NCBI GenBank assembly: GCA_944386445.1
Contig: CALXBD010000147.1
Coordinates: 1-43,551 of the forward strand
Reading direction: 5' to 3'
Source: an uncultured Clostridia bacterium
GTDB lineage: Bacteria; Bacillota; Clostridia; Oscillospirales; Ruminococcaceae
DNA: 43,551 nucleotides
The notes beneath the pieces were generated by a model that searched no databases, was not told the DNA's origin, and saw only the letters and a program-made list of their open reading frames with translations. Shown here piece by piece: positions 1-43,551 of the stretch (its first letter is position 1; each line of letters starts with the position of its first letter). Both the position numbers and the translations under genes were made by a program.

Positions 1-521
1 TATCCAAGGGCAGCGCCCAGGGTGTTGAGCCACACATCATCGATATCGGTTCCCCGGGGAAGCAGCAGCTGCGTAAGCTCGATGGCAACGGAGATTCCAC
101 AGCCTAAAACTGCCGCTTTCCAAAAACGCTCCATTTTTTTCCAAAGCAGCGGCGGCAGCAACCCCAGCGGCAGGAAAATCAATATGTTTCCCAGAAAATT
201 GATGAAAAAGTAGCCGGTATTTCCGTTTCGGAACACTTCCACGGCGGTCTGCCGGAAAACCGTAAAGGGAATCAGGTTGACCCTCCCCGGCCCCGAAGGA
301 AATCCGTTTTGAATCCCCGCGGCCAGTTCCGGGAGGACTGTCTGGCTCATCAGATTGAGGATCCAGCAGCCTAAGAAAATTGTCAGCAGCTCATGAAGCA
401 GCGTCGTACGGACCTTGCCCTTGCGAAGCACTGCCAGAAGAAGGCGGACCCCGGCAACAAAAGGCAGTCCGGCCAGCATACCCAGGGCCATTTCTTTCAT
501 ATACTGGAGAATAGCGTTCAT
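1..521 (-). CDS. VanZ-like family membrane protein, C-terminus cut by window edge
   Basis: Reading the minus strand from an ATG at 521 gives 173 uninterrupted codons running off position 1, so the gene is partial. The protein starts MNAILQYMKEMALGM and carries the VanZ-like core: a NLIPFTVFR segment, then FINFLGNILIFLPLG, then a helix ending in the acidic RGTDIDDVWLNTLGA block. The N-terminal half has two hydrophobic helices. A ribosome site AGAAAGG lies 8 bases upstream of the ATG. VanZ is known from the vanA cluster, where it gives low-level teicoplanin resistance, but most family members are unlinked to van genes and have no defined role. No van genes are nearby, so a resistance role is not supported. 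It is divergent from the amidase gene, with 57 bases between the starts. Confidence 0.85.
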   Translation of the reverse strand, partial: MNAILQYMKEMALGMLAGLPFVAGVRLLLAVLRKGKVRTTLLHELLTIFLGCWILNLMSQTVLPELAAGIQNGFPSGPGRVNLIPFTVFRQTAVEVFRNGNTGYFFINFLGNILIFLPLGLLPPLLWKKMERFWKAAVLGCGISVAIELTQLLLPRGTDIDDVWLNTLGAALG

Positions 522-578
522 GATGATAACCTTTCTAAAAAAGCGGACGCAGACAAACCGGCGGAAAGGATGGAGCTT

Positions 579-1094
579 ATGAGATATCAATTGCTGGAGA
601 TCCCCTATGACCGGAAGGCGGCGGTAGAATATGCGGACTATTGGGCATACCGGCGCAATCCAAAGTACTACGCCTTTGACGACATCGGAGGCGATTGCAC
701 CAACTTTGTATCCCAGTGTATTTTTGCAGGCTGCGGGGTGATGAATTTCACCCCCACATACGGATGGTATTATCTGGATCTGAATGATCGCGCGCCTGCC
801 TGGACAGGAGTAGAATATTTGTATCGTTTTCTGACAGAAAACCGTGGTCCCGGCCCCTTTGGGCGGGAAGCGCCCATATCAGAGCTGGAACCGGGGGATG
901 TGCTGCAGTTTGCATTGGGCGGCAGCCCGGAATACCGACATACCGTATTGGTGACCAGGGCATCTCCGAACCTGTCGGAGCTGCTGGTAGCGGCCCACGA
1001 CAATGATGCAAACTGCCGTCAGGCAGACACCTATTCGTATAATGCCCTGCGGGGCATCCATCTCGAAGGCGCCCGGTATATCAACCGGGAATAA
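579..1094 (+). CDS. Putative amidase-domain (Amidase_6) cysteine hydrolase
   Basis: A 171-residue protein of the putative amidase domain family (papain-like fold). The diagnostic block YDRKAAVEYADYWA, then RNPKYY, then GGDCTNFVSQ is present near residues 10-46. The likely catalytic residues are Cys40 (GGDC) and His121 (YRHTVLV), with Asn142 or a neighbour in AAHDNDA completing the site. I chose the ATG at 579 because AGGATGGAG precedes it at a usable distance; the open frame reaches further up to 393 but that part overlaps the divergent VanZ-like gene. No signal peptide or membrane helix is visible, so the protein looks cytoplasmic unless another export route is used. It is followed 18 bases later by an M14 peptidase in the same direction, which suggests a shared role on peptidoglycan-type peptides or amides. 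The substrate is unknown. Confidence 0.8.
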   Translation: MRYQLLEIPYDRKAAVEYADYWAYRRNPKYYAFDDIGGDCTNFVSQCIFAGCGVMNFTPTYGWYYLDLNDRAPAWTGVEYLYRFLTENRGPGPFGREAPISELEPGDVLQFALGGSPEYRHTVLVTRASPNLSELLVAAHDNDANCRQADTYSYNALRGIHLEGARYINRE

Positions 1095-1112
1095 CAAAAG
1101 GAGGAGACCTTT

Positions 1113-2018
1113 GTGCAGCAGGATTTTTTCCGTCATCCGCCGGACGATGCTTCGGTAAGCCGCAAATTGCGGGAACTTGCCCGGGAAAACTCAAAACTCC
1201 GGCTGTTTCGTGCGGGACGCTCAGTATTGGGCAGGGAAATTCCGGCGATCGGATTCGGGAACCTGAAGAATGCGGTCATTTTTGTGGGAGCCACCCATGG
1301 CTTGGAATGGCTGACCTGTTCCCTGCTGATCCGGTTCGCGGAGGATTTCGGTGCAGCGTGGGCTTCCGGAGGAGAATTGGCAGAAATTTCCGTTTCCCGG
1401 GCCATGGCAGGCAGGGGGCTGGTTATTGTGCCGCTTCTCAACCCTGACGGAGTAAATATCGCCCTTTACGGGCCGGAATCCGCCGGTTCTCTGGCCCGCT
1501 CCGTGGAGCGGATGCAGGCAGAATATCCGGATAAAGGATGGCAGGCCAATGCCCGGGGCGTGGACCTGAATCATAACTTCGATGCCGGCTGGCAGGAAAT
1601 CCGTGCCATGGAAATCGAAGCGGGGTTTGTCAATCCCGGACCGACCCGGTATGGCGGTCCGTTCCCCCATTCAGAGCCGGAAACCCAGGCGATTCTTCAC
1701 ATGATGGCGGCATTTTCTCCTCGGCGCTTATATTCCTTCCATTCCCAGGGAGAAGAAATTTTCTGGGAATACGGCGGGATCCCTGTTCCGGGCAGCGAGA
1801 CCATTGCACAGACCCTTTCCGCCCTTTCCGGATACAGGCTGATCGAAAACAGCGGCCTTGCCTCCCACGCCGGCCTGAAAGACTGGTATATCAAAACCTT
1901 CCGCCGGCCCGGTTTCACCGTAGAGATCGGCAAAGGCCAAAATCCTCTTCCCATAGAAGATCTTGCCCCGATTTATGCCCGTTTACTGCCCATGATGACA
2001 GCTGCCGCTTTTCTCTGA
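1113..2018 (+). CDS. M14-family zinc carboxypeptidase
   Basis: A 301-residue metallopeptidase of the carboxypeptidase A (M14) superfamily. The zinc motif HxxE is His62-Gly-Leu-Glu65 in GATHGLEW, the third ligand is the His in YSFHSQGEE (about residue 210), and the catalytic Glu is in FTVEIGKG (about 272). The substrate-binding stretch NPDGVN followed by RGVDLNHNFDAGW and GPFPHSEPET is typical of members close to gamma-D-glutamyl-diaminopimelate peptidases. The start is a GTG with AAAGGAGGAG just upstream. No signal peptide is seen. With the amidase gene 18 bases upstream it probably forms an operon acting on cell-wall or murein-derived peptides. Its last 36 bases overlap the 3' end of the convergent Rrf2 gene. 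The exact substrate cannot be read from sequence. Confidence 0.88.
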   Translation: MQQDFFRHPPDDASVSRKLRELARENSKLRLFRAGRSVLGREIPAIGFGNLKNAVIFVGATHGLEWLTCSLLIRFAEDFGAAWASGGELAEISVSRAMAGRGLVIVPLLNPDGVNIALYGPESAGSLARSVERMQAEYPDKGWQANARGVDLNHNFDAGWQEIRAMEIEAGFVNPGPTRYGGPFPHSEPETQAILHMMAAFSPRRLYSFHSQGEEIFWEYGGIPVPGSETIAQTLSALSGYRLIENSGLASHAGLKDWYIKTFRRPGFTVEIGKGQNPLPIEDLAPIYARLLPMMTAAAFL

Positions 2019-2408
2019 CTTTATAAGATCCTGCAATGTGGCGGTCTCCAATATCCGGAGCACCGCCGCGTTTACGGGTCCCCAGACTTCCCGGTCCAAA
2101 AAAGTACTGACGGGCCGTTCCGGACAAGGCTCTTCCTCTGTGATAGATAAATCCTTTTCCAACGCCTCCAGCACCATCCGGGCAGTAATCTGTTCCGGCG
2201 GCCGGGTCAGCCGGTATCCTCCCCGGACACCGGCTGACCCCGTCACCAGACCGGCTTTTTTCAAGGCCGCAAAGAGCCCTTCCAGATATCCATAGGACAA
2301 GTGCTCCATTCGGGCGATTTCCGCCAGGGACAGTGGTTCCGTACCGGAGTGCCCGGCCAAATCCAGCATGGCTCGCAGCCCGTATCGGCCGCGTGTCGAT
2401 ATTTTCAT
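1983..2408 (-). CDS. Rrf2-family transcriptional regulator lacking the cysteine cluster
   Basis: A 141-residue Rrf2 winged-helix protein: MKISTRGRYGLRAMLDLA at the N-terminus, recognition segment YLEGLFAALKKAGLV, and the wing GGYRLTRPPEQIT. In iron-sulfur members (IscR, NsrR) three cysteines bind a cluster between the dimerisation helix and the C-terminus; here only one Cys is left in EEEPCPERPV, so a classical cluster is unlikely. The ATG at 2408 overlaps the stop of the upstream Rrf2 gene in an ATGA, and GGAGGCGAAG precedes it, so the two are translationally coupled. It converges on, and overlaps by 36 bases, the M14 gene. It is related to CymR-type and other cluster-free Rrf2 regulators, but the target and signal are unknown. 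Confidence 0.85.
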   Translation of the reverse strand: MKISTRGRYGLRAMLDLAGHSGTEPLSLAEIARMEHLSYGYLEGLFAALKKAGLVTGSAGVRGGYRLTRPPEQITARMVLEALEKDLSITEEEPCPERPVSTFLDREVWGPVNAAVLRILETATLQDLIKSEKSGSCHHGQ

Positions 2409-2851
2409 TGCTTCGCCTCCGTTTCCTGTTCCTGCGCCGCCAGGAACCGCTCCTTCAGAGAAGCAAGGGTCTGGCTGTCCAATTGCCGGTAAATCTCCTC
2501 TGTCAGTTCGACCCACAGCCCTCTGGTCTGACAGCACTCCGCCCGTTGATTTTTACAGCTTGACGGATCATGCACACATCCCACGGGAGAAATTTCGTCC
2601 TCCATTGCCCGGACGATGTCACCGGCTGATATCTCTTCCGGCGGCCGCCCCGGATAAAAGCCTCCCCCGGCGCCCCGGATGGCTGTCAGCAGCCCGGCCT
2701 TTCTCAGCCGGAAGAAGATCTGCTCCAGATAGCTTTCCGTAATCCCGGTGCCCGTGGCAACCTGACGGATACAGACATTCTGCTGCGGCGCACATGCTGC
2801 CAGGTACACCATTGCTTCCAGCGCATAGCGGCTTTTGGCGGATAATTTCAT
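2405..2851 (-). CDS. Rrf2-family regulator with IscR-like cysteine cluster
   Basis: A 148-residue Rrf2 regulator starting MKLSAKSRYALEAMVYLA. The HTH carries YLEQIFFRLRKAGLL and the wing GAGGGFYPGRPPEEI. Unlike its downstream neighbour it has Cys92, Cys99, Cys106 and Cys107 followed by a GLWVEL motif, closely matching the spacing of the 2Fe-2S ligands in IscR-type proteins (Cys-x6-Cys-x5/6-Cys then LW). This suggests a redox, NO or iron-sulfur sensor. The Cys ligands are seen; cluster binding is inferred. It has its own promoter about 32 bases upstream and is the first gene of a two-gene operon with an ATGA overlap. An alternative is a thiol-based sensor without cluster. No isc or suf genes are in the window, so the regulon is elsewhere or autoregulatory. 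Confidence 0.87.
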   Translation of the reverse strand: MKLSAKSRYALEAMVYLAACAPQQNVCIRQVATGTGITESYLEQIFFRLRKAGLLTAIRGAGGGFYPGRPPEEISAGDIVRAMEDEISPVGCVHDPSSCKNQRAECCQTRGLWVELTEEIYRQLDSQTLASLKERFLAAQEQETEAKQ

Positions 2852-2882
2852 AAATACCTCCCCATGATTTCATACTGGTAAT

Positions 2883-2911
2883 AGTATAATACATTCCGCC
2901 GATTTTTTCAA
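2883..2911 (-). promoter_or_regulatory. Sigma-A promoter of the tandem rrf2 operon
   Basis: On the minus strand TTGAAA and TATACT are separated by exactly 17 bases, ending 31 bases before the ATG at 2851. The bases around the -10 (about 2880-2895) form an imperfect dyad, which could be an autoregulatory Rrf2 operator; this last point is only a suggestion. Confidence 0.65.
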
Positions 2912-2929
2912 TGGAATCCTCCCATCCCA

Positions 2930-2958
2930 TTGACGCTGCAGAGTATGTGTGCTATCAT
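2930..2958 (+). promoter_or_regulatory. Sigma-A promoter of the HD-domain gene
   Basis: TTGACG and TATCAT are separated by 17 bases and end 33 bases before the ATG at 2992. It is back to back with the rrf2 operon promoter, 18 bases apart. Confidence 0.65.
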
Positions 2959-2991
2959 ATTTCCAATCAGTAAATGGAGGGGTGGTTATCT

Positions 2992-3561
2992 ATGAGTTAT
3001 ATTCCTACACTCTCAGAGGCAGAAGAAATTCTTTGCCGATATAATGAAGATCCGTTTCACATCCGCCACGCAATGACGGTATCTGCTGTCATGGCCTATT
3101 TTGCCCGGGAATTTGACCCTGAACGGGAAGAGTTTTGGACCGTTGTGGGGATGCTGCATGATCTGGACTTTGAACGCTGGCCGGAGGAACATTGCAAAAA
3201 AGAACAGCAGCTTATGACCGAACTGGATTTGGATCCCGCGTTGATCCGGGCCTGTGTCAGCCATGGCTGGGGGATCACGGTGGACGTAAAGCCGGAGCTG
3301 ATGATGGAAAAGATCCTGTATGCCACGGATGAGCTGACTGGGCTGATCGGGGCAGCGGCACGCATGCGTCCTTCCCGCAGTGTGGCTGATATGGAGCTGA
3401 AATCCCTGAAGAAAAAGTATAAAACACCGGCTTTTGCGGCGGGATGCTCCCGGGAGGTCATCGGCCAAGGGGCGGAGTTATTGGGCTGGGAGCTGGATGA
3501 ACTGCTGTCCCGGACCCTTGATGCGATGAAGTCTCTTCCGCCGGAACTGAGAGACTTTTAA
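2992..3561 (+). CDS. HD-domain phosphohydrolase-like protein
   Basis: A 189-residue HD-superfamily protein. The metal-binding residues are His26 (HIRHAM), His56-Asp57 (GMLHDLDF) and Asp113 (YATDELTG), spaced as in HD hydrolases; His91 in VSHGW may also bind. HD proteins hydrolyse phosphate esters of nucleotides or similar compounds; this one resembles the small stand-alone hydrolases and gives no clue to its substrate. The start is the ATG at 2992 because GGAGGGG lies 8-14 bases before it; an in-frame ATG at 2974 sits inside the ribosome-binding region and is rejected. It has its own promoter and a terminator directly downstream, so it is monocistronic. No signal peptide or membrane helix. 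Confidence 0.85.
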   Translation: MSYIPTLSEAEEILCRYNEDPFHIRHAMTVSAVMAYFAREFDPEREEFWTVVGMLHDLDFERWPEEHCKKEQQLMTELDLDPALIRACVSHGWGITVDVKPELMMEKILYATDELTGLIGAAARMRPSRSVADMELKSLKKKYKTPAFAAGCSREVIGQGAELLGWELDELLSRTLDAMKSLPPELRDF

Positions 3562-3583
3562 TCTGAAAATCGATAGTGATAGC

Positions 3584-3636
3584 GCCTTTCAGCGGACAGG
3601 TTCTTACAAATCTGGCTGCTGAAAGGCTGATTTTTT
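3584..3636 (+). terminator. Rho-independent terminator after the HD gene
   Basis: GCCTTTCAGC (3584-3593) pairs with GCTGAAAGGC (3618-3627) and is followed by a run of six T at 3631-3636. Confidence 0.75.
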
Positions 3637-3638
3637 GG

Positions 3639-3666
3639 AAAAAATCCTCCGTTTCAGGGATTTTTT
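3639..3666 (+). terminator. Second T-tailed hairpin behind the first
   Basis: AAAAAATCC (3639-3647) pairs with GGATTTTTT (3658-3666), followed by one more T. It could back up the preceding terminator or work on the minus strand. Confidence 0.5.
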
Positions 3667-3718
3667 TGCTGTTTGGTGATGCCGTCACTTTTATCCTGCG
3701 GACTCCGTATCTTATAAG

Positions 3719-3730
3719 GAGAGCGCTCTC
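3719..3730. repeat. Perfect 12-bp palindrome GAGAGCGCTCTC before the DUF11 gene
   Basis: The palindrome ends 12 bases before the ribosome site AGGAGA of the DUF11 gene. It could be an operator or a leader hairpin. I found no convincing sigma-A -35/-10 pair in the 90 bases upstream, so the promoter of this unit may use another sigma factor. Confidence 0.5.
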
Positions 3731-3755
3731 AAATTTTGATGCAGGAGAAATGCAT

Positions 3756-4844
3756 ATGGCCACTCAAAATACCCTTGTATCCCAGACGACGCCTACGGCT
3801 GTGCTGACAAAAACAGTTACTCCCACCGGCGCCCTTCCCGGCGATACCGTCACGTATACCTTGACCTTTCAAAATCAGAGCCCGTATGATTTTGATACAG
3901 TGGACCTCAGTGACACCTTGCCCACAGGCTTGACGCTTGTTCCCAATTCCATCACCCCCGCCCCGACCGACGAACAGACGCTGCCTACAGGCATCAGCGT
4001 TGGTCCGGTAAAAGCGGGCGGTTCAGCTACGCTTTCTTTTCAGGCCACTGTTGATTCCGGCGTGAACTCCCCTTTAACCAATCTTGCCAGTGCGGACTAC
4101 ACTTATACAAACAACGGCCAAAGTGTCCGGGAAGTCACAGCTTCCAATGCGTCCGTTCTCAACGTTCCGCAGGCGAATCCTACCTTTACCAAGACCGTTT
4201 CACCCACTACCGTACAGCCAAATGGAGTGCTTCACTATACTCTGACTTTAACGAATCCTTCTTCGGTTCCGTTAAATCAAGTTGTTGTCAAAGATACCTC
4301 TCTGCCGTCCTCCATGACGGTTCAAAATCTGCAGCTGAATGGCACTGCCGTTCCTTCCGGGCAGAACCTTTCTGACGGGGTCCAGGTGGGTACCCTGGCG
4401 GCATCCGGCGGAACCGCTACCATAACCTTTGACGCCGCGGTTCCCCAAAACGCTACAAGCCCCCTGAACAACGCAGCGGTTTCCAACTATTCGTACACTG
4501 TATCCGGCAACACCTATAACGGGCAGACCACATCCAATACAGCTTCCGCGGTGATTGCACAAAGCAGCCTGTCCGTAACTAAAACCGCGGATAAAGCCAT
4601 CGTCAATGCCTGCGGCGATACGGTTACGTATACAGTGACAGTTACCAACACCGGCAATGTTTCTTTGAACAATGTGACCGTAACAGACCCGCTTCCCCAG
4701 GGAATGACCTATCTGGCCAATTCCACCGTTGTAAATGGCGGGGCGGCTGCAAATCAGGATCCTCAAACCGGTATCTCGGTGGGAACGCTGGCGCCTGGCC
4801 AGTCTGCCACCGTACAATTCGGCGTTACAGTCAACTGCCTTTAA
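3756..4844 (+). CDS. DUF11 (conserved repeat domain) protein, three tandem repeats
   Basis: A 362-residue protein made almost wholly of three DUF11 beta-sandwich repeats at about 13-138, 141-269 and 271-362. Each starts with a TKTV/TKTA strand, continues GD-TVTYTLT-N, then a SDTLP/TDPLP turn, and ends with GT(L/V)-G-SATV. Composition is rich in Thr, Ser, Asn and Val. There is no signal peptide, LPxTG motif or membrane helix, so it is not a standard surface adhesin. DUF11 proteins of spore formers often lack export signals and some are spore-surface components; a spore-coat role here is inference only. The ATG at 3756 is used because AGGAGA lies 7 bases upstream; an ATG at 3750 is too close. 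It is followed 22 bases later by a cysteine-rich gene, probably cotranscribed. Confidence 0.85.
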   Translation: MATQNTLVSQTTPTAVLTKTVTPTGALPGDTVTYTLTFQNQSPYDFDTVDLSDTLPTGLTLVPNSITPAPTDEQTLPTGISVGPVKAGGSATLSFQATVDSGVNSPLTNLASADYTYTNNGQSVREVTASNASVLNVPQANPTFTKTVSPTTVQPNGVLHYTLTLTNPSSVPLNQVVVKDTSLPSSMTVQNLQLNGTAVPSGQNLSDGVQVGTLAASGGTATITFDAAVPQNATSPLNNAAVSNYSYTVSGNTYNGQTTSNTASAVIAQSSLSVTKTADKAIVNACGDTVTYTVTVTNTGNVSLNNVTVTDPLPQGMTYLANSTVVNGGAAANQDPQTGISVGTLAPGQSATVQFGVTVNCL

Positions 4845-4866
4845 TCTGCTGAAAGGAGGGATTTCT

Positions 4867-5319
4867 TTGAAAACGTTTTTAAATACCGCTCAGGCGGCCG
4901 GGACTTATACGTCAAATGAGGTTTCCTATCAGACGACGGCTACCAGCCAGCCTGTGTTCATTACCGGAGGCAGTATGAGGGTATGTGTGACGGTTCCCAC
5001 ACCGGACGCCGTCTGCGTGGGAGACGCCTGCGTCTGCCATGTAGCTACCCGGTTTATCCCTGCCTGCGGCCACACTATTCTTCGGGCAGAATACCAGATT
5101 CGGCTCCGTTATACTGACTCCTGCGGATGCGACAAATCCGTCTATCAGGAGGGGGACGTCATCTTCTTTGATCTTCCCGCGGATACCGCAGTCTATTTTC
5201 TGAATCCCCCAACGGTTGACGGAGGATGCGGCGGGGAAACTAAGGTTTGTTTCCGGGTTTTGCTGCAAAATCCGCCGGAAACGCAGCCTGTATGCCCCAG
5301 CAACTGCATGAAATTGTAA
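4867..5319 (+). CDS. Cysteine-rich protein of unknown function paired with the DUF11 gene
   Basis: A 150-residue protein that I do not recognise. It begins at a TTG with a near-ideal AAAGGAGGG six bases before it; no ATG is suitably placed. It has eleven cysteines (40, 50, 55, 57, 67, 86, 88, 121, 128, 143, 147), clustered as CVGDACVC, CGCDK and a CPSNC tail. Residues 5-34 (NTAQAAGTYTSN onwards) resemble the strand that ends each DUF11 repeat in the upstream gene, and the middle (about 70-112) reads as a beta-rich domain. No signal peptide is seen. The gene lies 22 bases after the DUF11 gene, so the two products probably act together, perhaps as a cross-linked surface or spore structure; that is inference. 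Confidence 0.75.
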   Translation: MKTFLNTAQAAGTYTSNEVSYQTTATSQPVFITGGSMRVCVTVPTPDAVCVGDACVCHVATRFIPACGHTILRAEYQIRLRYTDSCGCDKSVYQEGDVIFFDLPADTAVYFLNPPTVDGGCGGETKVCFRVLLQNPPETQPVCPSNCMKL

Positions 5320-5328
5320 CTGTGTCGT

Positions 5329-5356
5329 CCCGCTGCCGGGTTTGTCCGGCAGCGGG
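5329..5356. other. Strong 11-bp hairpin without a T-tract
   Basis: CCCGCTGCCGG (5329-5339) and CCGGCAGCGGG (5346-5356) form a perfect stem with a 6-base loop. It follows the cysteine-rich gene but is followed on the plus strand by an A-rich stretch, not T, so it is not a textbook terminator. It may protect the 3' end of the upstream mRNA. Confidence 0.6.
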
Positions 5357-5368
5357 ATTCAAAAAAAT

Positions 5369-5382
5369 TGTAAACGATTACA
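5369..5382. promoter_or_regulatory. cre / LacI-family operator upstream of the isomerase gene
   Basis: TGTAAACGATTACA fits the catabolite-responsive element consensus TGWAANCGNTNWCA at every position and has the central CG of LacI-family operators. It lies 8 bases upstream of the -35. CcpA at such an upstream site would usually activate; a dedicated LacI-type regulator is an alternative. Confidence 0.65.
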
Positions 5383-5389
5383 AAAACTC

Positions 5390-5418
5390 TTGCAATGTGA
5401 GAAAGTTTTTGTTATACT
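5390..5418 (+). promoter_or_regulatory. Sigma-A promoter of the sugar-phosphate isomerase gene
   Basis: TTGCAA and TATACT are separated by 17 bases, with a TG one base before the -10 (extended -10). It drives the gene starting at 5473. Confidence 0.75.
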
Positions 5419-5472
5419 GGACTTAAACAGGGCTGATGCGGCCCGTATTTTAAAAAAGGATAGGTGATATCG

Positions 5473-6387
5473 ATGAAACTGGGATTCGTCAGTGCGATTC
5501 TTGGGGAGCTTTCTTTCGAAGATATGATCGACTTTGCTTCGGAGAATGGTTTTGAATGTGTAGAGGTCTGCTGCTGGCCGAAGGGTAAGGCGGAGCGCCG
5601 TTACGCCGGCGTGACCCATATCAACGTCGATGAGGTGGACGAGGCAAAAGCTTCCTACATAAAGGGCTACTGCGCACAGCGGGGAATCGAGATTTCCGCA
5701 TTGGCCTATTACCCCAATACCATGGATCCTGATCTGGAAAAACGGGCTGTGTATATTGAGCATATCAAGAAGCTTATCAAAGCAGCCAAGCTGCTGGGCG
5801 TAGGCACCGTGAATACCTTTGTAGGCCGCGATCCCCATAAGAACGTAGACGAGAACATTGAAATTTTCAAGGAAGTATGGCCGCCTATCATTGCATTTGC
5901 AGAGGAATATGGCATCCGGATCGGCATTGAAAACTGCCCGATGCTGTTCTCCAACGACGAATGGCCCGGCGGACAGAACCTGATGACCACTCCGGCTATC
6001 TGGCGCCGGCTGTTTGAGATCATCCCCAGCAAGAATTTTGGTCTGAACTATGACCCCTCTCATTTTGTGTGGCAGCAGATGGATTACATCAAACCTCTTT
6101 ACGAGTTTAAGGACCGGATTTTCCATGTCCACTACAAAGATATCAAGGTATATCCTGACAAGCTGCGGGAAGTTGGCATTATGGCCACGCCTTTGCAGTA
6201 CATGTCCCCGAAGCTCCCCGGCTTGGGCGATGTGGATTGGGGCAAATATGTTTCTGCCTTGACCGACATCGGCTATGACGGCTACACCTGCATCGAGGTG
6301 GAAGATAAAGCCTTTGAAAAGAATCTGGACGACGTTAAAAAGTCCATTATTCTCAGCCGGAACTACATGCGGCAGTTTGTAATCTGA
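5473..6387 (+). CDS. Sugar phosphate isomerase/epimerase (xylose isomerase-like TIM barrel)
   Basis: A 304-residue AP-endonuclease-2/xylose-isomerase-like TIM barrel. Expected divalent-metal ligands are present: Glu153 (IGIENCPM), Asp194 (LNYDPSHF), His220 (HVHYKD) and a C-terminal Glu at 275 or 277 (CIEVED). Such proteins isomerise or epimerise free or phosphorylated sugars and polyols; some act in inositol or ketose catabolism. The start is the ATG at 5473 behind AGGATAGG; a GTG at 5464 overlaps that site. It has its own promoter with a cre-like operator and its own bidirectional terminator, so it is monocistronic. That regulation supports a carbohydrate role, but there is no transporter or kinase beside it to name the sugar. 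Confidence 0.87.
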   Translation: MKLGFVSAILGELSFEDMIDFASENGFECVEVCCWPKGKAERRYAGVTHINVDEVDEAKASYIKGYCAQRGIEISALAYYPNTMDPDLEKRAVYIEHIKKLIKAAKLLGVGTVNTFVGRDPHKNVDENIEIFKEVWPPIIAFAEEYGIRIGIENCPMLFSNDEWPGGQNLMTTPAIWRRLFEIIPSKNFGLNYDPSHFVWQQMDYIKPLYEFKDRIFHVHYKDIKVYPDKLREVGIMATPLQYMSPKLPGLGDVDWGKYVSALTDIGYDGYTCIEVEDKAFEKNLDDVKKSIILSRNYMRQFVI

Positions 6388-6398
6388 AACTGATAAAA

Positions 6399-6430
6399 GA
6401 AATCCCGCCTGTTTTAACAGGCGGGATTTC
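6399..6430. terminator. Bidirectional terminator between isomerase and XRE genes
   Basis: GAAATCCCGCCTGTT (6399-6413) pairs with AACAGGCGGGATTTC (6416-6430). T-rich bases follow on both strands. It separates two convergent genes. Confidence 0.85.
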
Positions 6431-6994
6431 TCATGTTTCAGTTCCGTTATCCGGCACACCGTGGCGTCTTTTCTCCCACCAGCCCCACAGCAGCAACAAA
6501 GCCGTTACTAAGAGAAGGCCGAAAATCCACAGCAGTGCCTGGAGACGGTATTTCTCCACAAATCCAATAAAGGAATAGGTCCAACCGGAGGTATAGGTTA
6601 CCCCGCCCTCTCCATTTCGCGTAGTAATGGTCCACCAAATTTCAATCATGCTGGAAAGGACAGCAATGACCAAAAATCCCAAAGCGCCCAGGCCGCCGGT
6701 AATAGATGCCGCAATCAGCAGTCCCCTTCCCTGCCGCTTTTTGGGAGCAGGCGGCTGGGGGGGCTGGGAAGATTCTTCCGTTTGGGAAGGGCTTTCCAGT
6801 TCCTCTTTGAGAAGATAATCGGTGGAAACCGAAAAAATCCGGCTCAAGGCTACCACCCGTCCGGTATCGGGCAAAGTTCCGTCTAACTCCCAGCGGGATA
6901 CCGCCTGCCGGGAAACGTCCAGCTGCCTAGCCAGCTCTTCCTGAGACATTCCGGCTCCCCGCCGCAGCTTCTGCAGTTTTTCTCCAAAATTCAT
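6431..6994 (-). CDS. XRE-family regulator with C-terminal membrane anchor
   Basis: A 187-residue protein. Residues 1-62 are a Cro/CI-type helix-turn-helix (KLRRGAGMSQEELARQLDVS, then RQAVSRWELDGTLPD). A Pro/Gln-rich linker (about 68-90) leads to two hydrophobic helices, GLLIAASITGGLGALGFLVI and ALLWIFGLLLVTALLLLWGW, joined by a loop of about 40 residues. Firmicutes have many such HTH-plus-membrane proteins, thought to tie transcription to an envelope signal. The start is the ATG at 6994, ten bases after GGAGG; a TTG at 7003 is too close to that site. It stands alone, with a direct repeat (CAGGTTGC) upstream that may be its operator. Its targets are unknown. Confidence 0.85.
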   Translation of the reverse strand: MNFGEKLQKLRRGAGMSQEELARQLDVSRQAVSRWELDGTLPDTGRVVALSRIFSVSTDYLLKEELESPSQTEESSQPPQPPAPKKRQGRGLLIAASITGGLGALGFLVIAVLSSMIEIWWTITTRNGEGGVTYTSGWTYSFIGFVEKYRLQALLWIFGLLLVTALLLLWGWWEKRRHGVPDNGTET

Positions 6995-7040
6995 AACCAG
7001 CAAACCTCCTTGTGGATCTGCTTCTATTCTACCATAAATC

Positions 7041-7090
7041 CAGGTTGCGTTCTAGAAACTGACTATGGAAGCTGCGCAATTTCAGGTTGC
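7041..7090. repeat. Two CAGGTTGC direct repeats upstream of the XRE gene
   Basis: CAGGTTGC occurs at 7041-7048 and 7083-7090, 42 bases apart (about four helical turns), upstream of the minus-strand XRE gene. A possible autoregulatory operator pair. Confidence 0.4.
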
Positions 7091-7124
7091 ACAGCTGTTT
7101 TTTGAGGTTTTCAGGCTCCATTAC

Positions 7125-7155
7125 AAAAAGCGGGCAAGGATTTTTCCCTGCCCGC
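7125..7155 (-). terminator. Terminator after gyrA
   Basis: GCGGGCAAGGA (7130-7140) pairs with TCCCTGCCCGC (7145-7155), with one G-U pair on the minus strand. On that strand it is followed by TTTTT (7129-7125). It closes the dnaA-gyrA cluster and has T bases on the other side too. Confidence 0.85.
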
Positions 7156-7168
7156 CATTTTTATGAGA

Positions 7169-9733
7169 TCATTCTTCTTCATCGGGAGGAAGGGTTTCTT
7201 CTTCCGATTCCAATTCCCGTTCCAGGTCTGCCGATTCCGGATCCTCGACGGAATCCTCAGCCGTTTCCTCAATCTTAGCCGTTTCCTCGTCGTCGGCGTG
7301 ATCCGCCCGTACGAAGGTCACAACACGGTCGTTTTCTCCAAGGCGCATCACCCGGACACCGCCTGCATACCGGCTCATCACCCGGACGTCAGCCACGGCG
7401 ATACGAATAATAACTCCCTCATTGGAGATGAGAATCAGGTCATCATTGTCATCCACAACCTTGATGCCGCAGACGAAGCCTTTTTCCTCATTGACCTTAT
7501 AGTTCACCTTGCCCAAACCGTGACGGCTCTGCAGCGGGTAATCCTCAATAGCTGACCGCCGGCCGAGACCTTTATCAGTGACCGTCATAACGGTAGCGCC
7601 TTCACGTACCCGAGCCATTCCGACTACCTGATCGCCATCTTTCAGGCGGATAGCCTTAACGCCCATAGCCACACGGGACATTTCCCGGACATCGGTTTCC
7701 GCAAATCGGATTGCCATGCCGTTGCGGGTGGCAACCAGCAACTGGGAATTGCCGTCAGTCAGATGAGCCGCCACCAGTTCGTCACCGTCTGCCAGTTGGA
7801 TGGCATTGAGTCCGCTCTTCCGAAGGTTTTTAAAGGCATTGAGACTGGTGCGCTTAATGATACCACAACGGGTTATCATCACCACATATTTGTCGGGATC
7901 AAATTTTTCAACCCGCATCAGGGAGCTGATTTGTTCTTCCGGTTCCAGAGCCAGCAGGTTTACAATATTGACACCCATAGCGCCGCGGCTGCCTTCCGGG
8001 ACCTCATAGCCCCGCAGCTTGAACATTCTTCCTTTAGAGGTCAGGAACAGGATGTCGTTATGGGTAGAGGCGATAAACATTTCCTGGACGATATCCTCTT
8101 CCCGCTGTTTCATGCCGGAAATTCCGCGTCCGCCCCGTCTCTGGATCTTATAAGCATCTGCGGGCTGGCGTTTGATGTAGCCCCGCTCTGTCAATGTAAT
8201 AACCACATCTTCTTCGGGGATCAGATCTTCGATATCCATCTCCCCAGAGATAGCCTGGATCTCTGTCCGCCGGTCGTCAGCGAATTTGTCCTTGATTTCC
8301 TTCAATTCCTTGGCCACGGTTTCCATAACCAGATGATAGTCTCCCAAAATGGCCTCATATTCCTTGATCTTTGCTTCCAACCCGGACAGTTCTTCCTCAA
8401 TTTTGAGAATTTCCAGCCCGGCCAGCTGGCCTAAACGGTATGCCACAATGGCGGAAGCCTGAACATCGTCAAAGTCAAACTTCTCCATGATCGCCTTTTT
8501 GGCTTCAGGGATACCGCCGCTGCAGGCCCGGATAGTGGCGATGATTTCATCCACGATATCCACAGCCCGTTTGAGTCCTTCCAGGATATGGGCGCGTTCC
8601 AGGGCTTTGTTCAGGTCAAATCTGGTCCGGCGGGTGATGATCTCGCCCTGGAAATCCAGATAATATTTCAGGCATTCTTTCAGCGTCAGCACTCTGGGCT
8701 GGTTGTTGACCAGAGCCAGCATGATAACGCCCACGGTTGTCTGAAGATAGGAGTAAGAAAACAGCTGATTGAGCACTACCTGCGGGATTGCGTCCCGTTT
8801 CAGCTCAAAGACGATCCGCAGGCCGTCTTTGTCAGATTCATCCCGGATATAGGAGATGCCGGGAATCCGTCCCTCCTTGACCAGGGAGGCCACGTTTTCC
8901 AAGATGCGGGTCTTGTTGACCATATAAGGGATTTCCGTCACAACGATGGAAGAGCGGCCCTTGCTGTCCTCTTCGATGTCGGTTCTGGCCCGAAGGGTCA
9001 GCTTGCCGCGGCCGGTGGCATAGGCAGCCCGAATCCCGCTGCGGCCCATCACGATTCCCCCGGTAGGAAAATCCGGTCCTTTGATGTGTTCCATCAAGCC
9101 TTCCAAACCGATTTCCGGGTTATGGATCATGGCGATACAGGCGTCGATGACCTCCCCCAGGTTATGGGGTGGGATATTGGTCGCCATACCGACGGCAATA
9201 CCGGAAGAACCGTTGACCAGCAGGTCCGGGAACCGGGATGGCAGCACCTTTGGTTCCTTTCGGGAATCATCGTAGTTGGAATCATAGTCAATGGTATCTT
9301 TATTGATGTCAGCCACCATATAAAGGGCCATTTTACTCATTCTGGCCTCGGTATAACGGTAAGCAGCAGGCGGGTCCCCGTCGATGGTACCGAAGTTTCC
9401 GTGCTTATCCACCAGAGGATACCGCAGGGAGAAATCCTGTCCCATACGGACTAGGGCGTCATATACGGAAGCGTCGCCATGGGGGTGATATTTACCCAAA
9501 ACATCGCCGACGGTGGCGGCGCACTTTTTAAACGGCTTATCCGGAGTCAGACCGGCTTCATACATGGTATATACAATCCGGCGGTGGACGGGCTTCAAGC
9601 CGTCGCGCACGTCCGGAAGGGCACGGGAAATAATAACCGACATGGAATAGTCCAGGAAAGACTTTCGCATTTCCTCATCGATTTCCACATCCAGTATTTT
9701 TGTCCCTTCCTGATTCTCAAAATTATTTTCCAA
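7169..9733 (-). CDS. gyrA: DNA gyrase subunit A
   Basis: An 854-residue type IIA topoisomerase subunit that cuts and rejoins DNA and, with GyrB, adds negative supercoils. The active-site tyrosine is Tyr127 in AAYRYTEAR. The GyrA box QRRGGRG at 531-537 marks it as gyrase rather than topoisomerase IV. Six C-terminal beta-pinwheel blades follow, then an acidic tail rich in Glu and Asp from about 805. The quinolone region reads HGDASVYD, with Ala88-Ser89 where E. coli has Ser83-Ala84. The start is a TTG, with AGGAGG seven bases upstream inside the end of the preceding gene, whose stop is three bases away, so translation is coupled. It is the last gene of the cluster and is followed by a strong terminator. 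Confidence 0.98.
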
Positions 9734-9736
9734 GAT

Positions 9737-10492
9737 TTAATCCTCCTTGCCGGAACCCTCCGTCCCATGGGACTTTTTTGAAGGAATCTCTTCCAGCGTT
9801 TCATACCGGCCGCCCAGGGCGTTTTTCATCATCTGTGTAATCGTTTCGATCTGTTCTGGGGGAATACACCGTTTTGGAATAGCGAAGACCTTTTCCCGGC
9901 TGACGATAACTAAGAATAAGTCCGGAAATTCCGTGACTTTTACAGCCGGAGCGTCAAAGCCCAATAGGAATTTTCCCTCTTTTTGAGGGAGCAGCAGCCC
10001 ATCGGTACAGATTTCCAGCTGGTAGGTATCCCTGGAAATGGACGTTGCCTGAGCCACAGACTTGATATGCCTGGCCGGCAGATACCACATAAACCCGATG
10101 ACGGTCAGCGCCAGCACACATAAAACATATCCGAACGCATAATTGGGATCAGTAATGATCGCCTGAATGTACAAAACCGCAATGATCCCCAGGATAATGG
10201 TAAAGATAATATTTTTCTTATAGATGGTTTTTTTCTGGAAGTATTTCAGTGCTTTGGTAACCTCTTCCGGCTTCAGATTATACCGGATAAGGATTCCTTC
10301 CTTATCATCTTCCACCCGCTCCCCCTTTACGAAGGGAGCGGTTTTATCGTAGTTATCCAGATCCAAGCCCTGTTCCGGAACGATATCCTTTTCACTTCCG
10401 ACGCCCTGGTCCTCCGGGGCAGACTGCGCAAAGGGATCCTGTTTTTCCGGCTGTTCTGGTTCTTCGGGCAGTTTTTTTTCTTCTTCAGCCAT
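9737..10492 (-). CDS. YcxB-like membrane protein between gyrB and gyrA
   Basis: A 251-residue protein. Residues 1-60 are acidic and low complexity (Glu, Pro, Gln). Two membrane helices follow, about IIFTIILGIIAVLYIQAII (95-113) and YVLCVLALTVIGFMWYL (122-138). The C-terminal domain (about 150-235) has the pattern of the YcxB-like family: a DGLLLP strand, AVKVTEFPDLFLVIVS and FAIPKRCI. Function is unknown in this family. AGGAGG precedes the ATG. It lies 23 bases after gyrB and three bases before gyrA, so it is cotranscribed with both gyrase genes. Assignment to YcxB is by pattern only. Confidence 0.75.
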   Translation of the reverse strand: MAEEEKKLPEEPEQPEKQDPFAQSAPEDQGVGSEKDIVPEQGLDLDNYDKTAPFVKGERVEDDKEGILIRYNLKPEEVTKALKYFQKKTIYKKNIIFTIILGIIAVLYIQAIITDPNYAFGYVLCVLALTVIGFMWYLPARHIKSVAQATSISRDTYQLEICTDGLLLPQKEGKFLLGFDAPAVKVTEFPDLFLVIVSREKVFAIPKRCIPPEQIETITQMMKNALGGRYETLEEIPSKKSHGTEGSGKED

Positions 10493-10515
10493 GGAGCATC
10501 CTCCTGTTAATTGTA

Positions 10516-12486
<1,971 letters not shown>

Positions 12487-12496
12487 TTAAATTCTA

Positions 12497-12510
12497 TCAA
12501 AACGTTTTGA
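12497..12510. repeat. Perfect palindrome TCAAAACGTTTTGA between remB and gyrB
   Basis: A 14-bp perfect palindrome just downstream of the remB stop and about 50 bases upstream of the gyrB GTG. A TAGAAT that could be a -10 follows it on the minus strand, so it could be an operator for an internal gyrB promoter. No good -35 is seen. Confidence 0.5.
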
Positions 12511-12513
12511 GGC

Positions 12514-12774
12514 TCAGATACTGAGCGCTCGGTACTGACGTTTACGAAGGGTTGCGGGGGCCAACTGAGAAAGGTAGAGTCTTCTCTGCCCATTTTTTTC
12601 CCAAACGATCAGCGATTTGGGAATATCAGCGGTTACAGGAATAACCTCCCCGGACTTTTGGGAATTGCTTAAAAATTCTTTTGTGAATTTCGACACAGAA
12701 ATATTTTCGATATCGAAGATACCGATGATATCATTCTCGTTCAAGATGACTTCATTTCCTACATGAAGATACAT
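12514..12774 (-). CDS. remB: DUF370 / extracellular matrix regulator RemB
   Basis: An 86-residue protein of the DUF370 family (YaaB/RemB). The N-terminus MYLHVGNEVILNENDIIGIFD and the following NIS-SKFTKEFL are characteristic. In Bacillus subtilis RemA, and RemB from the recF-gyrB interval, control biofilm matrix genes, and RemA is a DNA-binding ring. The position between recF and gyrB is the same here, which supports the name. GAGAAAGG lies before the ATG, and the gene starts 14 bases after the recF stop. Direct DNA binding by RemB is less well established than for RemA. Confidence 0.9.
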   Translation of the reverse strand: MYLHVGNEVILNENDIIGIFDIENISVSKFTKEFLSNSQKSGEVIPVTADIPKSLIVWEKNGQRRLYLSQLAPATLRKRQYRALSI

Positions 12775-12788
12775 AAAAACAACCTTTC

Positions 12789-13901
12789 TCAGGCTTCACA
12801 GACTTCTCCCCCACAGACGGAAAAGATACATCCGCTTTCCATGCGGAGGGTATTGGAAACATCGCAGCAGGTGATAAACACCTGAAAATCCCGCACCCGG
12901 TTCAGGATATAGTCTTGACGGTTCTGGTCGAGTTCACTCATCACATCGTCCAGAAGTACCAAAGGATTTTCCTTTAAAATTCCTCGGATCATAGCGGCTT
13001 CCGCCAATTTCAGCGCAACCGCGCAGCTGCGCTTCTGTCCCTGGGAGCCGTAAATACGGGCCGGGCGCCCATCTATGGTAAATTTCAGATCATCCCGATG
13101 GATGCCTCTGGTTGTATATTTCATCCGCCGATCCAGTTCCCGGTTTTCCTTCAAAACTGTAAAAAACTGCTCGATCAGCTCATCGGTATAAGCGGTGAGT
13201 TCGGTTCCTTCCTCAAAGACGGAGGATTCATATTCCGCAGAAAACGCCTCGGAAAACCCCGTAAATCCCCCATAGATTTCGGCGGCAGCGGGTTTCAGCT
13301 TTTTGAGGTAATCCTCCCGCAGGATAGAAAGGATCGTTCCCAGCTTTGCCAGCTGCAGATCCCACACATCCAAGGTATCCCGGAACTGTTCATATCGCAT
13401 TCCATCCCGAAGCAGCGCATTTCTCTGTTCGAGGACTGCCTGATACTGGCTCAGGTATTTGGCATAAGACGGCTGGATATTGCTGATGGCGTCATCCAGA
13501 AATTTTCGGCGTTCCCCGGGTCCGTCCTGCACGATGGAAAGGCCGGTAGGGTCAAAAATCACTGCCGGAAACACGCCGGACAATTCCGAAGGAGATTTCA
13601 AAGGCATCCCATTCAAAAGAATTTTCCGCTTTTTTTCTCCGCCGGTAAAACTTAGAAACTGTTCCCTTTCCCGGTCTTTAAAAGAAGCTTCCACCCGGAA
13701 TACTTCCTCGCCGAAGGGAATCATCTGATTTTCCCTGGCCCCCCGAAAGCTTTTGTTTCCGGTCAGGATCCATATAGCTTCCAGAAGGTTGGTCTTTCCC
13801 TGGGCGTTCTGCCCCAGGATAATATTCACCTTTTCGCAGGGGTTGATTTCCGCAGAGGCAATATTCCGAAAGCCATTCAGGCGCAGTGATTTTAAAATCA
13901 C
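12789..13901 (-). CDS. recF: DNA replication and repair protein RecF
   Basis: A 370-residue SMC-like ATPase that helps load RecA onto gapped DNA with RecO and RecR. Walker A is GQNAQGKT at residues 30-37, the signature region is YGSQGQKRS, and Walker B is PLVLLDDVMSELD. The N-terminus LKSLRLNGFRNIASAEI is typical. It starts with GTG behind GGGAGGG. It lies 17 bases after yaaA and 14 before remB in the dnaA cluster. Confidence 0.97.
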   Translation of the reverse strand: MILKSLRLNGFRNIASAEINPCEKVNIILGQNAQGKTNLLEAIWILTGNKSFRGARENQMIPFGEEVFRVEASFKDREREQFLSFTGGEKKRKILLNGMPLKSPSELSGVFPAVIFDPTGLSIVQDGPGERRKFLDDAISNIQPSYAKYLSQYQAVLEQRNALLRDGMRYEQFRDTLDVWDLQLAKLGTILSILREDYLKKLKPAAAEIYGGFTGFSEAFSAEYESSVFEEGTELTAYTDELIEQFFTVLKENRELDRRMKYTTRGIHRDDLKFTIDGRPARIYGSQGQKRSCAVALKLAEAAMIRGILKENPLVLLDDVMSELDQNRQDYILNRVRDFQVFITCCDVSNTLRMESGCIFSVCGGEVCEA

Positions 13902-13918
13902 GGAATCCCTCCCGGACC

Positions 13919-14131
13919 TCAGTCAATGATATAAGTCGTATCTTCTATGGTGACCTCATCTCCGGCGAAGAGCTTCTTTCCTCTCTGCAGGCAAGGCTCC
14001 CCGTTATAGATCACCAATCCCTCTTTCACCAGCTGTTTTGCGTGGCCGCCGGTTTCGGCAGCTCCCGTAAACTTCAGAAACTGGTCCAGTTTGATAAAGC
14101 CGGTTTTAATTTTCACATGTTTAGTTATCAT
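13919..14131 (-). CDS. yaaA: S4-domain RNA-binding protein YaaA
   Basis: A 70-residue S4-domain protein. The S4 core is seen in IKLDQFLKFTGAAETGGHAKQLVKEGLVIYNGEP. The dnaN-recF position is conserved in Firmicutes, where the protein (also called RlbA) is linked to ribosome or RNA binding. Its ATG lies 11 bases inside the end of dnaN, so translation is coupled to dnaN. Confidence 0.93.
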   Translation of the reverse strand: MITKHVKIKTGFIKLDQFLKFTGAAETGGHAKQLVKEGLVIYNGEPCLQRGKKLFAGDEVTIEDTTYIID

Positions 14132-15242
14132 CTTTCAACCTCATTGGCATAACCAGGAAGACAAAGCTGTCTCCCTCCAAAGGCAGCAGCTTAATTGGTG
14201 AGAAAGCGGTATTGATTTCCATTGCGATCTCGTCCAGTTCACTAGCCTTCAATGCGTCTGTCATAAACTTATTATTGAAACCGATTCGGACAGCATCTCC
14301 TTCGATGCGAACCGGAAGGGCGTCATTTACCTTTCCCATAGAGGTTTCACAGGAAATTGCCACCTGGCCGTCGGCGAAGGAAGCCTTGACGGGGTTTTTG
14401 ATTTTCTCATTGATAATGATGGATGCGCGGTTAATGCTGTCGGTAAACTCCCTTACGGAAACGATCACCCGGGTTTTATGTTCTTTCGGGATAGCGGCAT
14501 TATAATCGATAAACTCCCCTTCCAGCAGGCGGGAAAGCATAGTGTATCCGCTGCATTCGAAGACAATATGTTTACTTCCCACTTTTAAGAGGACTTCTTC
14601 TTCCTCTTCCCCGCCGGAGAACCGGCTGATCAGTTTCAAAAGTTCCGAAAGAGTACGGCCCGGTGCGACAAATTTAAAATTCTCGCTGCAGGAGACCGGT
14701 TCCTTCCGGAGGGCCAAACGGCATCCGTCTACGGAAACCAGGTAAAGGACGCCATCTTTCATTTCAAAAAGGGTACCGGTCAGCACCGGTGTGGAAGCGT
14801 CCTGAGAAACGGCAAACAAAGTTTGTGAAATCATGCTCCGCAGGGTTTCGGCCGGCATACGGAAGGAGCGCTCCTCGCTGATGACAGGGATTTCGGGGTA
14901 TTCCTCAGCGCTCATTCCCAAAATGGTAAACTGTGTCCCGCCGCCGCGGATAATTGTCAGCAGCTTGTCGTCTGTGCTGAGTGACAAAGTCCCTGCCGGC
15001 ATACGGTTGATAATTTCCCCGAAGAGCCGGGCATTCAAAATAATTTCCCCGTCTTCTCTGGAATCGACCTCGACTTCCTTAATGATCCCCAGCTCCAGGT
15101 TATAGCCTGCTACGGTTAGTTTTCCTCCGCGGCAGCGGAGCAGAACACATTCCAACGCCATCAAGGTAGACTTTGCGGATACTGCAGGGGAGACATTGTT
15201 TACCGCTTCGCACAAAACGGATTTTTCGCAGGTGAAATTCAT
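14121..15242 (-). CDS. dnaN: DNA polymerase III beta sliding clamp
   Basis: A 373-residue clamp, the usual length. It has the three-domain layout, with MNFTCEKSVLCEAVNNVSPA at the N-terminus and the C-terminal VFLVMPMRLK that forms part of the protein-binding cleft. The homodimer ring tethers polymerase and other replication and repair proteins to DNA. AGGAGG precedes the ATG. It is separated from dnaA by 527 bases that hold the unwinding half of the origin, and it overlaps yaaA at its 3' end. Confidence 0.98.
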   Translation of the reverse strand: MNFTCEKSVLCEAVNNVSPAVSAKSTLMALECVLLRCRGGKLTVAGYNLELGIIKEVEVDSREDGEIILNARLFGEIINRMPAGTLSLSTDDKLLTIIRGGGTQFTILGMSAEEYPEIPVISEERSFRMPAETLRSMISQTLFAVSQDASTPVLTGTLFEMKDGVLYLVSVDGCRLALRKEPVSCSENFKFVAPGRTLSELLKLISRFSGGEEEEEVLLKVGSKHIVFECSGYTMLSRLLEGEFIDYNAAIPKEHKTRVIVSVREFTDSINRASIIINEKIKNPVKASFADGQVAISCETSMGKVNDALPVRIEGDAVRIGFNNKFMTDALKASELDEIAMEINTAFSPIKLLPLEGDSFVFLVMPMRLKDDN

Positions 15243-15404
15243 AAAAAGCCTCCTATTTCATAAGTGTTTTTGAGAGAAGGACAGATAATTTGTTATACAG
15301 AGCGTATATAATAATCGCAGGATATAGATTCTCTTCCTGCAGAGAGTGACAGAACTGAATCTGGCTCTTTCAAAATAGATAGAAAGAAAAGAATATAATA
15401 AAAA

Positions 15405-15419
15405 TAGTAGTAGTAGTAG
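15405..15419 (+). other. DnaA-trio element (five TAG repeats)
   Basis: Five consecutive TAG triplets lie on the strand opposite to dnaA, followed by GGGCG. The DnaA-trio (read 3'-GAT-5') is the element on which DnaA assembles on single-stranded DNA in Bacillus. Strand, repeat and position between DnaA boxes and an AT-rich stretch all agree. The nearest clear box is about 80 bases away, which is further than in B. subtilis. Confidence 0.65.
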
Positions 15420-15620
15420 AGGGCGTGAAGTTGTTAGAAATCCTGAAGAATCCAGTAGCCGCGGGAAAAATCAAGGCTTTTTATTTCTTGCCTGATCGTG
15501 GAAAAAATGTTGGATTGTGGAAGTAAAAAATGTTGTTGACTTGCGGGTGAAAAAGCTACGGTGAAGTCGGGTTGAGTAGTGAATAAAAAGGTTTAAAACA
15601 CAAAATGGAAAGTCTTCCAC

Positions 15621-15648
15621 ATTTTTCCACATTTTTTGGTGGAAAAAT
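15621..15648. repeat. Inverted repeat joining two DnaA-box-like sites
   Basis: ATTTTTCCAC (15621-15630) pairs perfectly with GTGGAAAAAT (15639-15648) around an 8-base T-rich loop. Each arm carries a DnaA-box-like core, so the boxes face each other. It also lies about 120 bases after the dnaA stop and could act as a weak terminator. Confidence 0.6.
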
Positions 15649-15769
15649 AGGTGGTGGATTCTGTTGATTTTTTGAAAAGTCGGATTTTCAGGGGGTTCGC
15701 AAAGAAAAAATTTCACAAAACCGGTGAAAAAGCAACTTTTTCGCGGATTTTACGATTTGTTATATGGGC

Positions 15770-17245
15770 TTATTTGTCTCTAATATTTTTAATGATATCC
15801 TCAATGATCCCTTTATCGTGAGGATTGGTCTTGATCAGATTTTCTACCTTCTTTAATGTATAGACAATGGTGGTGTGATCTCTGCCACCGAATTCCTGCC
15901 CGATTTCCTTCATAGTAGACTGGGTAATTTCCCGGACGATGTAGATGGCGATCTGCCGTGCCTGGGAGATGGGGGCGTTCTTTTTATTAGAGCGGATATC
16001 CGCCGGTGAAACGTGGTAGGTTTGGGCAACCTCTTCAATGATTCTTTCGATGGTGATAGGGACAGGCTGATTATCGTTAAGAATTTCCTTGATGACGTTC
16101 TGAGCGACGCTGAGGGTAGGTTCCGAGCCGGTATAGAGCTTGTACATTTTAATCTTTTTGACGGCGCCTTCCAGCTGGCGGATATTGCTTTTCAGTTTGG
16201 TGGCGATAAAATTGATGATATCGTCGGGGATACGGATCTGCAGCAGTTCCGCTTTGCGCTGGATGATGGCGATTCGTGTTTCAAGGTCAGGTACGCCGAT
16301 ATCAGCTAAGATTCCCCACTCAAAGCGGGATTTCAGACGGTCTGCAATGATATTGATATCCTTGGGAGGCCGGTCGGAGGTAATGACGATCTGTTTGCCG
16401 CATTGATAGAGTTCGTTAAAGGTATGGAAAAATTCTTCCTGGGAAGCATCCTTACCGGAAAGAAATTGGATATCGTCGATCAGGAAGAAATCGGAGTGAC
16501 GGTACTTCTGATGGAAGGTATTGGTGGTCTGGTTCTTGATGGCCACAATCAACTCGTTGGAAAAGGTTTCCGAGTTGGTGTAGATGATATTCATATTTGG
16601 GTTATTGCGTTTGACCTCATTTTTGATTGCCATCAGCAGATGGGTTTTGCCAAGCCCGCTGGGGCCGTAAATAAACAGCGGATTATAGGGCTTGATGGAG
16701 GAAGCGCTGAGATTGACGCTGTTGGCGACAGATTTGCAGGCAGTATACGCAAATTCGTTTTTACTTCCCACAATAAAAGTGTCAAAGGTATACTCATATT
16801 CGCCGCCGCCCATATCGGAATTGGACATTCCGTTTGAAAGGAAAGACATATCCTGATTGTCGGAGGAATAACCGAAATTAGAAGCAGTCGGTTCCGTAAA
16901 TACGGCAGGTGCCTGCGGCTGTGGCTGGGGGGGCTGCTGCTGGATAGCGGGCGCGGCTGGAGGAGTCGGCGTCTGCTGAGGTGCGCCGGCGCAAAGGATC
17001 TCCACCTCCACCGGGAAGCCCAGAACATTTTCAAAAGCTTCCTTTAAAGGTGTCAGGTATTGGCTCATCAGAATACTTTTATGGAAATCGAAAGATACTA
17101 CCAAATAGGCGGTATTATTTTCGAATTTGCCGGGCTGGATATTTTCAATCCAGCAGGTATAGGCAGTTTCGGTCAGCTGATTGGCGCGAACCTTTTCCTG
17201 AAAATATTCTTTCACAAGGTTTAACACGTCAGAAAATGACTGCAT
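15770..17245 (-). CDS. dnaA: Chromosomal replication initiator DnaA
   Basis: A 491-residue AAA+ initiator. Domain I starts at MQSFSDVLNLVKEYFQEK. Domain II is a Pro/Gln-rich linker (about 95-130). Domain III has Walker A GPSGLGKTH near 192 and Walker B FFLIDDIQFLSGKD. Domain IV has the DnaA-box signature GGRDHTTIVYTLKKV near 453-467. It binds DnaA boxes and melts the origin. I place the start at the ATG at 17245 behind AGGAGGAATTTC; the open frame reaches 17272 but has no better site. The gene is flanked on both sides by box-containing gene-free regions, and its own promoter lies about 240 bases upstream next to a DnaA-box-like site. Confidence 0.98.
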   Translation of the reverse strand: MQSFSDVLNLVKEYFQEKVRANQLTETAYTCWIENIQPGKFENNTAYLVVSFDFHKSILMSQYLTPLKEAFENVLGFPVEVEILCAGAPQQTPTPPAAPAIQQQPPQPQPQAPAVFTEPTASNFGYSSDNQDMSFLSNGMSNSDMGGGEYEYTFDTFIVGSKNEFAYTACKSVANSVNLSASSIKPYNPLFIYGPSGLGKTHLLMAIKNEVKRNNPNMNIIYTNSETFSNELIVAIKNQTTNTFHQKYRHSDFFLIDDIQFLSGKDASQEEFFHTFNELYQCGKQIVITSDRPPKDINIIADRLKSRFEWGILADIGVPDLETRIAIIQRKAELLQIRIPDDIINFIATKLKSNIRQLEGAVKKIKMYKLYTGSEPTLSVAQNVIKEILNDNQPVPITIERIIEEVAQTYHVSPADIRSNKKNAPISQARQIAIYIVREITQSTMKEIGQEFGGRDHTTIVYTLKKVENLIKTNPHDKGIIEDIIKNIRDK

Positions 17246-17346
17246 GTTGAAATTCCTCCTGGTGTGAATCATTTAAAAAGGAAAATGTTGACAGATTAAA
17301 AGTTTTCCACATAAAAATGTTAAGAAATGTGAAAAAGTAGCATAAA

Positions 17347-17364
17347 ACGTGTTTTAAAACATGT
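17347..17364. repeat. Near-perfect 18-bp palindrome in the dnaA leader
   Basis: ACGTGTTTTAAAACATGT is palindromic except for one symmetric pair. It lies inside the predicted dnaA leader. Confidence 0.55.
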
Positions 17365-17373
17365 AAAAAACAC

Positions 17374-17431
17374 GCCACGCAGTGAAACATGAGAATTCCA
17401 CAGAGGGTTGGGAATTACTGCGTGAAACATG
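17374..17431. repeat. Two half-parS direct repeats within an inverted repeat
   Basis: GTGAAACATG occurs at 17382-17391 and 17422-17431, exactly 40 bases apart. The same stretch also holds an inverted repeat, CACGCAGT (17375-17382) against ACTGCGTG (17417-17424), with inner AATTCC/GGAATT arms. GTGAAACA is one half of a parS site. All of it lies in the dnaA leader. Confidence 0.55.
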
Positions 17432-17490
17432 TGAGCTTTTTTAATATTAAGTTGAAGAAAATTGGAAAACTTCTTTTTACGAGTAATTTT

Positions 17491-17519
17491 ATTATAACAC
17501 ATTCGGAATATTTTCGCAA
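17491..17519 (-). promoter_or_regulatory. dnaA promoter
   Basis: On the minus strand TTGCGA and TATAAT are separated by 17 bases, with an extended TG before the -10. A DnaA-box-like ATTTCCACA (17521-17529) abuts the -35, which would allow autoregulation. The predicted leader to the dnaA start is about 240 bases. Confidence 0.7.
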
Positions 17520-17663
17520 GATTTCCACAAAGGATCCAGGAAAAATCCTAGAAGAAAAATGTTGAAAACTTAAGTGCTTTTTAGTAATTTTCAAGAAAAC
17601 GGAATTCGTTGCCGTAAAAGTCGGAAAAGAACTGGAAAAAATGTGAATTTTCCAAAAAAACAG

Positions 17664-17693
17664 TTGACAAAAAACATGATTCTACTTTATACT
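17664..17693 (+). promoter_or_regulatory. rpmH promoter
   Basis: TTGACA and TATACT are separated by 18 bases, giving a leader of about 110 bases before rpmH. Confidence 0.75.
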
Positions 17694-17809
17694 ATTATCT
17701 TGAAGGTTTCTGCTAATTTGACCGGTGAACTTGTCAGTGCGCCGGATTTATTAAGGATTCGGATCTGTGCGGGAACCTATACTTCGTATTGGAAAAAGGA
17801 GGGTGTAAA

Positions 17810-17944
17810 ATGAAACGGACCTACCAGCCCAAAAAGCTTCACAGACAAAAAATTCATGGCTTTCGCAAAAGAATGGCCAGCGCCAATGGCCGTAAAGTTC
17901 TGAAAAGAAGACGTGATAAAGGCAGAAAGAGACTGTCTTATTAA
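17810..17944 (+). CDS. rpmH: 50S ribosomal protein L34
   Basis: A 44-codon gene whose product begins [18 protein letters not shown] and ends [12 protein letters not shown], the standard L34 sequence. It is very basic and of normal length. AAAGGAGGG precedes the ATG. It is the first gene of the right-hand cluster, under a strong promoter, and is followed by a hairpin that may limit read-through into rnpA. Confidence 0.98.
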
Positions 17945-17988
17945 AATGCTTTTCGGATCTGCACCAGCTGCATTCCGCAAAGAGGGAT

Positions 17989-18022
17989 GGGAGCCATGCG
18001 CCGTTTCGGAGGCATGGCTTCC
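17989..18022 (+). terminator. Attenuator-like hairpin between rpmH and rnpA
   Basis: GGGAGCCATGC (17989-17999) pairs with GCATGGCTTCC (18012-18022) with one G-U pair. The tail TCTGTTTCCTC is only partly T-rich, so this looks like a leaky terminator or processing site between a highly expressed gene and a weakly expressed one. Confidence 0.6.
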
Positions 18023-18094
18023 TCTGTTTCCTCGCGGAAAACCAGAATCCTCTGCGGAAAGGACAAGACCTTAAAACGGGTATTACAGATCAGT

Positions 18095-18508
18095 ATGGAA
18101 GAGAAAAAGCAGCGGAACAGTTCTCCGCATCCGTCGACTCCTTTGCCGGATTTGAAAACTCTGAAATTGAATAAGGAATTCAAACGGGCTTATTATCAGG
18201 GAAAAAATAAGGCAACACCGTATTTTATTTGTTATCGGGTGAAAAATCGCGGAAATGGAACCCGATATGGATTGACTACATCGAAAAAAGTAGGGAATGC
18301 GGTATGTCGGAATAAAGCAAGGCGATTGCTGCGGGCGGCAATTCAAAGCGTCCGGCCTTATATGGAAAATCATTGTGATTATGTGTTTGTGGCCCGGGAA
18401 CGAATTTTGACGGTAAAATCTTATCAGGTGGCAGCCGTGATGAAAGGCTGTTTGAAGGAATTGCAGAAAACCGGTAAGGATTCGAAAAAGGAGTCGCCAA
18501 ATTCATGA
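18095..18508 (+). CDS. rnpA: Ribonuclease P protein component
   Basis: The basic protein subunit of RNase P, which matures tRNA 5' ends with the rnpB RNA. The core starts at [15 protein letters not shown] and includes [25 protein letters not shown], the conserved RNR-type RNA-binding helix, then [10 protein letters not shown]. With the ATG at 18095 the product is 137 residues, slightly longer than usual. The frame stays open upstream to ATGs at 17987 and 17996, but these fall in or next to a stable hairpin and would add a non-conserved 33-36 residues. No clear Shine-Dalgarno site supports 18095 either, so the start is uncertain. Its stop overlaps the yidD start in an ATGA. Confidence 0.9.
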
Positions 18509-18783
18509 TGCAGCGTTTTTTGATGGCCTGTATCCGTTTTTATCAGAAATATTTGTCAAAACTAAAGGCACCCTGCTGCCGATTTTATCCGACTTGCTCT
18601 GCCTATTCTCTGGAAGCCATCCGCCGCTTCGGAGCATTTAAGGGCGGAATCCTGAGTATCCGGCGGATTTTGCGCTGTAATCCTCTTTGCCGGGGTGGAA
18701 TCGACCCTGTGCCGGATACCTTTCGCTGGCATTACCCGCGGAAAAAAAATTCCCGGCCTATCGATGAAAACCCTCGCCCATAA
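18505..18783 (+). CDS. yidD: Membrane protein insertion efficiency factor YidD
   Basis: A 92-residue protein with the conserved YidD core: IRFYQKYLS, then [15 protein letters not shown] and the [18 protein letters not shown] block. YidD is a small, amphipathic, inner-face membrane protein that helps YidC insertion. Its ATG overlaps the rnpA stop, and yidC follows 66 bases later. The gene order rpmH-rnpA-yidD-yidC is the standard one. Confidence 0.96.
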
Positions 18784-18849
18784 GGCGTTTTCATAAACCT
18801 AAAAAATCGGACTGTGTGTCCGGAGATGTGATGAGAAAGGAATGTGCTC

Positions 18850-20016
18850 ATGTCGCAGCTTTTCGGTACCCCCCTGGGCTGGATTATGTGGTTGTTTTAT
18901 AAGGTGATCCCTAATTATGGGATTGTCTTGATTTTATTTACGGTTCTGATTAAAGCAGCCCTCTTCCCCCTCTCGATCAAACAGCAGAAATCTTCTGCGA
19001 AAATTTCTGTTTTTCAGCCAAAGATTGCGGAGATTCAAAAGAAATACGCGAACAATAAGCAAAAACAGCAGGAAGAAATGATGAAGTTATATGAAGCTCA
19101 CGGATATAATCCCATGAGCGGATGTCTTCCTCTGTTGATCCAGTTCCCGATCCTGTTTGGTATTATTGATGTTGTATACAATCCCTTGACCCATATTCTC
19201 CGAATCCCGAAGGATACTATCAACGCGGCTGTGGAAATTCTGAAAACCAACTACGAGGCTTTGGGCCAGATGGTCGGACAGCAGCAGCTGCAGATCGTTT
19301 CTGAGATGCAGAATCCGGAACATGCCCAGTGGTTTGCAAGTTTGGGCGCGGATTTTGTTGAAAAGGTTTCTAATTTCGACTATACGCTCTTTGGATTGGA
19401 TCTGGGCCAGGTGCCTACTTGGGGGCTCAACTGGCTGCTTTTGGTGCCGCTGCTCTCCGGTGCGACTTCCCTGCTGGTGTCGGTGCTGTCCATGAAGATG
19501 AATCCTGCTACCCAGCAGCAGACCGGCGGAATGATGAAGTTTATGATGTACGGTATGCCGCTGATGTCTGTGTGGATTGCATTTTCTGTACCGGTAGGCG
19601 TTGGTATTTACTGGATTGTTTCTAATATCCTGTCTGGAGTACAGTCGGTGCTGCTGCACAAGTTGTATAATCCTGAAAAGTTCAAAGCAGAATATGAAGA
19701 AAAAATGCGGCAGGAAGAGGAAAAGCGCCGCTTGGAACGTGAAAAGCGGCGTCAGCGCAAATTGGAACGCGGCGAAGAGCTGAGTGACGATGATTTGGAT
19801 GAGGAAGAATTAAGCCGCAAAAAAGAACAGGAAAGAAAAGCAAAGCGGAGTTCTGCCCGTACGGAAGAAGAAGAAAAGGCAGCCCGGGAAAAAGCAGAGG
19901 AAGAATACCTTTCTGCAAAAGAAATGAACCGGCGCCGTTTGGCAGAGGCTCGCCGCCAGGATGCTGAAAAATACGGCGAAGAGTATGTGGAAGTAACGGA
20001 TAAGGATCTGCAGTGA
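18850..20016 (+). CDS. yidC: Membrane protein insertase YidC/Oxa1
   Basis: A 388-residue insertase of the YidC/Oxa1 family, which inserts membrane proteins alone or with SecYEG. Hydrophobic segments include YGIVLILFTVLIKAALFPLS, the CLPLLIQFPILFGIIDVVY helix, LNWLLLVPLLSGATSLL and VWIAFSVPVGVGIYWIVSN. The helical hairpin is rich in Lys and Gln. From about residue 275 a highly charged Glu/Lys/Arg tail of over 110 residues forms a likely coiled coil, longer than in Bacillus YidC and perhaps ribosome-contacting. There is no lipoprotein signal. The ATG at 18850 is eight bases after GAAAGGA; a GTG at 18844 is too close. Confidence 0.95.
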   Translation: MSQLFGTPLGWIMWLFYKVIPNYGIVLILFTVLIKAALFPLSIKQQKSSAKISVFQPKIAEIQKKYANNKQKQQEEMMKLYEAHGYNPMSGCLPLLIQFPILFGIIDVVYNPLTHILRIPKDTINAAVEILKTNYEALGQMVGQQQLQIVSEMQNPEHAQWFASLGADFVEKVSNFDYTLFGLDLGQVPTWGLNWLLLVPLLSGATSLLVSVLSMKMNPATQQQTGGMMKFMMYGMPLMSVWIAFSVPVGVGIYWIVSNILSGVQSVLLHKLYNPEKFKAEYEEKMRQEEEKRRLEREKRRQRKLERGEELSDDDLDEEELSRKKEQERKAKRSSARTEEEEKAAREKAEEEYLSAKEMNRRRLAEARRQDAEKYGEEYVEVTDKDLQ

Positions 20017-20050
20017 CCACGTCTGAATCGCTATTAAAGGAGGTTCCTTG

Positions 20051-21148
20051 ATGATTCGTGAATATACTGCCACCGGCGCAACGGTGGAGGAAGCCATTGA
20101 AAATGCCTGCCGTGAACTTGGGGTTTCTCCCACAGATGTGACCCCTGAGATTTTAAAGCTGCCAAAAAAAGGATTCTTTAAAAAGACACCGGCGGAAGTC
20201 AGAATTGTTGTCCAGTCCGATGAGGAATTGATGCGGGAAGAACCGGCTCCGGTTAAGAAGACGGCTGCAAAAGAAAAAGCAGAAGCTTCTCCTGCAGCTG
20301 CTCCCAAACAGGCTCCGGCTAAAAAAGAAGTTGCTGTGCCCACGGAAAAACCTGCTCCGACTCCCGCACCGGCACCAAAAGAAGAAAAAACGGAACCTAA
20401 AAAGGAAACGACAGCTGCCCCTGTTCAGCCAAAAGCTCCAGCCGCAGAACCTGCGAAAAAGGAAGAAGCGCCGATTTCTGAAGAAGAAATGCAGTCAAAA
20501 ATCAAAACGGCGGAAGAGTATCTTTCCAGTATTTTTGAGAAAATGGGACTGCAGGATGTTCAAATGCGCTTTGAACAAACTGAGAACAGAACGGTCCTGA
20601 TCCATATTGATGGCGGAGAAATCGGTACAGTCATCGGAAAACGCGGTGAAACACTGGATGCAATTCAGTATCTGGTTTCACTGGTGGCAAATCGCCATGA
20701 GGGCGAATATGTCCGGTTTACGATCAACGCGGGAAATTATCGTGAAAAACGGGAGGAAACCCTTCGTGCTCTTGCCCAGCGCATGGCTCGGAAGGTGCTG
20801 AAAACCGGCCGTCCGGTTGCGTTGGAACCAATGAATCCTTATGAGCGCCGGATCATCCATGCCGTTGTGACCGAAATCGAGGGAGTGTATTCCAAGTCTA
20901 CAGGTGAGGAGCCAAACCGTAAGGTGGTCATTAAACCTTCCGGAAAAAGCGGAGCTTCCGGCGGTTCCCGCCGCGAAGGACGTCCCGGAAGAGGAAATCG
21001 TCCTCCCCGCAATAACGCACCTCAAACGGAGAAAACAGCTCCGGAAGCAGATACCGCTTCTTCTGCTCCTGTGGAGCCTGTTGAGGAACCAAAGGTGGAT
21101 ACCCACGATTTTGACAGCGTAAAGCTGTATTCCAAGATTGAACTCTAA
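20051..21148 (+). CDS. jag: Jag/KhpB RNA-binding protein
   Basis: A 365-residue protein with three parts. The Jag N-terminal domain (1-50, with KGFFKKTPAEVRI) is followed by an Ala/Pro/Glu/Lys-rich linker of about 90 residues. The KH domain has the GxxG loop IGKRGE near 195. The R3H domain has ERRIIH near 264. A Gly/Arg-rich low-complexity tail and an acidic end (DFDSVKLYSKIEL) follow. KhpB binds RNA and, in streptococci, pairs with KhpA to control cell elongation. The ATG at 20051 is seven bases after AAAGGAGG. It follows yidC by 34 bases, as is normal. Confidence 0.95.
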   Translation: MIREYTATGATVEEAIENACRELGVSPTDVTPEILKLPKKGFFKKTPAEVRIVVQSDEELMREEPAPVKKTAAKEKAEASPAAAPKQAPAKKEVAVPTEKPAPTPAPAPKEEKTEPKKETTAAPVQPKAPAAEPAKKEEAPISEEEMQSKIKTAEEYLSSIFEKMGLQDVQMRFEQTENRTVLIHIDGGEIGTVIGKRGETLDAIQYLVSLVANRHEGEYVRFTINAGNYREKREETLRALAQRMARKVLKTGRPVALEPMNPYERRIIHAVVTEIEGVYSKSTGEEPNRKVVIKPSGKSGASGGSRREGRPGRGNRPPRNNAPQTEKTAPEADTASSAPVEPVEEPKVDTHDFDSVKLYSKIEL

Positions 21149-21156
21149 ATCACCTG

Positions 21157-21194
21157 AAAGACCTCTCCGCGGCCGGTCCGCCGGAGAGGTCTTT
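21157..21194 (+). terminator. Terminator after jag
   Basis: AAAGACCTCTCCG (21157-21169) pairs with CGGAGAGGTCTTT (21182-21194), followed by one T then C. The T-tract is short, so some read-through into mnmE is likely. Confidence 0.7.
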
Positions 21195-21229
21195 TCAAAC
21201 AGCGATGATTTTTAAAAAGGAGATGCCGT

Positions 21230-22597
21230 ATGTCAGCAGCTGTGATTGCCGCAATTTCAACCCCCTGCGCACCGGGAGGAATCGGTGTGATCCGGATTTC
21301 CGGGCCGGGCGCCATTCAGGTGGCTGATCGGGTGTTTCATTCCGCTTCCGGAAAAACGCTTTCCCAGCACAAGGGATATACAGCCGCGTTTGGATCGGTG
21401 TGGGATGAATCCGGCCCTGTGGATGATGTGGTGGCAACCGTCTTCCGGGCGCCCAAAAGCTATACCGGCGAGGATGTGGCAGAATTTTCGTGCCACGGCG
21501 GCCTGCTGGTGACTCGGAAGGTTTTAAGAGCTGTTTTGGCAGCAGGCGCTTCCCCAGCCGGTCCCGGTGAATTTACAAAGAGAGCGTTTCTCAATGGAAA
21601 ATTGTCTTTGACAGAAGCAGAGGCGGTTACCGATGTGATCGCCGCTTCCAGCGATCAGGCTCTCCGAGCTGCCCGCAGCGCCATGAAAGGTGCTTTATAT
21701 CGGAAAATAAAAGGCGTGACGGATTCCCTTTTGTCTGTCAGCGGCCATATTGCGGCATACATCGATTATCCGGAAGAGGAAATCGACCCGGTGGAGTCCG
21801 CGGAAACAGCTGAAATCCTTGATGATGCGGAAAGACAGCTGCGGGATCTGCTGGACAGCTTTGACCGGGGACGGATCCTGCGGGAAGGCGTGGAAACCGT
21901 TATCGTCGGGAAACCCAACGTGGGAAAATCTACTTTGATGAATCTGCTTTCGGGCTGCCCGAAGAGTATCGTCACGGATATACCAGGTACTACACGGGAT
22001 GTGGTCGAGGAGACAGTCAATTTGGACGGCGTCTTGCTGCGGCTGGCGGATACTGCTGGGATAAGGGAAACGTCAGATGTGGTGGAAAAGGCTGGGGTGG
22101 ACTTGGCCTTGGAACGACTGGATACTGCCGGGCTGGTGTTGGCTGTATTTGATGAGTCCTCTCCCCTTTCGCCGGAAGATCATGGGCTTCTGGATCGGTT
22201 GGAGGGAATGCCGGTGGTGGCAGTCTGCAATAAGGCAGATCTGGAACAAAAAATAGACATTGAGTTTATTAAAAGTAAATTTCAATATTTTGTAGAAATT
22301 TCTGCCAGGGAAAACAGCGGTTTGGAAGCCTTGAGGCAGGAGATCGTGTCCTTGTTGGAGCTGGATGGAATATCTGCAGAAGGTGCTGCTTTAGCAAATG
22401 CCCGTCAGTTTGATTGTGCAAGAAGAGCCTGGACCCTTTTGAAAGAGGCAATTGATACCTTAAAAGCCGGATATACGCTGGATGCCGTAGATGTGGCATT
22501 GGAAAGCGTAATTTCAGCGCTTTTGGAGCTGACAGGTGAAAAAGTGACAGACGCTGTGGTGGATCAGGTGTTTTCACGGTTCTGCGTCGGAAAGTAG
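21230..22597 (+). CDS. mnmE: tRNA modification GTPase MnmE
   Basis: A 455-residue GTPase that, with MnmG, adds an aminomethyl or carboxymethylaminomethyl group to the wobble uridine of certain tRNAs. The N-terminal folate-binding domain begins [20 protein letters not shown]. The G domain has GKPNVGKST near 226, [15 protein letters not shown] and NKAD. The C-terminal catalytic Cys is in FCVGK at the very end. AAAGGAG lies before the ATG. The mnmG start is nine bases after its stop. Confidence 0.97.
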
Positions 22598-22605
22598 GAG
22601 AATTT

Positions 22606-24489
22606 ATGGGATATCAAATGGGCCGCTGCGATGTGGCGGTCATCGGAGCAGGACATGCCGGCGTGGAAGCGGCAATGGCGGCTGCCCGGCTGGGTGCCGC
22701 TACGATTTTGTTTACGCTGACGCTGGATGGAATTGCAAACCTTCCGTGCAATCCCTCCATCGGTGGAACTGCCAAGGGGCATTTGGTAAGGGAAATCGAC
22801 GCTTTGGGTGGTGTAATGGGGATTGCAGCTGACCATACGCTTATCCAAAGCCGAATGCTGAATATGGGGAAAGGTCCAGCCGTTCACAGCCTTCGAGCTC
22901 AGATCGACCGGCGCGCCTATCATACCTATGTGAAAAAGCTGCTGGAAGGACAGGAGAATCTGCGAATTAAGCAGGATGAAGTCACCGGCGTTTTGGTGGA
23001 AAATGGGAGAATTCGTGGGATTCGGACCCGTTTGGGTGCGGAATACGCGGCCGACGCCGTTATTATTGCGACGGGAACGTATTTAAATGGGATGATCCAT
23101 GTAGGCGAGGTGTCTTATCCCAGCGGACCGGATGGCGTTTCTCCGGCAACCGGACTGACGGCAGATCTGCAGCAGCATGGAATCGTACTAAGACGGTTTA
23201 AAACGGGGACTCCGTCCAGAGTCCATAAGCGAAGTATCGATTTCGACCAACTGGAAGAGCAAAAGGGAGATGAGCCAATTGTTCCCTTCAGCTTCGAAAC
23301 AACGGAGCCACTGCAGAATCAGGTGAGCTGTCATATTGCGTACACCAATGAAGAAACCCATCGGATTATATTGGAAAACCTGGATAAGTCGCCGATTTAC
23401 AGCGGCAGGATCCATGCCATTGGTCCCCGGTACTGCCCGAGCATAGAGGATAAAATTGTCAGGTTTTCTGACAAGCCCCGCCATCAGCTTTTTGTGGAGC
23501 CTATGGGAATGGATACCCAGGAAATGTATTTGCAGGGGCTATCCTCTTCCCTGCCCGAAGATGTGCAGATTGCTTTTCTTAGGACGATCAAAGGATTTGA
23601 AAATCTGGAAATTATGCGGAATGCATATGCCATCGAATATGACTGCTGTGATCCACTGGATTTGCGGGCAACGTTGGAATTTAAGGCTGTTTCCGGCCTT
23701 TACGGCGCCGGCCAGTTTAATGGGACATCCGGCTATGAGGAAGCGGCTGCTCAAGGTTTGATTGCAGGAATCAATGCGGCGCGTCAGACGCAAGGAAAAG
23801 AACCCATTACGTTATCGCGGTCCTCTTCCTATATTGGAACTTTGATTGATGATCTGGTGACCAAAGGGTGCTCTGACCCTTATCGCATGATGACTTCTCG
23901 GAGTGAGTTTCGCCTTCTGCTGCGGCAGGACAATGCGGACGAGCGTTTGACTCCTTTGGGATATGAGATCGGCTTGATTTCAGAGCAGAGGTATCAGCGC
24001 TTCCTGAAAAAGATGGAGCAGATTCGTGAGGAAAAACAGCGTGTTTCCAAGGTGAATGTCGCTCCGAGTCGGGAATTGAATGAATTGCTTGTTTCACGTG
24101 GAACAGCGGAGTTGATGACTGGTACTAAAATGGACGACCTGATCCGCAGGCCTCAGCTGAAGTATGACGATTTGGCTCCGTTTGATCCGGAGCGCCCGGA
24201 ACTGTCTTTTGCGGTTCGGGAGCAGGTGGAGATCCAGCTGAAATATGAGGGCTATATTCGGAAGCAGCAACAGGAAGTGGATGAACTAAAGCGGTTGGAA
24301 GGTCGAAAGCTTCCGGAAAATTTGGATTACGGAAAGATTTCCGGACTTCGTTTGGAGGCCCGGGAAAAGCTGAATCGGGTAAAACCCAGAGATGTGGGGC
24401 AGGCGTCGCGAATTTCCGGGGTGAATCCGGCGGATATTTCGACGCTGCTGATCTGGCTGGAGCAGCAGGAAGGAGAAAAGAATGATTGA
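22606..24489 (+). CDS. mnmG: tRNA uridine-5-carboxymethylaminomethyl synthesis enzyme MnmG
   Basis: A 627-residue FAD enzyme and partner of MnmE. The dinucleotide site is [21 protein letters not shown] near the N-terminus, followed by [31 protein letters not shown] and the [16 protein letters not shown] stretch are typical. AGGAG precedes the ATG. Its last eight bases overlap rsmG. Codons near 495-500 contain a perfect parS sequence, so the DNA has a second use. Confidence 0.97.
24090..24105. promoter_or_regulatory. parS site inside mnmG
   Basis: TGTTTCACGTGGAACA matches the ParB-binding consensus TGTTNCACGTGAAACA exactly when read on the minus strand. It lies within codons for LVSRGT of mnmG, about 6.8 kb from dnaA. 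Confidence 0.88.
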
Positions 24490-25201
24490 TTTACAGCAGG
24501 TGGAGACGGTTTTTACTGCGCAGCAGCTTCCCTACTCTGCTGCTTTAGGCGAAAAGCTGGATCGGTATGCAGAATTGCTGGTAGAATGGAATGAAAAGAT
24601 GAATCTGACGGCGATTACCAAGCCGGAAGAGATTGTTGTAAAGCATTTTGCGGATAGTCTCCTTTTGCTGAAGGCCTCTGAAATCCCGCAAAATGGGAAA
24701 ATTATCGATGTGGGAACTGGTGCGGGGTTTCCCTCGGTTCCGGTTTCTCTTGCCCGGTCGGATTTGAAATTGACATTGCTGGATAGCTTGCAGAAACGGA
24801 TTACTTTTTTGGAAGCCCTTTGTGCGGAGCTTTCCCTTTCTGCAGAATGTGTCCATGCGCGGGCCGAAGATGCCGGCCGTCAGCCAAAGTTTCGGGAGAA
24901 GTACGATGTGGCAACTGCCAGAGCGGTTGCGAACCTGCGGGAATTGGCTGAATACTGTCTGCCGTTTGTGAAGGTTGGAGGAGTTTTTGCTGCTCTGAAA
25001 GGCTACGAGATCGAGGAAGAATTGGAAGGCGCCCGGTATGCGATTGCCCAGCTTGGCGGCGAAGTTATAGATGTAAAGAAGTTTCGTTTGGCTGAAGACG
25101 CTTCCAGAGCAATTGTCATTATAAAAAAAGTTCGACCGGTCCCGTCAAAATATCCGCGGATCTCCGCAAAAATCAAAAAAAGCCCTTTGATTGGGCAATA
25201 A
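24482..25201 (+). CDS. rsmG: 16S rRNA (guanine-527-N7)-methyltransferase
   Basis: A 239-residue SAM-dependent methyltransferase (GidB). The SAM motif is [15 protein letters not shown], and the conserved [20 protein letters not shown] lies before it. It methylates G527 of 16S rRNA; loss gives low-level streptomycin resistance in other bacteria. AAGGAGA precedes the ATG, which overlaps the mnmG stop by eight bases. Confidence 0.97.
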
Positions 25202-25233
25202 AAAGGTCGAAAAGCGGTTTTTTGCGCGACGAA

Positions 25234-25268
25234 AATTTCTGGAAATTATTTCCCGCTTGTGTTATACT
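25234..25268 (+). promoter_or_regulatory. noc promoter with overlapping palindromes
   Basis: TGGAAA (25240-25245) and TATACT (25263-25268) are separated by 17 bases, with an extended TG. Two palindromes cover the -35 and spacer: AATTTC-TG-GAAATT (25234-25247) and GGAAAT-T-ATTTCC (25241-25253). These resemble halves of the Bacillus Noc site ATTTCCCGGGAAAT and could be an autoregulatory operator. Confidence 0.6.
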
Positions 25269-25304
25269 CCAGTTAAAGGACAAGTTTGACAGGAGGATGA
25301 CAAC

Positions 25305-26117
25305 ATGGCGGGAATTTTTTTGAAGGAAAAAACCATTAATCGAGTGGTGTTGCTGGATATAGACGGAATTCTCCCCAATCCTGCTCAGCCGAGGCAGGAG
25401 TTCCGGGCCGGGGAGCTGTCAGAATTGGCTGCCAGTATTCGTGAAAACGGGGTTCTCCAGCCAATCACGGTGCGAAAAAATCCGGGAAAAGAGTATGAGT
25501 TGGTGTCTGGTGAGCGACGACTGAGGGCAGCAAAGGAAGCGGGATTGACGCAGATCCCCGCGGTGGTAATTGAAACAACGGCGCGGCAGTCTGCAATTTA
25601 TGCCATTTTGGAAAATGTTCAGCGGCAGGATCTGTCTGTCTTTGAAGAAGCCAGAGCACTGAGATGCTTGATTACGGAATGGGGCGTCACACAGGAAGAA
25701 GCGGCACAGAAACTGGGAAAGGCCCAATCTACCATTGCAAATAAGCTCCGTTTGCTGAATTTAACGGAGGAGGAACAAAAGCTGATTGTGGAAAACGGGT
25801 TAAGTGAACGCCATGCGAGGGCGTTACTAAAGATAAAGAATCCTGAGCAGAGAATATTTGCACTGAAAAGCGCCATTTCCAATCATTGGAATGTCAGCCA
25901 GTTAGAAAAACATGTGGAGAGGATAGATCAAGAATTAAAAGTTTCAAAGAAGGTCCCAAAACGGATATTTGTTGTAAAAGACGTGCGGATTTTTCTGAAT
26001 ACCATTAACAAAGCCATTGACACGATGAAGAATGCGGGAATTGCAGCGGAGGCGGTACGGCGAGAGGAAGACGGGTGCATTGAGTACCTGGTGAAGATTC
26101 CGTTGCGGAGCAATTAA
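25305..26117 (+). CDS. noc: Nucleoid occlusion protein Noc (ParB family)
   Basis: A 270-residue ParB-family protein. The CTP-binding motif GERRLRA is at 69-75. The four residues that switch DNA specificity between ParB and Noc are Gln141, Lys147, Asn152 and Arg169, with exactly the family spacing (6, 5, 17). Bacillus Noc has Gln, Lys, Lys, Arg and ParB has Arg, Thr, Ala, Gly, so three of four match Noc. Noc blocks division over the nucleoid. The N-terminus MAGIFLKEK is short; a membrane-targeting helix may be reduced. GGAGG precedes the ATG. It is followed by parA and parB after a palindromic spacer containing parS. Confidence 0.93.
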   Translation: MAGIFLKEKTINRVVLLDIDGILPNPAQPRQEFRAGELSELAASIRENGVLQPITVRKNPGKEYELVSGERRLRAAKEAGLTQIPAVVIETTARQSAIYAILENVQRQDLSVFEEARALRCLITEWGVTQEEAAQKLGKAQSTIANKLRLLNLTEEEQKLIVENGLSERHARALLKIKNPEQRIFALKSAISNHWNVSQLEKHVERIDQELKVSKKVPKRIFVVKDVRIFLNTINKAIDTMKNAGIAAEAVRREEDGCIEYLVKIPLRSN

Positions 26118-26163
26118 ACAAATAAGCCGGATGTTCCACGTGAAACATCCGGTTTATTTGTTT
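26116..26163. repeat. 48-bp palindrome with parS at its centre, also a likely noc terminator
   Basis: The left arm (26116-26139) and right arm (26140-26163) pair over 24 positions with one C-A mismatch and one G-U pair. The GC-rich core is CCGGATG...CATCCGG, and the right arm ends in TTTATTTGTTT, a fair T-tract. The first two bases of the left arm are the last two of the noc stop codon. The centre is a parS site. Confidence 0.85.
26132..26147. promoter_or_regulatory. parS site in the noc-parA spacer
   Basis: TGTTCCACGTGAAACA matches the ParB consensus TGTTNCACGTGAAACA at every position. It forms the centre of the palindrome described above. Confidence 0.92.
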
Positions 26164-26174
26164 CACGTGGAACT
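26159..26174. promoter_or_regulatory. Second parS-like site in the noc-parA spacer
   Basis: TGTTTCACGTGGAACT differs from a full parS (read on the minus strand) only in the terminal base. It is 27 bases from the first site, in the opposite orientation, and upstream of the parA promoter. Confidence 0.75.
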
Positions 26175-26189
26175 TTTTAAAAGAAGGTC

Positions 26190-26218
26190 TTTTAAAATAG
26201 GAAAAGGTGTGGTATAAT
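26190..26218 (+). promoter_or_regulatory. parA-parB promoter
   Basis: TATAAT at 26213-26218 with an extended TG before it; the -35 TTTTAA at 26190-26195 is weak, with a 17-base spacer. The parS-like site ends 15 bases before it, so ParB spreading could repress it. Confidence 0.6.
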
Positions 26219-26287
26219 AAAACCATAGCCGTTTTGGAATGAAAAAATCTGCCAAATTGGGCTAAAATCTGATGAATGAGGGGTATC

Positions 26288-27064
26288 ATGGGGAAAGTCA
26301 TCGCAGTTGCCAACCAAAAAGGCGGCGTTGGAAAAACAACCACGGCCGTAAATTTGGCAGCGTGTATCGGCGCGCGGAAAAAAAAGGTCCTTCTGGTTGA
26401 CATCGACCCCCAGGGTAACGCAACCAGTGGCATGGGAATTCGTAAAAAGAATGTTGCCCAGACTTCTTACGACCTCCTGATCGGCGAAGCTCGGGTGGAA
26501 GACGTCCGGGTGGCTACGGAATTTAAAAATATCGATATGATTCCTTCCAGTATCGAGTTGGCCGGCGCGGAAGTGGAATTGGTGGAAATGGATGACCGGA
26601 TTAACCGGCTGAAACTGGCTTTGGCACCGATTCGGGAAGCGTATGACTTTATTTTGATCGATTGCCCGCCTTCACTGGGCTTGATTACTTTGAATGCCCT
26701 CACGGCTGTGGACAGCATTTTTATTCCCATCCAGTGTGAGTATTATGCGCTGGAAGGGCTGAGCCAGTTGATGGCAACAGTCCGTCAGGTGAAAAAGCTA
26801 TATAATCCTGCCATCGAAATCGAAGGCGTCCTGCTGACAATGTATGACGGAAGACTGAATCTGACGACACAGGTGGTTGCTGAAGTCAAAAAGCATTTTC
26901 CGGGGAAGGTCTATAAGGCGGCAATTCCCAGAAATGTGCGGCTTTCAGAAGCACCCAGTTACGGACTGCCGGTCTATTATTATGATAAGTGGTCAAAGGG
27001 CTCTGTAGCATATCAGGAAGTTGCAAAAGAGCTTTTAAAAGCAAATGCCGGAAAGGAAGGGTAA
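26288..27064 (+). CDS. parA: Chromosome partitioning ATPase ParA (Soj)
   Basis: A 258-residue deviant Walker ATPase. The motif KGGVGKTTT is at 11-19, with the signature lysine at 11. DIDPQGNATSGMG and DFILIDCPPSLGLITLNALTA follow. It forms a DNA-bound gradient that moves ParB-parS complexes and, in Bacillus, also regulates DnaA. It lacks the long N-terminal HTH of plasmid type-Ia ParA. GAGGGG precedes the ATG at 26288. The parB start is one base after its stop. Confidence 0.96.
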   Translation: MGKVIAVANQKGGVGKTTTAVNLAACIGARKKKVLLVDIDPQGNATSGMGIRKKNVAQTSYDLLIGEARVEDVRVATEFKNIDMIPSSIELAGAEVELVEMDDRINRLKLALAPIREAYDFILIDCPPSLGLITLNALTAVDSIFIPIQCEYYALEGLSQLMATVRQVKKLYNPAIEIEGVLLTMYDGRLNLTTQVVAEVKKHFPGKVYKAAIPRNVRLSEAPSYGLPVYYYDKWSKGSVAYQEVAKELLKANAGKEG

Positions 27065-27065
27065 A

Positions 27066-27938
27066 ATGGCAAAAAAATCCGGCTTGGGAAAAGGTTTGGA
27101 CGCTCTGTTTTTGGATAATGATACCGGATCAGGCCAGGATGGCGGTGTGATGCTTCGATTGAGCGAGATCGAGCCTAATCGGAATCAGCCGCGAAAAGCT
27201 TTTGATGAACAGGCCCTTTCGGAGTTGGCTGATTCGATACGGGAACATGGGATCCTGCAGCCGCTGCTGGTGCGGCCGCTGGAGACCGGCGGTTATCAGT
27301 TAGTTGCCGGGGAACGGCGCTGGCGTGCCGCACGGATGGCGGGACTGACGGAAGTTCCTGCCGTGATCCGGGATATGAGCGAAACAGAAGTAATGGAATT
27401 GGCGCTGATAGAAAATTTGCAGCGTCAGGATTTGAATCCCTTGGAAGAGGCTTCGGGATATCGGGAATTGATGACAACCTACGGTATGACACAGGATCAG
27501 GTGGCAAAACGCGTAGGAAAATCCCGGTCGGCAGTGGCAAACTGCCTGCGACTTCTGTCAGTGCCGGAGGAAATTCGCCCGTACCTGGTCAGCGGCGAGC
27601 TGACTGCGGGGCATGTGAAGGCGATTGCCGCCATGGAAAACCGAGATGAAATGGTTCGCTTGGCCAAAAATGCGGTGGAAAAGGGCCTTTCTGTCCGGGA
27701 AGTGGAACGGCAGGTTTCCAAAAAGCCTGCAAAGAGTTCAGCAGATAGAAACGAAAGTGAGCAGAAAAACGAAGATCCGTTTTATCAGGAACTGGAACTG
27801 GCAATGAATACAGAATTAGGCCGGCGAGTGCGGATCCACGCTGGAAAAGGAAAAGGCGGTACAATTGAGATCGCTTTTTATGACCAGGAAGATCTGCGGT
27901 CAATTGCTTATCGCCTGGCCGGCGAAGAATCATTTTAA
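27066..27938 (+). CDS. parB: Chromosome partitioning protein ParB (Spo0J)
   Basis: A 290-residue CTP-dependent clamp that loads at parS. The N-terminus MAKKSGLGKGLDALF carries the ParA-stimulating Arg/Lys-rich tip. The CTP motif GERRWRA is at 82-88, and EN-QRQDLNPLEEA is at 116-129. The specificity residues are Arg154, Cys160, Ser165 and Gly182, with the same spacing as in ParB (Arg, Thr, Ala, Gly), so two are identical and two are small substitutions. This fits parS binding and separates it from the neighbouring Noc. GGAAAGGAAGGG precedes the ATG, and serS follows 15 bases later. Confidence 0.95.
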   Translation: MAKKSGLGKGLDALFLDNDTGSGQDGGVMLRLSEIEPNRNQPRKAFDEQALSELADSIREHGILQPLLVRPLETGGYQLVAGERRWRAARMAGLTEVPAVIRDMSETEVMELALIENLQRQDLNPLEEASGYRELMTTYGMTQDQVAKRVGKSRSAVANCLRLLSVPEEIRPYLVSGELTAGHVKAIAAMENRDEMVRLAKNAVEKGLSVREVERQVSKKPAKSSADRNESEQKNEDPFYQELELAMNTELGRRVRIHAGKGKGGTIEIAFYDQEDLRSIAYRLAGEESF

Positions 27939-27953
27939 AGGAAGGTATCAAGT

Positions 27954-29240
27954 ATGTTGGATATTAAATTTCTCCGGGCAAATCCGGAGGTTGTGAAAGA
28001 AAATATTCGAAAGAAATTTCAGGATCGGAAACTTCCGTTGGTAGACGAGGTTATTGAACTGGACCGGCAGAGCCGTGCGACACAGCAGGAAGCCAGCGAC
28101 CTCCGTGCGGAGCGAAATAAAATTTCCAAGAGCATTGGTGGTCTGATGGCCCAGGGCAAAAAGGACGAAGCCGAGGCTATGAAGAAAAAGGTTTCGGAGC
28201 AGGCAGACCGTCTTGCCGAGCTGGAAAAGCTGGAAAATGAGCTGGCGGAAAAAATCCAAAAGATCATGATGACGATCCCGAACATTATTGATCCCAGTGT
28301 CCCGATTGGAAAAGACGACAGTGAAAACGTGGAAGTCCAGAAGTACGGCGATCCGGTCGTACCGGATTTTGAAATTCCCTATCATACCGATATCATGGAG
28401 TCGTTTAATGGGCTCGATTTGGATAGTGCGCGAAAAGTAGCCGGCAACGGGTTCTATTATTTGATGGGAGATATCGCGCGGCTGCATTCGGCAGTGATTT
28501 CCTATGCCCGAGATTTCATGATTGACCGTGGATTCACCTATTGTGTGCCGCCGTTCATGATCCGGAGCAACGTAGTGACTGGCGTTATGAGCTTTGATGA
28601 AATGGACGCCATGATGTATAAAATCGAAGGCGAAGACCTTTATCTGATCGGCACCAGTGAGCATTCCATGATCGGCAAGTTTATCGATACGATTTTGGAT
28701 GAAAAGGATCTGCCCTATACTCTCACCAGCTATTCCCCTTGTTTCCGCAAAGAAAAAGGCGCTCACGGCCTGGAAGAACGGGGTGTTTACCGGATCCACC
28801 AGTTTGAGAAACAGGAAATGGTCGTGGTTTGCAAGCCGGAAGAAAGCATGAAATGGTTTGATAAGCTGTGGCAAAATACAGTAGATTTGTTCCGGTCCAT
28901 GGATATTCCGGTCCGGACATTGGAGTGCTGTTCCGGGGATTTGGCAGACCTGAAGGTAAAATCCGTTGATGTAGAGGCATGGTCGCCGCGTCAGAAAAAA
29001 TACTTTGAGGTGGGCAGCTGCTCCAATCTGGGAGATGCCCAAGCACGGCGTCTGAAAATTCGTGTCAACGGGGAAAATGGCCGTTATCTGCCTCATACCC
29101 TCAATAATACGGTAGTTGCACCGCCCCGGATGCTCATCGCCTTCCTGGAAAATAACTTGAATGCGGATGGCAGCGTTCGGATTCCGGAGGTATTGCGGCC
29201 ATATATGGGTGGAAAAGAGAAGCTGGTTCCTAAAAAATAA
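27954..29240 (+). CDS. serS: Serine--tRNA ligase
   Basis: A 428-residue class II synthetase that charges tRNA-Ser. The N-terminal coiled-coil arm (about 30-105) is rich in Glu, Lys and Arg. Motif 2 is FRKEKGAHGLEERGVYRIHQ and motif 3 has the class II Arg in NNTVVAPPRMLIAFLENN. TSEHSMIGKF replaces the usual TAEVPL-type stretch. These differ from the common bacterial pattern (motif 3 usually NGSG-AVGRT), so this is a divergent SerRS branch, though full length with all core motifs. GGAAGG precedes the ATG. It is the only obvious serS in the window and is close enough to parB to be cotranscribed. Confidence 0.94.
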   Translation: MLDIKFLRANPEVVKENIRKKFQDRKLPLVDEVIELDRQSRATQQEASDLRAERNKISKSIGGLMAQGKKDEAEAMKKKVSEQADRLAELEKLENELAEKIQKIMMTIPNIIDPSVPIGKDDSENVEVQKYGDPVVPDFEIPYHTDIMESFNGLDLDSARKVAGNGFYYLMGDIARLHSAVISYARDFMIDRGFTYCVPPFMIRSNVVTGVMSFDEMDAMMYKIEGEDLYLIGTSEHSMIGKFIDTILDEKDLPYTLTSYSPCFRKEKGAHGLEERGVYRIHQFEKQEMVVVCKPEESMKWFDKLWQNTVDLFRSMDIPVRTLECCSGDLADLKVKSVDVEAWSPRQKKYFEVGSCSNLGDAQARRLKIRVNGENGRYLPHTLNNTVVAPPRMLIAFLENNLNADGSVRIPEVLRPYMGGKEKLVPKK

Positions 29241-29267
29241 TTAAAAATATAAATCATAGGAGCGATC

Positions 29268-29993
29268 GTGGTGGAAAGCAAATTTCGGCGGGAACAGGAA
29301 GTTCATTTTTATGACTGTGATCCGCAAAGCCGAATGAAGATTTCGGCGGTGAACAGGCTGTTGGCGGACATGGCAGATGCACATTATGCAGCCCGCGGAA
29401 TGGATCATAAATGGCTTTGGGAGCACGGATTTGTATTTCTGGTTTCGAAGGTAAGTATTCAGTTTAGTCGGCTCCCCCACCCCCGGGAAATTCTGAGTGC
29501 TGAAACGTGGGAGCGACAGATCAAAGGCGCATCCTTTCTGCGGGATTTTGAGATTTTTGATGAAGCAGGAAAGCGCGTTTTGACTGCCTGCTCGGCATGG
29601 ATGCTGGTAAATCCGGAAAGCTGGCAGGTGTTAAGGCCATCAGAGTTTCCAAACGCACAGCCGACGGGGATCGCAGCGGAATGTCCAGACTGCCGGAAGC
29701 TAAAGCTGACAGATGGGATCCTTGTGGGAGAGCGGCAGATCCGGTACTCGGATTTGGATGCCAACGGGCATGTATACAACGCGGTATACGGGGATATTGC
29801 CACCGATGTGCTGCCGGAAGAAGCCCGGCGGCGGGAACTGGAATTTTATCAGGTGAATTTTAACCACCAGGCGGTATTGGGAGATACGATTTCCCTGTAT
29901 CTGCAGCACAGCAATGAAAATACGATTGTCATAAAAGGCGTAGTTGGGGATCATGACTGCTTTTTATGCGAATTTGGATATCGACCGGAATGA
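29268..29993 (+). CDS. Acyl-ACP thioesterase
   Basis: A 241-residue double-hotdog thioesterase of the acyl-ACP family, releasing free fatty acids from acyl carrier protein. The second hotdog has the active-site stretch RYSDLDANGHVYNAVYGDI with Asn166 and His168. The first hotdog has VHFYDCDPQSRMKISAVNRLLADMADAH. AGGAG precedes two in-frame GTG codons at 29268 and 29271; either could start. It is a single gene between serS and a bidirectional terminator. The chain-length preference cannot be told from sequence. Confidence 0.9.
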   Translation: MVESKFRREQEVHFYDCDPQSRMKISAVNRLLADMADAHYAARGMDHKWLWEHGFVFLVSKVSIQFSRLPHPREILSAETWERQIKGASFLRDFEIFDEAGKRVLTACSAWMLVNPESWQVLRPSEFPNAQPTGIAAECPDCRKLKLTDGILVGERQIRYSDLDANGHVYNAVYGDIATDVLPEEARRRELEFYQVNFNHQAVLGDTISLYLQHSNENTIVIKGVVGDHDCFLCEFGYRPE

Positions 29994-30016
29994 CCGGCGA
30001 TAAAAAAGTCATGCGA

Positions 30017-30049
30017 AAAGGCCGCTCCTGTTTAACAGGAGCGGCCTTT
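30017..30049. terminator. Bidirectional terminator between thioesterase and YbjN-like genes
   Basis: AAAGGCCGCTCCTGTT (30017-30032) pairs with AACAGGAGCGGCCTTT (30034-30049). T-rich bases occur at both ends and the genes converge. Confidence 0.85.
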
Positions 30050-30065
30050 GATGTTGAAAGAAGCA

Positions 30066-30485
30066 TTAAGACCAAAGGGCTTTCATAATGCGAGGATAAA
30101 CATCATCCACGATATTCAGAGTGCGAAGCATCAATTCCTTGGCGATGGGAGCGGCGGTAGCAACCGTAATGACTGCATCAATGGCAGCGGTAACTTCATT
30201 ATCTTCATCCAGATAGAATCTAAGCCAGCGGTATTCATCCATCAAAGCATTCAAAAGATTGAGCATATCAGCCTTTTTATTGGCCGGAACCTTACAAATA
30301 GAAAAAGAACGAATCGCAACATCCTCACAATCATCACTAAAGAAAAGCTGGATGCTGATAGATTGAATGTTGTCGCCGCTGTAGCGGACATTGACCCAGT
30401 CACTTTTTCCCGGGCGCTCTTTGAACTCATACTTAATGCCGCTCTGATTCAGCAAATCAAGAAAAGCTGCAGTTGTTGCCTTCAT
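30066..30485 (-). CDS. YbjN-domain protein
   Basis: A 139-residue protein of the YbjN/type III secretion chaperone-like fold. Typical are the N-terminal LDLLNQSGIKYEFK, the central beta strands WVNVRYSGDNIQSISIQLFF, and the helix LNLLNALMDEYRWLRFYLDEDNEVTAAIDAVI. YbjN was described as a sensory-transduction regulator in E. coli, but the biochemical role is unclear. AGGAGGG precedes the ATG, with a sigma-A-type promoter behind. It is monocistronic. Confidence 0.8.
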   Translation of the reverse strand: MKATTAAFLDLLNQSGIKYEFKERPGKSDWVNVRYSGDNIQSISIQLFFSDDCEDVAIRSFSICKVPANKKADMLNLLNALMDEYRWLRFYLDEDNEVTAAIDAVITVATAAPIAKELMLRTLNIVDDVYPRIMKALWS

Positions 30486-30523
30486 ATATAAACCCTCCTA
30501 CAGATAAAAGATTCTTTAATATA

Positions 30524-30552
30524 TATATATCATAGGTAAGATGAAAAGGCAA
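30524..30552 (-). promoter_or_regulatory. Promoter of the YbjN-like gene
   Basis: On the minus strand TTGCCT and TATATA are separated by 17 bases, inside an alternating AT stretch. Confidence 0.55.
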
Positions 30553-30729
30553 GGATAATTACTGGAGGAAAAAAGAGAAAATGGGGCATGGCGGCAATTT
30601 TGTAGGGGTGAACAAAAAAGGCAAATCTCTTTTGGTATACAGAGCCTATCAAAAATCAAACTATACGTTTTTTTATATTTAAGAATAATATCCTGATAGT
30701 ATATCAATTTTAAGAAGCAAAAAAAATTA

Positions 30730-30758
30730 TTGAAAAATTCACATATTATTGTTATACT
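30730..30758 (+). promoter_or_regulatory. Promoter of the phosphoesterase gene
   Basis: TTGAAA and TATACT are separated by 17 bases, with an extended TG before the -10. Confidence 0.7.
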
Positions 30759-30809
30759 CAATAACAGTAAGCGAAAAGCAACCATTTGAAAGAACTGAGG
30801 GATTTTTCT

Positions 30810-32675
30810 GTGTGTGTCAAAAAACTATTTTGCGCAAAACTACTGATTGTAATGATGATTTTGGTCTGTTTGGGTATTTCTGTGCCTACGGTCCTGCGGG
30901 TAATGGGAGCAGAAATCGATTTGCGGATGAAGCAGGTTTATCCGGCTGACCAAAGCTTTGAAGTCGACTATTCAGGAAATACGGAAGATAGTTGGTTAGG
31001 GGTATATGTCAGCGGGGAGACTTCGGAAGAACCCATCCAGCGGATCGAAATACCGGCATCTGAAACAGACAGTGGGATAGCAGAGGTAAAAGGGCTTCCC
31101 GCCGGAAAATATCAGTTGGCTTTTTATCGATATTCGTCGAATCCGGTGCTGATTCGCGACTTTATCGTTACAGACAACAACCTGTATATGGACCGGGTAT
31201 GCTACGAACAGGGAAGCCAGGGAATCCTGACAATTGAAAGGGTTCCGTCTTCTGATAGCGCGTGGATTGGAGTATATCCAAAGGATGTTGTCCCCGGAGA
31301 AGATAACTGCCTTTTTTGGGAGTATGTCAATGCATTTGAGGATTCAACCTGTATCGATCTGAATCAGCTGCAGACAAAAGGAGCGTTTTCCAAGCTGCCG
31401 ATAGGCGAATATGTTCTGTATTTATTTGGGGATGCTTCGTATACAGTTGAAGAGGAGTTTGCATTCTCGGTAATTTCCAGCAGCTGTACCCGCGCGTTAT
31501 ATATTCCTGCGGATAATGCGGCGAAAACGACCATGGAAGGGCAAATCATTATTACTCCAGGTACAAAAGTTGAAGATTATTACTGGTTGATGTGGGCCAA
31601 TGAGGAAGGACCAATAGAGGGATACTCCGCTTTGGGCAAGGTAAAGTCTAACGGAACGGAATCACTGGTCCTGTGGCTGCATGATAATCTGGCAGCACCG
31701 ACAGGCGCCGATCGGATACTGGTGTGTGGGGGTTCAGAAACTTATTGCTGGCAAAGCATGGTTTTGGAGGTGATAGAACTGCCCACAGAGGCAATAGCAG
31801 ATCAGGAAACAGAGTATTCGTTTGTAGCGTTGTCAGATATCCATATCAGCCAAAATGCGTATTATATTTATAATCGGAATTATACCCGCGCGATTCGGGA
31901 TGTAATCAAAAACATGCCGGATATCAGTGCGATCATTTATCCGGGCGACGTTACCAATAATGGAAAGCCGATTGAATTTTCCGTATTAGGAGATCTACTG
32001 AACCAATTTCAAAAGCAACTGCCTCCTCAATATTTGATAATGGGGAACCATGACCTGGGATTGAATAAGGAGAGCTGGGGGCAAAAGGTGTATAATTTCC
32101 TGGAATATACCGGGATGCCGAATTATTACTACAGCTTTGAAGTAAATGGAACATCGTTTATCTGCCTTGGATCGGATGATGCTACCTCTACCGGAAGCAG
32201 CGTCAGTGCGGTGATCGGTAAGACTCAAAGGGATTGGCTGGCAGAGGAACTGCGGAAAGCAGAGGCGGCAGATCCCGATGCGCCCATATTCGTCATTAGC
32301 CATCAGCCATTATATAACACCTTGGTGGGGACCAGCTCCAGTATCATTGAAGGGGATGAAGAACTGAGGGTATTGTTGGATCAGTATCCGCAGGTAATTG
32401 TCATTTCCGGCCATTCCCACAGCGCCTTGGACCGGTATTATACGGTGTATGACGGCGGCGGTGAAGGGGCCAGCATGATTCACGCGGGAAGCGTCAGCGC
32501 TTTGTGGGATAACACAGCCGTGGGAAGCGGTCCCGATGACAGCGGAGCCTCCTATGACGGCAGTCAGGGAATCATGGTGGAAGTTTGTAAAGATTATATC
32601 CGTGTACGCAGCCGAGATTTCAAAACCGGCAAGTGGATGGGCGATGCGGAACGGATCGTGTGGTTTCACCAATAA
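30810..32675 (+). CDS. Secreted calcineurin-like phosphoesterase with repeat-built N-terminal half
   Basis: A 621-residue exported protein. The N-terminus MCVKKLFCAKLLIVMMILVC is a signal peptide, with likely cleavage near VMGA-E. About residues 35-325 form three degenerate beta-sandwich repeats, marked by DSWLGVY, SAWIGVY and DYYWLMW and by LPAGKYQL and LPIGEYVL. The C-terminal metallophosphoesterase domain has the full two-metal set: SDIHIS, PGDVTNNG, GNHDLG, SHQPL and GHSH. The substrate is unknown; relatives hydrolyse nucleotides, phospholipids or purple-acid-phosphatase substrates. I prefer the GTG at 30810, eight bases after GAGGG, over the TTG at 30786, which has no ribosome site. A strong promoter and terminator make it monocistronic. 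Confidence 0.88.
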   Translation: MCVKKLFCAKLLIVMMILVCLGISVPTVLRVMGAEIDLRMKQVYPADQSFEVDYSGNTEDSWLGVYVSGETSEEPIQRIEIPASETDSGIAEVKGLPAGKYQLAFYRYSSNPVLIRDFIVTDNNLYMDRVCYEQGSQGILTIERVPSSDSAWIGVYPKDVVPGEDNCLFWEYVNAFEDSTCIDLNQLQTKGAFSKLPIGEYVLYLFGDASYTVEEEFAFSVISSSCTRALYIPADNAAKTTMEGQIIITPGTKVEDYYWLMWANEEGPIEGYSALGKVKSNGTESLVLWLHDNLAAPTGADRILVCGGSETYCWQSMVLEVIELPTEAIADQETEYSFVALSDIHISQNAYYIYNRNYTRAIRDVIKNMPDISAIIYPGDVTNNGKPIEFSVLGDLLNQFQKQLPPQYLIMGNHDLGLNKESWGQKVYNFLEYTGMPNYYYSFEVNGTSFICLGSDDATSTGSSVSAVIGKTQRDWLAEELRKAEAADPDAPIFVISHQPLYNTLVGTSSSIIEGDEELRVLLDQYPQVIVISGHSHSALDRYYTVYDGGGEGASMIHAGSVSALWDNTAVGSGPDDSGASYDGSQGIMVEVCKDYIRVRSRDFKTGKWMGDAERIVWFHQ

Positions 32676-32711
32676 ATACGATTAGTATAAAAAAGAATAT
32701 TAATTACAAAG

Positions 32712-32756
32712 ATCAGCTGTTGAATCCGAAAAAATGACGATTCGGCAGCTGATTTT
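32712..32756 (+). terminator. Terminator after the phosphoesterase gene
   Basis: ATCAGCTGTTGAATC (32712-32726) pairs with GATTCGGCAGCTGAT (32739-32753) with two G-U pairs, followed by TTT. Confidence 0.7.
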
Positions 32757-32776
32757 GACATTTTACGAAAGAACGG

Positions 32777-32805
32777 TTGACAGCGGAAAAGGGGCGTATT
32801 ATAAT
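32777..32805 (+). promoter_or_regulatory. Consensus sigma-A promoter of the ABC transporter operon
   Basis: TTGACA and TATAAT are separated by 17 bases: a perfect match to the sigma-A consensus, 29 bases before the ATG. Such a promoter is often held down by a repressor, but no operator is obvious. Confidence 0.85.
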
Positions 32806-32834
32806 CAATAATACAAAACGAAAGGAGCCTTGAT

Positions 32835-33764
32835 ATGCTGGAAATTTGCAATTTGCGGAAATCCTACGGAGGCAAGACCGTTCTGGATGGGCTTTCCATG
32901 ACAGTGCAGACCGGGGAAATCTATGGATTTCTTGGGGAAAACGGAGCGGGAAAGACCACAACCATGAACATTGTCACCGGTCTTCTGGCAAAGGACAGCG
33001 GGAGCATAACCGTAGACGGGAAGCCGGAAGGTGATATGGAAACCCTGTCGATCGGGTATTTGCCGGAGTCGCCGGAATTTTTTGAGTACATGACCTGCCG
33101 GGAGTATTTTCGATATATCGCAGCGGCATGCCAATATACAGGGAATATCGAAAAGCGAACAGAGGAAGTGATCGGACTGATCGGGCTGACTCCGTCCATC
33201 GACCGGAAGATCAAGGGATTTTCCCGCGGTATGAAGCAGCGGGTCGGCATCGGATGCGCGTTGTATTCTGGGAAAGACCTGATTTTGTTGGATGAGCCGA
33301 CATCAGCACTGGACCCGCAAGGGCGGGCGGATGTCATGGAAATTATCCAGCGGCTGAAGGAAATGGGCAAAACAGTGATTTTGTCGACCCATATCCTGTC
33401 CGACGTGGAACGAGTGGCAGACCGAGTAGGAATCCTCCACCAGGGGAAGCTGCAGCTGGAAGGGTCTATCCAGGAGCTGTTGCGTGCCAACGCGTCCCAT
33501 GTGATCGGCTTTGAAGCGGATGGGCTCACCCCTGCCCTGCGGGAAGAAATTGCGGCGCTGCCCTTTGCGGAAAAGGTGGAAGGGAAAGACAGTAGCTGTT
33601 ATGTGACGATTGCTGGGGATTGGGAAGCTGGCAGCCGTGGATTGTTCCGGTTCCTGGCAGACAGCGGGTTGACGGTGCATCGATATGAGGAATCCCGGCC
33701 GACATTGGAACAAATTTATCTGAAGGTGGTGAAGACTCATGCTGCAACTCAAAGCTGGGGTTAA
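32835..33764 (+). CDS. ABC transporter ATP-binding protein
   Basis: A 309-residue ATPase of the exporter type with a C-terminal extension, like NatA, CcmA or BcrA proteins. Walker A is GENGAGKT at 34-41, the signature FSRGMKQ at 129-135, Walker B LILLDEP at 149-155, and the H-loop His is 186 in STHIL. The last 80 residues are a non-ATPase domain seen in this class. AAAGGAG precedes the ATG. It overlaps the permease gene by 26 bases, which indicates coupled synthesis. The substrate is unknown; a Na+, antibiotic or peptide exporter is possible. Confidence 0.93.
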   Translation: MLEICNLRKSYGGKTVLDGLSMTVQTGEIYGFLGENGAGKTTTMNIVTGLLAKDSGSITVDGKPEGDMETLSIGYLPESPEFFEYMTCREYFRYIAAACQYTGNIEKRTEEVIGLIGLTPSIDRKIKGFSRGMKQRVGIGCALYSGKDLILLDEPTSALDPQGRADVMEIIQRLKEMGKTVILSTHILSDVERVADRVGILHQGKLQLEGSIQELLRANASHVIGFEADGLTPALREEIAALPFAEKVEGKDSSCYVTIAGDWEAGSRGLFRFLADSGLTVHRYEESRPTLEQIYLKVVKTHAATQSWG

Positions 33765-34521
33765 AAAGGAGCTTTTGGAAATCAGCCGGACCTACCGATT
33801 GATCGCGTTGATCTTGGTATTTATAGGCTTTGGAGTATTAGATCCTGTTATTATACGTGGAGTAGTATTTTTGTTGGACCTCATGAATGAAGTTCCGGAA
33901 CTGAACATGAGTCAGGTGCAGGGTCTGGGACTATTGGGGCAGTCGGCGGGAATGTCTGCCTTTGTCGGGGACTGCATCAATACCTGCTTACTGGTAGCCT
34001 TTTTGCTGCTGATGCGGACGGCTGGCGGCGAGCAGAAAAAGAGAAATTGCATTATTCCCATCACCCTGGGGTTTGACCGGGAATGTTATATTTATGCCAA
34101 ATTTCTGGTCTATCCGCCGTTAATGATGGTACTGTCTGCGGCAGGATTTTATACAGCCTATGGAGTATCTGTGATTTTATTCCCGGATGACAGGATCCCG
34201 TTTGTAAATACCCTGCTGCCGGTGTTGGCCCTGATGCTGTTTATCGCGTTCCAGGTCAGCATGCTGTTGGGATTTGGATGCGCCACCGGCAAGGCCGGCA
34301 TTTGGGTAGCGGTTCTTTACGGGACGACGACTTTGCTGAACATGGCGTTGGGCATGCTTGGAAAAAACCAGTATAACCCCTATGCTTTGATCACCCACGC
34401 CACCCGATTCGAGGAGGTCAACGCTGCCGATTACGGTGTATCCGCTGGAATCGCGGTGGCGGTATGCTTTGTGATGGCGGTAGGAGCGGCCACGCTGTTC
34501 AAGCGAAAAAAATTGGTGTAA
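33739..34521 (+). CDS. ABC-2 type transporter permease
   Basis: A 260-residue polytopic membrane protein with about six hydrophobic segments, among them LIALILVFIGFGVLDPVII, VAFLLLMRTAGG, LVYPPLMMVLSAAGFYTAYG, LLPVLALMLFIAFQVSMLL and AGIAVAVCFVMAVGAATLF, ending in a basic KRKKLV tail. It pairs with the ATPase upstream, overlapping it by 26 bases. It resembles ABC-2 permeases; the substrate cannot be inferred. Confidence 0.85.
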   Translation: MLQLKAGVKKELLEISRTYRLIALILVFIGFGVLDPVIIRGVVFLLDLMNEVPELNMSQVQGLGLLGQSAGMSAFVGDCINTCLLVAFLLLMRTAGGEQKKRNCIIPITLGFDRECYIYAKFLVYPPLMMVLSAAGFYTAYGVSVILFPDDRIPFVNTLLPVLALMLFIAFQVSMLLGFGCATGKAGIWVAVLYGTTTLLNMALGMLGKNQYNPYALITHATRFEEVNAADYGVSAGIAVAVCFVMAVGAATLFKRKKLV

Positions 34522-34530
34522 AGGATCGAG

Positions 34531-34773
34531 ATGGCCATGGAAAAGGGATTGCTTTGGACCGCGATTGGCCTGCTGGCTGCAGCAGTTGTGTGGGCAGCAT
34601 GTCGGTACGCCTATTTTTACCGGAAAGAGCATTTTACCTGTCCGCATTGCGGCCATTGCTGGAAGCCTCCCCTGCTGCGGATGATTTTTTCGGTCAATGC
34701 CGTGGAAGGCAAAATCCTGACCTGCCCCTGCTGCGGGACTAAGGAATACATGGAACCTGAAAAGGACTCCTGA
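34531..34773 (+). CDS. Small membrane protein with zinc ribbon
   Basis: An 80-residue protein. One membrane helix (about 8-24) precedes a zinc-ribbon-like domain with Cys37-x2-Cys40 and Cys65-x2-Cys68, plus Cys43 and Cys67. It lies nine bases after the ABC permease gene and before a terminator, so it belongs to the same operon. It may be a structural or regulatory accessory of the exporter. I do not recognise the family. An alternative ATG at 34537 is possible. Confidence 0.7.
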   Translation: MAMEKGLLWTAIGLLAAAVVWAACRYAYFYRKEHFTCPHCGHCWKPPLLRMIFSVNAVEGKILTCPCCGTKEYMEPEKDS

Positions 34774-34784
34774 ATGAAAATCAA

Positions 34785-34814
34785 AAAGCCGGCAGAAAAT
34801 CAACTGCCGGCTTT
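34785..34814. terminator. Terminator between ABC operon and URO-D-like gene
   Basis: AAAGCCGGCAG (34785-34795) pairs with CTGCCGGCTTT (34804-34814). On the minus strand it is followed by TTTTTGATTTT, a better T-tract than on the plus strand, so it probably serves both operons. Confidence 0.8.
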
Positions 34815-34874
34815 CGCTTTGCCAAAATTCTATTATGTTTTGTAATTTTATTTTAAAATAAACAATTTGTAAAA

Positions 34875-35645
34875 TTATTTGGCGTCTCTCCCTCTGAGAT
34901 AGGCGCTAAGGATAGCGGCGTAGCTGAGATACGGGATAGGTTTCCCGGCGGGGTTCCCGGTTCCGAAAGCATAACCTTTCCCAGCCGTCAACCGGTATAG
35001 GTTTTCGCAGTAACTGATAATATCTTTGGGCTTCTGGACGATCAGCCAAGAGAACTGGGTATCTCCCAGAAGGGCCCATATTTTCCCCCATCGACTGAGA
35101 AGCTCTTCCATTGGCCTTGCGTAGGCCTCGGTGAGATGGACGGCATCAAATCCGCATTGGGAAAAGATTTCCAAAGGTTCCGGCCGGGCGGACAGATCTG
35201 TCCAGATACAGGGTTTGCCTTCCTTATGGATGATTTCTGCCCACTGTCGGTAAAGCGCTGGCGTTCCACATGGAACATTCCGGATCATAACCGCGCAGAC
35301 CTTATCTTCTCCGGCCAGAAGCCGGAAACGTTCTGCCAGGATATCCGGTCCCGCGTCCTCTGCAAGCCCTGCTACCAGTTTCATACCCAGCTCCAGACGC
35401 AGCGTTTCCAACCCGGGGAAGCTCCCGTTTTGGAAGGAAAGCTGCGCCACCGGGCAGTCAAAGCCGGAAACCGCCGCGGCGTCTGCCAGTGTCTGGACCC
35501 GAGCAGCTTCCGTTTCCCAAAGTCCCCTGCCCCGCCGCCAGACCAGCTGTTCCGCCAGGGATTGATTCAGGGTATATTCAAAAAACACAGCCCGTCCGGG
35601 GCGCTGATTTTCCAGTACCCGCAAAAGTTCCCGATAATCCGCCAT
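34875..35645 (-). CDS. URO-D-like (uroporphyrinogen decarboxylase superfamily) protein
   Basis: A 256-residue protein. The C-terminus GKGYAFGTGNPAGKPIPYLSYAAILSAYL and a GDTQFSWLI segment resemble URO-D or corrinoid methyltransferase barrels, and YFEYTLNQ occurs near the start. It is shorter than classical HemE (about 340 residues), and I cannot assign catalytic residues, so it may be a divergent or non-enzymatic member. The ATG at 35645 has GAGGA seven bases upstream. It follows the kinase gene with one base between stop and start and ends the operon. Confidence 0.55.
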   Translation of the reverse strand: MADYRELLRVLENQRPGRAVFFEYTLNQSLAEQLVWRRGRGLWETEAARVQTLADAAAVSGFDCPVAQLSFQNGSFPGLETLRLELGMKLVAGLAEDAGPDILAERFRLLAGEDKVCAVMIRNVPCGTPALYRQWAEIIHKEGKPCIWTDLSARPEPLEIFSQCGFDAVHLTEAYARPMEELLSRWGKIWALLGDTQFSWLIVQKPKDIISYCENLYRLTAGKGYAFGTGNPAGKPIPYLSYAAILSAYLRGRDAK

Positions 35646-35646
35646 G

Positions 35647-36159
35647 TCAGTTCCTCGCAAGTCCTTTCAAAAAATTCCGGATATCCTTTTCACGCCGCAG
35701 CACCAGCAGCTTGTCTGCAAAAGGGTTCAGTCGTTCTTTCAGTCCGTCCTGTCCGTTGTCATAGTTTCTGCGCCAGCGGAACATCAGCCGCAGCATCAAA
35801 AAGTCAGGTCGATAACTGCAGTCCTCAGCGCCTGCTCGCTGCCGAAACCACCGGCGCAGGATTCGGAAATCCCGGACAAAGGGTGCCGGCTCCAGCAACA
35901 CCACCTGGTCAGCATCTTCCATGCCTTTTATAAAGCAGCTGCGGCCGGCATCCTCCATGACCCAGCTTTCCCGGTCAAGGATCTCCTGAAACAGCCTGTC
36001 CCGTTCTTCCGGAGGGCGCTTCATACTGTCGCCGGGGTCATCGGGATTAGGCTCATAGGCCACCTGATCCAGTTCAAAGCAGGGAATCCCCAGCTGGCCG
36101 ATTTTCCGGGCCAACGTTGTTTTTCCGCTGCCTACGGAACCAGTAACGTACAGTTTCAT
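35647..36159 (-). CDS. P-loop kinase-like protein (AAA/FlaR-type topology modulation family)
   Basis: A 170-residue nucleotide-binding protein. The P-loop is GSVGSGKTT at 7-15. [13 protein letters not shown] is typical of the FlaR-like or adenylate-kinase-related group, and a [18 protein letters not shown] lid-like helix follows. It probably phosphorylates a small molecule; the DNA-topology name of some relatives rests on old genetics. AAAGGAG precedes the ATG. It lies 14 bases after the ADH gene, in the same direction. Confidence 0.75.
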
Positions 36160-36173
36160 ATGTACTTCTCCTT

Positions 36174-37349
36174 TTACAGGCAAAGTCTGTAGATATCCAG
36201 CATTTCCTTTTTACCGATTTCGATGTAGTCAGGCAGAGTGCGTTTGCCGAAGAAGGTGCATTTTTCCGCCATTTCGTCAAATCTGGAGTCATCGATGGAA
36301 AGCTCGGAAAGGCGCACCGGCATCCCAATGGAGCTAAAATAGTCCTCAATAGCCCGAATCCCTGCCAGGGCAGTCCGTTCCGGGTGTTCGAAATCCATGG
36401 GGATTCCCCAGACATTGACTGCGTATTGCGCAAACCGTGGAACATTGTAGGTGTAGATGTATTTTGCCCATGCTGGGAAGATCACGGCAAGGCCGGCGCC
36501 ATGGGCGACCCGGTCATAAGCACCGGAAAGCTCATGTTCCAGCTGATGGCAGCGCATCATAAAGGTTTTGCCGCAGCCGGTCAGGCCGTTGTGAGAGAGG
36601 CTGCCTGCCCACATGAGGGTAGCTCTGGCTTCATAATCGGCGGGATTTTCAATTGCTCGACGACCAGCCTCGGCAACGGTTTTCAAAAGCCCCTCTGCCA
36701 GCGCGTCGGTTAGGGGATTCTCCCCGTTTAAGGAGAAGTACCGTTCCAGCGTGTGCATCATAATATCCACGATGCCGCAGCCGGTATGGTATTTGCTGAC
36801 GGTGTAGGTCAGTTCCGGGTTCATAATGGAGAACAGCGGCCGGTTGGTAGGGGCGTTGAACCCGCGTTTGAGCCAACCGTCTTCGTTGGTGATAACGCAG
36901 GAGTCGCTCATTTCGCTGCCGGAGGCGGCCAGGGTGAGGATCGTACCCACAGGGATCGCCTTTTCAGGGACCCGCTTTTTAGTGGAGAACTCCCATGGGT
37001 CGCAGTCATAGTAGGCGCCTGCCGCAGCAGCCTTGGCGGAATCCAGCACGCTGCCGCCGCCCACAGCCAGAATCAGATCGACCTGCTCCGTTCTGGCAAG
37101 CTCCGCGGCTTTTCTGGCCAGGGACAGTTTGGGGTTTGGCTCCACCCCGCCCAGTTCGACGAACCGGATGCCGTTTTCCTGCAGGCTGTTGACCACCGTG
37201 TCATACAGCCCGGATTTTTTAATGCTGCCGGAGCCGTAATGGAACAGCACCTTGGAAAACCCATAAGACTTAATGATCTCCCCTACCTGTTTTTCGGTAT
37301 CCTTTCCGAAAAAGACTTTTGTGGGGGTGTGGAAGGTAAAATTCTGCAT
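36174..37349 (-). CDS. Iron-containing alcohol dehydrogenase (butanol dehydrogenase type)
   Basis: A 391-residue group III ADH. The N-terminus [16 protein letters not shown] is that of NAD(P)H-dependent butanol dehydrogenase (BdhA/YqdH). The nucleotide GGGS is at 97-100. Metal ligands are Asp195, His199, His268 and His283. It reduces aldehydes to alcohols in the cytoplasm, as expected in a fermentative anaerobe. AAAGGAG lies before the ATG at 37349. It follows mfd by 27 bases. Confidence 0.93.
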
Positions 37350-37376
37350 AATCGTCGCTCCTTTCAAGCGGAACCT

Positions 37377-40300
37377 TTATTTTTGAATTTGGGAATTTTC
37401 TTTCCAGGCCTTCTCGATGGCCTGAAGCTGGCTCATCACTTCCCGGAGGGTATCCAGGGCATTCTGCCCCTTTAGCTTGACGGAAAGGTATGGAGACGCT
37501 CCGGCGTTGACCAAAACCCTGCCCTTCATCCGGGCTGCCAGCGCGCCGGAAATATTGAGATCCAGCCTCTCAGGGATGAGGTGAAGGGCGTCGGATTTCT
37601 GGCTGATTTCCTTAAACCCGAACCGAGCGGCGGTATTCCGCAGCAATGCCACATCGATAAGGCCCTTGACAGCCTGCGGGGGTTCCCCGAAGCGGTCGAT
37701 GAGTTCGTCGACAAGATCCATACTGTCTGTTTCGTCCTTGATAGAGGCGATTTTCCGGTAGACATCGATGCGTTGGGAAAGGCTTTCGATGTAGTCCTCC
37801 GGGATATGAGCCTCGATCTGAAGGTCGACCAGACATTCCGCCGTAGCCGACGTTTCCGGAGCCTTGCCCTGTTTTTCGGCTACCGCCTGGGAGAGGAGCC
37901 GCAGGTACATGTCATACCCTACCGCTTCCATATGCCCATGCTGGCGGGTACCCAAAATGTTTCCGGCCCCCCGAATTTCCAAATCCCGCAGGGCGATCCG
38001 AAACCCGGACCCAAATTTTGTAAATTCCCGAATGGTGTTAAGCCGTTTGGTGGCCACTTCCGAAAGAATTTGCCCTCTTTGGAAGGTAAAGTAGGCAAAA
38101 GCCCGGCGGTTGGAGCGCCCTACCCTGCCCCGGAGCTGGTAAAGCTGGGAAAGGCCCATGCGATCGGCGTGTTCGATGACCAAAGTGTTGCAGTTTGCCA
38201 CGTCCACGCCGGTTTCGATGATGGTGGTACAAACTAAGATATCGATTTCCTGATCCATCAGCTGCTTCCAGATTTTAGAAAGCTCCTCTTCGGGCATTTT
38301 CCCGTGTGCTACGCCCACCCGGGCGTCAGGGATCGCCGCCTTGATGCGGGCTGCGCAGCTGTGAATGGTTTCGGTGTTGTTGTGGATATAGTAGGCCTGG
38401 CCGCCCCGATGCAGCTCTCTTCGCAGGGCCTCGAAGATAACCCCGTCATCATGTTCCAGCACATAGGTCTGGACGGGATGTCGGTTCTGCGGTGCCTCTT
38501 CGATGACGCTCATATCCCGGATGCCGCTCATGGCCATATTGAGGGTCCTGGGGATCGGCGTTGCGGAGAGGGTCAGCATATCCACCCCGGCCAGCATCTC
38601 TTTGAAGCGCTCCTTGTGGGCTACGCCGAACCGCTGCTCTTCGTCGATGATTGCCAGTCCCAAATCTTTAAAATGGATATCCTTAGATACCAGCCGATGG
38701 GTCCCCACTACGATATCAATGCGGCCGTTTGCCAGCTTTTTGACGATCTCTTTCTGTTCTTTCGGGGAGCGGAACCGGGAGAGCAGTTCTATTTCCACCG
38801 GGAAATTACCCATCCTGTGGAGCAAGGTCTGATAATGCTGCCAGGCAAGAATAGTTGTCGGGCATAGGATCGCGCATTGTTTCCCGTCCATGACGCACTT
38901 AAAGGCGGCCCGGAGCGCCACCTCGGTTTTGCCGAAGCCGACGTCTCCGCAGAGCAGGCGTTCCATGGGGACAGGCTTTTCCATATCGGCTTTGATCTCG
39001 GCGATGCAGCGGAGCTGGTCGTCGGTTTCCTGGTAATCGAAGTGGGCTTCAAAATCCCGCTGATATTCGGTATCCGGCGAAAAAGCAAAACCCTGTACCT
39101 TCATCCGTTGGGCGTAGAGGGCAATGAGTTCGTCGGCCATTTCGTCCACGGCCTTTTTGACCCGTGCTCTGGTCTTCTGCCATTCGCCGGAGTGAAGCCG
39201 GTTGAGCTTCACTTTCGCATCTTCCCGGGGGCCGATATATTTGGAAACCAAATCCAGCTGGGTAACAGGCACATAGAGGGTATCGGCGCCGGCGTACTGG
39301 ATCTTGATATAGTCCTTGACGATACCGTGAAGGTCCAGCTTGTGAATCCCCGCGAAAATCCCGATGCCGTGGGCCACATGGACCACATAATCCCCTTCGG
39401 TCAAGTCGGAAAGGGATTTGATTTCTTCTCCCTTCCGCTTTTTGGGCTTTTCGGAGGCGATGGTAACCGCCTTTCCGGTGGTTGTCAGAGAGAACTTGAT
39501 CTGCGGATACTCAAATCCGGCAGAGAGGGTACCCGCCAGCACCAGAACCTTCCGGTATTGGATCGTCTTGATGTCCCGGACATAGGAAGCTGGGAGCCCC
39601 ATTTTAACTAAGTCGGCAGCTAGGTTGGAAGCAGCCTTTGGGGTACCTGCCAAAACAGCACAGCAGTATCCTTCTTCCAGAAGGGGTGTCAAATCACTTT
39701 GCAAAAGCTTCAGGTCCCCATTCCAGCCGGAGGACTGAAGGGGGTTGATGTTGAGCAGGTCCTTGACCGTCAGTCCCCCTGCCCGGGCAAAGGTATCCAT
39801 CATAACAACCCGTTGGCCGCTGATTTTTGCGTCGACCTGCTCCGGGCTTAAGAGGTAACTGTCCAGGCCCTTACAAAGCTGTCCCTCGTCTAAGAGGACC
39901 TTCAAATCCTCGCTGTATTGCCAAAAGAGCCCCCTGGCGTTTTCCATGGCGTCAGCCCGTTCGCTGACAAAAACCGGGGCGTTTTCAAAGTAGTCAAAAA
40001 TGGTGGTAAATCGGTCGTAAGCCAGCGGAAAATATTTGTCCAGAGAATCCAGTTCCACGCCGGCTTCCAGCTGGTCGATATCCTTCTGAAGGACCTGCTT
40101 TGCCTTGTCAAAAACTTTTTTTTTGCCCAGTTGTTCACAAAACTCACGGAGCTTTGTGGATAACTCTCCTTCTCCGAACAGGACCTCGTTGGCCGGGGAA
40201 ATGTCCACCTGTTTGACAGGGTCGGTCCGGCGCTGGGAGTCCAGTTCGAAATAGCTCATGGTGTCGATCTCATCGCCCCAGAGCTCGATTCGGACAGGAG

Positions 40301-40871
40301 AAGGCTCCTTTGGCGGATAGAGGTCGAGGATGCCGCCGCGGATGGAGAACTGGCTGATGCCATCCACCTGAGGCCGGCGGACATAGCCGGAGCGGGTCAA
40401 TTGAACGGCTAAATCCTCCAAAGAGACGGTATCTCCGGGCTTCAGGGAAAAGGTGGCATCCAGCAGCACATTTTTAGGAATGGTACGTGTCATTGCCGCC
40501 TGGATAGAGGAGATGACAATAGAAGCCTCTCCGGCGGCCAGCCGGGAGAGGACTCCCAAACGCGTCTGTTCATATTCAGTGGAAACGCCTTCCATTTGGC
40601 GGTAGGAGAAATCCCGGTACGGGAAAAGCAGGGCAGGTTCGCCGGAATCCGCCATAGAATTGATATCGATAGCTAACCTGGCGGCGCTGGTTTCATCCTG
40701 TGTAATGACCAGTACCGGCTCCTTGAGTTCTTCGGCGGCAGCATAAAGGAAGTGTGCCTTGTGGATGGCGGAAAGGCCAACGCACAGGGCGGGAAGCCGT
40801 CCGGAACGCAGATCGGCGATCATCTGCTGGAACACTTCGAGCCGGGAAGCGACAGTGGAATACAGTTTCAT
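37377..40871 (-). CDS. mfd: Transcription-repair coupling factor
   Basis: A 1164-residue SF2 translocase that removes stalled RNA polymerase from damaged DNA and recruits UvrA. The N-terminus has the UvrB-homology module (ISQFSIRGGILDLYPP). The RNA-polymerase-interaction domain holds DYVVHVAHGIGIFAGI. Walker A is GDVGFGKTEVALRAAF near 645, the DEEQ box is IIDEEQRFGV, and motif VI is LRGRVGRS. The ATG at 40871 lies after GGAGG. It follows pth by 32 bases, the normal order in Firmicutes. Confidence 0.97.
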   Translation of the reverse strand: MKLYSTVASRLEVFQQMIADLRSGRLPALCVGLSAIHKAHFLYAAAEELKEPVLVITQDETSAARLAIDINSMADSGEPALLFPYRDFSYRQMEGVSTEYEQTRLGVLSRLAAGEASIVISSIQAAMTRTIPKNVLLDATFSLKPGDTVSLEDLAVQLTRSGYVRRPQVDGISQFSIRGGILDLYPPKEPSPVRIELWGDEIDTMSYFELDSQRRTDPVKQVDISPANEVLFGEGELSTKLREFCEQLGKKKVFDKAKQVLQKDIDQLEAGVELDSLDKYFPLAYDRFTTIFDYFENAPVFVSERADAMENARGLFWQYSEDLKVLLDEGQLCKGLDSYLLSPEQVDAKISGQRVVMMDTFARAGGLTVKDLLNINPLQSSGWNGDLKLLQSDLTPLLEEGYCCAVLAGTPKAASNLAADLVKMGLPASYVRDIKTIQYRKVLVLAGTLSAGFEYPQIKFSLTTTGKAVTIASEKPKKRKGEEIKSLSDLTEGDYVVHVAHGIGIFAGIHKLDLHGIVKDYIKIQYAGADTLYVPVTQLDLVSKYIGPREDAKVKLNRLHSGEWQKTRARVKKAVDEMADELIALYAQRMKVQGFAFSPDTEYQRDFEAHFDYQETDDQLRCIAEIKADMEKPVPMERLLCGDVGFGKTEVALRAAFKCVMDGKQCAILCPTTILAWQHYQTLLHRMGNFPVEIELLSRFRSPKEQKEIVKKLANGRIDIVVGTHRLVSKDIHFKDLGLAIIDEEQRFGVAHKERFKEMLAGVDMLTLSATPIPRTLNMAMSGIRDMSVIEEAPQNRHPVQTYVLEHDDGVIFEALRRELHRGGQAYYIHNNTETIHSCAARIKAAIPDARVGVAHGKMPEEELSKIWKQLMDQEIDILVCTTIIETGVDVANCNTLVIEHADRMGLSQLYQLRGRVGRSNRRAFAYFTFQRGQILSEVATKRLNTIREFTKFGSGFRIALRDLEIRGAGNILGTRQHGHMEAVGYDMYLRLLSQAVAEKQGKAPETSATAECLVDLQIEAHIPEDYIESLSQRIDVYRKIASIKDETDSMDLVDELIDRFGEPPQAVKGLIDVALLRNTAARFGFKEISQKSDALHLIPERLDLNISGALAARMKGRVLVNAGASPYLSVKLKGQNALDTLREVMSQLQAIEKAWKENSQIQK

Positions 40872-40903
40872 AAAAGACCTCCGTCCGGCGGTTGTCCGGA
40901 TCA

Positions 40904-41500
40904 TCAGGAATTATAGAGATTCATAGCCTGTTCGATGTTTCCCTGGATCGTCAGTTCCGCGATCTCCTTGCAGTGGGAAGCGGCGTCATCCAGAGCTTTG
41001 CGTTCCTCCTGGGTAAAAACGGAAAGGACCCAGTCTGCCAGGTCGAAATTAGGATTGGGGCGTTCCCCTACTCCCAGCTTCACTCTTGGAAAGTTATCTG
41101 ACTGCAGATAGTCAATGATACTGCGGATGCCGTTATGCCCGCCATGGGAACCCTTGCGGCGGATCCGTATTTTTCCCGGTTCCAGTGAAATATCGTCAAA
41201 GATAACCAGGACCTGTTCCGGAGGGATCTTGTAAAAGGAAGCGGCCTTTTCAATGGAGACGCCGGAGAGGTTCATGTAAGTTTGGGGCTTCATCAGCAGC
41301 ACGCGCTGTCCGGCTAAGGAGACGTCGACCACCAGGGCGTCGAACTTTTTGCGGTCGATGGAGACGCCCAGCTGCCTTGCGACTTCATCGATGGCGATGA
41401 ATCCGGCGTTGTGACGGGTATTCTGGTATTTACGGTCGGGATTTCCCAGACCGGCCACCAGCCAGGTAATACCGGTGGGATTGCTCATAAAAAACGGCAT
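40904..41500 (-). CDS. pth: Peptidyl-tRNA hydrolase
   Basis: A 198-residue enzyme that frees tRNAs from prematurely released peptidyl-tRNA. The active-site His30 is in NTRHNAGF, with GLGNP before it; KPQTYMNLSG and RIRRKGSHGGHNGIRSI are conserved. GGAGG is nine bases before the ATG at 41500; a second ATG at 41488 is possible. It is the first gene of the pth-mfd unit and has its own promoter. Confidence 0.97.
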   Translation of the reverse strand: MPFFMSNPTGITWLVAGLGNPDRKYQNTRHNAGFIAIDEVARQLGVSIDRKKFDALVVDVSLAGQRVLLMKPQTYMNLSGVSIEKAASFYKIPPEQVLVIFDDISLEPGKIRIRRKGSHGGHNGIRSIIDYLQSDNFPRVKLGVGERPNPNFDLADWVLSVFTQEERKALDDAASHCKEIAELTIQGNIEQAMNLYNS

Positions 41501-41572
41501 AACAAATGTCCTCCGAAACGGCTATGGCAGTGTTTCAGATTCTCCTTTTCTACAATATGTGAAAACACTATC

Positions 41573-41601
41573 AGTATACCACAAAATCCGGGAATCTTCA
41601 A
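41573..41601 (-). promoter_or_regulatory. pth-mfd promoter overlapping the rsmI terminator
   Basis: On the minus strand TTGAAG and TATACT are separated by 17 bases. The -35 and part of the spacer lie within the 3' arm of the rsmI terminator. Confidence 0.65.
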
Positions 41602-41632
41602 GAAATCATCATGTTTTCCTGAAGATTCCCGG
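41588..41632 (-). terminator. Terminator after rsmI
   Basis: CCGGGAATCTTCA (41588-41600) pairs with TGAAGATTCCCGG (41620-41632); on the minus strand ATTTTG follows. Confidence 0.75.
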
Positions 41633-41645
41633 ACCGATTCGTCTG

Positions 41646-42473
41646 TCAATCCGCCAGCAAAGCGGCATAGATTTCACTTTTTTTGAAACCTGTTTCGGCG
41701 GCGGCCTGTTTTGCAGCGTCCGTTTGCTTTAATCCCGCCTCCATCAGCTCTTTGGCGCGGCTGACAGCTTCGTCTAAGGTCGTTTCTTTTGGCACCTCCG
41801 GAGAAGCGCCTTCGACGATCAGGACAAATTCCCCTTTGGGCGTTTTCTCGGAAAAAAGCTCGATTGCACCGTCCAAATCTGTGCGGATGACTTCCTCATG
41901 GATTTTCGTCAGCTCCCGGCAAAGAGAGATCCTGCGGTTTCCGAAGGCGTCCCGGAGGTCGTGGAGGGTAGTCAGCAGCTTGTGAGGCGCCTCATAGAAA
42001 ATCAGGGTATGGGTGTCGTGCAGAAGGGTATTCAAATGCTCCAGCCGATTGTGGCGATTGGTGGAAAGGAAGCCTTCGAAGCTGAACCGGGAAGTAGAAA
42101 GCCCGCTGAGGCAGAGCGCGGATACCGCAGCGCTTGGCCCCGGGATCACCACGGTCGGAACGCCTGCTTCGGCAGCCAGCCGAACCAAATCTTCTCCAGG
42201 ATCGGAGATGCAAGGCATGCCGGCATCCGAGACGACAGCAGCGGTTTCGCCGGCCAAAATACGGCTGATAATTGCGCTGCCCCGCTCTCTGAGGTTATGC
42301 TCATGGTAACTAACCATAGGCTTTTTGATTTCGAAATGGTTTAAAAGTTTCAGTGTAACGCGGGTATCTTCCGCGGCGATAAAATCGACAGCGCGCAGGG
42401 TATCGACAGCCCTGGGAGACAGGTCGGAAAGATTTCCGATGGGGGTACCCACCACATATAGGATTCCGCTCAT
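41646..42473 (-). CDS. rsmI: 16S rRNA 2'-O-ribose C1402 methyltransferase
   Basis: A 275-residue tetrapyrrole-methylase-fold enzyme that methylates the ribose of C1402 in 16S rRNA. VGTPIGNLSDLSPRA, FIAAEDTRVT, SDAGMPCISDPG and PGPSAAV are conserved. GAGG precedes the ATG. It follows the trmN-like gene by 14 bases, and both have the same direction. Confidence 0.96.
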   Translation of the reverse strand: MSGILYVVGTPIGNLSDLSPRAVDTLRAVDFIAAEDTRVTLKLLNHFEIKKPMVSYHEHNLRERGSAIISRILAGETAAVVSDAGMPCISDPGEDLVRLAAEAGVPTVVIPGPSAAVSALCLSGLSTSRFSFEGFLSTNRHNRLEHLNTLLHDTHTLIFYEAPHKLLTTLHDLRDAFGNRRISLCRELTKIHEEVIRTDLDGAIELFSEKTPKGEFVLIVEGASPEVPKETTLDEAVSRAKELMEAGLKQTDAAKQAAAETGFKKSEIYAALLAD

Positions 42474-42487
42474 AGGGACCTCACTTT

Positions 42488-43240
42488 CTATACATTGCCG
42501 GGAAGGAAAAGCCCTGTCATTTCAGGGGAAGGGCTTCCATCCGGATTTTTAGCGAAAAAGACGGGCTCAACCTGCAGAGAAGGCTTTGCCTGGAGTCTGG
42601 CCTCCACCAGAGCCAGCCAGGGGCTTTTGGAGGGATGGTCAGCCGCCAGTCGAAGGCGTTTTGGTTCCATGCGGAAATGGGACATAGCAGCAAACAATTC
42701 GGGCAGACGTTCCGGCCGCAGGCAGACACAGAGCCTGCCTTTGGGGCGAAGAAGTGCGGCAGCTGCAGCGCATACATCCTGCAAGGTACAGAGCAGTTCC
42801 TCCCGTGCAGCAGCCCGTTGGTCATTGTGAAAAGGGTTCTGTCTGAAATAAGGGGGATTGCAGACCACCAAATCAAAAGAACGCTTAGGCAGTTCCGAGG
42901 GCAGCTGACGCAGGTCCCCCAGCAAGGGAATTATGACCTGTTCCAAATGATTGGCAGTGACGGACTCCGCCAGCAGGGAAAAAGCGTCTTTTTGAATTTC
43001 CAAAGAGTATATATTCATACAGCAATACATTTTGTAAATCAAAAAAGAGAGGATTCCGTTTCCTGCTCCCAAATCGCAAACGGTTGTTTTGGGATTCGCC
43101 TTGCAAAAGGCGGCCAGCAAAAAAGGATCCACAGTAAAAGTATGGGGCGGACAGGTATACAGAATCAAATTTTTTCCGTCAATTCCCTGCCCCAATGGTT
43201 CAGCGTGAAAATGGTTCAGAATCCGGCACCTCCATACCAA
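42488..43240 (-). CDS. TrmN6-like tRNA1(Val) A37 N6-methyltransferase
   Basis: A SAM-dependent adenine methyltransferase of the TrmN6 (YfiC) type. The SAM motif is VCDLGAGNGILSFLIYK, and the catalytic NPPYF is in DLVVCNPPYFRQNPF. The end to 43240 is the start of the open frame at a TTG, but GGAGGTG lies inside, at 43233-43227, and a promoter predicts transcription starting near 43245. The real start is thus probably the in-frame ATT at 43222 or CTG at 43219. It is directly followed by rsmI, its usual neighbour. Confidence 0.88.
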   Translation of the reverse strand: MVWRCRILNHFHAEPLGQGIDGKNLILYTCPPHTFTVDPFLLAAFCKANPKTTVCDLGAGNGILSFLIYKMYCCMNIYSLEIQKDAFSLLAESVTANHLEQVIIPLLGDLRQLPSELPKRSFDLVVCNPPYFRQNPFHNDQRAAAREELLCTLQDVCAAAAALLRPKGRLCVCLRPERLPELFAAMSHFRMEPKRLRLAADHPSKSPWLALVEARLQAKPSLQVEPVFFAKNPDGSPSPEMTGLFLPGNV

Positions 43241-43251
43241 CGACTGCTCTT

Positions 43252-43280
43252 ATTGTAGCATAAACAAATCATTCGCGCAA
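43252..43280 (-). promoter_or_regulatory. Promoter of the trmN-like/rsmI operon
   Basis: On the minus strand TTGCGC and TACAAT are separated by 17 bases, with an extended TG before the -10. Confidence 0.6.
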
Positions 43281-43309
43281 GAAAAGATATGGAAAAGTAA
43301 AAAAAACTC

Positions 43310-43339
43310 TTGACTTTTGCCCCATAGATAGTGTATAAT
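43310..43339 (+). promoter_or_regulatory. tRNA-Leu promoter
   Basis: TTGACT and TATAAT are separated by 18 bases and end 10 bases before the tRNA. Confidence 0.75.
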
Positions 43340-43349
43340 TATAAAAGAC

Positions 43350-43432
43350 GCCGCTGTGGCGGAATTGGCAGACGCACCGCACTCAAAATGCGGCGGGAAA
43401 CCATGCCGGTTCGAGTCCGGCCAGCGGCACCA
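43350..43432 (+). tRNA. tRNA-Leu (anticodon CAA)
   Basis: The acceptor arms GCCGCTG and CAGCGGC pair and a CCA end is encoded. The anticodon stem CCGCA/TGCGG closes the loop CTCAAAA, giving anticodon CAA (Leu, codon UUG). The T-arm is GCCGG-TTCGAGT-CCGGC, and a class II variable arm lies between. Confidence 0.97.
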
Positions 43433-43434
43433 TG

Positions 43435-43467
43435 AAGGGTTGACAAAAAAGATGTCAACCCTTTTTT
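43435..43467 (+). terminator. Terminator after tRNA-Leu
   Basis: AAGGGTTGACA (43435-43445) pairs with TGTCAACCCTT (43453-43463), followed by a T run to 43467. Confidence 0.9.
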
Positions 43468-43475
43468 CTTAGTAT

Positions 43476-43551
43476 TCATGCGGGTTTGCGGGCTTTTGGA
43501 CGGAAAATACGCAAAACGGTTTTACCGTGGATGTCCAAGGCAAAATCCGCA
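43476..43551 (-). CDS. Possible C-terminal end of an unidentified minus-strand gene
   Basis: On the minus strand the frame entering from the window edge stays open for 24 codons and ends at TGA (43478-43476), with residues such as LDIHGKTVLRIFRPKARKPA. It would converge on the tRNA terminator. It is too short to identify and could be chance. Confidence 0.3.
   Translation of the reverse strand, partial: ADFALDIHGKTVLRIFRPKARKPA

Follow-up and report, generated by a model that had tools for sequence, protein, structure and literature searches.

The locus described here raises the question of whether a single DNA segment can serve both as a loading site for the segregation protein ParB and as the transcription terminator of the gene before it. 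In the window, the whole stretch of 43,551 bases that was analyzed, noc is followed by a palindrome, a promoter-like site, parA, and parB, in that order, and parS lies within the palindrome. The original prediction had proposed such a dual use from this one sequence; the locus is examined below together with its counterparts in related species.

The end of noc and its palindrome

All features of the locus lie on the forward strand. The noc gene (25305..26117) encodes a ParB-family nucleoid occlusion protein of 270 aa and follows a promoter-like site at 25240..25268 (TGGAAA and TATACT separated by 17 bases, with TG preceding the second hexamer), identified by consensus match only. The name first given to this gene is supported by DNA-contact residues of the Noc type and by an excess of Noc-type sites, yet the profile score of its product, 277 bits, falls below the NCBIfam TIGR04285 cut-off of 315 bits. 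Its helix-turn-helix residues were compared with the solved Noc structures 7ng0 and 7nfu, with which the protein aligns; the four Noc/ParB specificity positions, as given in PMC7383237, read Q/K/N/R by eye. Noc proteins are marked by Q, K (at 179 or 184), and R among these residues and by genomic binding sites of their own, and both are present here: Noc-type sites (WTTTCCCGGGAAAW, at most one mismatch) occur 27 times in the genome, against 1 for the reversed control.

Downstream, parA (soj, 26288..27064) was identified by the Pfam domain AAA_31 (E 5e-69) and parB (spo0J, 27066..27938) by its ParB_N and HTH_ParB domains and by alignment with 6t1f, in which the specificity positions read R/C/S/G by eye. 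Given the Noc-type residues of Noc and the excess of Noc-type sites across the genome, the site at the palindrome most likely belongs to ParB, and Noc would use others; binding of this site by Noc rather than ParB was judged unlikely on the same grounds. The putative promoter of parA-parB (26191..26218; TTTAAA and TATAAT separated by 16 bases, with TG preceding the second hexamer) is a consensus match whose −10 box lies about 40 bp beyond the last parS, and TATAAT is also present in 127 of 139 noc-parA spacers of relatives. At gathering thresholds, Rfam returned one tRNA only for the whole window (RF00005, 43350-43429), with no match at the palindrome.

The window contains three parS sites, where none would be expected by chance. 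The first, parS1 (TGTTCCACGTGAAACA, 26132..26147), fits the 16-bp consensus TGTTYCACGTGRAACA with no mismatch and occupies the center of the palindrome, as had been predicted. The prediction overlooked, however, a second, inverted copy, parS2 (TGTTTCACGTGGAACT, 26159..26174), which has one mismatch to the consensus, differs from the reverse complement of parS1 in the last base alone, and overlaps the right arm of the palindrome by 5 bases. The two sites are spaced 27 bp from center to center, and the 14-bp core of parS2 is followed by TTTTT (26174-26178). Both show the features of chromosomal parS, namely the consensus and an adjoining parAB whose ParB, with R and G among its specificity residues, is of the parS type. 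The third site (24090..24105), again without mismatch, lies inside an open reading frame at 22606-24489, presumably mnmG. Beyond these three, no further parS with fewer than two mismatches was found in the source genome, which is 86% complete.

The palindrome itself is much as first described. It spans 48 bp (26116-26163) around a center at 26139/26140; 22 of its 24 pairs are Watson-Crick, one is G-T, and one is a C/A mismatch, the fourth pair from the center and hence within parS. Its 5' end falls inside the TAA stop codon of noc (26115-26117), and its right arm ends in the T-rich stretch TTTATTTGTTT. It is the sole center in the window with at least 20 of 24 pairs, the runner-up having 18, and five first-order Markov copies of the window contained no center with at least 18. 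The 48-nt segment folds at −26.2 kcal/mol (z −9.2), a value equaled by 0 of 200 shuffles. A chance origin was rejected on the fold statistics and the unique center.

Since parS2 overlaps the right end of the palindrome, two mutually exclusive terminator hairpins are possible. Hairpin A (26116..26163) consists of parS1 with its outer arms and has a dG of −26.2; its core (26127-26152), with CCGG/CCGG at the base and AT-rich sequence outside, is followed by the U-rich tail 26153-26163, which is TTTATTTGTTT, and has a terminator score d of 16.1, a score built on coefficients of the literature. Hairpin B (26133..26173) pairs parS1 with parS2 in a stem of 15 pairs of mixed composition, is followed by TTTTT at 26174-26178, and has a dG of −22.9 and d=20.0. 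Each is predicted to present a stem-loop and a U-rich tract shortly 3' of the stop codon, as intrinsic terminators do. In minimum-energy folds of the growing transcript, hairpin A is present from 26152 onward, which suggests that it would form before B. An on/off riboswitch made of A and B is not favored, as both score as terminators.

Congeners and the survey of noc-parA spacers

Six other species of the genus (loci L002, L003, L004, L005, L006, and L008) separate the two elements. All six retain the inverted parS pair, at a center spacing of 33 to 37 bp, and none has symmetric outer arms around parS1. The outer arms are thus specific to the window species, and the pair is not. The arms are not supported as a conserved element: retention of parS with loss of the outer symmetry, which the prediction had named as its refutation, is seen in all six congeners, where the outer arms of the window have no counterpart. 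Hairpin B scores d=6.0 in L002, 23.3 in L003, −16.9 in L004, −18.2 in L005, 28.5 in L006, and 31.7 in L008; d is therefore above zero in four of six, or in three of six under the stricter tail rule of the survey scan, which requires more T and leaves L002 (d=6) unlisted. Failure in L004 and L005 is due to a poor T-tract. In the sister-genus locus L001, a single parS lies directly 3' of a separate terminator. The 48-bp palindrome is best seen as the elaboration, by one species, of an arrangement that is broader and recurs, with parS apparently serving as the terminator of the gene that precedes parA.

A search of the family with Noc gave a match in 212 of 297 genomes. The survey drew on 140 regions from the listed family matches, 55 named loci, and the congener loci; 210 loci with a Noc hit were reduced to 182 by removing incomplete copies and duplicates (the same last 150 nt of noc), and 43 of the 182 were dropped as having no parA start in the DNA retrieved. 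The remaining 139 spacers comprise 94 labeled as belonging to the family of the window and 45 named records without label whose Noc is at least 40% identical; of two copies the longer record was kept, so that members of the family, such as the six congeners, also occur among the 45. Terminators were sought up to 450 bp beyond the noc stop, and symmetry was counted for parS with at most one mismatch.

parS is present in 136 of the 139 spacers, and a predicted terminator (d>0) in 124, against 10 in one shuffled copy of each. In 43 of the 139, the whole of parS falls within a hairpin predicted to be a terminator on the noc strand, an arrangement referred to here as fusion; 38 of these have dG <= −10. 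When parS was held fixed and its flanks were shuffled in 40 sets, fusion occurred in a mean of 7.7 spacers (maximum 13), or 4.9 (maximum 8) at dG <= −10, so that terminator hairpins contain parS more often than its own sequence would bring about. The figure of 43 counts any candidate terminator; the best-scoring one contains parS in 31 spacers, and if parS were placed at random within the spacer, 13.7 of 123 would have it inside the best terminator. Among the 43 fusions, 24 use one parS as the apex of a hairpin with dG <= −10, 14 use two parS as the arms, and 5 are weak.

Several spacers show variants of these hairpins. In one group (L023, L025, L027, L037, and L039), a degenerate parS-like half within the first 60 nt past the noc stop pairs with the 3' half of a real parS and stands in for an intact second copy; L027 was counted as not fused, though its hairpin arms are nearly the same as those of its group. 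In L173, L190, and L209, the parA start lies about 785-795 bp past the noc stop, and a long hairpin resembling a terminator, with GGCCGGTCAGCC in common, ends about 150 bp past that stop, with no Rfam match at gathering thresholds.

parS-only terminators have lower scores than the rest (n=30, median d 25.7; n=81, median d 36.6; p=6e-4), which leaves scope for regulation. ParB bound at parS, through loading or as a roadblock, might alter the stopping of RNA polymerase at the end of noc, in which case the level of ParB would set read-through from noc into parA-parB and hairpins A and B would be alternative states. The overlap of parS with the predicted stop point and the position of parA-parB directly downstream fit such gating. 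In P. aeruginosa, moreover, ParB represses the adjacent promoters at the intergenic sites parS3 and parS4 (PMC5521831), and there, as may be the case here, ParB binding bears on neighboring transcription; the difference is that ParB acts on promoters in that system, whereas in the window the DNA itself appears to encode the terminator. The lower score may, however, merely reflect the fixed sequence of parS. TATAAT occurs in the spacer of 28 of the 30 parS-only species, so that parA-parB need not rely on read-through, A and B are both terminators by score and thus unlike an on/off pair, and an arrangement found in only 43 of 139 spacers is evidently dispensable. Gating of termination by ParB is accordingly regarded as unlikely.

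Outside the family, a sample of the phylum gave no fusion in 33 noc-parA spacers, of which only 8 had parS there. The T-run after parS was only weakly in excess in the phylum sample (36 of 299 genomes, against 24 of 299 for an A-run). Among 30 loci pre-selected for such a T-run, and therefore non-random, 16 had parS in a terminator hairpin with dG <= −10; seven of the 16 are located between rsmG and parA and belong to three other families, and a further one is found directly 3' of parB. In the genome of another family, eight exact copies of TGTTCCACGTGGAACA within about 1.5 kb (L266, 1212-2653) form a dense parS array.

Termination and symmetry as such

Tests of strand, replacement, and tree point to termination rather than symmetry as such. 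parS lies in a predicted terminator on the noc strand in 43 spacers, on the reverse strand in 19, and on both in 12; the exclusive cases number 31 against 7 (p=1e-4), and at d>20 there are 26 forward and 5 reverse. A separate terminator is found in 13 of 43 fused spacers and in 81 of 96 others (odds ratio 0.08, p=7e-10). The same shortage is seen in the 94 family-labeled spacers (13 of 34 fused, 49 of 60 unfused; p=3e-5) and in the 45 unlabeled ones (0 of 9 fused, 32 of 36 unfused). On a quick tree built from the single protein Noc, the fusion state changes 26 times. Across 18 independent pairs on this tree, the separate terminator differs in the direction opposite to fusion in about 7, in the same direction in about 0, and not at all in about 11 (median p 0.016, range 0.008-0.07). 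The high frequency of fusion in relatives, far above chance, and the loss of the separate terminator add to the scores of A (d=16.1) and B (d=20.0) in backing the proposal that one segment may be both ParB loading site and RNA terminator.

The position of parS within the spacers was also examined. Where a separate terminator is present without fusion, parS follows it at 92 sites and precedes it at 13, compared with 72 after, 18 before, and 15 overlapping under random placement. In the 127 spacers with TATAAT, 183 of 185 parS precede the last TATAAT. Such unfused parS, between the terminator and TATAAT, therefore lie in a stretch that is predicted to be little transcribed. Compensatory change in the five-species group of L023, L025, L027, L037, and L039 amounts to a single A-U/G-U/G-C series at one pair and is no better than in shuffles.

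At least 6 bp of extra symmetry beyond the 16 bp of parS occurs at 26 of 200 spacer parS, against 0.39% expected, and this real excess might be taken to mean that ParB contacts an extended site. The arms, however, share little sequence: the first two flank positions, with 0.86 and 0.65 bits, are A/T-rich, and later ones carry 0.01-0.41 bits. The six congeners, moreover, have no outer arms like those of the window. An extended ParB motif was rejected on these two grounds and is considered highly improbable.

Among parS that lie in no terminator on either strand, 10 of 125 have at least 6 bp of perfect extra symmetry, where about 0.35 sites (0.28%) would be expected; some extra symmetry thus lies outside any terminator and is not accounted for by the terminator reading. 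It could have arisen as a by-product of mutation, with no function attached, if single-stranded parS folds into hairpins during replication and one flank is then copied onto the other by template switching. The diversity of the arms, with 23 different first hexamers among the 26 symmetric sites, agrees with such an origin. Such an origin predicts neither a T-tract on the noc strand rather than the other (26 forward, 5 reverse, at d>20) nor the shortage of separate terminators. Also against it, 0 of 139 parS upstream of the noc stop have at least 6 bp of extra symmetry, though coding constraint could be the cause, as 102 of the 139 lie in an open frame of at least 150 codons. A mutational by-product is very unlikely as an account of the extra symmetry.

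Some sites combine symmetry and termination in other ways. In L018, a parS at +112 from the noc stop is flanked on both sides by a further 16 bp of perfect symmetry, and its left arm is the 3' arm of an upstream terminator, so that the two hairpins should be mutually exclusive. In L001 and L032, the T-tract of the terminator likewise forms the left arm of the parS symmetry.

Precedents, mechanism, and meaning

The closest precedent is provided by uptake sequences. In Neisseria and Pasteurellaceae, inverted USS/DUS copies form the stems of intrinsic terminators, for which evolutionary expediency has been proposed (PMC1852404). As suggested for parS here, a short DNA motif that has a different role is put to use as a terminator stem, and close, oppositely directed copies supply the two arms, with a T-tail completing the terminator, as in the parS pair (PMC1852404). 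Uptake sequences differ in being present in hundreds to thousands of copies, whereas parS is a rare ParB site. As the motif reads, USS is not palindromic and two copies are needed, while one copy of the palindromic parS can serve as the apex. The sites in the window resemble the parS of known ParABS systems in sequence (chromosomal consensus TGTTNCACGTGAAACA, quoted in PMC7022226), in position beside parAB, and in a ParB with R and G at the contact positions, and differ in that a terminator hairpin is predicted to enclose them. In the main text of the review PMC7022226, "terminat" does not occur as a word stem, and nothing bearing on parS as a terminator appeared in passages of PMC12779278 and PMC7414963. 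Among the matches listed in searches of the open-access literature, no report of parS as a terminator was found.

The segment at the end of noc is probably a ParB loading site that has come to serve as the intrinsic terminator of this gene, a double use that many related species seem to have acquired independently. Termination in the cell, binding of ParB here, and the precedence of A over B are inferred from sequence. At the DNA level, parS1 and parS2 would load ParB. At the RNA level, the end of the noc transcript would fold into a hairpin containing parS, and RNA polymerase would stop in the U-rich tract, 5' of the promoter-like site of parA-parB. The stem common to the genus would be parS1 paired with the inverted parS2 (hairpin B), to which the species of the window may have added outer arms around parS1, creating a second, earlier-forming hairpin A that would pre-empt B. 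In general terms, parS would offer a ready-made stem that could terminate transcription when joined by a T-tract, by another copy in inverted orientation, or by some flanking base pairs, which may explain why lineages repeatedly make and lose the fusion.

A further step is doubtful: that where parS is the noc terminator, the arrival of ParB at this site alters whether RNA polymerase stops, so that expression of noc and parA-parB would respond to segrosome assembly and ParB loading would in turn be limited by transcription. A segregation site and a terminator in the same bases would bring ParB loading and RNA polymerase to one spot. The apparently repeated origin of the arrangement, with its 26 changes of state, supplies natural pairs of fused and unfused species in which to ask whether nearby transcription affects segrosome assembly. 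The recruitment of functional DNA motifs as terminator stems, known for uptake sequences, would thereby be extended to a second DNA signal.
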